Origin: a virus
Reading direction: 5' to 3' (one strand)
DNA length: 39,055 bases
IMG/VR virus record: IMGVR_UViG_3300003690_000121
Span: 1-39,055 of that record
In this document: positions 1 through 39,055 of the stretch, piece after piece
How positions within the stretch are numbered: position 1 is the first letter of the stretch
Layout of the letters: every line of letters starts with the position of its first letter
Notes under the pieces: generated by a model
Told to the model about the DNA's origin: nothing
What the model saw: the letters and a program-made list of their open reading frames with translations, nothing else
Database searches by the model: none
Program-made: the position numbers and the translations under genes

Positions 1-62
1 GGTTGCCGCCGTCCACGTAGGCGGGGATCGTCTGCGCATCCGCAACAGCAATCAACTGATAT
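1..62. repeat. Left copy of the 62-bp terminal redundancy
   Basis: Bases 1-62 match bases 38994-39055 except at position 25 (G here, T at 39018). The difference changes one codon of the fibre-like gene (Pro here, Thr at the right end). Collapsing the copies keeps that gene in frame, which points to a circular assembly with a duplicated end or to a circularly permuted headful genome. Confidence 0.85.
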
Positions 63-1117
63 GTGCTTACCCGATCTACCGTAACCGAAGCCGATGCCCT
101 CGTCGCCCAACTCCCTCCCACTCGTTCAAGAATCCGGATATCGTCCGAGCCGTTGCGAAGGTGTGCGTACCAGAAGTTATTGGCGTCAGAAAACCTTAGC
201 ACAATGCCGTGACTTTCTCCAGAAGGCACCAGGACTAATTTAGCCTCGACTACAACGTCGCTCAGGCCACAATCAACGGTCCCAATAAATCCCTGGCTCC
301 CACCTGCACCTGCATTTTTCAATTTATTTGAAGTTATTCCGAGATCGCCATCTTGCTCCGTCCAAGCCAGGCCGTCGCCACCGTTGGCCTCCGCATGGCC
401 GGCCCCGTCCGTATTTCCCAGCGTGCTGCTGTTGGCCCGGTCGAATGAATCGCTCGCTACCGGCACCGGCAGCCAAGCGCCATGCGCAACACGAAAGCTG
501 TCCATCGTCAACACGCCGTCCAGATTGGCGAACATCGGATAGAGCGTGGCAGTGGCCCCCGTATCGGTCAGATACAGCAGCTTCCAATCGGTCCCGTCGA
601 ATCCGAAGTAAAACGCTCCGGCAGCCCGCAAGACAATTGCTAGCTGGTAATCGGTGCTGGTGCTGAGCCCCTCCCACACCTGCAAGCCGTCTTGAATATC
701 AATCCGTCCGTCCGTGGTGTTTAGCTGCAGAGCATGTTCTGCATCATCCGGGTCCGCAACCGCCGCCGAAATGTGCCAGCCGATGCCGAACTCTTCCCAT
801 GTGCCGGCATTGATCTCGGCCGCCATGACACGACCGGCGGTTCGCGTTACCTGGCCGAAGTAGCCGCCCTCGTCGCCCCAAACCGGTGACGCTTGTGCGG
901 GGATCACCAACGCCTTGCCCGCAATCGTCAAATCGCCAGACGCTTCCTCAACCAACGTCAGCAGTCCTGGACCTGGCTCCGGCTGCCTCGTCAAGTCCAA
1001 CGGACCAGCATCGGTCATGATAAAATCATCCCGCTGTTGGTAGTGCGGACCCCGCGTAGTCATGGGGGGTCGCGAGCCGAGCCCTGCCGCCTGTCGGGTT
1101 GCCATAGGATTCGTCAT
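1..1117 (-). CDS. Fibre-like virion protein, N-terminal part (continues at the right end of the window)
   Basis: The reading frame opens with ATG at 1117, overlapping the stop of the upstream membrane protein gene as ATGA, with an AAGGG ribosome site. It runs off the left edge and resumes at 39055. Removing the 62-base redundancy gives one uninterrupted frame of about 415 residues. The second half starts near SFDRANSSTLGNTDG and has the alternating pattern of a concanavalin-like (LamG-type) jelly roll, as found in phage fibres and head appendages. An internal ATG at 1018 is possible, but the overlap with the upstream stop favours 1117. Function is inferred from fold style and from its place beside small virion proteins. 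The exact role is unknown. Confidence 0.75.
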   Translation of the reverse strand, partial: MTNPMATRQAAGLGSRPPMTTRGPHYQQRDDFIMTDAGPLDLTRQPEPGPGLLTLVEEASGDLTIAGKALVIPAQASPVWGDEGGYFGQVTRTAGRVMAAEINAGTWEEFGIGWHISAAVADPDDAEHALQLNTTDGRIDIQDGLQVWEGLSTSTDYQLAIVLRAAGAFYFGFDGTDWKLLYLTDTGATATLYPMFANLDGVLTMDSFRVAHGAWLPVPVASDSFDRANSSTLGNTDGAGHAEANGGDGLAWTEQDGDLGITSNKLKNAGAGGSQGFIGTVDCGLSDVVVEAKLVLVPSGESHGIVLRFSDANNFWYAHLRNGSDDIRILERVGGSWATRASASVTVDRVSTYQLIAVADAQTIPAYVDGGN

Positions 1118-1455
1118 ACGGTGCCCTTCGATTGTACGGTGCCCCTCGATTGCGTGCTCTCCGTAATTGCCTTCGTGAACCGCTCCGCCGTGCTATCGCG
1201 CAACTGGCGTTCCGCCTCCAGGTCGGCGCGGAAGTCGTCCACAATAGCCCGGTTATGCCGATCGCTGGCGGTGATAATCTGCTCCACATGTTCGTTGTGC
1301 GATTTGCGCTCCGCGGGCCGGGTGTGTCGCACGTCATAATACAGATACCATGCCAGCACGCCAGCAATTCCGAGGCTGCCCCATGGCGGCGTGATCCCAA
1401 CCGTGTCGGTGGTGGCGAGAACAGCGACGGCACAGAGAGCGGATAGTTTTATCAT
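1114..1455 (-). CDS. Small membrane protein with coiled-coil tail, holin-like candidate
   Basis: A 113-residue product starts at ATG 1455 behind a GGAAGG site; a longer in-frame start at 1542 has no better support and lies inside the nuclease gene. Residues 1-18 and about 25-43 are hydrophobic and could be one or two membrane segments. The rest is charged and helical (DDFRADLEAERQLRDS), with a predicted coiled-coil character. Size, topology and position after a secreted nuclease and protease would suit a class II holin or a spanin-like partner, but no family was recognised. The stop overlaps the start of the fibre-like gene by ATGA. Confidence 0.7.
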   Translation of the reverse strand: MIKLSALCAVAVLATTDTVGITPPWGSLGIAGVLAWYLYYDVRHTRPAERKSHNEHVEQIITASDRHNRAIVDDFRADLEAERQLRDSTAERFTKAITESTQSRGTVQSKGTV

Positions 1456-1478
1456 GTTTACCTTCCGTGTCGTGATCG

Positions 1479-1997
1479 TCAGTTTTTCGACCGCTTCTGT
1501 TTTCGATATTCCCAAGGCGCAGTCGGATTCTTTTGCTTCCATAGCCCACGTTTTGCAGCCTTCGCCGCCGTCATTAGCCGCGACAGTTCTTCGTCATCGC
1601 TATACTTTTTCCAGTGCCAGGCATAGCCGTTGCGAATCAATTCTTTCCCCAGGCTTCGACCTCCAATAATCACGCGCCCGAGGATTCGCCCGTACTTATC
1701 CGGCTTCGGCTCGGCGTGGACAACAGCTGTCTGGTCCAGTGCAAAACCAGTGCTAAACGCTGTCGCCGCAGGACCGAACGGCTGCTTGACCTCAGGCGTG
1801 TCTGCGCCATTAGACAGCCGGACCTTGTAGGTTCTGCCGCCTGAGATTACTTCCACCGTGTCGCCGTCGATGATCCGACTGACACGCCCAGTGAACTCGG
1901 CGGCACGGGCCGTGCTCGTCACCAGCAAAAACAGCAGCAGCAATATTGCCGCGCCGATTGCCGCATGTCGTATGGTTTTGACTAGAGTTTTTTCCAT
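1479..1997 (-). CDS. Secreted or membrane-anchored thermonuclease (SNase family)
   Basis: Staphylococcal-nuclease-like phosphodiesterase of 172 residues from ATG 1997, preceded by GAGGA. Residues 11-32 form a signal peptide or anchor. The SNase core follows: DGDTVEV near residue 44 (calcium Asp), a catalytic Arg near 60, DTPE with the catalytic Glu near 69, and KYGRILG with the second Arg near 104. The C-terminal GLWKQKNPTAPWEYR matches the usual SNase end. Such enzymes cut DNA and RNA outside the cytoplasm, so a role in degrading DNA at the envelope or after lysis is likely. The frame stays open to ATG 2108, which would add 37 cytoplasmic residues before the hydrophobic segment; this alternative is possible but less natural. 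Confidence 0.85.
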   Translation of the reverse strand: MEKTLVKTIRHAAIGAAILLLLFLLVTSTARAAEFTGRVSRIIDGDTVEVISGGRTYKVRLSNGADTPEVKQPFGPAATAFSTGFALDQTAVVHAEPKPDKYGRILGRVIIGGRSLGKELIRNGYAWHWKKYSDDEELSRLMTAAKAAKRGLWKQKNPTAPWEYRKQKRSKN

Positions 1998-2112
1998 TTC
2001 TGTTTCCTCGGCAATGATCCGCGGCCTCATCCTGCCACTTTCGATAAACCGCATTTTCACAGTACGTGATTTTTTGAACGGCACCGGCTTGTAGTCTAGT
2101 AGGTCCATTATT

Positions 2113-2526
2113 TCATTTCTCCATCGCAGCTACGCGGTGTGCCGTCTTGTCAATCGGAGATATCTTCAATAGAGTCTTGCCGATTTTAGATCGCGCCGTA
2201 TGTTCCGCCTGTTTGCGACAACCCCCGCTAGTATTAGCCATGACGTGCAATTTTTTCTCCAGATATCGCATCTCCTCCGATAGTATTGGCAATCCAGCCG
2301 GCCACGGCCAGTGCATCAACACAAAATACCTCGGCCCGTCCTCGTCATCTGCATTCGTGCCTTCAAAGCATCCCATGTCTCGCATCTTGCTCTTAATCCG
2401 GCAGTCATATAGATAACTCTTGGCGCGAACATGAGATAAACCAATAGCTTGCAGCATGGTTACCGCAACATCAAATCGACGCGCACAATAACTTTGCATT
2501 TCCTCCCATGTCACATCTCTTTTCAT
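2113..2526 (-). CDS. Hypothetical protein
   Basis: The 137-residue product starts at ATG 2526, which overlaps the upstream TGA as TGATG, with a purine-rich site (GGGGGGAGAG) just before it. A GTG immediately upstream is less likely as the start. The sequence is a soluble mix of helices and strands with several cysteines and a WPWPAG segment. No family was recognised. It lies between an 80-residue unknown protein and the secreted thermonuclease in the same operon. Confidence 0.75.
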   Translation of the reverse strand: MKRDVTWEEMQSYCARRFDVAVTMLQAIGLSHVRAKSYLYDCRIKSKMRDMGCFEGTNADDEDGPRYFVLMHWPWPAGLPILSEEMRYLEKKLHVMANTSGGCRKQAEHTARSKIGKTLLKISPIDKTAHRVAAMEK

Positions 2527-2768
2527 CACTCTCCCCCCTCACGCGCCGCATCTTCCGGGATCGCGTGAACGCCCGGATATAGGTCCGCTACCGTCGCGGC
2601 CTCCGTATGTATCGGGTGCTCGTGCCGGCGCCGGGCGTGTACATCCGTTAGCATCTGCGCGAGGTCTTCGGCGACATATCTTTTGTGCTGCCACAGCCCG
2701 TTGAGCACGTCGCCATCCGGGTCGCAAACTACCCAATAATCCTCCGTCTTCCGGACTGCGGTGTACAT
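2526..2768 (-). CDS. Hypothetical small protein
   Basis: An 80-residue product starts at ATG 2768 behind GAGGGGGAG. The first half (DYWVVCDPDGDVLNGLWQ) looks like a small beta-hairpin module of the kind seen in short phage accessory proteins; the second half is helical and rich in His and Arg. The stop codon is shared with the next start (TGATG), so the two products are probably made in a coupled way. Function is unknown. Confidence 0.7.
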   Translation of the reverse strand: MYTAVRKTEDYWVVCDPDGDVLNGLWQHKRYVAEDLAQMLTDVHARRRHEHPIHTEAATVADLYPGVHAIPEDAAREGGE

Positions 2769-2800
2769 GGCTCACTCCCCCTCGGGCCGCTGGTCAACTG

Positions 2801-3484
2801 TTAACTGCTGGCTGGGCGCGGGTTGGACGACTCGGCCTTTCGGTTGGGTGAGTCGTCTGGCCCTAAGGGCTCCTCGCTGGCGAGCACCTGGGCAACGTCA
2901 ACACGGTTATCGTCACCGCCAAACGACTGCAAAAACGCGAGGACCTGCTGGTAGTCTCCATATACGCGCATTGAGTCGAACCGCGTGATAAATCTGGTCC
3001 GCTTGGCACTGTTCAGCCTGGTCCAGCCGACGATGGCCTTGTCAATAGCTCCCAATAAAATCAGCGCATTGCCGCTCTTAATTCGTAATTGGCTGAGAAC
3101 CGGAATGTCCGCGTCCGAGCCGTCCAGTGCAAACGGCAAGTCGATCAGGCCACCCGATGCGTTTTGCACGTCGTCACCGCCGAAAGGATTCTCGGCATCC
3201 TCAATACTCGCGCCGGCATCAATAGCCTTAGCAATCTTGTCACCCAAATCCTGCTTATCGGGATTGTGAGTAAGCCGCCGCCGCCAGCGATCCGCGTCAA
3301 TCAACAAAGCTATTTGATGGTCGCGGGTCGGATCGTCCATTCCGCCACGGTCCTCCAGTTCGTCGTTTCCGAGTAGCTCTTGCCGCATCCTAATGAGCGG
3401 CTGGATGCCTGCTACAACATGTAAGTTCCGCAGCGTCACAATGGCGCGGCGGAACTGTTCGGCTCCTGGGTCTCCTATGGGCAC
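2801..3484 (-). CDS. Hypothetical protein, 227 aa
   Basis: The start is GTG 3484, chosen because a strong AAAGGAGG site lies at the right distance and no ATG with a site is present upstream. The product is soluble, acidic in its middle (DAGASIEDAENPFGGDD) and ends in a disordered Ser/Pro/Asn-rich tail. No signal peptide or membrane segment is seen. It follows directly after the protease gene with a 17-base gap. No homologous family could be named. Confidence 0.75.
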   Translation of the reverse strand: MPIGDPGAEQFRRAIVTLRNLHVVAGIQPLIRMRQELLGNDELEDRGGMDDPTRDHQIALLIDADRWRRRLTHNPDKQDLGDKIAKAIDAGASIEDAENPFGGDDVQNASGGLIDLPFALDGSDADIPVLSQLRIKSGNALILLGAIDKAIVGWTRLNSAKRTRFITRFDSMRVYGDYQQVLAFLQSFGGDDNRVDVAQVLASEEPLGPDDSPNRKAESSNPRPASS

Positions 3485-3501
3485 GACAGCCTCCTTTGCG
3501 T

Positions 3502-4704
3502 TTAGGTGGTTGATAACGGCATGACATCGCGGACATGCCTGTCGATTCGGTTCTTTAATTGAGTCGCGTAGCCCACGAGCCCGGAATCACTGCCCGCTAA
3601 GTCCTGGTCGAGTTGGTCGAGCGCAAAGCGTCCGATAAGCGCGTCGCGTATCGGATCACGTCCCTCGAGCTTCGAAAGTCGTAATAACTCAATTGCTTCG
3701 GCGTTGTCGCGGCCGATACTTGCTGGCGCAGACGGAAACGTATTGGCCACCGAGGCCGCCTCTTGTCGCGGTAGAGGATCGGCCAGCCGACACTTCACCC
3801 GCCGCGCCCTGTACCAGCCAGCTACGGCAATGCCCAGGCCCAACGGCCCGCCGATTCCAAGCCCGGTAGCCGCCAACCGGCCTAACTGATATCCGCTTGC
3901 TTGCTCAGCGGTTGTCTTGGCGAGGTCTCGTACTTTCGCGCGGAGGGATTTATTAGCCTCGGCAACTTCCGCTTGGGCGGCGAATGGCTTTGCGGGCGCG
4001 GCCGCACCCGGCTGGCCTGCCGCTCCAGGCTGTCCGTCCTTGCCGTCTTGCCCCGCCGGACCGGGCGGCCCCGGCTTCCGTATCAACTCGCCCATCGCCT
4101 TTTTGAGCCGCTCAATTTCCTGCCGCAGCAGCTCCACGTCTTTACCGGCCGGCGGGGCGGGCTTCGGCGGCGCGGGGCGAGGTACATGGACTGCACCCGG
4201 TATCTCCACGACGGGCGGCGTTTTCCGCGCCTTGCGCCGCCCGGGTAAAATATTCCGCAAAAACCCCCGCAGCCGCTTGAGTCCGCAACCCGTGCCCGTG
4301 CCATCGTTGCTGTAACCGGTAATGACCGATACCAAACCGTCCTTCGCGTTCCACACCGGTCCGCCGCTATCGCCCTGTCGGGGCCGATGTTGTTGGCAGC
4401 GATATGTCGTATATCGCTCGGATGCCGTGACGATCCCCCCACCCGCCGCATAGCCCCGCCCGCCGTGCCCGGCAAACCAGACTTGCGAGCCTATCGCTGG
4501 CTCCTCTTCGGCCACCCGCATACCTGTCGCTGTGGGATGCGGCTTGATTTTCAGCAGCGCGATATCGCCCATCGGATCGGCGGCCACCACTTGCGCCACC
4601 CGGCCCGCGCCGTCATTGAAGTTGACGTATCCGCTCTTGTGCCCCTTGACCACGTGTGCGGCGGTTCTCACCCATGGGCCGCCCAAGTACGCGCCGGAGC
4701 CCAC
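3502..4704 (-). CDS. Trypsin-like serine protease with collagen-like and membrane segments (5' end disrupted)
   Basis: The open frame from GTG 4704 gives 400 residues. The chymotrypsin-fold triad is visible: His17 in TAAHVV, Asp47 in GDIALL, Ser113 in GDSGGPV. After a Pro-rich linker comes a coiled coil (about 188-210), a collagen-like Gly-X-Y stretch (about 212-235), a second helical segment, and one hydrophobic segment at about 277-298 followed by a basic, helical C-terminus. The protease core therefore probably sits outside the membrane with the tail inside. The natural N-terminus with its signal peptide lies upstream but is cut off by an 11-bp tandem duplication and a TGA. As sequenced, only reinitiation at GTG would give this product, without a signal peptide. 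Confidence 0.8.
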   Translation of the reverse strand: MGSGAYLGGPWVRTAAHVVKGHKSGYVNFNDGAGRVAQVVAADPMGDIALLKIKPHPTATGMRVAEEEPAIGSQVWFAGHGGRGYAAGGGIVTASERYTTYRCQQHRPRQGDSGGPVWNAKDGLVSVITGYSNDGTGTGCGLKRLRGFLRNILPGRRKARKTPPVVEIPGAVHVPRPAPPKPAPPAGKDVELLRQEIERLKKAMGELIRKPGPPGPAGQDGKDGQPGAAGQPGAAAPAKPFAAQAEVAEANKSLRAKVRDLAKTTAEQASGYQLGRLAATGLGIGGPLGLGIAVAGWYRARRVKCRLADPLPRQEAASVANTFPSAPASIGRDNAEAIELLRLSKLEGRDPIRDALIGRFALDQLDQDLAGSDSGLVGYATQLKNRIDRHVRDVMPLSTT

Positions 4705-4901
4705 GTCATAGGCACCTCATAGGCACCCCCGCCCGTGGGCATGTGGACGCGGACAATCCGTAAGTCCGCACTGGCGCGGTTGGCTGTTGGTCCGGTGCAG
4801 GCGACCTGCCCGCTGGCGTTAAGTCGTCACGTTTGCCCCCACGCGGCGGCCGGCAGCCAAAGCAGCAGCACGAACAGCAAGATGGTGAGTTTGGTTTTCA
4901 T
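4705..4901 (-). pseudogene. Detached signal-peptide end of the serine protease gene
   Basis: ATG 4901 opens a typical signal peptide (MKTKLTILLFVLLLWLPAAA, then WGQT) but meets TGA at 4827-4829 after 24 codons. Reading past that stop in the same frame gives RIVRVHMPTGGGAY, which would join the protease core if the 11-bp unit TCATAGGCACC, present twice in tandem at 4706-4716 and 4717-4727, were present once. The gene thus carries one nonsense codon and one +11 frameshift. This is either decay, a switchable state or an assembly error. Confidence 0.65.
4706..4727. repeat. 11-bp tandem duplication in protease gene
   Basis: Two perfect adjacent copies of TCATAGGCACC. A single copy would restore the frame between the signal peptide region and the protease core. 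On the coding strand the extra copy also creates a GAGGTG ribosome-site-like sequence 8 bases before GTG 4704. Confidence 0.9.
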
Positions 4902-4920
4902 TGCTCATCCCGACTAAAAC

Positions 4921-5145
4921 TCATCCGCAGCGTGAACATCGCGCACGAGAGTACCTGTGTAGAAAGTTTTTGAAAGGTCTTCCAGCGGCCTTCCTGATCC
5001 TGCCTCCCCTCCGCGGCAGCCTAACTCGCCCTTCCCTGCACCTACGAATAGCTACCTCATTGGAGCGCGGAGCGAAATCAACAGCAGTGAGAATAGTCGC
5101 TCCGCACAAGATCACTCCACCGACTAAAATTTTCAACCTGTTCAT
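4921..5145 (-). CDS. Small single-TM protein with very basic tail
   Basis: A 74-residue product from ATG 5145 with a GGGAGGG site. Residues 5-24 form one hydrophobic segment (ILVGGVILCGATILTAV), followed by a strongly basic tail rich in Arg and ending in CSRCG. It lies between the alpha/beta hydrolase and the protease signal peptide, inside the presumed exit module, so a membrane-active or holin-accessory role is possible. No family was recognised and no lipobox is convincing. Confidence 0.65.
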   Translation of the reverse strand: MNRLKILVGGVILCGATILTAVDFAPRSNEVAIRRCREGRVRLPRRGGRIRKAAGRPFKNFLHRYSRARCSRCG

Positions 5146-5186
5146 ACTCGTTTCCCTCCCAGAAAGTAAATGGTGAGTTTTGTTTT

Positions 5187-5825
5187 TCACGCCGCCGCCT
5201 CCGTCAACGCCGCCTTGCACGCATCTTGAAAGGCGGGTAGCTCGTCCATCGACTCATGTGGCACATGATGCCATTCGCGTATGACTCCACTTACCGAATG
5301 GCCCATCGGCAAATTCTCTCGCTGGCGAAATACATGGCACTCGCCTACATTGGATGGCAGCCGAATCTTCGGACACAACCCCGGCACCACTCGCCCCGCC
5401 AGCCACAACGCATCCCAAACCAACAGCCGCATCCAATGTACCTTCTGCCTTCCACGCGGCCGATGCGGCGGAATCACCGCGCGGATGCGTCCCAATAGAC
5501 TCGGACTCCTGTACACAGGATCGGTCAAAATTATTCGATGCACCTTGATTTGACGCTTGCGTAGCTCCAGAGCCAACTTGATTCCGCCCCATCCGGCCCC
5601 GTAGCTGTACGCAAAAATGAATACCTGGGGCACCTCCCGCCCGTTGGTGTGCAGATTACGGAACTGCTCCGCCCAGCCCGACCAGTCGGAGTTCCAAGGT
5701 AGCGGACCCTTGACCACCAGATCTGGAATCCGCGCGGCATCCAGATCCTTTGCCAGTTTCATCATCCCGCAATTCCATCCTCGCGGCTGGCGGAAGCCGG
5801 ATATCAGGAAGGCGTATTTGGTCAT
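5187..5825 (-). CDS. Alpha/beta-hydrolase-like protein (possible lysis esterase)
   Basis: A 212-residue protein whose sequence fits an alpha/beta hydrolase: an early beta strand (YAFLISGF), a nucleophile elbow AYSYGAG with Ser74, an acid in ILTDPVY (Asp102) and candidate catalytic histidines at 186-190 (EWHHVPH). No signal peptide is seen. It is the first gene after the csrA terminator, and its ATG lacks a clear Shine-Dalgarno site. The preceding leader folds into a GGA-bearing hairpin. Esterases near lysis genes are known in other phages (LysB); a similar role here is inference only. Confidence 0.7.
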   Translation of the reverse strand: MTKYAFLISGFRQPRGWNCGMMKLAKDLDAARIPDLVVKGPLPWNSDWSGWAEQFRNLHTNGREVPQVFIFAYSYGAGWGGIKLALELRKRQIKVHRIILTDPVYRSPSLLGRIRAVIPPHRPRGRQKVHWMRLLVWDALWLAGRVVPGLCPKIRLPSNVGECHVFRQRENLPMGHSVSGVIREWHHVPHESMDELPAFQDACKAALTEAAA

Positions 5826-5878
5826 CGTGTTAAAACCGGGGGCGGAAATCCGTTTCCGCCTGATCCGGCTCTTCCTAT
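5826..5878 (-). promoter_or_regulatory. GGA-rich leader with hairpin before the hydrolase start
   Basis: On the coding strand the leader contains four GGA motifs in about 40 bases. The last sits in the tetraloop of a perfect 8-bp hairpin (GGCGGAAA, loop CGGA, TTTCCGCC; plus coordinates 5841-5860). GGA in a hairpin loop close to a start codon is the classic CsrA/RsmA target layout, and a phage csrA lies directly upstream. The link is inference. Confidence 0.5.
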
Positions 5879-5918
5879 AAAAAACGGGCTCGCACGATTA
5901 GGGAATCGCACGGCCCGT
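5879..5918 (-). terminator. Intrinsic terminator after csrA
   Basis: On the minus strand an imperfect GC-rich hairpin (about 15 bp including G-U pairs and one bulge; outer arms ACGGGC and GCCCGT, loop CCCT) is followed directly by six T residues. It lies 20-60 bases after the csrA stop and should end at least part of the transcription from the early operon. Confidence 0.75.
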
Positions 5919-5940
5919 TCCATGTGGCCGAACTGTATAT

Positions 5941-6123
5941 TTACCCGGATTCTATATCCGATTCTGGCAATTTGTCAAGCTCCGCCCGCAATATCCGCGT
6001 TTCGGTGGGTGCGCTGATGAATATCCGCACATGGCTCTTAGTCAGGCGGACTACCGTGATTTTTACATCCTCGCCAATCAGAATAGATTGGCCCTTCTTC
6101 CGCGTCAGCACCAGTCCTGGCAT
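5941..6123 (-). CDS. csrA: CsrA-family translational regulator
   Basis: The 60-residue product is a full-length CsrA/RsmA homologue: it begins MPGLVLTRKKGQSILIGEDV, followed by KITVVRLTKSHVRIFISAPT, the characteristic five-strand core with the RNA-binding N-terminal strand and the IxISAP segment. CsrA dimers bind GGA motifs in mRNA leaders and block or protect them. A phage copy could redirect host carbon-storage, motility or biofilm control, or time the phage's own genes. ATG 6123 has a GGAGGG site. The gene follows a Planctomycetota-type small protein and is closed by an intrinsic terminator. Confidence 0.93.
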   Translation of the reverse strand: MPGLVLTRKKGQSILIGEDVKITVVRLTKSHVRIFISAPTETRILRAELDKLPESDIESG

Positions 6124-6141
6124 TTTTTCGCCCTCCGTGGT

Positions 6142-6372
6142 TTATCCCCCTCGGTTACCATCTGCCCCCGATTCACTACTCGACTTGCGGATTTTTTTGC
6201 TCAAGACGGCCGCGTCGTACCAAGTGAAGCTCAACTCTGGGTTGGACGCAAACCGACCGAGTCGCCGCAGTGTCTTGGCCCGGCTATCCTCGTCGTAAAG
6301 GAAGACGTATCGCTCCTCGCCTTTGACCAGCGCAAGCACGTTGATACCGGTGTCCTGGATTCGTTTAGCCAT
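6142..6372 (-). CDS. Small conserved protein of a Planctomycetota-type family
   Basis: A 76-residue protein starting MAKRIQDTGINVLALVKGEE and continuing RYVFLYDEDSRAKTLRRLGR. From memory this closely resembles short proteins of unknown function that are common in Planctomycetota genomes, often near CsrA-type genes. The start is ATG 6372, with a near-ideal GGAGGTGAGTG site inside the end of the upstream gene, overlapping it by 8 bases. A GTG just upstream is not preferred. It is the best host clue in the window. Function is unknown. Confidence 0.8.
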   Translation of the reverse strand: MAKRIQDTGINVLALVKGEERYVFLYDEDSRAKTLRRLGRFASNPELSFTWYDAAVLSKKIRKSSSESGADGNRGG

Positions 6373-6383
6373 CACTCACCTCC
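6365..6383 (-). repeat. Gene-junction cassette, copy A
   Basis: The plus-strand sequence TTAGCCATCACTCACCTCC recurs at 7155-7173 as TTAGCCATCGCTCGCCTCC (17 of 19 identical). Each copy holds the upstream gene's last codons (Ser-Asp-Gly-stop), the ribosome site and the next start (Met-Ala-Lys). A shortened version lies at 6918-6932. Confidence 0.7.
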
Positions 6384-6541
6384 ACACCTACCATTACATC
6401 AAATAGCCTCCCGCACTCTTGGCACCACGCCTCACCGAGAAAATCTACTTTCTCATCATGCAATAATTGCATTTGGTCGTCGTGACGTTGCTGGCATGTT
6501 TGGCAATCAGATGTGTCCTCGATTTCAAGTCGTTTCCACAT
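6365..6541 (-). CDS. Small zinc-ribbon-like protein, 58 aa
   Basis: A 58-residue product from ATG 6541 behind GGGAGGTG. It holds two Cys-x2-Cys pairs (CQTC near residue 13, CQEC near residue 40), typical of a small zinc ribbon. It overlaps the upstream gene by 17 bases and the downstream gene by 8 bases, in the same tight style as its neighbours, which supports it as real despite its size. A nucleic-acid or protein-binding role is likely; nothing more specific can be said. Confidence 0.7.
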   Translation of the reverse strand: MWKRLEIEDTSDCQTCQQRHDDQMQLLHDEKVDFLGEAWCQECGRLFDVMVGVEVSDG

Positions 6542-6920
6542 CACGCACCTCCCGTCCTGCTGTCATAAACCATTTATCGGAATCGAACATCCAGGCATAG
6601 TGGTGCATCCGGTCGTAGCCGCGCGCGACTTTAATGAGACTCCATCCAGCAGCTACGTAATCCTCCGTGTACACTACGCAGCAATTGTCCTCTGGACCAC
6701 AGGGGCAGTGAGTATCATCGCCACGTATTTCAGTTAGCCAAAACACGTCCTCTGGAAAATAGTATTCTATTTTGTCGGGTAAAAAAAATATTGCGGTTTC
6801 TTGATCGAACGTAATCATCATGCCTGCTATCGGAACAAATGGCAGGGTAACGTACCGCTCGTACTCTGCTTCTCCATCTTTACGGACATCAGTTAAATAC
6901 AACCAACAGTCAAATGGCAT
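6525..6920 (-). CDS. Hypothetical protein, 131 aa
   Basis: Starts at ATG 6920, which overlaps the upstream TGA (TGATG), with GGAGGTGAG before it. The first 50 residues (MPFDCWLYLTDVRKDGEAEY) are beta-rich and the middle contains the Cys cluster HCPCGPEDNCC, followed by an aromatic-rich end. It looks like a compact accessory protein, perhaps metal-binding. No family was recognised. It sits in a run of short overlapping genes after ruvC. Confidence 0.75.
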   Translation of the reverse strand: MPFDCWLYLTDVRKDGEAEYERYVTLPFVPIAGMMITFDQETAIFFLPDKIEYYFPEDVFWLTEIRGDDTHCPCGPEDNCCVVYTEDYVAAGWSLIKVARGYDRMHHYAWMFDSDKWFMTAGREVRDVETT

Positions 6921-7162
6921 CACTCACCTCCAGTTTCAATCTCATCGACGGTAACGCGAACGCGGACAACCGTGTACTCGTACCCCACAACGCAGTTATC
7001 CCTATATCCCTGCGCGGCGACTTGCGCATGTCTTTTGTCTGGGTGAAGTTTTGGTGGGCACACCATACTCCCCCCCCCATCATAACAGAACCCGCTCTCT
7101 TCCAGTTTTTCAGAGTTGAACAACACCGCCCACCGCTCGAACGTTTCAGTCTGTTTAGCCAT
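6920..7162 (-). CDS. Hypothetical protein, 80 aa
   Basis: Starts at ATG 7162 (MAKQTETFERWAVLFNSEKL) with AGGAGGCGAG upstream, overlapping the end of the RuvC gene by 8 bases. A longer in-frame start lies inside ruvC and has no site. The product is a small mixed protein with a central Gly-rich turn and a Val/Arg-rich last strand. It shares the start context GTGATGGCTAAA-type with the gene at 6372, suggesting a copied gene junction. Function is unknown. Confidence 0.75.
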   Translation of the reverse strand: MAKQTETFERWAVLFNSEKLEESGFCYDGGGSMVCPPKLHPDKRHAQVAAQGYRDNCVVGYEYTVVRVRVTVDEIETGGE

Positions 7163-7631
7163 CGCTCGCCTCCTGTTCTTCATGCACCAGCGAACCATCC
7201 ACTAGCGTTGTCCTCCGGCAGTACTCAGCCAGCAGCACGGCATCCGCTATATCGTGCGTGATTTTGAGAGACGGAAATAACTCGCTGGCTTTCGCCTTCG
7301 TGATATTCTTGTCGCCACCCGTGCGGCACTTCATGTACCCCTGCCACTTCGCCGGACGCACCATCTCAAACGGGATGCCCATTGCAATCAGCAGCCCGCG
7401 CAGAAATCCAAACGACTGGCCGAACTTAAACATCGAAACCACTCCCTGTTTCGGCATGGCGTTTACCTGCTCTAGGATTGCAAAACACTTGGAATAGCGG
7501 TAACCGTTAAGAAAATCGGCGATGTCCCGCTCTGTGTTTTTTTTGGGATTCAAAACGCACGTCTCGATTACGTCGTGGTCGATGGTGGCTATCGCCCCGC
7601 TGGCTCCTGGGTCCACGCCGAGGTAGATCAT
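7155..7631 (-). CDS. ruvC: RuvC-like Holliday junction resolvase
   Basis: A 158-residue RNase-H-fold nuclease. The acidic catalytic residues are visible: Asp7 in GVDPGASGAIA, Glu54 in AILEQV, and the C-terminal HDIADAVLLA with Asp127 and Asp130. Phage RuvC enzymes cut branched DNA before packaging and during recombination. The length is close to the bacterial enzyme. ATG 7631 has an AAAAGGAG site. It follows an unknown protein and belongs to the replication block with the Sak4-like ATPase and SSB. Confidence 0.88.
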   Translation of the reverse strand: MIYLGVDPGASGAIATIDHDVIETCVLNPKKNTERDIADFLNGYRYSKCFAILEQVNAMPKQGVVSMFKFGQSFGFLRGLLIAMGIPFEMVRPAKWQGYMKCRTGGDKNITKAKASELFPSLKITHDIADAVLLAEYCRRTTLVDGSLVHEEQEASDG

Positions 7632-7661
7632 CCTCGGACTCCTTTTCCAATACCAGCGTTA

Positions 7662-8081
7662 TCATTCATGTAAGATGTCGGCATCGGGATGGAAGCCGAG
7701 GGATTTAAGTCGAGAATGATATTGTTCTTTTGCCTCGGCTGCCAATTTAACACGACAGCTTTCACATAGCTCTCCCCACGGATTCTCGCGGCCCTTCCGT
7801 TCGGTCGTCGAAAACCACATCTTATATTGACCGTCTGGCATCAATAACCCAGCGGTGAACGCTTTGACGCACCGATGACACCCATCACCAAACACGTCTT
7901 TGGCAACTATGTCCGCTATCTGCTTGCCGTTAATAGCAGTCGCTACGCCTCGCAAATAGAACACCAATGTTCCATCTGCATGTTGCAGGAACGCGGCCCA
8001 GCAAGGCCGGTCTTTGGGTGGCCATGCTTTACTTTCTACAGTCCTGAATGCTGCGTGACCAAGATATTCTTCCGGCGTCAT
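7662..8081 (-). CDS. Hypothetical protein with Cys pairs
   Basis: A 139-residue product from ATG 8081 behind AAAGGAGC; an upstream ATG at 8099 would place that site inside the coding region and is rejected. The protein has a beta-rich front (FLQHADGTLVFYLRGVATAI) and two Cys pairs, CHRC and CESC, which could bind one zinc ion. The sequence between these pairs is basic. It lies between the methyltransferase/tRNA-like element and ruvC. No family was recognised. Confidence 0.78.
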   Translation of the reverse strand: MTPEEYLGHAAFRTVESKAWPPKDRPCWAAFLQHADGTLVFYLRGVATAINGKQIADIVAKDVFGDGCHRCVKAFTAGLLMPDGQYKMWFSTTERKGRENPWGELCESCRVKLAAEAKEQYHSRLKSLGFHPDADILHE

Positions 8082-8108
8082 TTTTATGCTCCTTTCCAAA
8101 ACCCCAAC

Positions 8109-8177
8109 CCGCAGGCCACAGGGCTCGAACCCGCCGCCCCTTCGGAGACTGCCCTGCCAAATCGGGCTAACCTACGG
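8109..8177 (-). ncRNA. tRNA-like cloverleaf without a usable anticodon loop
   Basis: The minus strand can fold as a cloverleaf: acceptor CCGTAGG with CCTGCGG (7 bp), D-arm GCCC-GATTTGGCA-GGGC with the GG of a D-loop, a 5-bp third arm closed by only CGAA, and a T-arm with the canonical loop TTCGAGC. There is no CCA, no 7-base anticodon loop and almost no variable loop. It fills the gap between two genes and overlaps the last codons of the methyltransferase. It may be a decayed tRNA, a tRNA mimic or an RNA-processing site. Confidence 0.4.
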
Positions 8178-9870
8178 GCTTGGGTGTTTCCTTTAGTGCC
8201 CAAATTACTTCCTCAAAGTCGATGTGCGGGCTGCCTTTCGACTCACATAATCTTCTGAAAAAACTCTTGCGTGATTTCGTTTTTACAATCGGATCGCCGA
8301 ACAGCCCCGGGTGCTCGTCGCGCTTGACCAGCCAGCATCGGCATCTTTCAAAAACTGTGAACCCGACATGATCTAGTAGCTGGGCCGTCTGGTCGCAGAG
8401 CGGGACACGTTTTCCTGCTCTTATGAAGTCCTTGACCACGATAGCGGCCACGGCACCGGACTTCATAGCGAGGTACATCTGCTGGTAGACCTGCGAAACG
8501 GCTTCCCAATATGTTTGGCCTTCCATTGCAGATACATTTCCTTCCGTGTTGTATCCACCATCAGGGTTGACCGTAAACGCCACCCGGCCCGGTTTCTGCG
8601 CCAACACTCCAGCCGATGCCTTGGTGTGCTCACTGCCGCCAAATCCAGGACTCGTCACCGCCCCGTCTAGGCTCCCGCCCGGCAGGTTGCCGATGTTGCC
8701 GGGCGTGTCGCCGTAGCCCTCCCGGCAAGCGCTACCTGTGTTCTGTTTTATCCATTCCGCCGACTTGTCGCTGCGATTCTTAATAGACTGTGCGCTGGCC
8801 GTGTCCCCAGAGAGAAATGGCGGAGAAGTCAGCACGCCGTCGAGACTGCCTTGCGTTTCCAACTCATTGGACCGTTGCTCTTGGGGAGAGGCTTGCCCGC
8901 TTTCTTCGCTGCCCACCACTTCTTCTTGGTGATGCTCATGTGGCAGGGATTGCAAATCACCTGAAGATTCTCCAGCCGGTTGTCGTAGTGGTCGTCGTTC
9001 TTGTGATGGATACCCAACTTCTCCGTGCTGCCGCAATGACTGCACTGGTTCTTGACAACCAATTTTCGGTATAGTACCGAAGACTTTCCGTCTTTGAATT
9101 GATGATGCTCCGGTCCGCGCCTTCCTTTCGATCTCCTCGCAAGTTTCGACCGTTTCATTACTTTGTGAATTACAGCCTTTGTAACCCCGTAATACTCCGC
9201 GATCTGTTGTTGACTGAATCGACACCGATGATAAAGATGCTCGATCTCTTTCCTTCGGCTGTTCCACATGTCCTTTGATGACGGTGGACGCCTCTCTAGC
9301 CCCCATTTCTTCATCCAGTTGGATATCGTCTGTAGACTTACTCCGAATTGGCTGGCAATCGTCTGAAGTGATTTCCCGCTCTTGTACAACTTGGCAATCG
9401 TCACTTTTGTTGGCTTCATGTGAATCTCCCAGTGTAGTACGCGCAAACTCCCGGCTGTCACCACAAATCATCTGAGGCATCGGATCGCCCGACTCCTCCC
9501 ACTTGATTTTGTGCAGCCGGAAATTCTCACGGGCCAATCCCACGAAGGTCGGCTCCAGTTCCACACCTACCCACCGCAAGCCATTGTATGCCGCGACAAT
9601 GCCGCCACCGCCGATCCCTCCGAATGGGTCGCCGATAACTTGGCCCGGCTTCCAATGCCCCGCGCTGAGCCCGTGGCGGACGATCCTGGTCGCCAGGCTA
9701 TACGAAAACTTAGCTGGATGGGCAAAAGCCGCCTTCGTGATCAGCGACGCCCAGCCCTGCTCATAACAATTATGCCAGGATAGCCACTTACACTGCGGCG
9801 TTTTTTTATTGGTTTGTTTTGCGTCCATTGTGTCCATGTATATATTTTCTCGGACGACCACGATTGTCAT
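8167..9870 (-). CDS. DNA methyltransferase (N4/N6 type) interrupted by an in-frame HNH insertion
   Basis: A 567-residue frame. Residues about 70-115 hold the S-adenosylmethionine site (GDPFGGIGGGG and VGVELEP), followed by CGDSRE near 138. The catalytic TSPPF appears only near residue 350, followed by repeats SLDGAVTSP and the family's typical C-terminus (GLFGDPIV, then KSFFRRLCESKGSP and HIDFEEVIWALK). Residues about 150-340 are hydrophilic, low in structure and unlike the family: this stretch is the HNH gene read in another frame. Without it the enzyme would be about 375 residues, normal for this phage family. ATG 9870 follows the upstream stop by 5 bases and has no clear ribosome site. Confidence 0.82.
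   Translation of the reverse strand: MTIVVVRENIYMDTMDAKQTNKKTPQCKWLSWHNCYEQGWASLITKAAFAHPAKFSYSLATRIVRHGLSAGHWKPGQVIGDPFGGIGGGGIVAAYNGLRWVGVELEPTFVGLARENFRLHKIKWEESGDPMPQMICGDSREFARTTLGDSHEANKSDDCQVVQEREITSDDCQPIRSKSTDDIQLDEEMGAREASTVIKGHVEQPKERDRASLSSVSIQSTTDRGVLRGYKGCNSQSNETVETCEEIERKARTGASSIQRRKVFGTIPKIGCQEPVQSLRQHGEVGYPSQERRPLRQPAGESSGDLQSLPHEHHQEEVVGSEESGQASPQEQRSNELETQGSLDGVLTSPPFLSGDTASAQSIKNRSDKSAEWIKQNTGSACREGYGDTPGNIGNLPGGSLDGAVTSPGFGGSEHTKASAGVLAQKPGRVAFTVNPDGGYNTEGNVSAMEGQTYWEAVSQVYQQMYLAMKSGAVAAIVVKDFIRAGKRVPLCDQTAQLLDHVGFTVFERCRCWLVKRDEHPGLFGDPIVKTKSRKSFFRRLCESKGSPHIDFEEVIWALKETPKPVG
8829..9419 (-). CDS. HNH homing-type endonuclease nested in the methyltransferase gene
   Basis: A 196-residue product from ATG 9419 with GGGAG at 8 bases; an upstream start at 9464 is less likely. 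Two HTH segments come first (SLQTIASQFGVSLQTISNW and QQIAEYYGVTKAVIHKVM), then an HNH nuclease domain: CSHCG, LGIHHKNDDHYDNRLENLQV, CNPCH. This is the usual layout of free-standing homing endonucleases. It reads in a different frame from the methyltransferase over the same DNA, with its stop inside the methyltransferase's LDGVLT region. It has probably invaded the gene at a conserved motif. Confidence 0.88.
   Translation of the reverse strand: MKPTKVTIAKLYKSGKSLQTIASQFGVSLQTISNWMKKWGLERRPPSSKDMWNSRRKEIEHLYHRCRFSQQQIAEYYGVTKAVIHKVMKRSKLARRSKGRRGPEHHQFKDGKSSVLYRKLVVKNQCSHCGSTEKLGIHHKNDDHYDNRLENLQVICNPCHMSITKKKWWAAKKAGKPLPKSNGPMSWKRKAVSTAC
9628..9660. repeat. 33-bp near-identical segment, copy 1
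   Basis: Matches 10637-10669 at about 30 of 33 bases. Here it encodes GHWKPGQVIGD of the methyltransferase, next to its cofactor site; in the other copy it encodes GHWHPGQIIGD of an unrelated protein. Confidence 0.8.
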
Positions 9871-9875
9871 ATTTA

Positions 9876-10100
9876 TTAAACGGCTGGCGAGTTATTGTCT
9901 AGCATTTCTGCGGCGTTTCGTTTTCGGATTATCTCCAGCTCCAGGGCCATCCGTTTTTCTTCCAGCTTCACGGCTCTGGCGTCCGTCTGAGCTAGATCCA
10001 CCTGCTGGTGAATGCGCTGGCATTTCTCGCAGCGAATCATCGCTGGCCTTTTCCGCCGGCCGCAATACGGGCACTTTGTGTTTTTATTTTTGTCAGGCAT
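9876..10100 (-). CDS. Small zinc-ribbon and coiled-coil protein
   Basis: A 74-residue product from ATG 10100. The N-terminal half has CPYC near residue 10 and CEKC near residue 25, a treble-clef or zinc-ribbon arrangement. The second half (AVKLEEKRMALELEIIRKRN) is a charged helix that would form a coiled coil. The ribosome site is weak (AGGA at 9 bases). Longer in-frame starts exist upstream but would overlap a better candidate reading. It directly precedes the methyltransferase and may bind DNA or a partner protein. Confidence 0.7.
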   Translation of the reverse strand: MPDKNKNTKCPYCGRRKRPAMIRCEKCQRIHQQVDLAQTDARAVKLEEKRMALELEIIRKRNAAEMLDNNSPAV

Positions 10101-10110
10101 GCGGATTATC

Positions 10111-10335
10111 CTACCGTGGCGACTCCGGCTCCGCCAGCGTGCCGTCCGCGAAGTATCGCGCCGGCATGAATCCATTGCTCCTGGCACTTGCGAAGTGTTC
10201 GGCGCAACAGCGCACCTTCCAGTCACGTGTCGTCTTGCCGATGGCCGGCTTGCCGCAGGCGCGATTGTTCGGCAGCCTGACTCGGCAGATTCGGTTCAGT
10301 CCGTCAGGTATCTCCGGCCTGCTCGGTTTGCTCAG
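10111..10335 (-). CDS. Possible small Cys-rich protein with non-ATG start
   Basis: The 200-base gap between two clear genes holds an open frame with convincing protein character: NRICRVRLPNNRACGKPAIG, then TTRDWKVRCCAEHF and ARYFADGTLAEPESPR. Cysteines and histidine suggest a metal site. No ATG, GTG or TTG opens it; CTG at 10335 or a later CTG/ATA near the GGAG at 10311-10316 would be needed. It would overlap the upstream gene by 32 bases. It is either a gene with an unusual start or a remnant. Confidence 0.35.
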   Translation of the reverse strand: MSKPSRPEIPDGLNRICRVRLPNNRACGKPAIGKTTRDWKVRCCAEHFASARSNGFMPARYFADGTLAEPESPR

Positions 10336-11020
10336 ACCCGGGGACGGGCAAAGACCACTCGCGTTTTCCTTTCGCGTTTTCTCTGGAACTTTCCAGTAAG
10401 TTTTTAACTACCACCAGGCGTTGTAGCCAGCCGGTATAATACCGAAAATCCTCTTCCAGTCTGTTTGCTAGTGCTTCTTCTGGTGTCCGCCAGTAGTCGC
10501 CGTCTATCACGCCCATATGAACATGATGATCGTGTTGGTAGGGATAGGCTGAAAGATTGACGGCTTTCAGGTGGCCACTTTTTGTATCGTAGATGGCCAC
10601 GGACTTGGTGCAAATTGATTCGACAGTTTCATTGTTGTCGCCGATAATTTGGCCCGGATGCCAATGCCCGTCTGTCTCGTCTTTCCCGAGCTCTTCGACC
10701 CACCATAGAACATCGCCAACTTTCAGGCCGCTTAGGTGTTCGGGGAGTTGTTGTTCTTCATGCACGGTAGGTCTCCATGATTGCTTGAGGTACGACGATT
10801 TGAATGCGTCCGCGATATAATCTTCCGCTTTGTGTGAATCTGCTGCTGTCTTTTCGACCGCCTGAGCAATCCGCAATAGCGATCCGCGATCCAGAAGGCA
10901 GAACTCACCATTGCTGTTTGCAAACTTCCGAGCTCCTTCAAAATCTTCATTTTTATGGCCCCAATGGTCTTCGTACTCTAGCCGTGAAAGATCGCTCCAT
11001 GAATAGTGGATTTTGCCCAT
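10304..11020 (-). CDS. Hypothetical protein, 238 aa
   Basis: Starts at ATG 11020 (MGKIHYSWSDLSRLEYEDHW) with AAAGGAAAA upstream; earlier in-frame starts lie inside the next gene. The middle contains GHWHPGQIIGD, encoded by DNA nearly identical to part of the methyltransferase gene about 1 kb away. The C-terminal third is helical and ends in a disordered tail. No family could be named. Its place between the DUF6475-like gene and the zinc-ribbon gene suggests an early accessory role. Confidence 0.8.
   Translation of the reverse strand: MGKIHYSWSDLSRLEYEDHWGHKNEDFEGARKFANSNGEFCLLDRGSLLRIAQAVEKTAADSHKAEDYIADAFKSSYLKQSWRPTVHEEQQLPEHLSGLKVGDVLWWVEELGKDETDGHWHPGQIIGDNNETVESICTKSVAIYDTKSGHLKAVNLSAYPYQHDHHVHMGVIDGDYWRTPEEALANRLEEDFRYYTGWLQRLVVVKNLLESSRENAKGKREWSLPVPGSEQTEQAGDT
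10637..10669. repeat. 33-bp near-identical segment, copy 2
   Basis: Counterpart of 9628-9660. The shared peptide GHWxPGQxIGD is the only clear similarity between the two host proteins, so shared ancestry of the whole genes is unlikely. Confidence 0.8.
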
Positions 11021-11090
11021 CGCGTTTTCCTTTCTGTTTGTGACCACAAGCAGTTTCCGTCGGTCCCAACCGCAGACGCACTCAGTCACC

Positions 11091-11714
11091 TCACGCCCGC
11101 TTGATTGTCGGCCGTACCTGCTCCAGCAATTTGGGCGCAACAGCCGACAGTTGTGGCTTCCACTCTCGCTTAGGGTCGAGTCCAGTACGTACCTTCAACG
11201 GCGGCAACAATTGTTGGTTGACCGCCGGTCCATTTATTTCGTCGTAACCTTTCAGCGGAGCCGCCTGTTCGTCTCCTACGCCACTAGCAAGCAGCTCCAC
11301 GTACACACGCGAGAAGTCTTTGCTGTACCACTTGTGCCGCTCTTCCGTGTCCAGATAACAGAACCGCAGCCATCCGCCCAAGTTGCGAACCGTGGCGTTT
11401 ATGGCTACGTCGTCGAAGTCCACGGACCTCTGGTCGCCATGTTTCGCAGCAACCTTCACGAGTGTTTCCCAAGCTCGCTGCGCTCGCTGCATGGGGCTTG
11501 GTACGCCCGCCAGTTCGCGCAGTTCAACCGCCGAGGGAAAGAACTTACACTCGCGCATTGCCCGGTAAACAGCCCGCTGGACGGCCTCAATTGGCAAGTC
11601 GCTCAGTGCCATTTCGTAGGCACCGATCGTCTCCGCTGTAACATTTTGCGCGCGAAACGCATCGCGCAACACGCCAATCAAGTCCGCGAGATTGCCGATC
11701 TCAGACAGTTTCAT
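11091..11714 (-). CDS. DUF6475-like replication-associated protein
   Basis: A 207-residue product from ATG 11714 with GAGGGA upstream, overlapping the initiator gene by 14 bases. The N-terminal 75 residues (AYEMALSDLPIEAVQRAVYR, then CKFFPSAVELRELAG) match the pattern I know for DUF6475 proteins, helical phage proteins found beside replication initiators and resembling helicase loaders of the G39P kind. The C-terminal part is more variable. The context, immediately after an O-like initiator and upstream of recombination genes, supports a helicase-loading or replisome role. The assignment is from memory of the motif. Confidence 0.7.
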   Translation of the reverse strand: MKLSEIGNLADLIGVLRDAFRAQNVTAETIGAYEMALSDLPIEAVQRAVYRAMRECKFFPSAVELRELAGVPSPMQRAQRAWETLVKVAAKHGDQRSVDFDDVAINATVRNLGGWLRFCYLDTEERHKWYSKDFSRVYVELLASGVGDEQAAPLKGYDEINGPAVNQQLLPPLKVRTGLDPKREWKPQLSAVAPKLLEQVRPTIKRA

Positions 11715-12456
11715 TTTCAATCCCTCGTTTTCGCTTAAACTCGGCGACCACTTCAGCCGTGCTTTTGGTGGCTCGGCCGCCGCTGGCTGATTGTTTTTCC
11801 TCGTAGATTCCCAGATAGCCTTGAGCGATGCTATTTTCGATTGCCGCAATCAACCGGCCGGCGTCGAGCCCGGCGTTTGCCTGTTTGGTGAGTTGCGCCT
11901 GCTGAGACTTTGGTGATTTGAACGGCTTGCCGATTTCCCGGTGATATTCCATCCAACGACCCCAAGCGGCTCGGCACTCGGACGTGTCGAAAATCAGCGG
12001 GAGTTCCAAGGGGGGTAAGGGGGGTTTACTTACTCTTACTCTTCTCTTCTCTACTCTACTCTCCTCTGGTAACACTTTTGTAACAGATTGTGCGTTACAC
12101 TTTTGAGCCCTATACGCGGATACTCTCCTAGACGTAACTGCACGCCGCTTAGCAGTTTGCGACATGTGGTGTTCCCAGTTTGGGAATCCTATCCCGCCTT
12201 TACCGCCGTTGTTTATGTCCAGCCAGCCAACGGCAGCAAGGCTTTCCGCAAAGTCGGTAACGCCAATGTAACGATTGAGAAACGCGCTTGTAACAGTCGG
12301 TGCGTTACCGTCAGACACCTGCTCATCTGCCCACGACCAGAGCTTGTGCAGGAGCCCGACGATGACGTGCTCGGGAAACCCGTATTGCTCCGCTAGAAAT
12401 ATCACCGCCGGGTCTCGGGCTAAATCCGTTCGCATTTTTATCCAGTCGCCTGCCAT
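11701..12456 (-). CDS. Phage replication initiator (lambda O / DnaD-like)
   Basis: A 251-residue protein opening MAGDWIKMRTDLARDPAVIF, the usual start of phage replisome organisers, with an N-terminal winged-helix region to about residue 110. A basic, low-complexity linker (EESRVEKRRVRVSKPP) is encoded by a pyrimidine-rich tract, then a C-terminal helical domain probably binds the helicase or its loader. Such proteins bind iterons that lie inside their own gene; GTAAC/GTTAC repeats are present here. ATG 12456 has a modest GGATG site. It sits after the SSB and Sak4-like genes. Confidence 0.8.
   Translation of the reverse strand: MAGDWIKMRTDLARDPAVIFLAEQYGFPEHVIVGLLHKLWSWADEQVSDGNAPTVTSAFLNRYIGVTDFAESLAAVGWLDINNGGKGGIGFPNWEHHMSQTAKRRAVTSRRVSAYRAQKCNAQSVTKVLPEESRVEKRRVRVSKPPLPPLELPLIFDTSECRAAWGRWMEYHREIGKPFKSPKSQQAQLTKQANAGLDAGRLIAAIENSIAQGYLGIYEEKQSASGGRATKSTAEVVAEFKRKRGIENETV
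12028..12308. other. Candidate replication origin inside the initiator gene
   Basis: A pyrimidine-rich tract (12028-12067) is followed by seven GTAAC/GTTAC pentamers at 12069, 12080, 12094, 12257, 12268, 12290 and 12304. Two 19-base dyads of the form GTAACAG-N3-GTGCGTTAC lie at 12080-12098 and 12290-12308, and GTAACACTTTTG recurs at 12094 with one change. The arrangement resembles lambda ori within gene O. No experimental support exists. Confidence 0.5.
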
Positions 12457-12525
12457 CCGTGCATCCGTGTTCGTTAAGCTACGTGCGCAAGCCAGCCCTG
12501 ACGCCTGTGTGGGCTCTGATGAGCA

Positions 12526-13131
12526 CTAAAACGGAATGTCCTTATCGGCAGCCACAGCATCCACATCCGCGGCCGTGTACGAAGATTGTGGACCTATTTC
12601 TGTCGCAGGGTTTTGCTGGTTCTGATCTGCTGGAGGCGGCGCGGACTTCGGTGCGCTGTTGCTCTTTAGCTGCTTGCCGAAAAGCGCATCGAGTTTACGA
12701 ACACCAGCATTATCGAGCAGATTGATATCGAGTTTCTTACCACCTTCTGGCTCATACCCAAGCCCCCATTTGTCTGTAGTTTTCCCTTCAAAAGTATTGG
12801 AATTGCACCGCGCCTGACACTTGATTCCTATGAATTGCAGGCATCCTGGTGTCTGAGAATCCAGCCTGTCCATGCGGTCGAAAGAATCATCCAGCCCGCC
12901 TTGCTCTAGTAAATACTGGACATCCTGTTTCAGCCAGTCAATGGTCTTATCTGTTATCGACTTCCACATCGAGCGTTCATACTGATCGCAGGTAAATGCG
13001 CTGCCCTCGGGGTCCGATGTGTTGACCCTGGATAATACCCTGAATGCTATCATCATCTGTGGAATTTTTTTGCGCGATTCAACTATGCGGTGGTCCACAA
13101 TTTCAATCCAGTAAACTCCGGGTTCGTACAT
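12526..13131 (-). CDS. Single-stranded DNA-binding-like protein
   Basis: A 201-residue protein from ATG 13131 with AAGGAT upstream. The first 150 residues are beta-rich with an OB-like pattern (GVYWIEIVDHRIVESRKKIP), the linker is Gln/Pro/Asn-rich, and the end is DVDAVAADKDIPF, which matches the acidic tip ending in (D)DIPF that SSB proteins use to recruit partners. It lies between the Sak4-like ATPase and the replication initiator, the expected partners. Overall sequence does not resemble bacterial SSB closely, so the call rests on the tail and context. Confidence 0.72.
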   Translation of the reverse strand: MYEPGVYWIEIVDHRIVESRKKIPQMMIAFRVLSRVNTSDPEGSAFTCDQYERSMWKSITDKTIDWLKQDVQYLLEQGGLDDSFDRMDRLDSQTPGCLQFIGIKCQARCNSNTFEGKTTDKWGLGYEPEGGKKLDINLLDNAGVRKLDALFGKQLKSNSAPKSAPPPADQNQQNPATEIGPQSSYTAADVDAVAADKDIPF

Positions 13132-13132
13132 G

Positions 13133-13987
13133 TCAGCTATCCTTTTGGTTGCGGCTGGCAACGAGCGCAGCCTTGAGGTTTTCCCATGCCTGCTGGGCGC
13201 TGTCGCCCATTTCGATTTCAGGCGGTAGTCCGAACCGATTGCCCGCGTCATAGGCAGCGTCCCGTTCGGTGTAGAGGATGCGTGCCTTGCTGCCCGATGC
13301 CTTGCCTTTTTTGGTAGCGTCGGTTTCCGTCAGAAACGTCTCGAAGTTCAAAAACAGGATGGCATCCGCCCACCTGTGCGTCAGCCCCCAGGTCTTCTCG
13401 TGCATGTCGGGCTGATAGCGATCATAATTTGCCCCCAACGGATTTTTGAACTCTTTAACTCGACTATGGCAGAGAGCAACAATTGTCATCTGCCGTTGGC
13501 GGCGCAAGTCATCGAGAGCACAGAGAAACGACCGCCATTCTACTAGAGCCACATCGTATCCTTTATGATATGCCAAGAAACTATCCCAACTGTTGTTGTA
13601 ATTGTGCAAGGTGACATGCTCGAAACACTGTCGCTCAGCGCCGTTGATCGTGTCGATCACCAATGCCCCGTAATCGTGTTTATCGTTGCGCAAAACATTA
13701 ACGCCTTCCAGTACGTCAGTCCACGACATGGCCTCTGGAAAATGTGGTGTTTCCGGGAGCCTGTCAGCAGCGATAAGCGTTTCCAGCCCCGTCTCGCCTT
13801 TGGTTTGCAAAACGACCGCCTTTGGAAACTGCGCTCCCAACGAAGATTTCCCGACCTTCTCCTGTCCATAAATAACGTATGTACTGGGGGCACTGCTGCC
13901 CTTGCTCACCACATCAGCCAGCGATAGCCGTTTGCTCGCTGGCTGCTGTACCACCGTCCTGGGCGGCTGAACTGTTGCTGTTGCCAC
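13133..13987 (-). CDS. Sak4-like RecA-fold ATPase (single-strand annealing/recombination)
   Basis: A 284-residue AAA_24-type ATPase. Walker A is GQEKVGKSS at residues 41-49 and Walker B is ALVIDTIN near 107-114; ALCHSRVKEF near 170-180 resembles the sensor strand. Phage Sak4 proteins load with SSB to anneal or exchange strands. The start is GTG 13987 with GAGGAG at 7 bases, inside the tail of the nuclease gene (75-base overlap). The gene order nuclease, Sak4, SSB is the usual phage recombination set. Confidence 0.85.
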   Translation of the reverse strand: MATATVQPPRTVVQQPASKRLSLADVVSKGSSAPSTYVIYGQEKVGKSSLGAQFPKAVVLQTKGETGLETLIAADRLPETPHFPEAMSWTDVLEGVNVLRNDKHDYGALVIDTINGAERQCFEHVTLHNYNNSWDSFLAYHKGYDVALVEWRSFLCALDDLRRQRQMTIVALCHSRVKEFKNPLGANYDRYQPDMHEKTWGLTHRWADAILFLNFETFLTETDATKKGKASGSKARILYTERDAAYDAGNRFGLPPEIEMGDSAQQAWENLKAALVASRNQKDS

Positions 13988-15065
13988 AATTAGACTCCTC
14001 TTGCTCGGGTAAAAGTGTCCGCCACCACGCTTCTAGTGCTTTGTGTAGGAGCGTGCCAAAATACAGAGCTTCGTGCTCTTCTTTATCTGCCCGTTCAATT
14101 CCCATTTCATAACGAAAATAATGCAACTTTTTGCAGGTCTGAAAACACCGGATGCGTGAGTTCGTGAGCACGTCCAGCCCGCCGCCTAGCTGCCCCTCTA
14201 GCTCCGGGTGGATGTCTTTTTTCGGCTGCCACTTGTCGGAGTCCGGCGTATCATATCCAGAACAAATTCCTAGGTATTCGCACGGGCGACCAAATCTCAT
14301 ACAGGCGCCCGAATTACGAACGTGCCGGTCGCCGGCACGGGTCGCGATCAAGTCTTGCCCATGGCTCCACAACTCTCTAGCATATTCCAGTATCTCGGAG
14401 TCTAGCCGCGGTACGGGCCGCCGCTGGAAATACCACTCGGGCCGTTCGTGGGTACAGTCGTGAATTAGGCGAGCGGTGTATAGCTCTAGCGGCTCGCGGT
14501 CCTCGCAGCCAGGCTGGGCACCGTATGTAACAGCCCGCTTGGCCTCCTCGCTGGGCTGATGTCCAAAATACTCGAAGCCCGAGGCGACTGCCTTTTGCTC
14601 CGCCTTTTTCAGTTTACGCGGCGATATCGATGGCTTGCGAATAACATCCCAGATAGCACCGTCGAGCTTGCGTCCACAGAGCCACTCCGTCATCATGTAG
14701 TGGGCCACCTGCCCCTCGATAACAAGCTGCTGCCAGTATGGAGCGGCTGGGTCCGCAATGCCCTCCGAGGTTGTTTTGTGGTCCATCAGCAGTTGACGTC
14801 CGTCCCGCTCGACCAAAACATCCATCTTGCCGGCAACGCGAAACGTCCGGCTGGATTTTCCTGTATCCGGATTAAAAAGATTCGCCTGAGTTATCTGCTC
14901 CACGGAAATCGGAGTGATATCTTCGTTTAACCAGCGTATATGATATCCGGTCACCAGTCCCTCAGCCTTGGCTGCCATGAGCCGCTGTGGATCAGTGGCA
15001 CATCCGCCCAGGCTGGCGCGGATAACTGCCAGTGCATTCGTCAGCGCCTCGGTAGTCGTGGTCAT
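13914..15065 (-). CDS. PD-(D/E)XK exonuclease (RecB/Cas4-like) with permuted motif order
   Basis: A 383-residue protein. The nuclease core is GKMDVLVE (Asp82) and LLMDHKTT (Asp95, Lys97), then EGQVAHYM for the Gln motif. Cysteines at 255, 262 and 268 (GACMRFGRPCEYLGIC) suggest an iron-sulphur cluster. Unusually, the segment that normally opens this family, LTNSRIRCFQTCKKLHYFRY followed by YFGTLLHKALEAWW with His341, is at the C-terminus. The order is thus D-DxK...Cys...His instead of His...D-DxK...Cys. It partners the Sak4-like ATPase. ATG 15065 follows the upstream stop within 2 bases. Confidence 0.83.
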   Translation of the reverse strand: MTTTTEALTNALAVIRASLGGCATDPQRLMAAKAEGLVTGYHIRWLNEDITPISVEQITQANLFNPDTGKSSRTFRVAGKMDVLVERDGRQLLMDHKTTSEGIADPAAPYWQQLVIEGQVAHYMMTEWLCGRKLDGAIWDVIRKPSISPRKLKKAEQKAVASGFEYFGHQPSEEAKRAVTYGAQPGCEDREPLELYTARLIHDCTHERPEWYFQRRPVPRLDSEILEYARELWSHGQDLIATRAGDRHVRNSGACMRFGRPCEYLGICSGYDTPDSDKWQPKKDIHPELEGQLGGGLDVLTNSRIRCFQTCKKLHYFRYEMGIERADKEEHEALYFGTLLHKALEAWWRTLLPEQEESNCGNSNSSAAQDGGTAASEQTAIAG

Positions 15066-15066
15066 G

Positions 15067-15297
15067 CTAAATCGTCCGGTTCATCCTTCCCGCTATCAAG
15101 TCAAGGACCGAAGCCAGCGGACTATACGCACTAGACAGGGGTACAGACAGTCGCGGGTCCACGTGGCGTAGCTCAGCTACGTACAGTCCGCTATTCCGGC
15201 TCACCCTGAGTTCGTAGCCTTCGTCAAGCAGCACACGCAAGCCGAAGTCTAGGTCGTCAGCGGCCTCCGTCACCGATCCGGGAGAATGTCGGTTCAT
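15067..15297 (-). CDS. Hypothetical protein, 76 aa
   Basis: Starts at ATG 15297, overlapping the upstream stop as ATGA, which suggests coupled translation. The product begins with a short polar stretch, then alternates hydrophobic and charged residues (LRVLLDEGYELRVSRNSGLY) like a small alpha/beta domain, and ends in a helix. No family was recognised. It directly precedes the exonuclease gene and may be a small partner protein. Confidence 0.7.
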   Translation of the reverse strand: MNRHSPGSVTEAADDLDFGLRVLLDEGYELRVSRNSGLYVAELRHVDPRLSVPLSSAYSPLASVLDLIAGRMNRTI

Positions 15298-15677
15298 CTT
15301 GTGTCGTCCTCCGTTTGTGCGTCTTCAAGGCAGCGGTCCAAGATGCTAGCCTCCAGCCGTTCATCAGCGGCTAAGAGCGAATCAATCCACTCCCTATACA
15401 GAGACACCGTGTCTGCGGTGATTGGAACGTAGACCAGTCGAGTGGATACCTCCATCGTCAGGTTGATTGGACGTACCTTCGTGATCTCCGCATGAGCGAG
15501 CTCGGCTGGCGTCCCGCGACTGTAGCCGCTTTCGACTAACGACTCTGGGACTTCCGGCCAGGCGGTATAATGGAATTCGACGTTTACATCGGAGCCGCCA
15601 GCGAGCATATTTGGGAACAGAGCAGCCTCGAATGTCCATGCGATTATGCCGGTCGTTTTTATGTTTGCAATGTTAAT
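15294..15677 (-). CDS. Hypothetical protein, probably starting at ATT
   Basis: The first ATG is at 15608 (104 residues) but has no ribosome site. The frame stays open for 23 more codons to ATT 15677, which overlaps the upstream TAA (GATTAAC) and has a perfect GGAGG six bases before it. The added residues (INIANIKTTGIIAWTFEAAL) look like real protein and lead smoothly into FPNMLAGGSDVNVEFHYTAW. The likely product is therefore 127 residues. ATT starts are rare but known (infC). Function is unknown; the C-terminal half is an acidic helix. Confidence 0.65.
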   Translation of the reverse strand: MNIANIKTTGIIAWTFEAALFPNMLAGGSDVNVEFHYTAWPEVPESLVESGYSRGTPAELAHAEITKVRPINLTMEVSTRLVYVPITADTVSLYREWIDSLLAADERLEASILDRCLEDAQTEDDTR

Positions 15678-15969
15678 CGGGCGCCTCCACCAGCGGCGTG
15701 CTCGCCGCCAGTTCGTCGGTTGTCGGGTGGAGGTCTACCGAGTCCAGTAGTGCGTCGTCCAGTAGTGCGTCGAGTTGCTCGCGGATTTTCTCGGCGTGTT
15801 TAGCGTCGAGAAAGATTTTGATTTCGACGGGGTCCTGGCCGATTCGGCAGCAATAGCCGTGCTCGCCGAGGCTTCGCACGGAAACGTAGTCGCCGGCCTT
15901 TGCGTGCACGTTCCACTCCGCGACCAGTTTACCGTCGCGGACAAATAGCCTGTTGTCAGTGAGCGCCAT
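15673..15969 (-). CDS. Hypothetical protein, 98 aa
   Basis: ATG 15969 has an AAGGGAA site. The first 55 residues (RDGKLVAEWNVHAKAGDYVS) form a small beta-rich domain, followed by a helix (DAKHAEKIREQLDALLDDAL) that contains a short repeated DNA unit (ALLDDALLD). The tail is acidic and disordered. No family was recognised. It belongs to the run of small early genes downstream of the strong promoter. Confidence 0.75.
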   Translation of the reverse strand: MALTDNRLFVRDGKLVAEWNVHAKAGDYVSVRSLGEHGYCCRIGQDPVEIKIFLDAKHAEKIREQLDALLDDALLDSVDLHPTTDELAASTPLVEAPD

Positions 15970-15997
15970 ATCGATTCCCTTCGTGGTTTCCGCCGTG

Positions 15998-16246
15998 TTA
16001 GCTGTCGGAAAAGTATCGCCAGTCTTCCTCTTCGTTTAGTTCGTCACCCACCTCACCTACCACGTTATCTTCTTCCGTTTGCAATCGCCATTGCGTCCAC
16101 AGCTTACGAGCTTCGGCTCTGCTCCAGCAGCCAGCGGTCCGCCAGCCGTCGCGGTCCACGACCAGCCAGGGATGTTCATGTCGGTTCGGCCTCGCGTCGT
16201 GAACTCCGCTGGCGAATCCGGCGTCGAGGCAAGTTGAATAGCTCAT
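15998..16246 (-). CDS. Hypothetical protein, 82 aa
   Basis: ATG 16246 follows an AAAGGAAA site. The product is hydrophilic, with a Trp-rich middle (HPWLVVDRDGWRTAGCWSRA) and a strongly acidic C-terminus (EEEDWRYFSDS). Small acidic early proteins of phages often bind and inhibit host enzymes or mimic DNA, but nothing specific supports that here. It lies in the early gene cluster with short spacers on both sides. Confidence 0.7.
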   Translation of the reverse strand: MSYSTCLDAGFASGVHDARPNRHEHPWLVVDRDGWRTAGCWSRAEARKLWTQWRLQTEEDNVVGEVGDELNEEEDWRYFSDS

Positions 16247-16277
16247 TTGTGAGTTTCCTTTCAGGCATCGAATTGTG

Positions 16278-16583
16278 TTAGTAAATGACCCTGTACTCGA
16301 ATAAACCCGGTCGAACCTGACGCCGGGGGACTTTATGACGGCCGAACTTCCGTTTCCTTAAATCACGCAACCTAGCCGCCGCGCCGCTCTGCGAGCAGCC
16401 GCATAGATTGGCTACCTCGGCGATAGTCCGCCACTGACCGTCGCGCATTAGATCACGCACGCGGTCCAGGGCGCGGGACAGCCGCTCGCCGTCACGCTCG
16501 CCGTCAAATGTCCTTCCGTCGAATACAGCGTCGGTACAGGCGCGATTGTCGATGCGGAATAGAGTGTGTTGGGTGTCGGCCAT
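16278..16583 (-). CDS. Winged-helix DNA-binding protein
   Basis: A 101-residue product from ATG 16583 with GGAGC upstream. Longer frames reach into the preceding gene and are rejected. Residues about 40-80 (WRTIAEVANLCGCSQSGAAA, then RLRDLRKRKFG) form a clear winged-helix motif of the kind used by phage-encoded small DNA-binding proteins, and the C-terminus ends in a beta wing (RPGLFEYRVIY). It could regulate early genes or bind replication DNA. It is the second gene after the strong promoter. Confidence 0.78.
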   Translation of the reverse strand: MADTQHTLFRIDNRACTDAVFDGRTFDGERDGERLSRALDRVRDLMRDGQWRTIAEVANLCGCSQSGAAARLRDLRKRKFGRHKVPRRQVRPGLFEYRVIY

Positions 16584-16597
16584 TTGCCCGTGCTCCA

Positions 16598-16825
16598 TTA
16601 ACCTGCTATCGTAGCGCTCGGAAATGCTCCGGCCAGCGCCTCGGCGAGTGCGATCTCCTCGTCGCGGCCGTAGTCGTCCACGTCCACAGGCCACCATATT
16701 TTCTGGCTGTCGTCCAGCAGCAGGCCAGCACTGTCGTGACTCTCGCAATACCAGCCGGGATCGGCGCCAATCTGATCGTCCCATCGGTAGGTAATGCGCG
16801 TAGCTTGTGCTTTTTCTGAACTCAT
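16598..16825 (-). CDS. Hypothetical early protein, 75 aa
   Basis: First gene behind the strong promoter at 16873-16900. ATG 16825 has an AAGGAGA site at 8 bases. The product is acidic (DDSQKIWWPVDVDDYGRDEE) with several Trp and Tyr residues and a helical C-terminus. First-transcribed small acidic proteins are often host-takeover factors, but this is only a positional argument. The TAG stop lies 15 bases before the winged-helix gene. Confidence 0.72.
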   Translation of the reverse strand: MSSEKAQATRITYRWDDQIGADPGWYCESHDSAGLLLDDSQKIWWPVDVDDYGRDEEIALAEALAGAFPSATIAG

Positions 16826-16872
16826 CTCTTCGTCTCCTTGGTAAGTGGTGTTGTTGTCTCTTAACTACCTCT

Positions 16873-16900
16873 ATTATAGGTATCGGCGTATGGTTGTCAA
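16873..16900 (-). promoter_or_regulatory. Strong sigma70-type promoter for the early operon
   Basis: On the minus strand TTGACA (16900-16895) and TATAAT (16878-16873) match the consensus exactly, with a 16-base spacer. Transcription would begin near 16866, giving a leader of about 40 bases before the first early gene. The spacer contains ATACGCCG, one half of the palindrome found in front of the HTH regulator gene. Confidence 0.8.
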
Positions 16901-16913
16901 TGGCGGTAGGCCC

Positions 16914-16982
16914 TTATTCCGGAAAGTTTTTTGTCATTCCCGTAACCTATGTCCCCGCCTATAGTTAGGCCGAAAAGTTTTT
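16914..16982 (-). repeat. Pair of direct repeats upstream of the early promoter
   Basis: On the minus strand AAAAACTTTTCGGCCTAA (16982-16965) and AAAAACTTTCCGGAATAA (16931-16914) are 15 of 18 identical and 51 bases apart. They lie between the regulator gene and the early promoter, where activator or regulator binding would be expected. Confidence 0.5.
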
Positions 16983-16991
16983 CTGGAAATA

Positions 16992-17198
16992 CTACTTTTT
17001 CACGGCCCGGAACTGCGGATTTCCAGCCGGCCGGGCGATCTTCGCGAAGCGGTACACCTCGCGGCGGGTAATCAGATAGCGGCCGCCGACCAGCGCGCCG
17101 AGCCGACCCTGCTTGCAAAACTGCTGGACACGGACAACGGACAGGCCTAGCAGACCGGCGACCTGCGCCGTGTCGAGGATATCACGGGTTTGGAGCAT
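16992..17198 (-). CDS. Small HTH regulator (excisionase/MerR-like fold)
   Basis: A 68-residue product from ATG 17198. It carries a helix-turn-helix of the HTH_17 type (DTAQVAGLLGLSVVRVQQFC) followed by the wing and Arg-rich tail typical of excisionase-like proteins (GGRYLITRREVYRF). No integrase is present, so a role as transcription regulator is more likely. A TATAAT box ends 6 bases before the ATG, which would give a leaderless mRNA, and the box overlaps a perfect 16-bp palindrome. The longer upstream frame has no support. Confidence 0.78.
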   Translation of the reverse strand: MLQTRDILDTAQVAGLLGLSVVRVQQFCKQGRLGALVGGRYLITRREVYRFAKIARPAGNPQFRAVKK

Positions 17199-17400
17199 CC
17201 GGCTATTATACGCCGCGGCGTATGCGATTGCCAGGACGCCGCTGAATGCACGGTGGAGATTGTGCCTTGAATTCGACGGAACGGCGGCTAATCTTTTCTC
17301 GCCTTGTCCTCCCGCTCCGCCTGCCAGATCGCCAGTTGCACGATCGTCCTGGCGGCGGCTCCGCTGAACGGCAGGTGACGTTCTCGGCTGGCTTCTGTTG
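17199..17400 (-). other. Intergenic control region between late and early genes
   Basis: About 200 bases between the last virion gene and the HTH regulator. Apart from the palindrome and -10 box no signal stands out. A frame reading RHLPFSGAAARTIVQLAIWQ then AEREDKARKD looks protein-like but has no normal start codon, so no gene is called. Confidence 0.5.
17205..17223 (-). promoter_or_regulatory. -10 box and 16-bp operator palindrome of the HTH regulator
   Basis: ATACGCCGCGGCGTAT at 17208-17223 is a perfect palindrome. It overlaps TATAAT at 17210-17205 on the minus strand. The -35 region is weak, which suits a regulated promoter. The half-site ATACGCCG recurs in the spacer of the early promoter. 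Confidence 0.6.
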
Positions 17401-18219
17401 TTAAGTTCGAGCGGCATCCGTTCGGCGATATTCAACCCAGAATCGAAAGGTTAGTGCATCAATAGTTTTCCCAGATATATTACGAACTTCCAGTGCATCT
17501 CCATCATCAAGCACGCGAGTATAACCTGTCGTGGCAATTGCACTATCGGGGTCGCTTCCTTCCGCACCAACACTCCAACTGGAGGCAGAGCCATCGTTAT
17601 ACAGTTGGACTTCGATGTTGTCCGATGCTGCTCCCACCAGCATGTTGTAACCGTACTGATAAATCCCCGCATTGTCCACTATAATAGTGTTACTGGAAAT
17701 CGAGAATCCGCCGGTATTCGCGCCATCTGCTAGTGAAATAGGTATAGTCGATCCGTCTGTAATTCCGGTGCCTCCTCCAGTAACCGCAAATTGCAAAGAT
17801 TCAGAACCCCGCATGAACAGCATCCGGTCTACGGGATTTGTTGACGACTTCAAGTTTAAGCCGCCTTTCGATGTGTATCCCGGACGGTGTTTGCGCATTA
17901 TCCAAGAACCGCTTTTCGGTCCATAAATATCGCCGTCGCCTCCTGGATCTAAAACCCAATCTATAGCCCCATAGAATGGACCGTCTATCGTACACATTCC
18001 AAATCCACTAACGGGAATATCTAGGTGGCTATTGAACACAAACAACTGGTCTACATTGGTGTCGGGCTGAATAACCGAAAGCACCAGCCGACCGGGGCTT
18101 GGATTGGAAGTGGTTGAAACCTCCATCACGGAGAACGCGGGAATTACCACCCCACTCTTATTCTCGCACTCCATCCACCGCTGCTGAGCAATCGGCGACC
18201 TGTGATCCTTGAACGTCAT
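17401..18219 (-). CDS. Virion appendage protein with C1q/TNF-like end
   Basis: A 272-residue product from ATG 18219 with AGGAGGG. The N-terminal 100 residues (QRWMECENKSGVVIPAFSVM) look like a short attachment module; the C-terminal 130 residues are beta-rich (GFSISSNTIIVDNAGIYQYG and later FRFWVEYRR) in the manner of the trimeric C1q/TNF-like heads found on phage fibres. It is the last gene of the late region, behind the tail-tip protein, which suits a receptor-binding or decoration role. Assignment is by pattern. Confidence 0.7.
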   Translation of the reverse strand: MTFKDHRSPIAQQRWMECENKSGVVIPAFSVMEVSTTSNPSPGRLVLSVIQPDTNVDQLFVFNSHLDIPVSGFGMCTIDGPFYGAIDWVLDPGGDGDIYGPKSGSWIMRKHRPGYTSKGGLNLKSSTNPVDRMLFMRGSESLQFAVTGGGTGITDGSTIPISLADGANTGGFSISSNTIIVDNAGIYQYGYNMLVGAASDNIEVQLYNDGSASSWSVGAEGSDPDSAIATTGYTRVLDDGDALEVRNISGKTIDALTFRFWVEYRRTDAART

Positions 18220-18296
18220 CTAACCAGCCCTCCTAAAAACTCACCGATTTTCCATAGCACCGATTGCCGCCGCTGCCTATTGCTGCCACTGACGTT

Positions 18297-19931
18297 TCAG
18301 CGTCCGGCTGCGGCTTCTTCTGCCGCTCCAAGCCGCTCAAGTGTTGCCGCCTTTAAAGCTTGCCAGTTACGTAAATTTTCCTGCCGCCGCCGCTCTTTAT
18401 AGCTCGGCGTAACCCGGTGCCCCTCGATGTTGCGGCTGGCGTGCGTCGTGGCCCCGCTGCCGCCCACCGTCCAGGTCACCTGCTGGATTGCCCCATCCGG
18501 TTCGATGGGCACCAACCCGGCGTATTGGATCGTGGTCGCGGGGCGCGGTTCATATTCCTTGACCAGCGCATCGAGATAGTGTTCACCTTCCGGGTCGATG
18601 GTGGGGCGGTTGTTAATTGTTTCCGTGACATTATTTTGGTCATCGTACTCTGCCCGAAACTTCGCAACTATCTCTGGGTGCCAGACGACGCGCGGACCCG
18701 TTTTGTTATTCTGGTCAACCGCCCGATCCCACTGGTCGCGGACCTTGACACCCTCTTCGTCAGTCACCTCGTAGGTGGTTGTCAGGTAGAGCTCAGCTTG
18801 TCCGTGCTCGCCGGGCGCCACCTTAACAACCGGCTGACTAAACTGGACGATGCCTCGCTGCGCATCGATAGAGAATCCGTGTTTGTCCGCCGGGTAGCGG
18901 GTGCCTGCCGCCGTGTTGGCACGATCCTCACCTTCGGGGTAAAACACGCCCTCGACAAACGCCTCCAGCGGGCGTTTCACCCCGTCCACGTCCACCGCCT
19001 CTTGATTCAATTTGTCTCCGATGGGCAAGATTTGTTTGACCGCATCTACCGCCCCGTAGCCCGGCACGTTTTGCGTGCCGTCAGCCTGGCTGACTACCCG
19101 ATACCACTTGAACACGGTCTTGGCGGCTAGCGAATGCTGCGCCGCGGCGACATCCCCAAAACTATCCGTGGGCACCGTTTCCCAGCCGTTTGCCGGCTTG
19201 TACGACAGGTCGTCGATTTTCTTTATCTCGCCCTCCGTATCCTCGCCCACCGCCTCCAGCTTCAACTTCGATTGGAATCTCGTCGGGCCGCCCTTGATGG
19301 CAATCTTGCTGGGGCGCAGCAACGCATCGACCCCGATGCCGGCAGACATCTCCACGCCGCCCAGTGGCAGCTCGCTGCCCTCACCCAGCCGGTGGATGAC
19401 CACCTTGTTTTTCAGAGTCAACACGATCCGGCAGTTGAGCGACTCACAGAGCGATGCTAACTCCTGAGCCGGGTTGGCGGAGTCCCAAAAGATAATCGGT
19501 CGGCTCTTGTTGGGCAGCGTCGATAAGTCGAAGTTCTGCTCTTTCATTGCTTCCAGCAACAACTTCGCCAACTCCTGCGGCGTCTTTTCGTTGCCTTCTT
19601 CCGTATCAATCACCCCGCTGGGCAGTCGGCGGTTGTATCTGCCCGTAATCTCGCCGTATTGCCAGCGCCAGCGGCGGTCTAGCACGGTTAGCGTCTGGAC
19701 ATGCCCCTGCTGGCTGAACCGCATAGAGGGGTTGTTAGCGGCACATTCAGGGAAGTCGATGCGCACTGAACCGAATGTAAAAGACAGCGTTCCAAGGCTG
19801 GCGGTGTAGGCAGCCTGGGGAGCGAAGGTAATCAGGCAACTACTCGGGGTGATCCCATGCACCAGCGAAAAGCTGGCGGAAATGATCTGTTGAAGCCCAG
19901 GGAAATGGGCGAGCCCCTGCAGGTCCGGCAT
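18297..19931 (-). CDS. Tail-tip/baseplate-hub-like protein
   Basis: A 544-residue protein. The first 120 residues (SFTFGSVRIDFPECAANN and VLDRRWRWQYGEITGRYNRR) and the following helical segment with NPAQELASLCESLNCRIVLT resemble phage hub proteins of the gp27/gpD type, which carry a domain for retrieving a short helical insert before a second beta barrel. The central region is beta-rich and the last 50 residues form a charged helix (SYKERRRQENLRNWQALKAA). Position after the tape measure and before the fibre-like gene fits a distal-tail or hub protein. Its ATG touches the stop of the upstream gene. Confidence 0.62.
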   Translation of the reverse strand: MPDLQGLAHFPGLQQIISASFSLVHGITPSSCLITFAPQAAYTASLGTLSFTFGSVRIDFPECAANNPSMRFSQQGHVQTLTVLDRRWRWQYGEITGRYNRRLPSGVIDTEEGNEKTPQELAKLLLEAMKEQNFDLSTLPNKSRPIIFWDSANPAQELASLCESLNCRIVLTLKNKVVIHRLGEGSELPLGGVEMSAGIGVDALLRPSKIAIKGGPTRFQSKLKLEAVGEDTEGEIKKIDDLSYKPANGWETVPTDSFGDVAAAQHSLAAKTVFKWYRVVSQADGTQNVPGYGAVDAVKQILPIGDKLNQEAVDVDGVKRPLEAFVEGVFYPEGEDRANTAAGTRYPADKHGFSIDAQRGIVQFSQPVVKVAPGEHGQAELYLTTTYEVTDEEGVKVRDQWDRAVDQNNKTGPRVVWHPEIVAKFRAEYDDQNNVTETINNRPTIDPEGEHYLDALVKEYEPRPATTIQYAGLVPIEPDGAIQQVTWTVGGSGATTHASRNIEGHRVTPSYKERRRQENLRNWQALKAATLERLGAAEEAAAGR

Positions 19932-20518
19932 TAGATTGCGCTCGGAGTAATTGTCATGTGCGTGCCAAGATCAAGCGTTACGCTGGCAAGGTCGGAGCGG
20001 GTCACATCGATGCCATTGGTCCAGGTCACCGTTTTGAACGGATCGTGAATCGCTCCCCGCTCGTGCAATTCGCAGTTGGTCACCGTGCGTGCCTGGCTGT
20101 CGCGGCGGAAGTCCAACACGCCGTCAGAGCCGACTCGGGCCGTCGTGATAGTCCCCGTGCCCCGGTAGAGCACCGTGCCGGCGTCGATCTCGATAGTCGT
20201 CTGGGCACCGCTCAGGACTGTTAGCTCGCCGCCTATCAGGTTGGTGGTCGTGGCAGCGGAGTCGATCTGCAATGTGCCGCCAGATTGGGTGATCGTGGTC
20301 AACGTCGTGCTCGTACCGCAAAGCACCCGAGCATCGCCCGCCTGGTTGTCCAGGTAGCCGACTCGCAGCGTAGCAATGGTCGCCGCCTCGCCATCCTCAA
20401 TCGCCACCCCCACATCACCTTTGAGAATGTTGGCCACGTTGCTGGCGTGCGTGCCTACCCAGCGGATGGCGGGCACGGCCGTCTCATCGCGCTGGCCGCT
20501 ATTGGATACGTTCAACAC
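19931..20518 (-). CDS. C-terminal part of a frameshifted beta-rich virion protein
   Basis: Open frame of about 195 residues from a non-ATG start at 20518; the frame is in fact open further upstream to about 20655 and reads TTTISIGEGEGSGSGRIRLN before this point. The sequence is repetitive beta-structure (TLTTITQSGGTLQIDSAATT), like a beta-solenoid. It continues the protein encoded at 20512-21204 after a -1 shift of frame. Together they make a protein of about 425 residues. Confidence 0.65.
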   Translation of the reverse strand: MLNVSNSGQRDETAVPAIRWVGTHASNVANILKGDVGVAIEDGEAATIATLRVGYLDNQAGDARVLCGTSTTLTTITQSGGTLQIDSAATTTNLIGGELTVLSGAQTTIEIDAGTVLYRGTGTITTARVGSDGVLDFRRDSQARTVTNCELHERGAIHDPFKTVTWTNGIDVTRSDLASVTLDLGTHMTITPSAI

Positions 20519-21204
20519 CGCCTGGCCCGTGCCGCTGTTGAGCCGAATACGTCCCGAGCCGCTGCCCTCGCCCTCGCCAATCGAGATCGTGGTCGTCGGT
20601 ACTCCCGATAGGTCAATGAGGAGTTGTCGCTGTTTGTTTCGGGAAGCCCGATTTTTCCCGTGTAGCTCTGGAAAATCGTAATTGACGTTGCCGTTACACC
20701 GTTCTGGTCGATGTTGTATTTCAGGTCCACATCTCCAGAATCAAATACGATATCATCGTCGTCCACCGGAACCGTCGTACCGCTCCAGTTGTCCGCGTTG
20801 TCAAAGAAGTTCTTTCCCGTGGCTGCGGTAGCAGTAGCTTCGACCGATGTACCAGAACCGGCGGTGACTTCCACTACCGCCAACGTAAACGGCACGCCCT
20901 TGTCGCTGGTCAACGTGACTACCGAACCGGAGACCGTAGCCGTTAGCTCGGCAAATTCACCGATGTTGTCTCCGGTCTCGCTAAACGTATGGTTTCCGGT
21001 GCCTGTTTGTGTCGTGTTGCTGACCATTTCCTGGATAGCAAGAGCCACTTGAGCGGTTGTCGTATCTGTGCCCACGGTCAACACAAGGTCTTTCCCGTTG
21101 ATCGTGAGCGTACACGTATCGGCAGTCGCCCAGGTGTTTGCCACAGTTATGGTATCGACCTGGGAAACGTCTACCGCGTCTCCAAACCAGCGTCGTGTTG
21201 CCAT
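20512..21204 (-). CDS. N-terminal part of a frameshifted beta-rich virion protein
   Basis: From ATG 21204 with AGGAGATAAG. Residues 1-190 are beta-rich (MATRRWFGDAVDVSQVDTIT, later DNADNWSGTTVPVDDDDIVF), a pattern seen in phage and Planctomycetota surface proteins. After about YREYR the frame becomes Arg-rich nonsense (RRPRSRLARARAAARD), while the -1 frame continues the true protein. One missing base between about 20585 and 20640 explains this. A slippery heptamer G GGA AAA in frame at 20659-20653 is an alternative, programmed explanation. Confidence 0.68.
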   Translation of the reverse strand: MATRRWFGDAVDVSQVDTITVANTWATADTCTLTINGKDLVLTVGTDTTTAQVALAIQEMVSNTTQTGTGNHTFSETGDNIGEFAELTATVSGSVVTLTSDKGVPFTLAVVEVTAGSGTSVEATATAATGKNFFDNADNWSGTTVPVDDDDIVFDSGDVDLKYNIDQNGVTATSITIFQSYTGKIGLPETNSDNSSLTYREYRRPRSRLARARAAARDVFGSTAARARRC

Positions 21205-21208
21205 GATC

Positions 21209-21922
21209 TTATCTCCTATTCGGCGTGCCCGATTCCGCCTGCGCGGACTCAAAATGGTGGACCCAACTGATCGGCCAGTCGGTAAATGAGTTGCCGTTCC
21301 ATCGCGGAGGGCCCACAGTTCGGTCTCGGCGGTCAACGTGTTCGGCGGACGGGAATATCGGCGACGGGTAATCCGGGTAGCTCAAGTGCCCGACCGCGCT
21401 GCCCGCTTGGACGATGTTCATCGTCGTCCGCTGGTTGACAATCTGTTTCTGCGGAACCCCGTTGAGCACCGGCAGGAACACGAACCGCAAGCCTGCGTTG
21501 CCGGAAAATCGCAGCGTCTCCTGCCAGGACAGCAGGCTAATCGCAGTGTTGGCAAAGTCCGCCTCGACCGTGACGCTGACCGTCCGCTGGGTCGCGTACT
21601 CGGCCCCGTGTCCCTGCTGAAAATTCACGGCCACTACCCGTGTACCGCTGATCGACGCGCTGCTGTCCAGGAAATGCGTGCTAACCGTGTTGTCATCGTG
21701 GTACAAGCCGAAGTCTCCGCCGTTGCTTCCATAGGCCGATTCGACATTGGCAATTGCCGTCTTGATCGTGGCTTGGGTGGAGGCGATCAGCACCGCCTGG
21801 ATACTGAGCGTCTTGCGGGTAGTCCGCACCTCGCCGCGATTGCTGTAGAGCAACCGTTGGGTCATGCTCACCAGGTTGGCCTCGTTGGCGGCATGTTGGA
21901 ATGTTCCGTATTTTACGTACAC
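21209..21922 (-). CDS. Tail protein (distal tail-like)
   Basis: A 237-residue product if GTG 21922 is used, 7 bases after the upstream stop; a TTG at 21961 would add 13 residues but has no ribosome site. The sequence (VYVKYGTFQHAANEANLVSM, then RTTRKTLSIQAVLIAS and TQRTVSVTVEADFANT) is beta-rich and fits a distal tail or tail-tip adaptor protein in a siphovirus, located right after the tape measure module. A conserved-looking LLSWQETLRFSGNAG follows. Confident only as a tail component. Confidence 0.65.
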   Translation of the reverse strand: MYVKYGTFQHAANEANLVSMTQRLLYSNRGEVRTTRKTLSIQAVLIASTQATIKTAIANVESAYGSNGGDFGLYHDDNTVSTHFLDSSASISGTRVVAVNFQQGHGAEYATQRTVSVTVEADFANTAISLLSWQETLRFSGNAGLRFVFLPVLNGVPQKQIVNQRTTMNIVQAGSAVGHLSYPDYPSPIFPSAEHVDRRDRTVGPPRWNGNSFTDWPISWVHHFESAQAESGTPNRR

Positions 21923-21929
21923 TGGTGCG

Positions 21930-22190
21930 TTACTTATCCTTGGGCCGCAGGTGACGCTCAATTTCTAGGACGGCGAGAGCGATTACTGATTGAACAAAAC
22001 TACTCCCTGATATCAATAAAGCCACCCCGTACCAGGTTGCTGCATCTGACGCACGTTCAGAATTCCACATAACGAAGAAAAACACAGCCATCGCGGCTGA
22101 GATCACTGCAATCGACATAATGATGCCTTTACCAACATTGAGCAGCTTCTCCGTCAGTGTGGATTCCAGAAAATCATCTAAGTTATTCAT
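21930..22190 (-). CDS. Small two-TM membrane protein in the tail module
   Basis: An 86-residue product from ATG 22190 with AGGAGATA. Two hydrophobic segments, about residues 22-42 (GIIMSIAVISAAMAVFFFVM) and 54-74 (YGVALLISGSSFVQSVIALA), are separated by a short polar turn with the basic C-terminus ERHLRPKDK inside. This topology fits a class II holin or a membrane protein that assists DNA entry. It lies just behind the tape measure gene, an odd place for a holin. A second holin-like candidate lies at 1114-1455. Confidence 0.72.
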   Translation of the reverse strand: MNNLDDFLESTLTEKLLNVGKGIIMSIAVISAAMAVFFFVMWNSERASDAATWYGVALLISGSSFVQSVIALAVLEIERHLRPKDK

Positions 22191-22241
22191 GCTAGAATAT
22201 CTCCTGTAGAACATGTAGATTCATAATAGTCGAGTGAATTC

Positions 22242-23612
22242 CTACTCCAATCTGGTGGCGAGTTGCTCTAGCGTCTGTAGACGCTGGGTTGCCTGCCTTA
22301 GTCCTTCGCTGAATTTACTAAAGGTTTCAATTTGCTGATCCATATTCCGCTTATTTTCCTGGGCAAACTTCACCAATTCAGCTTGCACCTCGTCTCGTGT
22401 CCCGCCGGCAGTCTCGATTGCCTGGCCAAGCTCGGCGCCCGCTTGTTCGGCGGCTTTTCGATTATCCGGGGAACGGATTATCGATAGTTCTTCCTGCGCT
22501 TGGTCGGATTTTTCACGGGCGGAAGTGACAAATTCAAGCCGACTCTCTATCTCCTGCCTCTTTTTGTCATCCTGCTGTTGGCGGATATCAATAATTCTCT
22601 CTTGCGTGGACACCAACGCTTTGTGCTCAGTTACGTCCGCCCGCAAAACATTTCTGCCGCTTATGGTGGCCGCCCCGCGTTTGATGGAAGCAGCGTACTC
22701 TTCCGCGCCCTTCTCTTTTGCGTCCCGGACGTCGCTTCTTAGAGAATCACGGCGACTACGAAGAGCGGTCAGTTTTTCACTGGGACTGGCAAACTTCAAC
22801 AGACGATCCTCGGCGGCGCGGTTGATGTCCAGGGTTTCTTGTAGTCCAATACTTGCGATTGCTCTAGCAGTACTTTCAGCCTGTGTCTCAATTCCCTTTA
22901 GAGCCTTCTCTGTTTTTTTAGCGTCTGCCGGGCCTTTATTGCTAAAGAACGCCCAGGCAGCAGCCAACGCGGCTACTCCAACTCCGATCCCAATTACAGC
23001 AAGACCGACCGGTCCCAGCGCCACGTTGAGCGCGGTCATCGACGTGGCCGCCGCCGTGCCGGTAGTCGCCACCGCCGTATTGCCGGCAGCTAAAGCAGCC
23101 TGTTGAATAGCAGCAGCCGCGCTCGCTGCGCGTAGGGCTTTGATACCATCGCTGAGTCCTTTGACCGTCTCAATCGAACCCTTGAATAAATCAAACGCAC
23201 CTTGCACCCTGACAATTGTTTGCAACGACTTCTGAAAATCCTCCTCGGTCGATGCTGAGATAAACGCGATGCCCCGGGCCAACGTAAACGCACCCTCGCC
23301 CGCCGCCTTGAAGCCCTCGCCCGCCTTTAGCATGTTCTCCTTGATTTTGACGGACGTGTCTTCAGCCTCGCGGCCCAGCTTCTCAAACGATGCTGTGGTG
23401 TTCTTTATTTCAGTATTGAAAACGTTAATAACTGTTTTGGTATTCTTTATATCTGCGTTGACGTTCTTTATGCTCGTGTTGGTATTCTTTATGCTCGTGT
23501 TGAAATTATTAACTTCCTTCACCGCTTCCTTGGCACCCGGCACCTTCAGCTTGGTCTCCTCCTGCTCCAGCCGCAGCCGGATCACAACGTCGCGGATGGT
23601 TTCGGTTGCCAT
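22242..23612 (-). CDS. Tail tape measure protein
   Basis: A 456-residue protein with long helical stretches. Residues 30-75 hold an Asn/Thr/Lys repeat (NTSIKNTNTSIKNVNADIKN) typical of a coiled rod; a hydrophobic Ala/Gly-rich segment at about 190-225 (LGPVGLAVIGIGVGVAALAA) is the membrane-spanning part found in most tape measures; long charged helices follow. At roughly 0.15 nm per residue the tail would be short, near 70 nm. It follows the tail chaperone genes and precedes tail-tip genes, as expected. Confidence 0.85.
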   Translation of the reverse strand: MATETIRDVVIRLRLEQEETKLKVPGAKEAVKEVNNFNTSIKNTNTSIKNVNADIKNTKTVINVFNTEIKNTTASFEKLGREAEDTSVKIKENMLKAGEGFKAAGEGAFTLARGIAFISASTEEDFQKSLQTIVRVQGAFDLFKGSIETVKGLSDGIKALRAASAAAAIQQAALAAGNTAVATTGTAAATSMTALNVALGPVGLAVIGIGVGVAALAAAWAFFSNKGPADAKKTEKALKGIETQAESTARAIASIGLQETLDINRAAEDRLLKFASPSEKLTALRSRRDSLRSDVRDAKEKGAEEYAASIKRGAATISGRNVLRADVTEHKALVSTQERIIDIRQQQDDKKRQEIESRLEFVTSAREKSDQAQEELSIIRSPDNRKAAEQAGAELGQAIETAGGTRDEVQAELVKFAQENKRNMDQQIETFSKFSEGLRQATQRLQTLEQLATRLE

Positions 23613-23622
23613 GGTTGAATCC

Positions 23623-23901
23623 TTACCACAAACGCCACCAAGGGCGGGTACGATACACTTGCAATGCGTAAATCAGTTCTTCAATACTATCCAGCGTGGC
23701 TATCAACTGGTCGCCCGCTGACTCCAGTTCGGTTGCCAGGTCGACAATCGCACCTTGTATCGCCGCAAAATCCATCGGCGTGATTCGTTCTGGATGGTAG
23801 CGGGATACTTCGTCCGCCATCTTGCGAAGCTGTGGACTCGATTTTACTACCCGGCTTCTTAAACTACTGATTTGTCCAATCACCTCAGCTACACCGCTCA
23901 T
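23623..23901 (-). CDS. Hypothetical tail-module protein, 92 aa
   Basis: Starts at ATG 23901 with AAAAGGG. The frame extends upstream into the chaperone gene but without a site. The product is almost entirely helical (MSGVAEVIGQISSLRSRVVK and AAIQGAIVDLATELESAGDQ), ending in a Trp-rich tail. It lies between the tail chaperone genes and the tape measure. It could be a small tape-measure partner. No family was named. Confidence 0.72.
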   Translation of the reverse strand: MSGVAEVIGQISSLRSRVVKSSPQLRKMADEVSRYHPERITPMDFAAIQGAIVDLATELESAGDQLIATLDSIEELIYALQVYRTRPWWRLW

Positions 23902-23939
23902 CGTTATGCCCTTTTCATTTTGCTCGCAGCCCGCAAATA

Positions 23940-24266
23940 TCATCCGCCGCCAACCATGCTCTCCACCGAACTGATTATCCGTGCGTTGCGGGCTACGATC
24001 CGGTCGTCCGGAAAATTGCCTGTCGCCCGACATTCTAAATAATGCTGCCACGCTTGCCAGTTATGCAAAGAAAGGTCGCGGCCGGCCGTAGGATTGCCCT
24101 TGGCACAGCGATCCGGACCGTAACCGCATGGCGGCTTGGTGCTCTTGGGGCGGAGAATAGGCAGCCCACCCCGGACGCTCCGCTGGCCCGTCTTTTCATC
24201 ATAGACAAACTTCTGGCAATCACCGCAATCTCGGCCGGCCACCTCGGGATGTGCCAGGATCAGCAT
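23940..24266 (-). CDS. Tail assembly chaperone T-like extension with Cys motif
   Basis: A 108-residue frame whose ATG 24266 overlaps the stop of the upstream gene (TGATG). It contains the Cys motif DCGDCQKFVYDEKTGQRSVR and PCGYGPDRC, which I recall from phage tail regions in Planctomycetota-type genomes. The same frame is reached by a -1 slip at A AAA AAC in the upstream gene, which would produce a fusion of about 264 residues, like lambda gpGT. It can therefore be made alone, as an extension, or both. Confidence 0.75.
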   Translation of the reverse strand: MLILAHPEVAGRDCGDCQKFVYDEKTGQRSVRGGLPILRPKSTKPPCGYGPDRCAKGNPTAGRDLSLHNWQAWQHYLECRATGNFPDDRIVARNARIISSVESMVGGG

Positions 24267-24733
24267 CACCCCTTCCCGGAGTTTTTTTCCGTCAGTTCCT
24301 CGGGCGTGGTGCCTGCCAATGCCGCCGCAAGCTGCTGGCCGGCGTCCTCTGCCTGCTCGCTGCCGCCGGCGTCCGGGTCTTCGTCGCCCCCGTCACCGCC
24401 CAACACGATCCGCAGCAGGCGGTCGAACAGTGACGGCTGAATCCGCAGAATATTCGGAACTTCCAGCGGAACCGCGCTGCTTTCATGGTCGTGCAAGTCC
24501 CATTCGGCTAACTGCGACTTGATTATCTCGGCAGATATGCTCTCCGCTTTGCGAAGGTCTTTTGTTTGGGTAATCGCCCCCATCACCACACTTCGGTCCT
24601 GCTGGAGCATCGGGCGGTATGTGAACCTCAACGCCTCGTGCAGCAGCCGCACCTCCGCGATATACCCGCGCCGCGTGTACCCGTCATGGATATAGCCGTA
24701 CACTCCGTTGGACTCACTATGCTGTACTGTCAT
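24266..24733 (-). CDS. Tail assembly chaperone (gpG-like)
   Basis: A 155-residue protein ahead of the tape measure. It starts at ATG 24733, overlapping the tail tube gene by 17 bases. The first 100 residues are helical (IAEVRLLHEALRFTYRPMLQ and KAESISAEIIKSQLAEWDLH) and the end is acidic and Gly-rich, ending TEKNSGKG. The codons GAA AAA AAC near the end form a perfect A AAA AAC -1 slippery site, after which the downstream frame continues. This is the layout of lambda G and GT, chaperones that coat the tape measure before the tube is built. Confidence 0.78.
   Translation of the reverse strand: MTVQHSESNGVYGYIHDGYTRRGYIAEVRLLHEALRFTYRPMLQQDRSVVMGAITQTKDLRKAESISAEIIKSQLAEWDLHDHESSAVPLEVPNILRIQPSLFDRLLRIVLGGDGGDEDPDAGGSEQAEDAGQQLAAALAGTTPEELTEKNSGKG
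24282..24289 (-). other. Programmed -1 frameshift site A AAA AAC
   Basis: On the minus strand the seven A residues and the following C are read GAA AAA AAC in the chaperone frame. A -1 slip leads into CTC CGG GAA GGG GTG ATG, exactly the frame of the downstream gene. A weak GC-rich hairpin (CTCCGGG with CCCGAG) lies just behind. Confidence 0.75.
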
Positions 24734-25601
24734 GTGTTATTACCAGTTCTTTCGTCGCGCCGGACCGACGGGCAACGTGGGTCAACTCCAAGCCTATTGA
24801 CGTTTTTCCACTGACGACCGGCGTGTCTTGCGGAGGCTGGAGATTAGCGAATGTAAATGTGGTGCTCATCCCGCCATTGGTAAACACGACCGTACCGCTA
24901 GCACCTGCCGTCGATTGCGTGTACAGATTGCTCTCGTCGGACGTATAAGGCGTTACCGTCTTAACAGTAATCAGGCGGTCCTGCGGGGTAACGCTGGTTG
25001 CAGTTTGGCTGTTGGTGAACCGGGCGAAAAGGAAGTTGTCGATGACAATTTCGTGACTGATTACATCCCGAGCGGATGTGTTGAGCGTAAACACACCTTC
25101 TTGGTGCGTATAAGGAGCGTCATTGGCGGCAACACCCAGCGTCAGACTTGGATAAACCAAATCAATTTGCGTCTTGCCGATGATGTCCAGTTCCAATTCT
25201 AATATTTCGCCTGGCGAGCTACGAAATATAGCACGGTTCACATAGCAATCGGTGTACTCAAACGCATCTGCCACGAGGCTCACGCCCACGCTAAACGAAG
25301 GTAGAGCCTCCGCCAGGGCAAATGTGTTAGAGTCCTCGACGGCCCCAAGAATGCGAGGCAGTAGCTTATCTAGATCGATAGGCGACGGCTCCATTAAAAT
25401 CGTACCGCCCACCGTGTAGATGCCGCCCCGCGTCCGTTCCTTGGAATGCGAACGGGTGCCCCGGATTCCTTCGTCGCCTATGATCGTCGCCAGTTTCTTG
25501 ATGCCGAACGACTTGAACTCGTAGGGTTCGCTGGAACCGTCGATCGGGCTGGCGGGGTCCATTGCCAACCTGGACTGCGCGCCTTGTGAGTCTTGACCCA
25601 T
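24717..25601 (-). CDS. Tail tube protein
   Basis: A 294-residue protein from ATG 25601 with AAAAAGGAA. Early residues (ATIIGDEGIRGTRSHSKERT, then GGIYTVGGTILMEPSPIDLD) match the pattern of siphophage tube proteins (Phage_tube family), with a beta-rich core (FSVGVSLVADAFEYTDCYVN, RAIFRSSPGEILELELDIIG). The C-terminal part could be an extra surface domain. It lies between connector genes and the tail chaperones, the standard place for the major tail protein. Confidence 0.8.
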   Translation of the reverse strand: MGQDSQGAQSRLAMDPASPIDGSSEPYEFKSFGIKKLATIIGDEGIRGTRSHSKERTRGGIYTVGGTILMEPSPIDLDKLLPRILGAVEDSNTFALAEALPSFSVGVSLVADAFEYTDCYVNRAIFRSSPGEILELELDIIGKTQIDLVYPSLTLGVAANDAPYTHQEGVFTLNTSARDVISHEIVIDNFLFARFTNSQTATSVTPQDRLITVKTVTPYTSDESNLYTQSTAGASGTVVFTNGGMSTTFTFANLQPPQDTPVVSGKTSIGLELTHVARRSGATKELVITHDSTA

Positions 25602-25604
25602 AAT

Positions 25605-25838
25605 TTATTCCTTTTTATCAGCCTCGGACGGAGGATACTTGCTTATGGGCTTCGGCTTCGGTGCTCTCTTGGCAACCTGGACTGCTTCGGAGAGAGTATT
25701 AAATCTGCCCAATGGCTTGCCTTCGAGAATGACTTCATGCTCAATCAATTCGCCCACTGAGCCATCGGGAAGTTTTACGGCTTCACCCTTAATCCGCCGA
25801 ACAATCTGGCATCCATGGTATATGTTGGTGATGCTCAT
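25605..25838 (-). CDS. Hypothetical protein, 77 aa
   Basis: ATG 25838 overlaps the upstream stop as ATGA, so translation is likely coupled; no separate ribosome site is seen. The product is a small beta-rich domain (LPDGSVGELIEHEVILEGKP) with a short helix and a Lys/Pro-rich tail. It sits between a head-tail completion protein and the tail tube, so a small connector or tube accessory role is possible. No family was recognised. Confidence 0.7.
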   Translation of the reverse strand: MSITNIYHGCQIVRRIKGEAVKLPDGSVGELIEHEVILEGKPLGRFNTLSEAVQVAKRAPKPKPISKYPPSEADKKE

Positions 25839-26314
25839 GACGTAAATTTCAATTCCTCGACTGCATGATCGGCTACCGTGTCAACAAAGTCGTCAAGTGT
25901 TTCATCGTTCATCCCGACGTGCTCACGTTGCGGAAGCCTGCCGCCATCTTCCATGTGGAACGTCGAATAAGGCGTGGACGTGCCAAACGACAAACCCGCG
26001 CCAAACGCCTCTTGGAATGCATCACGAATGGCATCGCTGGATTTTCCTGTTAGGCTTTCACGCAACCGGCCTGTCCTGAACAAAATCTGGTTATGACCCT
26101 TGGCGGCAATCGTGCTCGGGGCAAGCGGCGGCCAACTTTGACCTACCGGACTGGTCTGCGAATCAAAATACTCCGCGTGCTTTTTCTCCAGTACGTCCAG
26201 AAAGTCGTTCAACACGCCCGTGTAATCTGCTTCCTTGAATCGTTTCTCTGTGTCTGAATAGACGCCCCCCAAAAACTTCAAGTCGTCAAGCTGTTCGGTC
26301 AATACTTCAGCCAC
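25835..26314 (-). CDS. Head-tail completion protein (Mu gpG / virion morphogenesis-like)
   Basis: A 159-residue product. GTG 26314 with GAGGGAAAC upstream is preferred over an earlier start in the upstream gene. The segment QSWPPLAPSTIAAKG followed by ILFRTGRLRESLTGKS and TPYSTFHMEDGGRLPQREHV is the signature of phage virion morphogenesis proteins of the Mu gpG / HK97 gp10 kind, which join tail to head. It overlaps the upstream connector gene by 8 bases. Confidence 0.8.
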   Translation of the reverse strand: MAEVLTEQLDDLKFLGGVYSDTEKRFKEADYTGVLNDFLDVLEKKHAEYFDSQTSPVGQSWPPLAPSTIAAKGHNQILFRTGRLRESLTGKSSDAIRDAFQEAFGAGLSFGTSTPYSTFHMEDGGRLPQREHVGMNDETLDDFVDTVADHAVEELKFTS

Positions 26315-26768
26315 GAGTTTCCCTCGACATAAAACGGAGAACCAATGCACTGACCCAGATGTTGTCCGCCAGCCACCGCCTCGGATTGACTACCTCTTGC
26401 GGCTCGACATTGCACTTGCGGACACTAACTACCCCCGCAAGAGGTTGGCTAATGAATTTCTTGCGGATGCTTTCCCGCCACAATAAATACTGATCAAAGT
26501 CTATCGATTGGTCCTGAACGTCGGCGGCAAATATCGCCACACCTACCGGATACCAGATGTCGTCGCTGGAAATCGTCCCTTCACGAGAATTCATCCTCTC
26601 CGGTCCCAGCGGCAAGATCAAAATTCCGGGCAATTCCGGTGTAAGCGCCTCTCGGTCCGAAAACACCTTGACGATCTGCACGTTGGCACTGGAGATTCCA
26701 GCCAGCGACAGCCCTTGGATACCGGTCTGCACCGCTTCCAGGATGTTTTTGAATACAGAATTTGCCAC
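26307..26768 (-). CDS. Tail terminator-like connector protein
   Basis: A 153-residue product from GTG 26768, just after the upstream TGA (TGATGTG). The sequence (FSDREALTPELPGILILPLG, then YPVGVAIFAADVQDQSIDFD and LLWRESIRKKFISQPLAG) shows the beta-alpha pattern of lambda gpU-like tail terminators or minor capsid connectors. Position between the completion protein and small head proteins supports this. Assignment is by pattern and place. Confidence 0.65.
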   Translation of the reverse strand: MANSVFKNILEAVQTGIQGLSLAGISSANVQIVKVFSDREALTPELPGILILPLGPERMNSREGTISSDDIWYPVGVAIFAADVQDQSIDFDQYLLWRESIRKKFISQPLAGVVSVRKCNVEPQEVVNPRRWLADNIWVSALVLRFMSRETRG

Positions 26769-26769
26769 A

Positions 26770-26952
26770 TCACGTTACCGCCCGGGACACTGTTTCTGTG
26801 GGCCCCTGCATGATCGATTCCAATTCCAACAGTTCCTTCAGTTCGGCACGCAAGTCTTTTTTGTGCGCTTCGTTGGTCGTATTGGTAAACGCCGCGACCT
26901 CCACGCCTATCGCGGCAATTCGCGTCTGAATATTTGCCAGTCGAGTTGCCAT
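26770..26952 (-). CDS. Small coiled-coil protein, 60 aa
   Basis: ATG 26952 overlaps the upstream stop (TGATG). The product (MATRLANIQTRIAAIGVEVA, then KKDLRAELKELLELESIM) is one long amphipathic helix with a coiled-coil pattern. Short helical proteins in this part of a head-tail module are common; the function is unknown. Tight overlaps on both sides support it as real. Confidence 0.72.
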   Translation of the reverse strand: MATRLANIQTRIAAIGVEVAAFTNTTNEAHKKDLRAELKELLELESIMQGPTETVSRAVT

Positions 26953-27425
26953 CAGGCCGCCGTCTTGAGTTCAACCGCCCGAAAATGGAACTGATGAGCA
27001 CGATCATTTACTCGATGATGGATAATCGCCTTACGGATCGCCTCCGACTCGTCAACCGCATAGCAGTCCACAGGCTCCATGTTGGCATGGCCCGTCCCGT
27101 TGACGGTCAACACCTGATAGGCTCGCACAGGGTTGGGGAGTCCCTCTTGCCGTAGGTACTGGGCAGGATCGACACTCACAGACAGGCTGTATAGCGTGCG
27201 GAGGTGATTGGCGGTATCGACACCGGCCGGCACAACAACTGCTTTGTCCGGCGCGTTACCGGATGGCTTGCCGACCCCAATTCTGGAAATCGCCTGCTCG
27301 CGGTCCTGGAGGTCTTTTTCCCAGTTGTGCAATCGTGTCTCCAATTGAGACGGACTCTCCGTATTCGGGGTGATCCTCGAATCGGCCGCCGGCTTGGTCC
27401 CAACCGGCTTGTTTTCTTTCGCCAT
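26952..27425 (-). CDS. Hypothetical head-module protein, 157 aa
   Basis: ATG 27425 has an AAAAGGAGA site. The N-terminal 55 residues are polar and probably disordered with a helix (LETRLHNWEKDLQDREQAIS). The C-terminal 90 residues (LPNPVRAYQVLTVNGTGHAN, then VDESEAIRKAIIHHRVND) form a compact alpha/beta domain. It directly follows the major capsid gene, where head-completion or decoration proteins are found. No family was named. Confidence 0.72.
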   Translation of the reverse strand: MAKENKPVGTKPAADSRITPNTESPSQLETRLHNWEKDLQDREQAISRIGVGKPSGNAPDKAVVVPAGVDTANHLRTLYSLSVSVDPAQYLRQEGLPNPVRAYQVLTVNGTGHANMEPVDCYAVDESEAIRKAIIHHRVNDRAHQFHFRAVELKTAA

Positions 27426-27441
27426 GAGATTTCTCCTTTTC

Positions 27442-28659
27442 TTAGGCGGTGTTTTTCACCATGTAACGGGGTTCTATGGCCGCGGCAGCCCCACGCTCAG
27501 AAACCTTGTACCGCTGCACAATATCGTGAGTAAATTCGAGTTCACTGTTGGGCGGGGCCTGAACCGCCGTGATCGGCCAGACTTCCATATAACGGAAGGC
27601 TTTTATCGGATCGCCGATAAACCAAGTAGTCGTGCTGCTGGTGCGTGCCTTCACGTAGGCGTTTGACAGCACCTGCAACTGACCTTGCTGACCCTCTTGA
27701 TCAGACGGACCGGTCAACGGATTAGCTGATAGAGTTCGCGGGACAGAGGCACTGATGGCCCCCTGCTCGATTCCCGTGGCCCTGATGATTCGCCGGGCAG
27801 TCATCAAAAGTGCCGTCGGGACCAGCAAGTGCGTGGCGCTGACCACAATAGGCTCCGCCGTGTTCGGGTCAGTCAATCCGTCGAACAGCAGCAAGGCATT
27901 CTCAACATCCGTATAATCGGTCAGCGCGTTGGACGCCTGGAGGTTGTCCCAGTCATGCGTCCCCGAGTCGTCGCCGTAGGTGGCAATTGAGTTGCCTTTG
28001 CGCTTGTAGATCGTCGTTTGTCCGGTCACCGCGTCGATGACCCGCTTTTCCTTGTTGATCGCCAAGGATTGCGACACGCTGCTGGCCCGTTCGAGCAATA
28101 CGCCCGTGCGGTCAGAAATGATTGCTTCTTTGGTGACCGGGACAATCAATCCGTTTTTGTCGGTACGAGGAGTCTCAACATAATCCTCAGTCACGCCGAC
28201 AAGCGGGTAGGGCTGCCCTTCGCCGATCTTCTCGCCGGTATCGCCCACAACACTGATGCCGGCTATTTTCTCACCGTCCAGAAACGACGTAACAACTGTT
28301 TTTGCCAGCTGCGGGGCAATGAATGCTGGATTACTGAAAGCCTCCATAACTTCGTTGTAGACGATCTGGCCGGTGATGTTGGAAAACGCGCCGGTATCAA
28401 CCCCTTCTTCCATTAGCGTCACCCCGCTGCGGTCGCCGGGTGAGGTGCCCGACGGTCCCCAGCTTGAGACGATTTCACGACCACCGTCCACGAAATGCTC
28501 AAACAGCGAGCGAATCGAGAACTCGGACGGCTTACGGCTTCCACTTGCCAACAAACCTGCAAGGTCGTTGTAGAACCGTTCCGGCGTGCCGTCCCGTTTA
28601 GCGGCCTCGTAGAGCCGCTTGAGCTTGTGGGTCTTAACGCGATTTCCGAAAGTAACCAT
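27442..28659 (-). CDS. Major capsid protein (HK97 fold)
   Basis: A 405-residue product from ATG 28659 with GGGAGC. Earlier in-frame starts lie beyond a strong stem-loop and have no site. The middle (GQIVYNEVMEAFSNPAFIAP and KTVVTSFLDGEKIAGISVVG) and the later AEPIVVSATHLLVPTALLMT with SSTTTWFIGDPIKAFRYMEV fit the E-loop, A-domain and P-domain order of HK97-type capsid proteins. The N-terminal 90 residues are charged and may act as a delta domain removed by the upstream protease. Context with portal and protease supports the call. Confidence 0.85.
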   Translation of the reverse strand: MVTFGNRVKTHKLKRLYEAAKRDGTPERFYNDLAGLLASGSRKPSEFSIRSLFEHFVDGGREIVSSWGPSGTSPGDRSGVTLMEEGVDTGAFSNITGQIVYNEVMEAFSNPAFIAPQLAKTVVTSFLDGEKIAGISVVGDTGEKIGEGQPYPLVGVTEDYVETPRTDKNGLIVPVTKEAIISDRTGVLLERASSVSQSLAINKEKRVIDAVTGQTTIYKRKGNSIATYGDDSGTHDWDNLQASNALTDYTDVENALLLFDGLTDPNTAEPIVVSATHLLVPTALLMTARRIIRATGIEQGAISASVPRTLSANPLTGPSDQEGQQGQLQVLSNAYVKARTSSTTTWFIGDPIKAFRYMEVWPITAVQAPPNSELEFTHDIVQRYKVSERGAAAAIEPRYMVKNTA

Positions 28660-28740
28660 TGAATGCTCCCATTTCTGGGGGCGCTTGCTACAATGGCAGT
28701 TGCTACGGCCAGACTTGCGGCAAACGCCCGAGTTTGGTTG

Positions 28741-28770
28741 CCCCGGCTGATGCGTCAACATCAGCCGGGG
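28741..28770. other. Strong 12-bp stem-loop in front of the capsid gene
   Basis: CCCCGGCTGATG and CATCAGCCGGGG pair perfectly around a 6-base loop. The T-rich flank (ATTTTCATTT) is on the plus-strand 3' side, so as an intrinsic terminator it would act on antisense transcripts; on the coding strand it is a stable hairpin 82 bases upstream of the capsid start and could protect or be cut in the capsid mRNA. Confidence 0.7.
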
Positions 28771-28782
28771 ATTTTCATTTCC

Positions 28783-29514
28783 CTATCGAAGTTCCTGAGC
28801 GTCGAAGTAATCGAGGTTGACCACTTCCGAGTTAGCTCCGCCAGCTTTGACGCCGACTACCCCCGCCATTTGCGTGGGAGACCCCAGCGTAATCGAGTGC
28901 TTGATCAGGTTGCCCTTGGAGTCTCGCATGTGTTTAAAGTTGCTACCGCCAGCCGTGTCGATCCATGGCGTGCATTCGATTTCCGTTGAACTTACGGGCT
29001 GGGCAATCATGCGGATCGCAGCGTGGCCCGCACCGCCGGCAGTCACGTCGGTTTGAGTGGTGGTCTGTGTACCGGCAAGCGAGGTCTCGAAAGTCCAGAG
29101 CGTCTGGCCGTCTTCCGTAAACATCACCATGCCCGAATAAGACGACTTAGGGCCGGCTCCATCATCCACGATGGAATTAGCTCCCGGGGCGTCCATCAGG
29201 CCCAGCATAACGTTAGCGTCATCTGTGTTGGCCTCCGCGTACTGGAGTCGAGCCTCGACGATGATTGGTGTGTCAGCGGCGAACAAAAACAGTTCGTTCG
29301 TGGTTTCAATATACGCCTCGTTATTGTCCGTGGCTGCCGTGGTGAAAACAAGGATTCCGCCAACACCATCCGCATCAATGGCCACCGATGCTCCGCTATC
29401 GGCGTCGGTTTTTGTCCATAGCCCCGTATCCGTATACGACAAGAAGTCGTCGGATAACCCGAACTGACGACGATTCCCCAGAAAAAAGGATTCGTCCAAT
29501 AGCTTAATAGTCAT
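28783..29514 (-). CDS. Capsid decoration or head-fibre-like protein
   Basis: A 243-residue product from ATG 29514 with AGGAGAAAA; the long upstream frame is a shadow of the protease gene. The sequence (LSDDFLSYTDTGLWTKTDAD, then TTNELFLFAADTPIIVEARL and NVMLGLMDAPGANS) is a jelly-roll of the LamG-like type, similar in style to the fibre-like protein at the window ends. It lies between the prohead protease and the major capsid gene, where decoration proteins are usual. Confidence 0.72.
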   Translation of the reverse strand: MTIKLLDESFFLGNRRQFGLSDDFLSYTDTGLWTKTDADSGASVAIDADGVGGILVFTTAATDNNEAYIETTNELFLFAADTPIIVEARLQYAEANTDDANVMLGLMDAPGANSIVDDGAGPKSSYSGMVMFTEDGQTLWTFETSLAGTQTTTQTDVTAGGAGHAAIRMIAQPVSSTEIECTPWIDTAGGSNFKHMRDSKGNLIKHSITLGSPTQMAGVVGVKAGGANSEVVNLDYFDAQELR

Positions 29515-29563
29515 ATTTTTTTCTCCTGAATAATTGAGAGTCTGAACAACTCGGCTTCTTCGA

Positions 29564-30709
29564 CTATACGATGGAGGACGCGAACGATTCGGCGTCCTTG
29601 GGATAGCTGGTGTTTTCGTTACCCGATTCCATGAGCGGCCGTGAACTACGCGGACCGCTTCGACGAGATTGGAGCTCGTAGGCCGGCCACGACTCCAGCA
29701 GGGACCGCATTCCATCCGCGTCCTTTTGCTCTCGTAATAGCCTGAGTCGCTCGGGCTTGAGGTCACTTGGCGAGAGGCCCCGCTCGTCGAGAACATCGCG
29801 GACCGCCGCCTGCTGTTCCATGCGCAGAACCGACTCTTGCAGTCCCTTAAGGATGAAGGAATCGGGCGTGGGATCAATCTTGCGGTGATAGCTTTCCATT
29901 GCTGCCTCGGACGGCTTGGCATCCCCGATTGGAGGTTCCGCTAGTGCATCTTCTTCTTTGACCAGCAGTTTCTCCTGAGCGCTGAGAATCTCGCGGATTT
30001 TGGCCAGCGTACCTTTCGTGTCCAGCGTCTCGTCGTCAAATGCCGCCATTACCATCGATCGGAAGGCCGCCTTAATCTGATCCTCACTGCTTTCCTCGGG
30101 AGCAACCTCGACAGGCACCTCGGCTACCGGCTCACCGGCAACCTCGACCTCCATTTCAACAAGCCGCTTGGTAGCCCTGCGACCCAGAAACTTCTCGACA
30201 ATTTTCTTGACTGTAGTTTTCACTTTGGTATCCTCGCTTTCAAAAAGGTTGTTTACAGTTGCTGGATTACGAACCAAGTCCACGGACTCTACCGAATCGA
30301 TGCTCTCGACCACCTCGCGGCCTTTGCGAATTACCGTGCGGCCGTCCGCATTGTGCGAAAGACCGAACCGATTAGGCATCCGCTCGGCCCGCTCCAAAAC
30401 CATTTCGGTAACCGGATGTGACTTGAGGTAGTGCAGGTCACCGTACACCCCGTCGCCACGCCGCTTGATGTTTCGCAGCACCCCGATTCCTTCATCCATC
30501 CGCCGGTTATCATGCGGGCTCCGCTTGTCGGGGTGGTCGATATTTACGTCAATCCCCTCATAGAACTTCGCCGCCTGATCCATCGCCGATTCCGTGTAGG
30601 TGCGGTTATTCCGGCTCTCGCGGCCCAGGATTTTAACTCCGTGGATCACACCCAAATCACGATCCACTTGAACCGACTCGGCAAACGTAGTTTCTGTAAT
30701 TCGAGCCAT
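29564..30709 (-). CDS. Prohead protease with fused scaffold
   Basis: A 381-residue protein. The N-terminal 160 residues are a capsid maturation protease: VIHGVKILGRESRNNRTYTE, catalytic His59 in NIDHPDK, GVYGDLHYLKSHP, and Ser118 in RFGLSHNADG. The remaining part is acidic, helical and low in structure (VAEVPVEVAPEESSEDQIKA), as expected for a scaffold delta domain. One gene for both functions is common in siphophages. The start overlaps closely with the upstream stop and has no independent ribosome site. Confidence 0.85.
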   Translation of the reverse strand: MARITETTFAESVQVDRDLGVIHGVKILGRESRNNRTYTESAMDQAAKFYEGIDVNIDHPDKRSPHDNRRMDEGIGVLRNIKRRGDGVYGDLHYLKSHPVTEMVLERAERMPNRFGLSHNADGRTVIRKGREVVESIDSVESVDLVRNPATVNNLFESEDTKVKTTVKKIVEKFLGRRATKRLVEMEVEVAGEPVAEVPVEVAPEESSEDQIKAAFRSMVMAAFDDETLDTKGTLAKIREILSAQEKLLVKEEDALAEPPIGDAKPSEAAMESYHRKIDPTPDSFILKGLQESVLRMEQQAAVRDVLDERGLSPSDLKPERLRLLREQKDADGMRSLLESWPAYELQSRRSGPRSSRPLMESGNENTSYPKDAESFASSIV

Positions 30710-30712
30710 GGT

Positions 30713-31393
30713 TCACGCGGTCAATACCGCCGCCCCTCGTTTCTCTTTCGCGTAATGAATCCAACACCGGCACCTCGGGTGAGCCGGCGGGCCACTGGGA
30801 AAGAACCTCGCCCAGTCACTTCGTTTTTTTCGATGCAACGGCTCGCATATCGGGCACACCCGCCGATCGTTGGACGTAAACCATGTGTCCTCCTCGTTAA
30901 ATCCAACCGTCTCCCCTACACCAGCCTCTCCGCCTGCGGTGGACGCTTTGGTGGTCTCACTGGTGGCAATGCCGTCGATTCGCGCGGGCCCGAAAACAGG
31001 AATGGTTGCCTTGCGGATGTCGATGTCGGTAATCTCCTGAGTAGACACCCTCCATTTACTGGACGCAGTACTGAGCGAATCCCGGCTGTTTTGCGTATAC
31101 CTCGACGCCACGTCGGCCGCCCGACCAGCCGCGTAGGCCCGGGCATTATCCTCCGCCCGTCCACGGTCCAAGCCGTGCTGTGAAGCGGACATGGAGAACA
31201 TAATCAGCATGGTAAGCATCAGTTCTTCACTCGTTTCTTTTTCAACCCGCTCCCAAAATTCAGCGGGCACATTGGCTATATCAGGCGGCCTGCCCAGCAA
31301 TCTCTCCAATTCCCGGCGGTGCTTGTTGCTGAGCCGGCTGAGCTTGCGGGCAAAGCCGGACTCGTGCCGGTCGCGGTTCTTAAGCTCAGCCAC
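30713..31393 (-). CDS. Head morphogenesis protein (Mu gpF / SPP1 gp7-like)
   Basis: A 226-residue product. GTG 31393, which overlaps the portal stop (TAGTGTG) and has GGAGG at about 11 bases, is preferred. The C-terminal signature RVCPICEPLHRKK followed by FFPSGPPAHPRCRCWIHY is the metal-binding end of the phage Mu F-like / SPP1 gp7 family, minor head proteins that bind portal and help DNA ejection. The N-terminal part is helical. The gene order portal, gpF, protease, capsid is standard. Confidence 0.87.
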   Translation of the reverse strand: MAELKNRDRHESGFARKLSRLSNKHRRELERLLGRPPDIANVPAEFWERVEKETSEELMLTMLIMFSMSASQHGLDRGRAEDNARAYAAGRAADVASRYTQNSRDSLSTASSKWRVSTQEITDIDIRKATIPVFGPARIDGIATSETTKASTAGGEAGVGETVGFNEEDTWFTSNDRRVCPICEPLHRKKRSDWARFFPSGPPAHPRCRCWIHYAKEKRGAAVLTA

Positions 31394-31394
31394 A

Positions 31395-33032
31395 CTACGG
31401 GTAGACCTCCTGGAGCAACTGGCGTGCTTCATCCGTGGTCTCGACGCTCTCCAAGGCGGCTTGCAAAGCTACCTGCGAAGTGCTGCCAGGAACCAACGGA
31501 CCACCCGTCATTGTCAAGGGCGGCTCGTCCTCGATATTCTGCCTCTCCACGTCGTAATCTAAGTCCTCCTGGGCGGCCCAAGTCTTGCGAGACATAACGC
31601 CCGCCTGACTGAGCGTGCTGCGAATGGTGGTTTCTTCCTGCCGGTTGCGGCTACTCACGCGAGGCGGAGTAATCGACAGGTTAACCAATCGTCTCAGTGC
31701 AGCGAAGTCAACACCGAATGCACCGTGGTCCGCCGCCGTTTTCAGCACAATCCAGATCACATTTTCAAACTGACGTTTGTAGTACATCTGCTTTGCTTCA
31801 GCAGACTTGACGAACGGTCCCTCGGCAACCAACAGGCTGGCAAAGTTGGCGTTGGACGCATCGCCGGAGATCATGTTCTCCGGCATCGACCAGCGAACCG
31901 CCACGCTTCGGAGCACGGCCTGGACAACGGAGATAAACGGAGGCACCCGCTGGGAGCCCATCGGACCAGGTTTGTATTGCCGGCCGACTGTGTTTAGGAT
32001 AGTTCCTGGATCAAACCGCCGTGTTCGAGTGGTTCGCGTGCCGCCGTCTGGCGTAGACTGCCTAAGCGTGTGATCGGTTTGCGCACTGCGGAGCGTCTCA
32101 ATATCGCCCTTAGCCGTGCCTTTGGCGTCTTCCGTAATGTAGGCAATGGCCGCCTGAATGGCCGCGCCTTCCGCCGTATTCCGCAACACCTTGGCCGCCC
32201 GCTTGATCTTCTTTTCCGTGGGGAAAAAATCAGACAGTCCACGCTTGATATTTCGGTCTACATTTAACTTTGCATGGATCATCTCGGACACTGGCACGAA
32301 CTCCCAATCGTTCGGATCACCGTCCCACTGGACGTGAAATCCATGGACCCGCTGTACGTCTCGAATGTCAGAGGCCACGCCGAAGGTCCAATCGAGAGAG
32401 TCCGCGCCCACATATTCGTTCATGAATCGCTTGTCCGCCGGCTCCGTCACGAATTCAGGCTCGACTAAACGGGCCTCCGTCAAGCCACCGCCTACATGAT
32501 GCAGTCGTAAAAAAAACTCACCGTCTCGCCTGCTGCGAACAAACAACTCCCGGTCCAAGTCTCCGTCCCAGTCGTTTCGCTCCAGAAAATTATCGATAAC
32601 TGATTGCACGCGGGCGATCAACTGGCTCGACTCGCCGGTTTCATTGCGGGCTACCGCCGCATACTCAAAGCCGGTCCCGATAATGTAGTTGACCAGATTC
32701 TCCATCACGCCGATTGCTGTTTCATCCGACGCCGTCAACCAGCGGGCCATACCGCGAATCTGATTGAGTTGCGATTCCGTCTCGAACACGGGCCGATAGC
32801 GGCCATGTTTGCGATCCTGCGGATGGGTGGTCGTCGGATTGTAGTGGCCGCCGCCGAATCCAGGGGAGTCAAACAACATCTCCCGGTAATCGATCAGGCT
32901 CGGTACGGATGTGGCTTCGTGGACCGGTTGCAGGCGGCTGGTGAGGTCCGCAATCTCAGATTGCATGAGCAATGTATCACGTTGCTCTGTTAGCTGCTGG
33001 AGCGACAGCGTTTGTTCTGTTTCGATTACCAT
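31395..33032 (-). CDS. Portal protein
   Basis: A 545-residue protein, lambda-B/HK97-like in layout: SLIDYREMLFDSPGFGGGHY, RGMARWLTASDETAIGVMEN (early helical part), FFLRLHHVGGGLTEARLVEP and NDWEFVPVSEMIHAKLNVDR (wing), then SGDASNANFASLLVAEGPFV in the crown-stem part, a typical portal motif. ATG 33032 lies only 15 bases behind the T-tract of an intrinsic terminator and has no visible ribosome site, so expression probably depends on read-through or RNA processing. ATG at residue 23 is no better. Confidence 0.87.
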   Translation of the reverse strand: MVIETEQTLSLQQLTEQRDTLLMQSEIADLTSRLQPVHEATSVPSLIDYREMLFDSPGFGGGHYNPTTTHPQDRKHGRYRPVFETESQLNQIRGMARWLTASDETAIGVMENLVNYIIGTGFEYAAVARNETGESSQLIARVQSVIDNFLERNDWDGDLDRELFVRSRRDGEFFLRLHHVGGGLTEARLVEPEFVTEPADKRFMNEYVGADSLDWTFGVASDIRDVQRVHGFHVQWDGDPNDWEFVPVSEMIHAKLNVDRNIKRGLSDFFPTEKKIKRAAKVLRNTAEGAAIQAAIAYITEDAKGTAKGDIETLRSAQTDHTLRQSTPDGGTRTTRTRRFDPGTILNTVGRQYKPGPMGSQRVPPFISVVQAVLRSVAVRWSMPENMISGDASNANFASLLVAEGPFVKSAEAKQMYYKRQFENVIWIVLKTAADHGAFGVDFAALRRLVNLSITPPRVSSRNRQEETTIRSTLSQAGVMSRKTWAAQEDLDYDVERQNIEDEPPLTMTGGPLVPGSTSQVALQAALESVETTDEARQLLQEVYP

Positions 33033-33046
33033 GTGCAACAAGAACG

Positions 33047-33086
33047 AAAAAAGCCCGCGTCCTTCCCGGATTGGAAGGACACGGGC
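33047..33086 (-). terminator. Intrinsic terminator between the packaging genes and portal
   Basis: On the minus strand GCCCGTGTCCTTCC pairs with GGAAGGACGCGGGC (14 bp with one G-U pair, 6-base loop) and is followed directly by six T residues. It stands 23 bases after the preceding stop codon and just in front of the portal start. Confidence 0.87.
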
Positions 33087-33108
33087 CCTGGTGCTCAGTG
33101 ACCCTGGA

Positions 33109-33300
33109 TTAATAAGTTTTCTCGTATATCTCAGTGATTCGATGTATTTGACCGTTTTCCACACTGACTGTCAAGCCAACTCGGCCGAAGAAGTCATCCC
33201 GCTTGGCGATTCCCAATAATTCAGCCAGGCGAGTCAGCGCATCGTTAGAGCGATGCTCGTTGCTTGTTGTGGTGTTTTTGTGGGGTTTATGGGGCTTCAC
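33109..33300 (-). CDS. Small DUF2292-like protein
   Basis: A 63-residue product from GTG 33300, overlapping the TerL stop, with GGGTGATGG upstream. The last 30 residues (FFGRVGLTVSVENGQIHRIT) match the pattern of DUF2292 (YezG-like) proteins, a short beta-hairpin domain of unknown function. The first 20 residues are polar. It is the last gene before the terminator. The family call is from memory and tentative. Confidence 0.6.
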   Translation of the reverse strand: MKPHKPHKNTTTSNEHRSNDALTRLAELLGIAKRDDFFGRVGLTVSVENGQIHRITEIYEKTY

Positions 33301-34715
33301 GCCATCACCCTTTCGTCCATGACCTCATCGCTAGCCGACACATGGCCCAGCAACCGGATCGCCATTTCCAACGCGTCCGGCCCATCATCATGATCCGCCA
33401 ATGGGAATTCCTCCAACTGCTTGACCACTTGCCGGCACTCTGGCGTGTCCCGAAACCGCAACTTCTCACGGGCCAAATACGGGCCGATACGTGGAATCCG
33501 CACGTTGATTTTGTCCTCCATATTGTGGATCAAGTTGATCGGCAGCGGCGACATTTGCCGCTCGCTGCACTGCCGGTCAAACTCCGGTGCCAGCAGGTCC
33601 TGAAACGCATTCGCCTCCAGCATCACGGCATCCGGCACATGCTCCCGAGCAAAGTCCACCGCGCCACCCACAATGTCCGAAACCGACCCGCTTCGCCGCA
33701 TAAACGCATCGACGTACAGCAACCCGCCAGTCAGGCCGACAAATACAACCGCGAAAAAGTCGCCTGTTTTGGTTCCCTTACCGCGACTCGGATCGACCGC
33801 CATCACCCGCCGCTCGAAAGCATCAGGCCAGAAGTCCACCCAAATATGCTCGCCGAAATACTCATCGGGCCATTCACACCGCCCATGGCGGCCCGGGCGC
33901 TGTTGGTATAACGATTGCCACCAATACACATCCTTGCTTCTCTCCAGCTTCCGCAGTGCGTCTATCGACCACCTTTCGGGCCACAGCGGCTCTCCAGGCT
34001 GGCGGCCCAGCTGATCGTTTTCCTCAGCAATCGCCGGGAAGGTCAGCAGCCGCACCTCCGCGTCTCCCTCTTCGGCCTGTCGCTTCAGACGCCCGATCAT
34101 GTCGTCTTCATGCCAGCGAGTTCCGATCACGATCGTACAACCCCCTGGCTCCATTCGCGTGGAGGTCGTGGATTCCCAGAACTCCCATTGTTTCTGCCGA
34201 AAGCTTTCGCTGAACGCCTCGGTGGGATTTTTGATCGGGTCGTCGATGACAAACAAATCAGCACCCCGGCCCACAATCTGCCCCTCGAACCCCGCTGAAA
34301 CCATGCCGCCCCCATGTCCGTCGATTTCCCAATCGCTCGCCGCCGCCTGGTCGCGCGATGGAACGACGCCGAACGTCTGCTGGCCGCACTCAAATAGTAT
34401 GTCCCGGGCCTTGCGTCCCCAACTGCGGGCGAAGTCCACGGAGTAACTCGCCAGAATAACCCGCTTGCGAGGATATCTACCCAGGAACCACGCCGGCAGG
34501 TACTTGCTGATCTGTTCGCTCTTGCCGTGTCGTGGCGGTGCCTCAATCACCAACACTGGAGCCGTTCGACCCAGGATCGTGTCCATGACCGCTCGGTCGA
34601 TCATCGCGTGGTGGCGAGCCATTTGCCAATAGCCCCGGCTGGCCGTTCGTGCAAACAGACCTGGCGTCGCTAGCGATTGCGCGAGTTCGCAGATATTCGA
34701 GGTAGTCGGTTTCAT
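33297..34715 (-). CDS. Terminase large subunit
   Basis: A 472-residue packaging motor from ATG 34715 with CGGAGC at 10 bases. Walker A is APPRHGKSE near residue 60, Walker B is LFVIDDPIKN near 156, coupling-motif region IVIGTRWHEDDMIGRLK follows. The nuclease domain starts with RRVMAVDPSRGKG, and DHDDGPDALEMAIRLL near the end supplies the last acidic cluster. The gene overlaps terS by 173 bases, longer than usual. Headful packaging would fit the circular assembly. Confidence 0.92.
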   Translation of the reverse strand: MKPTTSNICELAQSLATPGLFARTASRGYWQMARHHAMIDRAVMDTILGRTAPVLVIEAPPRHGKSEQISKYLPAWFLGRYPRKRVILASYSVDFARSWGRKARDILFECGQQTFGVVPSRDQAAASDWEIDGHGGGMVSAGFEGQIVGRGADLFVIDDPIKNPTEAFSESFRQKQWEFWESTTSTRMEPGGCTIVIGTRWHEDDMIGRLKRQAEEGDAEVRLLTFPAIAEENDQLGRQPGEPLWPERWSIDALRKLERSKDVYWWQSLYQQRPGRHGRCEWPDEYFGEHIWVDFWPDAFERRVMAVDPSRGKGTKTGDFFAVVFVGLTGGLLYVDAFMRRSGSVSDIVGGAVDFAREHVPDAVMLEANAFQDLLAPEFDRQCSERQMSPLPINLIHNMEDKINVRIPRIGPYLAREKLRFRDTPECRQVVKQLEEFPLADHDDGPDALEMAIRLLGHVSASDEVMDERVMA

Positions 34716-35148
34716 GTAGCAGTTGCTCCGAAACTTGAGCCGCCTGTTGCAATTGGATCGGGCTCTCGCCAGGACCACTGTGCTCGTGTCGCTGGGGTGT
34801 TTCCAGCCCCAGCAGCTTGTCGATTAACGCACGGGCCTTGAGTTTGACGAGACCCTTTTCTTTCGGGTCGGCCTGTACCTGACGATACAGCTCGAAAGAT
34901 TCGGCTATGTGGTCTGCTCGTGGCTTACCAGTCGCGGCAAGCAGTTGCTCTCGCGCGCGAGCCAGATAACGATAGATAGTCTTCCACCTCACATCATAAG
35001 TCGAACGCATTGCTGCCTTTATGTCTTGCGTGGTAGCTCCGGCCCCGAGCATTTTTCGCACAAACTCAATCCGTTTGGCGTGTTCAGCGCGCGTAGGTCG
35101 GATGTGTTTTTTCCGTTTCCCGCCGGATTGTTCGTTTGGAGCAATCAT
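34543..35148 (-). CDS. Terminase small subunit
   Basis: A 201-residue protein with an N-terminal helix-turn-helix (HAKRIEFVRKMLGAGATTQD, then RSTYDVRWKTIYRYLARARE) and a helical middle (ESFELYRQVQADPKEKGLVK), as in DNA-recognising TerS proteins. The last 60 residues lie inside the terL gene and end in low-complexity sequence (GSPPRDDRPSGHGHDPGSNG), which looks like out-of-frame coding; the functional protein may be shorter or the overlap recent. ATG 35148 has GGTGGATG upstream. Confidence 0.78.
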   Translation of the reverse strand: MIAPNEQSGGKRKKHIRPTRAEHAKRIEFVRKMLGAGATTQDIKAAMRSTYDVRWKTIYRYLARAREQLLAATGKPRADHIAESFELYRQVQADPKEKGLVKLKARALIDKLLGLETPQRHEHSGPGESPIQLQQAAQVSEQLLHETDYLEYLRTRAIASDARSVCTNGQPGLLANGSPPRDDRPSGHGHDPGSNGSSVGD

Positions 35149-35279
35149 ATTTCACATCCACCCAAGTGTCTGGCAGAACAACCGCTCTATCGGGCTGGAC
35201 TCTCTACCAGAAATCCTTGACCGGCTCCGTATTGTTTCAGTTGTGGACTTCATAATGGAACGGGTGGGCGGGCAAATCT
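35149..35279 (-). other. Intergenic stretch before terS
   Basis: About 130 bases without a convincing gene. A 33-codon frame (ATG 35253 to TGA 35152) ends six bases before the terS start but has no ribosome site. No consensus promoter or terminator was found. Confidence 0.4.
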
Positions 35280-35978
35280 TTACGTACTTGCTGCTGTTAG
35301 TTCCTCTTTTTGTTGGCATTCATACCTTTCCCATACATCCGGTAGCTTCATCCGCAGCTTTGCAAATACCGAGCATGCCCAAGTAGGCAAAACCTCAATA
35401 TCTGTTTTCCATTCATTCGGCCCTAGATGCGAAAGTTTCACTGGACTAGCCACAAAAGTATCTGCATTATGATCTTGCTTCCAAACCAAAGCGTGCTTTA
35501 CATAGTTAGCGTACCCGGCGGAATTGATAGTTTCCAAAACCGGCAAAAACCAAAGTGCATTAGCACATCGCACCGTGCCGTCGCAAGGAAGCATCAATTT
35601 CATCCCCATTTTCAGTAGCTCTTTCACGAATTCGTTTTCCTTTGGCGCAAAAAATAGGCCAAAATCAAAATCGAGTGGCATGTCAAGCATGTAAAAGTAC
35701 CAAGTATACAATATTCGTGTCACCTCGTTGGTCTGCTTGGCTGGATCGACTACCGAACTACCATGCACATACTCATGGCACTCCGCGCATATTGCCTGTA
35801 AATCTTCCAGCCTTTCGTTGTATTTGCGGATGTATGTTAAGTGGTGAACATGATCCATGGGATGCTTGTGGCATCGTTCGCACTCACCGTTACAGCGATC
35901 CCGCACTTTTTGCCGAAGCTCGCCCCATTCACGAGAGCATAAATAACGCTGATACTTTTCGCGTTCGTTGATCGTCAT
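35280..35978 (-). CDS. HNH endonuclease-like protein
   Basis: A 232-residue protein. Residues about 10-75 form an HNH domain with zinc cysteines: YLCSREWGELRQKVRDRCNG, ECERCHK, DHVHHLTYIRKYNERLEDLQ and CAECHEYVHG. The remaining 155 residues (WYFYMLDMPLDFDFGLFFAP and onward) match nothing I know and may be a specificity domain. HNH proteins next to terminase genes often help DNA packaging cleavage. ATG 35978 follows the methyltransferase stop within two bases. Confidence 0.82.
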   Translation of the reverse strand: MTINEREKYQRYLCSREWGELRQKVRDRCNGECERCHKHPMDHVHHLTYIRKYNERLEDLQAICAECHEYVHGSSVVDPAKQTNEVTRILYTWYFYMLDMPLDFDFGLFFAPKENEFVKELLKMGMKLMLPCDGTVRCANALWFLPVLETINSAGYANYVKHALVWKQDHNADTFVASPVKLSHLGPNEWKTDIEVLPTWACSVFAKLRMKLPDVWERYECQQKEELTAAST

Positions 35979-35979
35979 G

Positions 35980-37509
35980 TTACGTGCTCGCTGCTAGTTG
36001 TTTGGTTTCTGGCTGGCAGTCGTAGCCGAGTTTCTCCATCCGCTCCATCATTTGGTCCCTAATCGTTGCGGCGATATGGCTCATCATCACGGGCGGTACA
36101 CTGTTTCCCAGCCGCTCCCATTGCTGCGCGTAACTTCCGGTCAGTATAAAGTCGTCCGGAAAACCGCAGATTCTACGTAGTTCAGCAATCGTGAACTTGC
36201 GTTTTTCTATCGGGTGGGTTACGCCAGCCGTCGATGTATTCCCATGGCTGGCACAAATAGAAGGACATGGCGCATCCTGATCTACTTTTACCAGGTTAAA
36301 GTACTTGGATGATTGCTCGCCAGGATTCAATCTGTCCCATTCTTTGCCGATCGCATATCGGTTGATATCAGTTTCGGGTTCGACTGTATTTATTAATTTT
36401 TCTCTGATTTGACCACTACCACCATGAGCACCGCCTGCCATAATCGTAGGTGACGGTCCGCTGCCCAGCGAACCCCAGATCGGATTAAATGCGTCATTTC
36501 CGATAATCATTTCGGATTCTACTTTAACTGTAATCGCTGATCGTCTCTGTGCCCCTAGACCCTGACCGGTTACCGTAGGCGATGGCCCAGAACTTGTAAT
36601 TCGATCAGACTCATCATATACATCCAATTGTCTGATCTCCAAAATCCAGGGCAGCGCATCCCTTACGCTATATCGATACGACAGCGGCTTAGGATAAACC
36701 GGCTCCATTTCCAGGTCGTTGCGCACACCGATAAAAATCGTCCGCCTGCGAGCCTGCGGAACGCCCAGCCATTGTGCGTCAAGTAGCTTGCATTTGACTC
36801 GGTAGCCGCTGTCTTTCATCGCTGACAGAATCTCTAGGAACATGCCCTTGGCAACTCCCTTGACCAGCCCGGTTACATTCTCGGCTACGAATACCTTGGG
36901 CATCAGGCCGCGCAAAATGCGGATGTACTCGTCAAACAATTGTTCGTTGCACTGACTGGCCCCGTGCTCATACTTCTTCTCCTTGCCCCATCCCTTGTGC
37001 CGCTTGCCTGCGGTACTGAATGCCTGGCAGGGCGGCGAGCCGTCCAATAGATCAAGATCACCCTTGCCAATTCCAGTAGCTTCGATGATTTCTTCCGGCT
37101 GTACTTGGCGGATATCGCGGCCATCGAGTATACAATCCTCCACCATGTTGGCCCGATAACTGTCCCGCGCGGCAGGTACAAACTCACTGGCCCAGACGAC
37201 TTTGAATCCTGCCATCCGATAACCTAGACACGAACCGCCGCAACCGCTGAACGTCGAGACAACCTGCAATCCATTCCACGGGATCGCCGCAATCTTGACC
37301 ATACTGGGCACGGCATACGGCGGTTTGTCAGTTATAATTGCATTCACTGCGGGTACATCCCTAATCTCAATATGAAAATGACATGAGTTCATTCCGCCAA
37401 TGCCACATGTAATAGCTGGGCAGGGAATATCTGTGACATCCCTATCCTTGACCCATCTCGTTTCCTTTACCCCCCCCGTATCATGTATGACCCGATATTG
37501 CAGACTCAT
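35980..37509 (-). CDS. DNA (cytosine-5) methyltransferase
   Basis: A 509-residue enzyme with all key motifs: motif I STFSGCGGSCLGY near 86-97, motif IV DGSPPCQAFS with catalytic Cys161, motif VI AENVTG, motif VIII QARRRTIFIG, and motif X GNSVPP near the end. The N-terminal 80 residues hold extra cysteines (PCPAITCGIGGMNSCHFH), an unusual extension that might bind metal. Methylation would protect phage DNA from host restriction. ATG 37509 overlaps the ParB-like gene stop (ATGA). Confidence 0.92.
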   Translation of the reverse strand: MSLQYRVIHDTGGVKETRWVKDRDVTDIPCPAITCGIGGMNSCHFHIEIRDVPAVNAIITDKPPYAVPSMVKIAAIPWNGLQVVSTFSGCGGSCLGYRMAGFKVVWASEFVPAARDSYRANMVEDCILDGRDIRQVQPEEIIEATGIGKGDLDLLDGSPPCQAFSTAGKRHKGWGKEKKYEHGASQCNEQLFDEYIRILRGLMPKVFVAENVTGLVKGVAKGMFLEILSAMKDSGYRVKCKLLDAQWLGVPQARRRTIFIGVRNDLEMEPVYPKPLSYRYSVRDALPWILEIRQLDVYDESDRITSSGPSPTVTGQGLGAQRRSAITVKVESEMIIGNDAFNPIWGSLGSGPSPTIMAGGAHGGSGQIREKLINTVEPETDINRYAIGKEWDRLNPGEQSSKYFNLVKVDQDAPCPSICASHGNTSTAGVTHPIEKRKFTIAELRRICGFPDDFILTGSYAQQWERLGNSVPPVMMSHIAATIRDQMMERMEKLGYDCQPETKQLAAST

Positions 37510-37994
37510 TTCCCGCCGCTCCACTTGTAGCCGCACTTGGGACACTCGTGATCCGTCTCAATCTGCTCGTCAACCTCTGGAAACTCCTCGGGAGATTCAA
37601 TTATTTTGATTCCCTCCGCCAAACCCTCCAGCATCGCCTGAACCGCCTCGCTCTCCGTCTGGACGCTGGCCAGCAACTCCCCTAGTTTCTGGTCGTCGGC
37701 TTCCGCCATCGCCGCCAGGGGGTCCAGGGTGACCAGGATAAACCGCTCCTGCTCCTCAGTCCAACTACCAATCAGCACCGGTACCGGGCCGCCCTCGAAG
37801 ATGTGCTTCCGGAGATGGCCGTCGATTAGCCGTTTGGTCCGTTCGTTGTAAAGCAGGGTGCCTGCCCACCCTACCTTGTCAATCGCGGCCTTAAGGGTTG
37901 ACGCCTGCTTGTCTTTATGTGTCCGCCAGTTGCGCGGATTATCAGCCAAGTCTTTCGGGTCCAGCCACTCCAGCCGTAGTCCGTTATCACTCAT
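37506..37994 (-). CDS. ParB/Srx-like domain protein with C-terminal zinc ribbon
   Basis: A 162-residue protein. Residues 5-80 (WLDPKDLADNPRNWRTHKDK, then LLYNERTKRLIDGHLRKHIF) match the ParB/sulfiredoxin-like nuclease domain often placed next to phage methyltransferases. The C-terminus CPKCGYKWSGG is a half zinc ribbon. Its role could be DNA binding, targeting of the methyltransferase or a regulatory nuclease activity. It starts 11 bases after a 20-base repeat shared with another gene upstream. Confidence 0.85.
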   Translation of the reverse strand: MSDNGLRLEWLDPKDLADNPRNWRTHKDKQASTLKAAIDKVGWAGTLLYNERTKRLIDGHLRKHIFEGGPVPVLIGSWTEEQERFILVTLDPLAAMAEADDQKLGELLASVQTESEAVQAMLEGLAEGIKIIESPEEFPEVDEQIETDHECPKCGYKWSGGK

Positions 37995-38004
37995 CGCCTT
38001 GAAT

Positions 38005-38024
38005 AGAGTCCATTCGTTTCAACC
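38005..38024 (-). repeat. Upstream repeat, copy 1 (before the ParB-like gene)
   Basis: On the minus strand GGTTGAAACGAATGGACTCT. Its partner at 38385-38404 differs at two bases. Both sit 10-25 bases before a gene start and both contain an ATGGAC that opens a tiny frame (8 and 9 codons) ending at or overlapping the next start. Confidence 0.75.
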
Positions 38025-38062
38025 CATTCGCCGGCACCAACACAACTCGGCGATGGCCATGA

Positions 38063-38362
38063 TTACGACTCCAACCGGCTCCCGTAATAGCTCACGTTTA
38101 GCTTGGCACTCGCCGCCTCTTCGATGAACTTGATCGCAGACAGATTTCCAGTGTACAGAAAATCCGTGCCGGCTTCTAGCTGCATAGCGATTGCCGCGGT
38201 TGGGGCCGTGCCGTCATCACGCCAGCGGATGTTCTGGGACTCCGCCTGAACGACCGCTATCATCGCACCGGCCGGCGGTGTCAGTCCAGACGAAGAACTA
38301 AGAGAAGTAATCTGCTCGTATCCCTTGGGGATTAAATTGTCGTCCAGCACCTTGATACCCAT
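38063..38362 (-). CDS. Small virion-like protein, 99 aa
   Basis: ATG 38362 follows a strong AGGAGGAGA site. The product (NLIPKGYEQITSLSSSSGLT, then MIAVVQAESQNIRWRDDGTA and GNLSAIKFIEEAASAKLNVS) is a beta-rich module like the small structural proteins found in siphophage virions, where a similar WRDDG-type segment occurs. It lies behind two other small proteins following the fibre-like gene. Its strong ribosome site suggests high expression. Confidence 0.75.
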   Translation of the reverse strand: MGIKVLDDNLIPKGYEQITSLSSSSGLTPPAGAMIAVVQAESQNIRWRDDGTAPTAAIAMQLEAGTDFLYTGNLSAIKFIEEAASAKLNVSYYGSRLES

Positions 38363-38384
38363 ATCAATCTCCTCCTAAATTTTC

Positions 38385-38404
38385 AGGGTCCATTTGTTTC
38401 AACC
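38385..38404 (-). repeat. Upstream repeat, copy 2 (before the 99-aa protein gene)
   Basis: On the minus strand GGTTGAAACAAATGGACCCT, 18 of 20 identical to copy 1. TAATCATG also recurs at the preceding stop codon in both places. Confidence 0.75.
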
Positions 38405-38416
38405 GCGCTCGCATGA

Positions 38417-38605
38417 TTACTTCGCTTTTGGCAGCCCCTTGCACACTTCAATCAGCCGCCAAGTCATTTCACCGTGGCTCAGTTGCTCTCCTGGCCCGAC
38501 GGATGTCACCCGATCCACTCTGTCCTGCTGGAGCCCCTTGGCTATCAGCTTACCTTTCAGCGAGTTGATCTGTCCGGCTGTCATCGGGTCGGTTGGTTTC
38601 GGCAT
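38417..38605 (-). CDS. Hypothetical protein, 62 aa
   Basis: ATG 38605 overlaps the upstream stop (TAATG) and has GGAGAGGG before it. The product (MPKPTDPMTAGQINSLKGKL then IAKGLQQDRVDRVTSVGPGE) is helical and basic at first, then ends in another helix with GLPKAK. It looks like a short DNA- or protein-binding module of two or three helices. No family was recognised. Confidence 0.68.
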   Translation of the reverse strand: MPKPTDPMTAGQINSLKGKLIAKGLQQDRVDRVTSVGPGEQLSHGEMTWRLIEVCKGLPKAK

Positions 38606-38859
38606 TACCCTCTCCACAGTTCTTCGTGTCCGGCAGCCACAATGGCGTCCAGCACTCTGTCACTCGCCTCGACCTCGACAATATACATATTGGGGTCGGT
38701 GATTAGGTGTACGCCTGGCCCCGGGACTTTGAGAATCGCCTGCTGTCCAGTTACGTCCCTTACACTCTCTATACCTGGCACGTTTGCCACGGCCGGCTGA
38801 TACGGCGAGGCCAGGCTCCCATTGCCGATCCAGGATGTCAAATATTGAGCTTTAGACAT
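38605..38859 (-). CDS. Hypothetical virion-associated protein, 84 aa
   Basis: ATG 38859 lies four bases after the fibre-like gene stop and has a GAGGG site. The product (YLTSWIGNGSLASPYQPAVA, then VTGQQAILKVPGPGVHLITD) is beta-rich and ends in a short helix (SDRVLDAIVAAG). Small proteins behind fibre genes may be fibre-assembly partners, but nothing specific supports this. Confidence 0.7.
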   Translation of the reverse strand: MSKAQYLTSWIGNGSLASPYQPAVANVPGIESVRDVTGQQAILKVPGPGVHLITDPNMYIVEVEASDRVLDAIVAAGHEELWRG

Positions 38860-38862
38860 TTG

Positions 38863-39055
38863 CTATACCCTCGGGAAACCTGTCTCGTCGCGTCGCCAGA
38901 CCACAAAGTCGTCCGTTGTGGAGTTGGCCAGTTCATTGCGGATGCCGTGGCTCGTCGCCGTCTCGTTCGATGTGGCGGAACCGTAGGTGATGCGGTTGCC
39001 GCCGTCCACGTAGGCGGTGATCGTCTGCGCATCCGCAACAGCAATCAACTGATAT
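38863..39055 (-). CDS. Fibre-like virion protein, C-terminal part (continues from the left end)
   Basis: This is the 3' end of the gene that starts at 1117. From the right edge it reads QLIAVADAQTITAYVDGGNR and ends with ETGFPRV. The stop TAG at 38863 lies four bases before the next start. The ATG-like start sometimes seen at 39048 is an artefact of the cut. The segment forms the last strands of the jelly-roll domain. Confidence 0.8.
   Translation of the reverse strand, partial: YQLIAVADAQTITAYVDGGNRITYGSATSNETATSHGIRNELANSTTDDFVVWRRDETGFPRV
38994..39055. repeat. Right copy of the 62-bp terminal redundancy
   Basis: Matches bases 1-62 except 39018 (T instead of G). This copy encodes Thr where the left copy encodes Pro. 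See the left copy. Confidence 0.85.

Follow-up and report, generated by a model that had tools for sequence, protein, structure and literature searches.

In a 39-kb phage whose host is probably a planctomycete, a hairpin lying between csrA and the next gene downstream is a plausible CsrA-binding site in the leader of a late transcript, where it would modulate the first late gene. We put this reading forward tentatively; a terminator-type or stabilizing hairpin whose loop fits by chance ranks close behind it and is almost as likely. The phage is represented by a single virus record (IMGVR_UViG_3300003690_000121), and the window, i.e., the whole stretch of DNA analyzed here, spans its 39,055 bases. 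The features on which the argument turns are listed below; the genes, the terminator, the hairpin and its consensus match, and the promoter consensus are read directly from the DNA.

6142–6375, minus strand: orf77, phage-borne copy of a gene found on planctomycete chromosomes, directly upstream of csrA
5941–6123, minus strand: csrA, encoding a CsrA-family RNA-binding protein of 60 aa (Pfam PF02599, PHROG 9500)
5949–5978, minus strand: sigma-70-like promoter TTGACA-18-TAGAAT, 11/12 consensus, within the 3′ end of csrA
5878–5922, minus strand: intrinsic terminator separating csrA from the hydrolase gene, stem ~5887–5922, U run from 5885
5826–5878, minus strand: leader with four GGAs, 53 bases between the terminator and the hydrolase ATG
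5841–5860, minus strand: hairpin GGCGGAA-ACGGAU-UUCCGCC, candidate high-affinity CsrA site
5187–5825, minus strand: first gene beyond the terminator, encoding an alpha/beta-hydrolase-like protein of 212 aa with an AYSYG motif resembling a nucleophile elbow
16873–16900, minus strand: sigma-70 promoter TTGACA-16-TATAAT, a perfect 12/12, at the start of the early module

Genome Organization and the Probable Early/Late Junction

All recognized genes in the window lie on the minus strand. The two ends (1–60 and 38996–39055) repeat ~58 bases with one mismatch, and an open reading frame continues across the joined ends; the genome is therefore circular or circularly permuted and near complete, although the record is a single linear contig. 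Rfam and tRNA scans of the window gave no matches. Followed round the circle on the minus strand, the gene order is:

hydrolase (5825), trypsin-like protein (4704), nuclease (2108), then the ends
after the ends, DNA methyltransferase (37545), terminase (34778), portal (31395–33164), and capsid (28761)
after the capsid, tape measure (23612), then tail genes down to 17401
after the tail genes, the replication and recombination genes: exonuclease (15065), Sak4 (13987), replication initiator (12456), and RuvC-like resolvase (7631)
after the RuvC-like resolvase, small genes, with csrA last

A whole-genome scan for sigma-70 sites matching at least 11 of the 12 consensus bases returned two, against 0.3 expected, and these two best promoters fall at the two module boundaries (16900 and 5978). 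From the promoter at 5978–5949, transcription is predicted to start at ~5942, just upstream of the terminator. Because the genome is circular, and given the positions of the two near-consensus promoters, the early module probably ends with csrA and the hairpin probably lies in the late leader; the late unit as a whole appears to open with the hydrolase-like gene. Most simply, 5826–5942 would not lead into a lysis cassette but would form the leader of the late transcript, with a terminator that has to be read through.

The intrinsic terminator that the earlier note placed after csrA is indeed present, with a stem of −23.2 kcal/mol and a U run in a T-rich tail. An ACAUGGA element overlaps the foot of its stem, and the minus strand has only one other strong U-tract terminator. 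At the level of sequence, the early/late boundary carries a strong predicted promoter with an intrinsic terminator immediately behind it.

The Phage CsrA and Its Neighbor

The identification of csrA as a full homolog, made in the earlier note from the letters alone, is borne out by profile searches. Its product matches Pfam PF02599 with 67 bits against a cut-off of 27 (E = 1.4e-18) and PHROG 9500, a CsrA-like regulator, with E = 4.5e-11, and the gene is preceded by a GGAGG ribosome site. The nearest cellular relative found is a planctomycete CsrA with 57% identity. Against the NCBIfam equivalog for housekeeping CsrA, the protein scores 51.3 bits, below the cut-offs of 70.1 and 73; by these profiles, it is therefore a true family member, but a divergent one and not a standard ortholog. 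Inspection by eye shows that it retains R46 (R44 in E. coli) and the N-terminal LVLTRK strand, and RNA binding is predicted; also by eye, KSH replaces GNQ beside the usual RNA-binding loop, and F stands in place of the usual Gly33 (E. coli numbering).

Directly upstream, orf77 is up to 72% identical to a planctomycete chromosomal gene that adjoins xerC-like genes, with matches at E ≤ 0.001 in 34 of 294 planctomycete genomes; searches of Pfam, PHROG, and NCBIfam gave no match. Fifteen viral contigs carry orf77, which lies directly before csrA in one (L125) and near csrA in another (L063), and gene positions suggest that the two genes tend to travel together in early modules. As for csrA in planctomycetes, many genomes have 6–12 matches (for instance, 12 in G049 and 10 each in G292 and G182) and others have one, and at least one copy in G206 is located on a prophage.

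The First Gene after the Terminator

Downstream of the leader, the product of 5187–5825 can be described, weakly, as alpha/beta-hydrolase-like: a low-confidence structural model gave weak fold matches to thioesterases and hydrolases. Neither Pfam nor PHROG yielded a match, and a PDB sequence search returned chance-level matches only; the protein is 33–39% identical to the product of a gene in a planctomycete prophage. The gene had been proposed to head an ‘exit module’, a label that finds no support here, as the product is only weakly hydrolase-like and no holin or endolysin was recognized among the proteins scanned. That the gene lacks a ribosome site is correct, in that no Shine–Dalgarno sequence is found upstream of 5825 and there is thus none for CsrA to overlap or mask, but this is nothing special in a genome where ~24 of 49 starts checked are likewise without one, and its absence was rejected as a sign of control.

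The Leader and Its Hairpin

The leader at 5826–5878 folds at −22.7 kcal/mol (z = −3.6), and none of 200 shuffles is as stable. Its GGAs start at 5875, 5866, 5857, and 5851, i.e., at −50, −41, −32, and −26 relative to the start codon (ATG at 5825). Folding is predicted to bury the −32 GGA within the stem and to pair the −41 GGA in part, which leaves only the AGGA at −50 and the ACGGA at −26 accessible. This second accessible AGGA is 24 nt upstream of the hairpin loop site, within the bridging range of 10–60 nt between paired sites (PMC4066749). Four GGAs are present as first noticed, but their number is ordinary, with one GGA per ~42 nt on the minus strand and leaders with four GGAs before three other genes besides the hydrolase gene, so we rejected dense GGA as evidence in itself. 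Along the same lines, CSRA_TARGET, which predicts CsrA targets from sequence rules (PMC4066749), asks for A(N)GGA at −30 to +5, at least three sites, and at least two pairs 10–60 nt apart. It accepts the leader with a transcription start at 5942 and refuses it with a start after the terminator. As it also accepts 14 of 56 genes in this genome (25%) and 12% of random positions, its rules are too permissive here for a match to serve as proof.

The hairpin itself is less ordinary. The perfect 8-bp hairpin with a GGA loop, described in the earlier note as standing ~15 bases before the hydrolase start, is found at 5841–5860 and ends 15 nt before the ATG. It can be read two ways, either as 8 bp closed by a CGGA loop or as 7 bp carrying the hexaloop ACGGAU. 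An ANGGAX hexaloop seated directly on a stem is the high-affinity form of a CsrA/RsmE site (PMC4005645), and the second way of reading the hairpin conforms to this consensus; the loop GGA is a better candidate for a CsrA-type site than the earlier reader knew. Moreover, the hcnA stem-loop, the structure of which has been solved bound to RsmE, has ACGGAU as its loop (PMC4005645), a match that we noticed after the fact.

How surprising such a loop is depends on the comparison made. Apart from the hairpin at 5841–5860, neither strand of the genome has an ANGGAN hexaloop hairpin with at least 4 bp in its stem; shuffled sequences lead one to expect 0.945 per strand with stems of at least 4 bp and 0.015 with stems of at least 7 bp. 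Under a conditional null built from other fetched loci, an ANGGAN loop caps 3 of 198 hexaloop hairpins of at least 7 bp (1.5%), which gives a chance of ~1.5% for this hairpin in particular. The minus strand has six hexaloop hairpins of that stem length, so the chance of one ANGGAN loop somewhere is ~8%.

Conservation among Related Phages

For comparison, 38 viral csrA loci were collected from IMG/VR by a profile-led scan, all of them from distant relatives. None of the 38 has an ANGGAN hexaloop hairpin near csrA, and the exact hairpin sequence has no copy in any IMG/VR contig. Relatives with csrA but without the hairpin had been named beforehand as an outcome that would count against control of the leader by CsrA, and this is what every locus surveyed shows. 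As all these relatives are distant, however, the absence is not decisive for this phage, and a private site is compatible with it.

Searches with peptide patterns in IMG/VR recovered no close relatives of csrA, the hydrolase, or the terminase. Similarly, the hydrolase matched nothing among known phage records, and a two-sequence hydrolase profile gave no confirmed match in IMG/VR. A hydrolase homolog was found only in the planctomycete prophage of G206 (IMGVR_UViG_2839682702_000002), which, as here, also carries csrA, but with the two genes ~29 kb apart, and the idea of a conserved csrA–hydrolase unit was rejected on this ground. The hydrolase start of the prophage overlaps the stop codon of the upstream frame, with no leader and no hairpin. 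In other related contigs, csrA belongs to the early module, with exonuclease or Sak4 genes close by. As far as collections show, the csrA–leader–hydrolase arrangement is private to this phage.

A Possible Role for the Hairpin and Its Alternatives

On our preferred reading, csrA would end the early transcript, and a late promoter in its 3′ end would start late transcription, which would meet the terminator at once; read-through would then enter a leader bearing a CsrA-family hairpin site. Here, a CsrA dimer of phage or host origin could hold the ACGGAU loop (−28 to −23) together with the AGGA (−51); read-through RNA would offer it the AUGGA at −96 as well. Once bound, CsrA may alter how well the mRNA of the first late gene is translated or how stable it is, most likely repressing the gene and delaying its expression. 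That the promoter is active, that transcription reads through, that CsrA binds, and which way the effect goes are inferred. CsrA-family proteins can also act on mRNA stability or termination, and the hairpin lies at the upstream edge of the position of an initiating ribosome. Against a CsrA site we count the lack of any relative with the hairpin, the lack of a Shine–Dalgarno sequence to mask, the permissiveness of CSRA_TARGET, the after-the-fact loop match, the distance of 15 nt to the ATG, and the substitutions seen by eye beside the RNA-binding loop of the protein. That the phage CsrA, produced last in the early module, is itself an early-to-late timer that binds the late leader and determines how far the late operon is read through and/or translated is a more demanding proposal that we consider quite unlikely; CsrA would then contact the AUGGA at the terminator foot, the AGGA, and the ACGGAU hairpin, and do the job of Q in λ.

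The serious competitor, with a probability that also falls somewhat short of even, is a hairpin that is structural only, either the second half of a tandem terminator or an mRNA-stabilizing element, with the GGA in its loop a coincidence and csrA acting elsewhere, on host or other phage mRNAs. In favor of such an element, a GC-rich stem in two parts (GCCGG/CCGG plus the 8-bp hairpin), with TTTT behind it, comes directly after the real terminator; against it, the run of T is short, and the lower stem pairs with this run and contains a 4-nt bulge. The absence of the hairpin from all 38 loci, the leaderless hydrolase start in the related prophage, and the ~8% chance of one such loop somewhere on the strand all agree with a coincidence; what argues the other way is that the loop is exactly the high-affinity consensus and the only one in the genome, and that it stands directly after csrA and before a start codon.

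Two further explanations give the leader a different part to play. An abundant late leader might be a decoy of the CsrB/RsmZ kind that, once late transcription begins, titrates away CsrA of the phage or the host and sets other mRNAs free. Within ~117 nt of 5′ RNA there are several A(N)GGA sites, one of them of the high-affinity form, which would suit this purpose, as would the Csr-rich hosts made likely by planctomycete genomes with 6–12 csrA matches, but we judge it very unlikely: there is one strong site only, as opposed to the several loops of sponge RNAs such as RsmZ with its four stem-loops (PMC4005645), and no separate short RNA is evident, the Rfam scan having found nothing. Alternatively, the key device might be the promoter–terminator pair at 5978–5885, a late promoter with an attenuator governed by processive antitermination, with csrA merely in the place of Q or affecting read-through through the AUGGA at the terminator foot. 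The 11/12 promoter with a strong terminator within ~25 nt of its predicted start speaks for this, together with a second strong terminator at 33053 in the late unit and the overlap of ACAUGGA with the terminator stem foot. We nevertheless regard it as unlikely, since no Q-like protein is recognized upstream, and the promoter is a prediction of a quality for which one match has a modest chance expectation.

If the leader binds CsrA, it would provide a compact case of a regulator beside a single strong site and explain the retention of csrA by phages; failing that, csrA most likely alters host mRNAs in csrA-rich planctomycetes.

Comparison with Known Systems

In λ, the last early gene is followed by the late promoter pR′, an immediate terminator, tR′, and then the late genes, with Q as the antiterminator. 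The region 5978–5885 resembles pR′-tR′ in having, behind the probable final early gene, a predicted late promoter with a terminator at once downstream and then the late genes. Whereas λ has Q, no Q homolog is recognized here and csrA occupies its position; Pfam and NCBIfam scans of the small genes at 6142–7198 turned up nothing Q-like.

The RBS stem-loop in the hcnA 5′-UTR of Pseudomonas, a target of RsmE/RsmA, shares with the phage hairpin the ACGGAU loop directly on the stem (PMC4005645), and both leaders have further upstream GGA sites for a bridging dimer. The hcnA loop overlaps the ribosome binding site, whereas the phage hairpin ends short of an ATG that has no Shine–Dalgarno sequence, and its closing pairs are A-U, unlike those of hcnA.

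Phage-borne csrA is itself already known, as are CsrA sites of the ANGGAX form in bacteria. For instance, csrA/rsm alleles were reported in 30 of 2517 phages (PMC7366521), and Burkholderia phage JC1 carries a CsrA-family gene (PMC9144972), as do Pseudomonas phage F116 and Vibrio phage 234P8. In F116, csrA is followed by a terminator-like hairpin, as here. The known phage CsrA-family proteins are less than 60% identical to this one and come from other hosts and contexts. No ANGGAN hexaloop hairpin occurs within 4 kb of csrA in F116 or 234P8, and a CsrB-like RNA after csrA was rejected for both 234P8 (413-nt gap) and F116 (175-nt gap), neither having a GGA hairpin array. Although phage CsrA proteins have been catalogued, we found no paper in the open-access literature that names a phage target for one.

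Additional Features of the Genome

Several observations concern other parts of the genome. At 33053–33174 (minus strand), a 10/12 promoter-like site precedes the strongest terminator of the genome (−31 kcal/mol, CTTTTTTC), which separates terL from portal within the late unit; a ribosome site is likewise missing at the start of portal downstream of it (~33032). The gene at 3502–4704 (minus strand) encodes a protein in which a trypsin-like protease is joined to a collagen-like repeat and a C-terminal region, and the G206 prophage (L036) also has a trypsin-like gene. Consecutive tail genes at 18297–21961 (minus strand) have homologs in the same order, with 29–41% identity, in L053, a 77-kb contig that also has csrA, in the opposite orientation. 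Finally, a 211-aa frame with HNH-endonuclease-like residues (8829–9464) overlaps a long methyltransferase frame within 8167–9870 (minus strand) and looks like an inserted homing-type gene.
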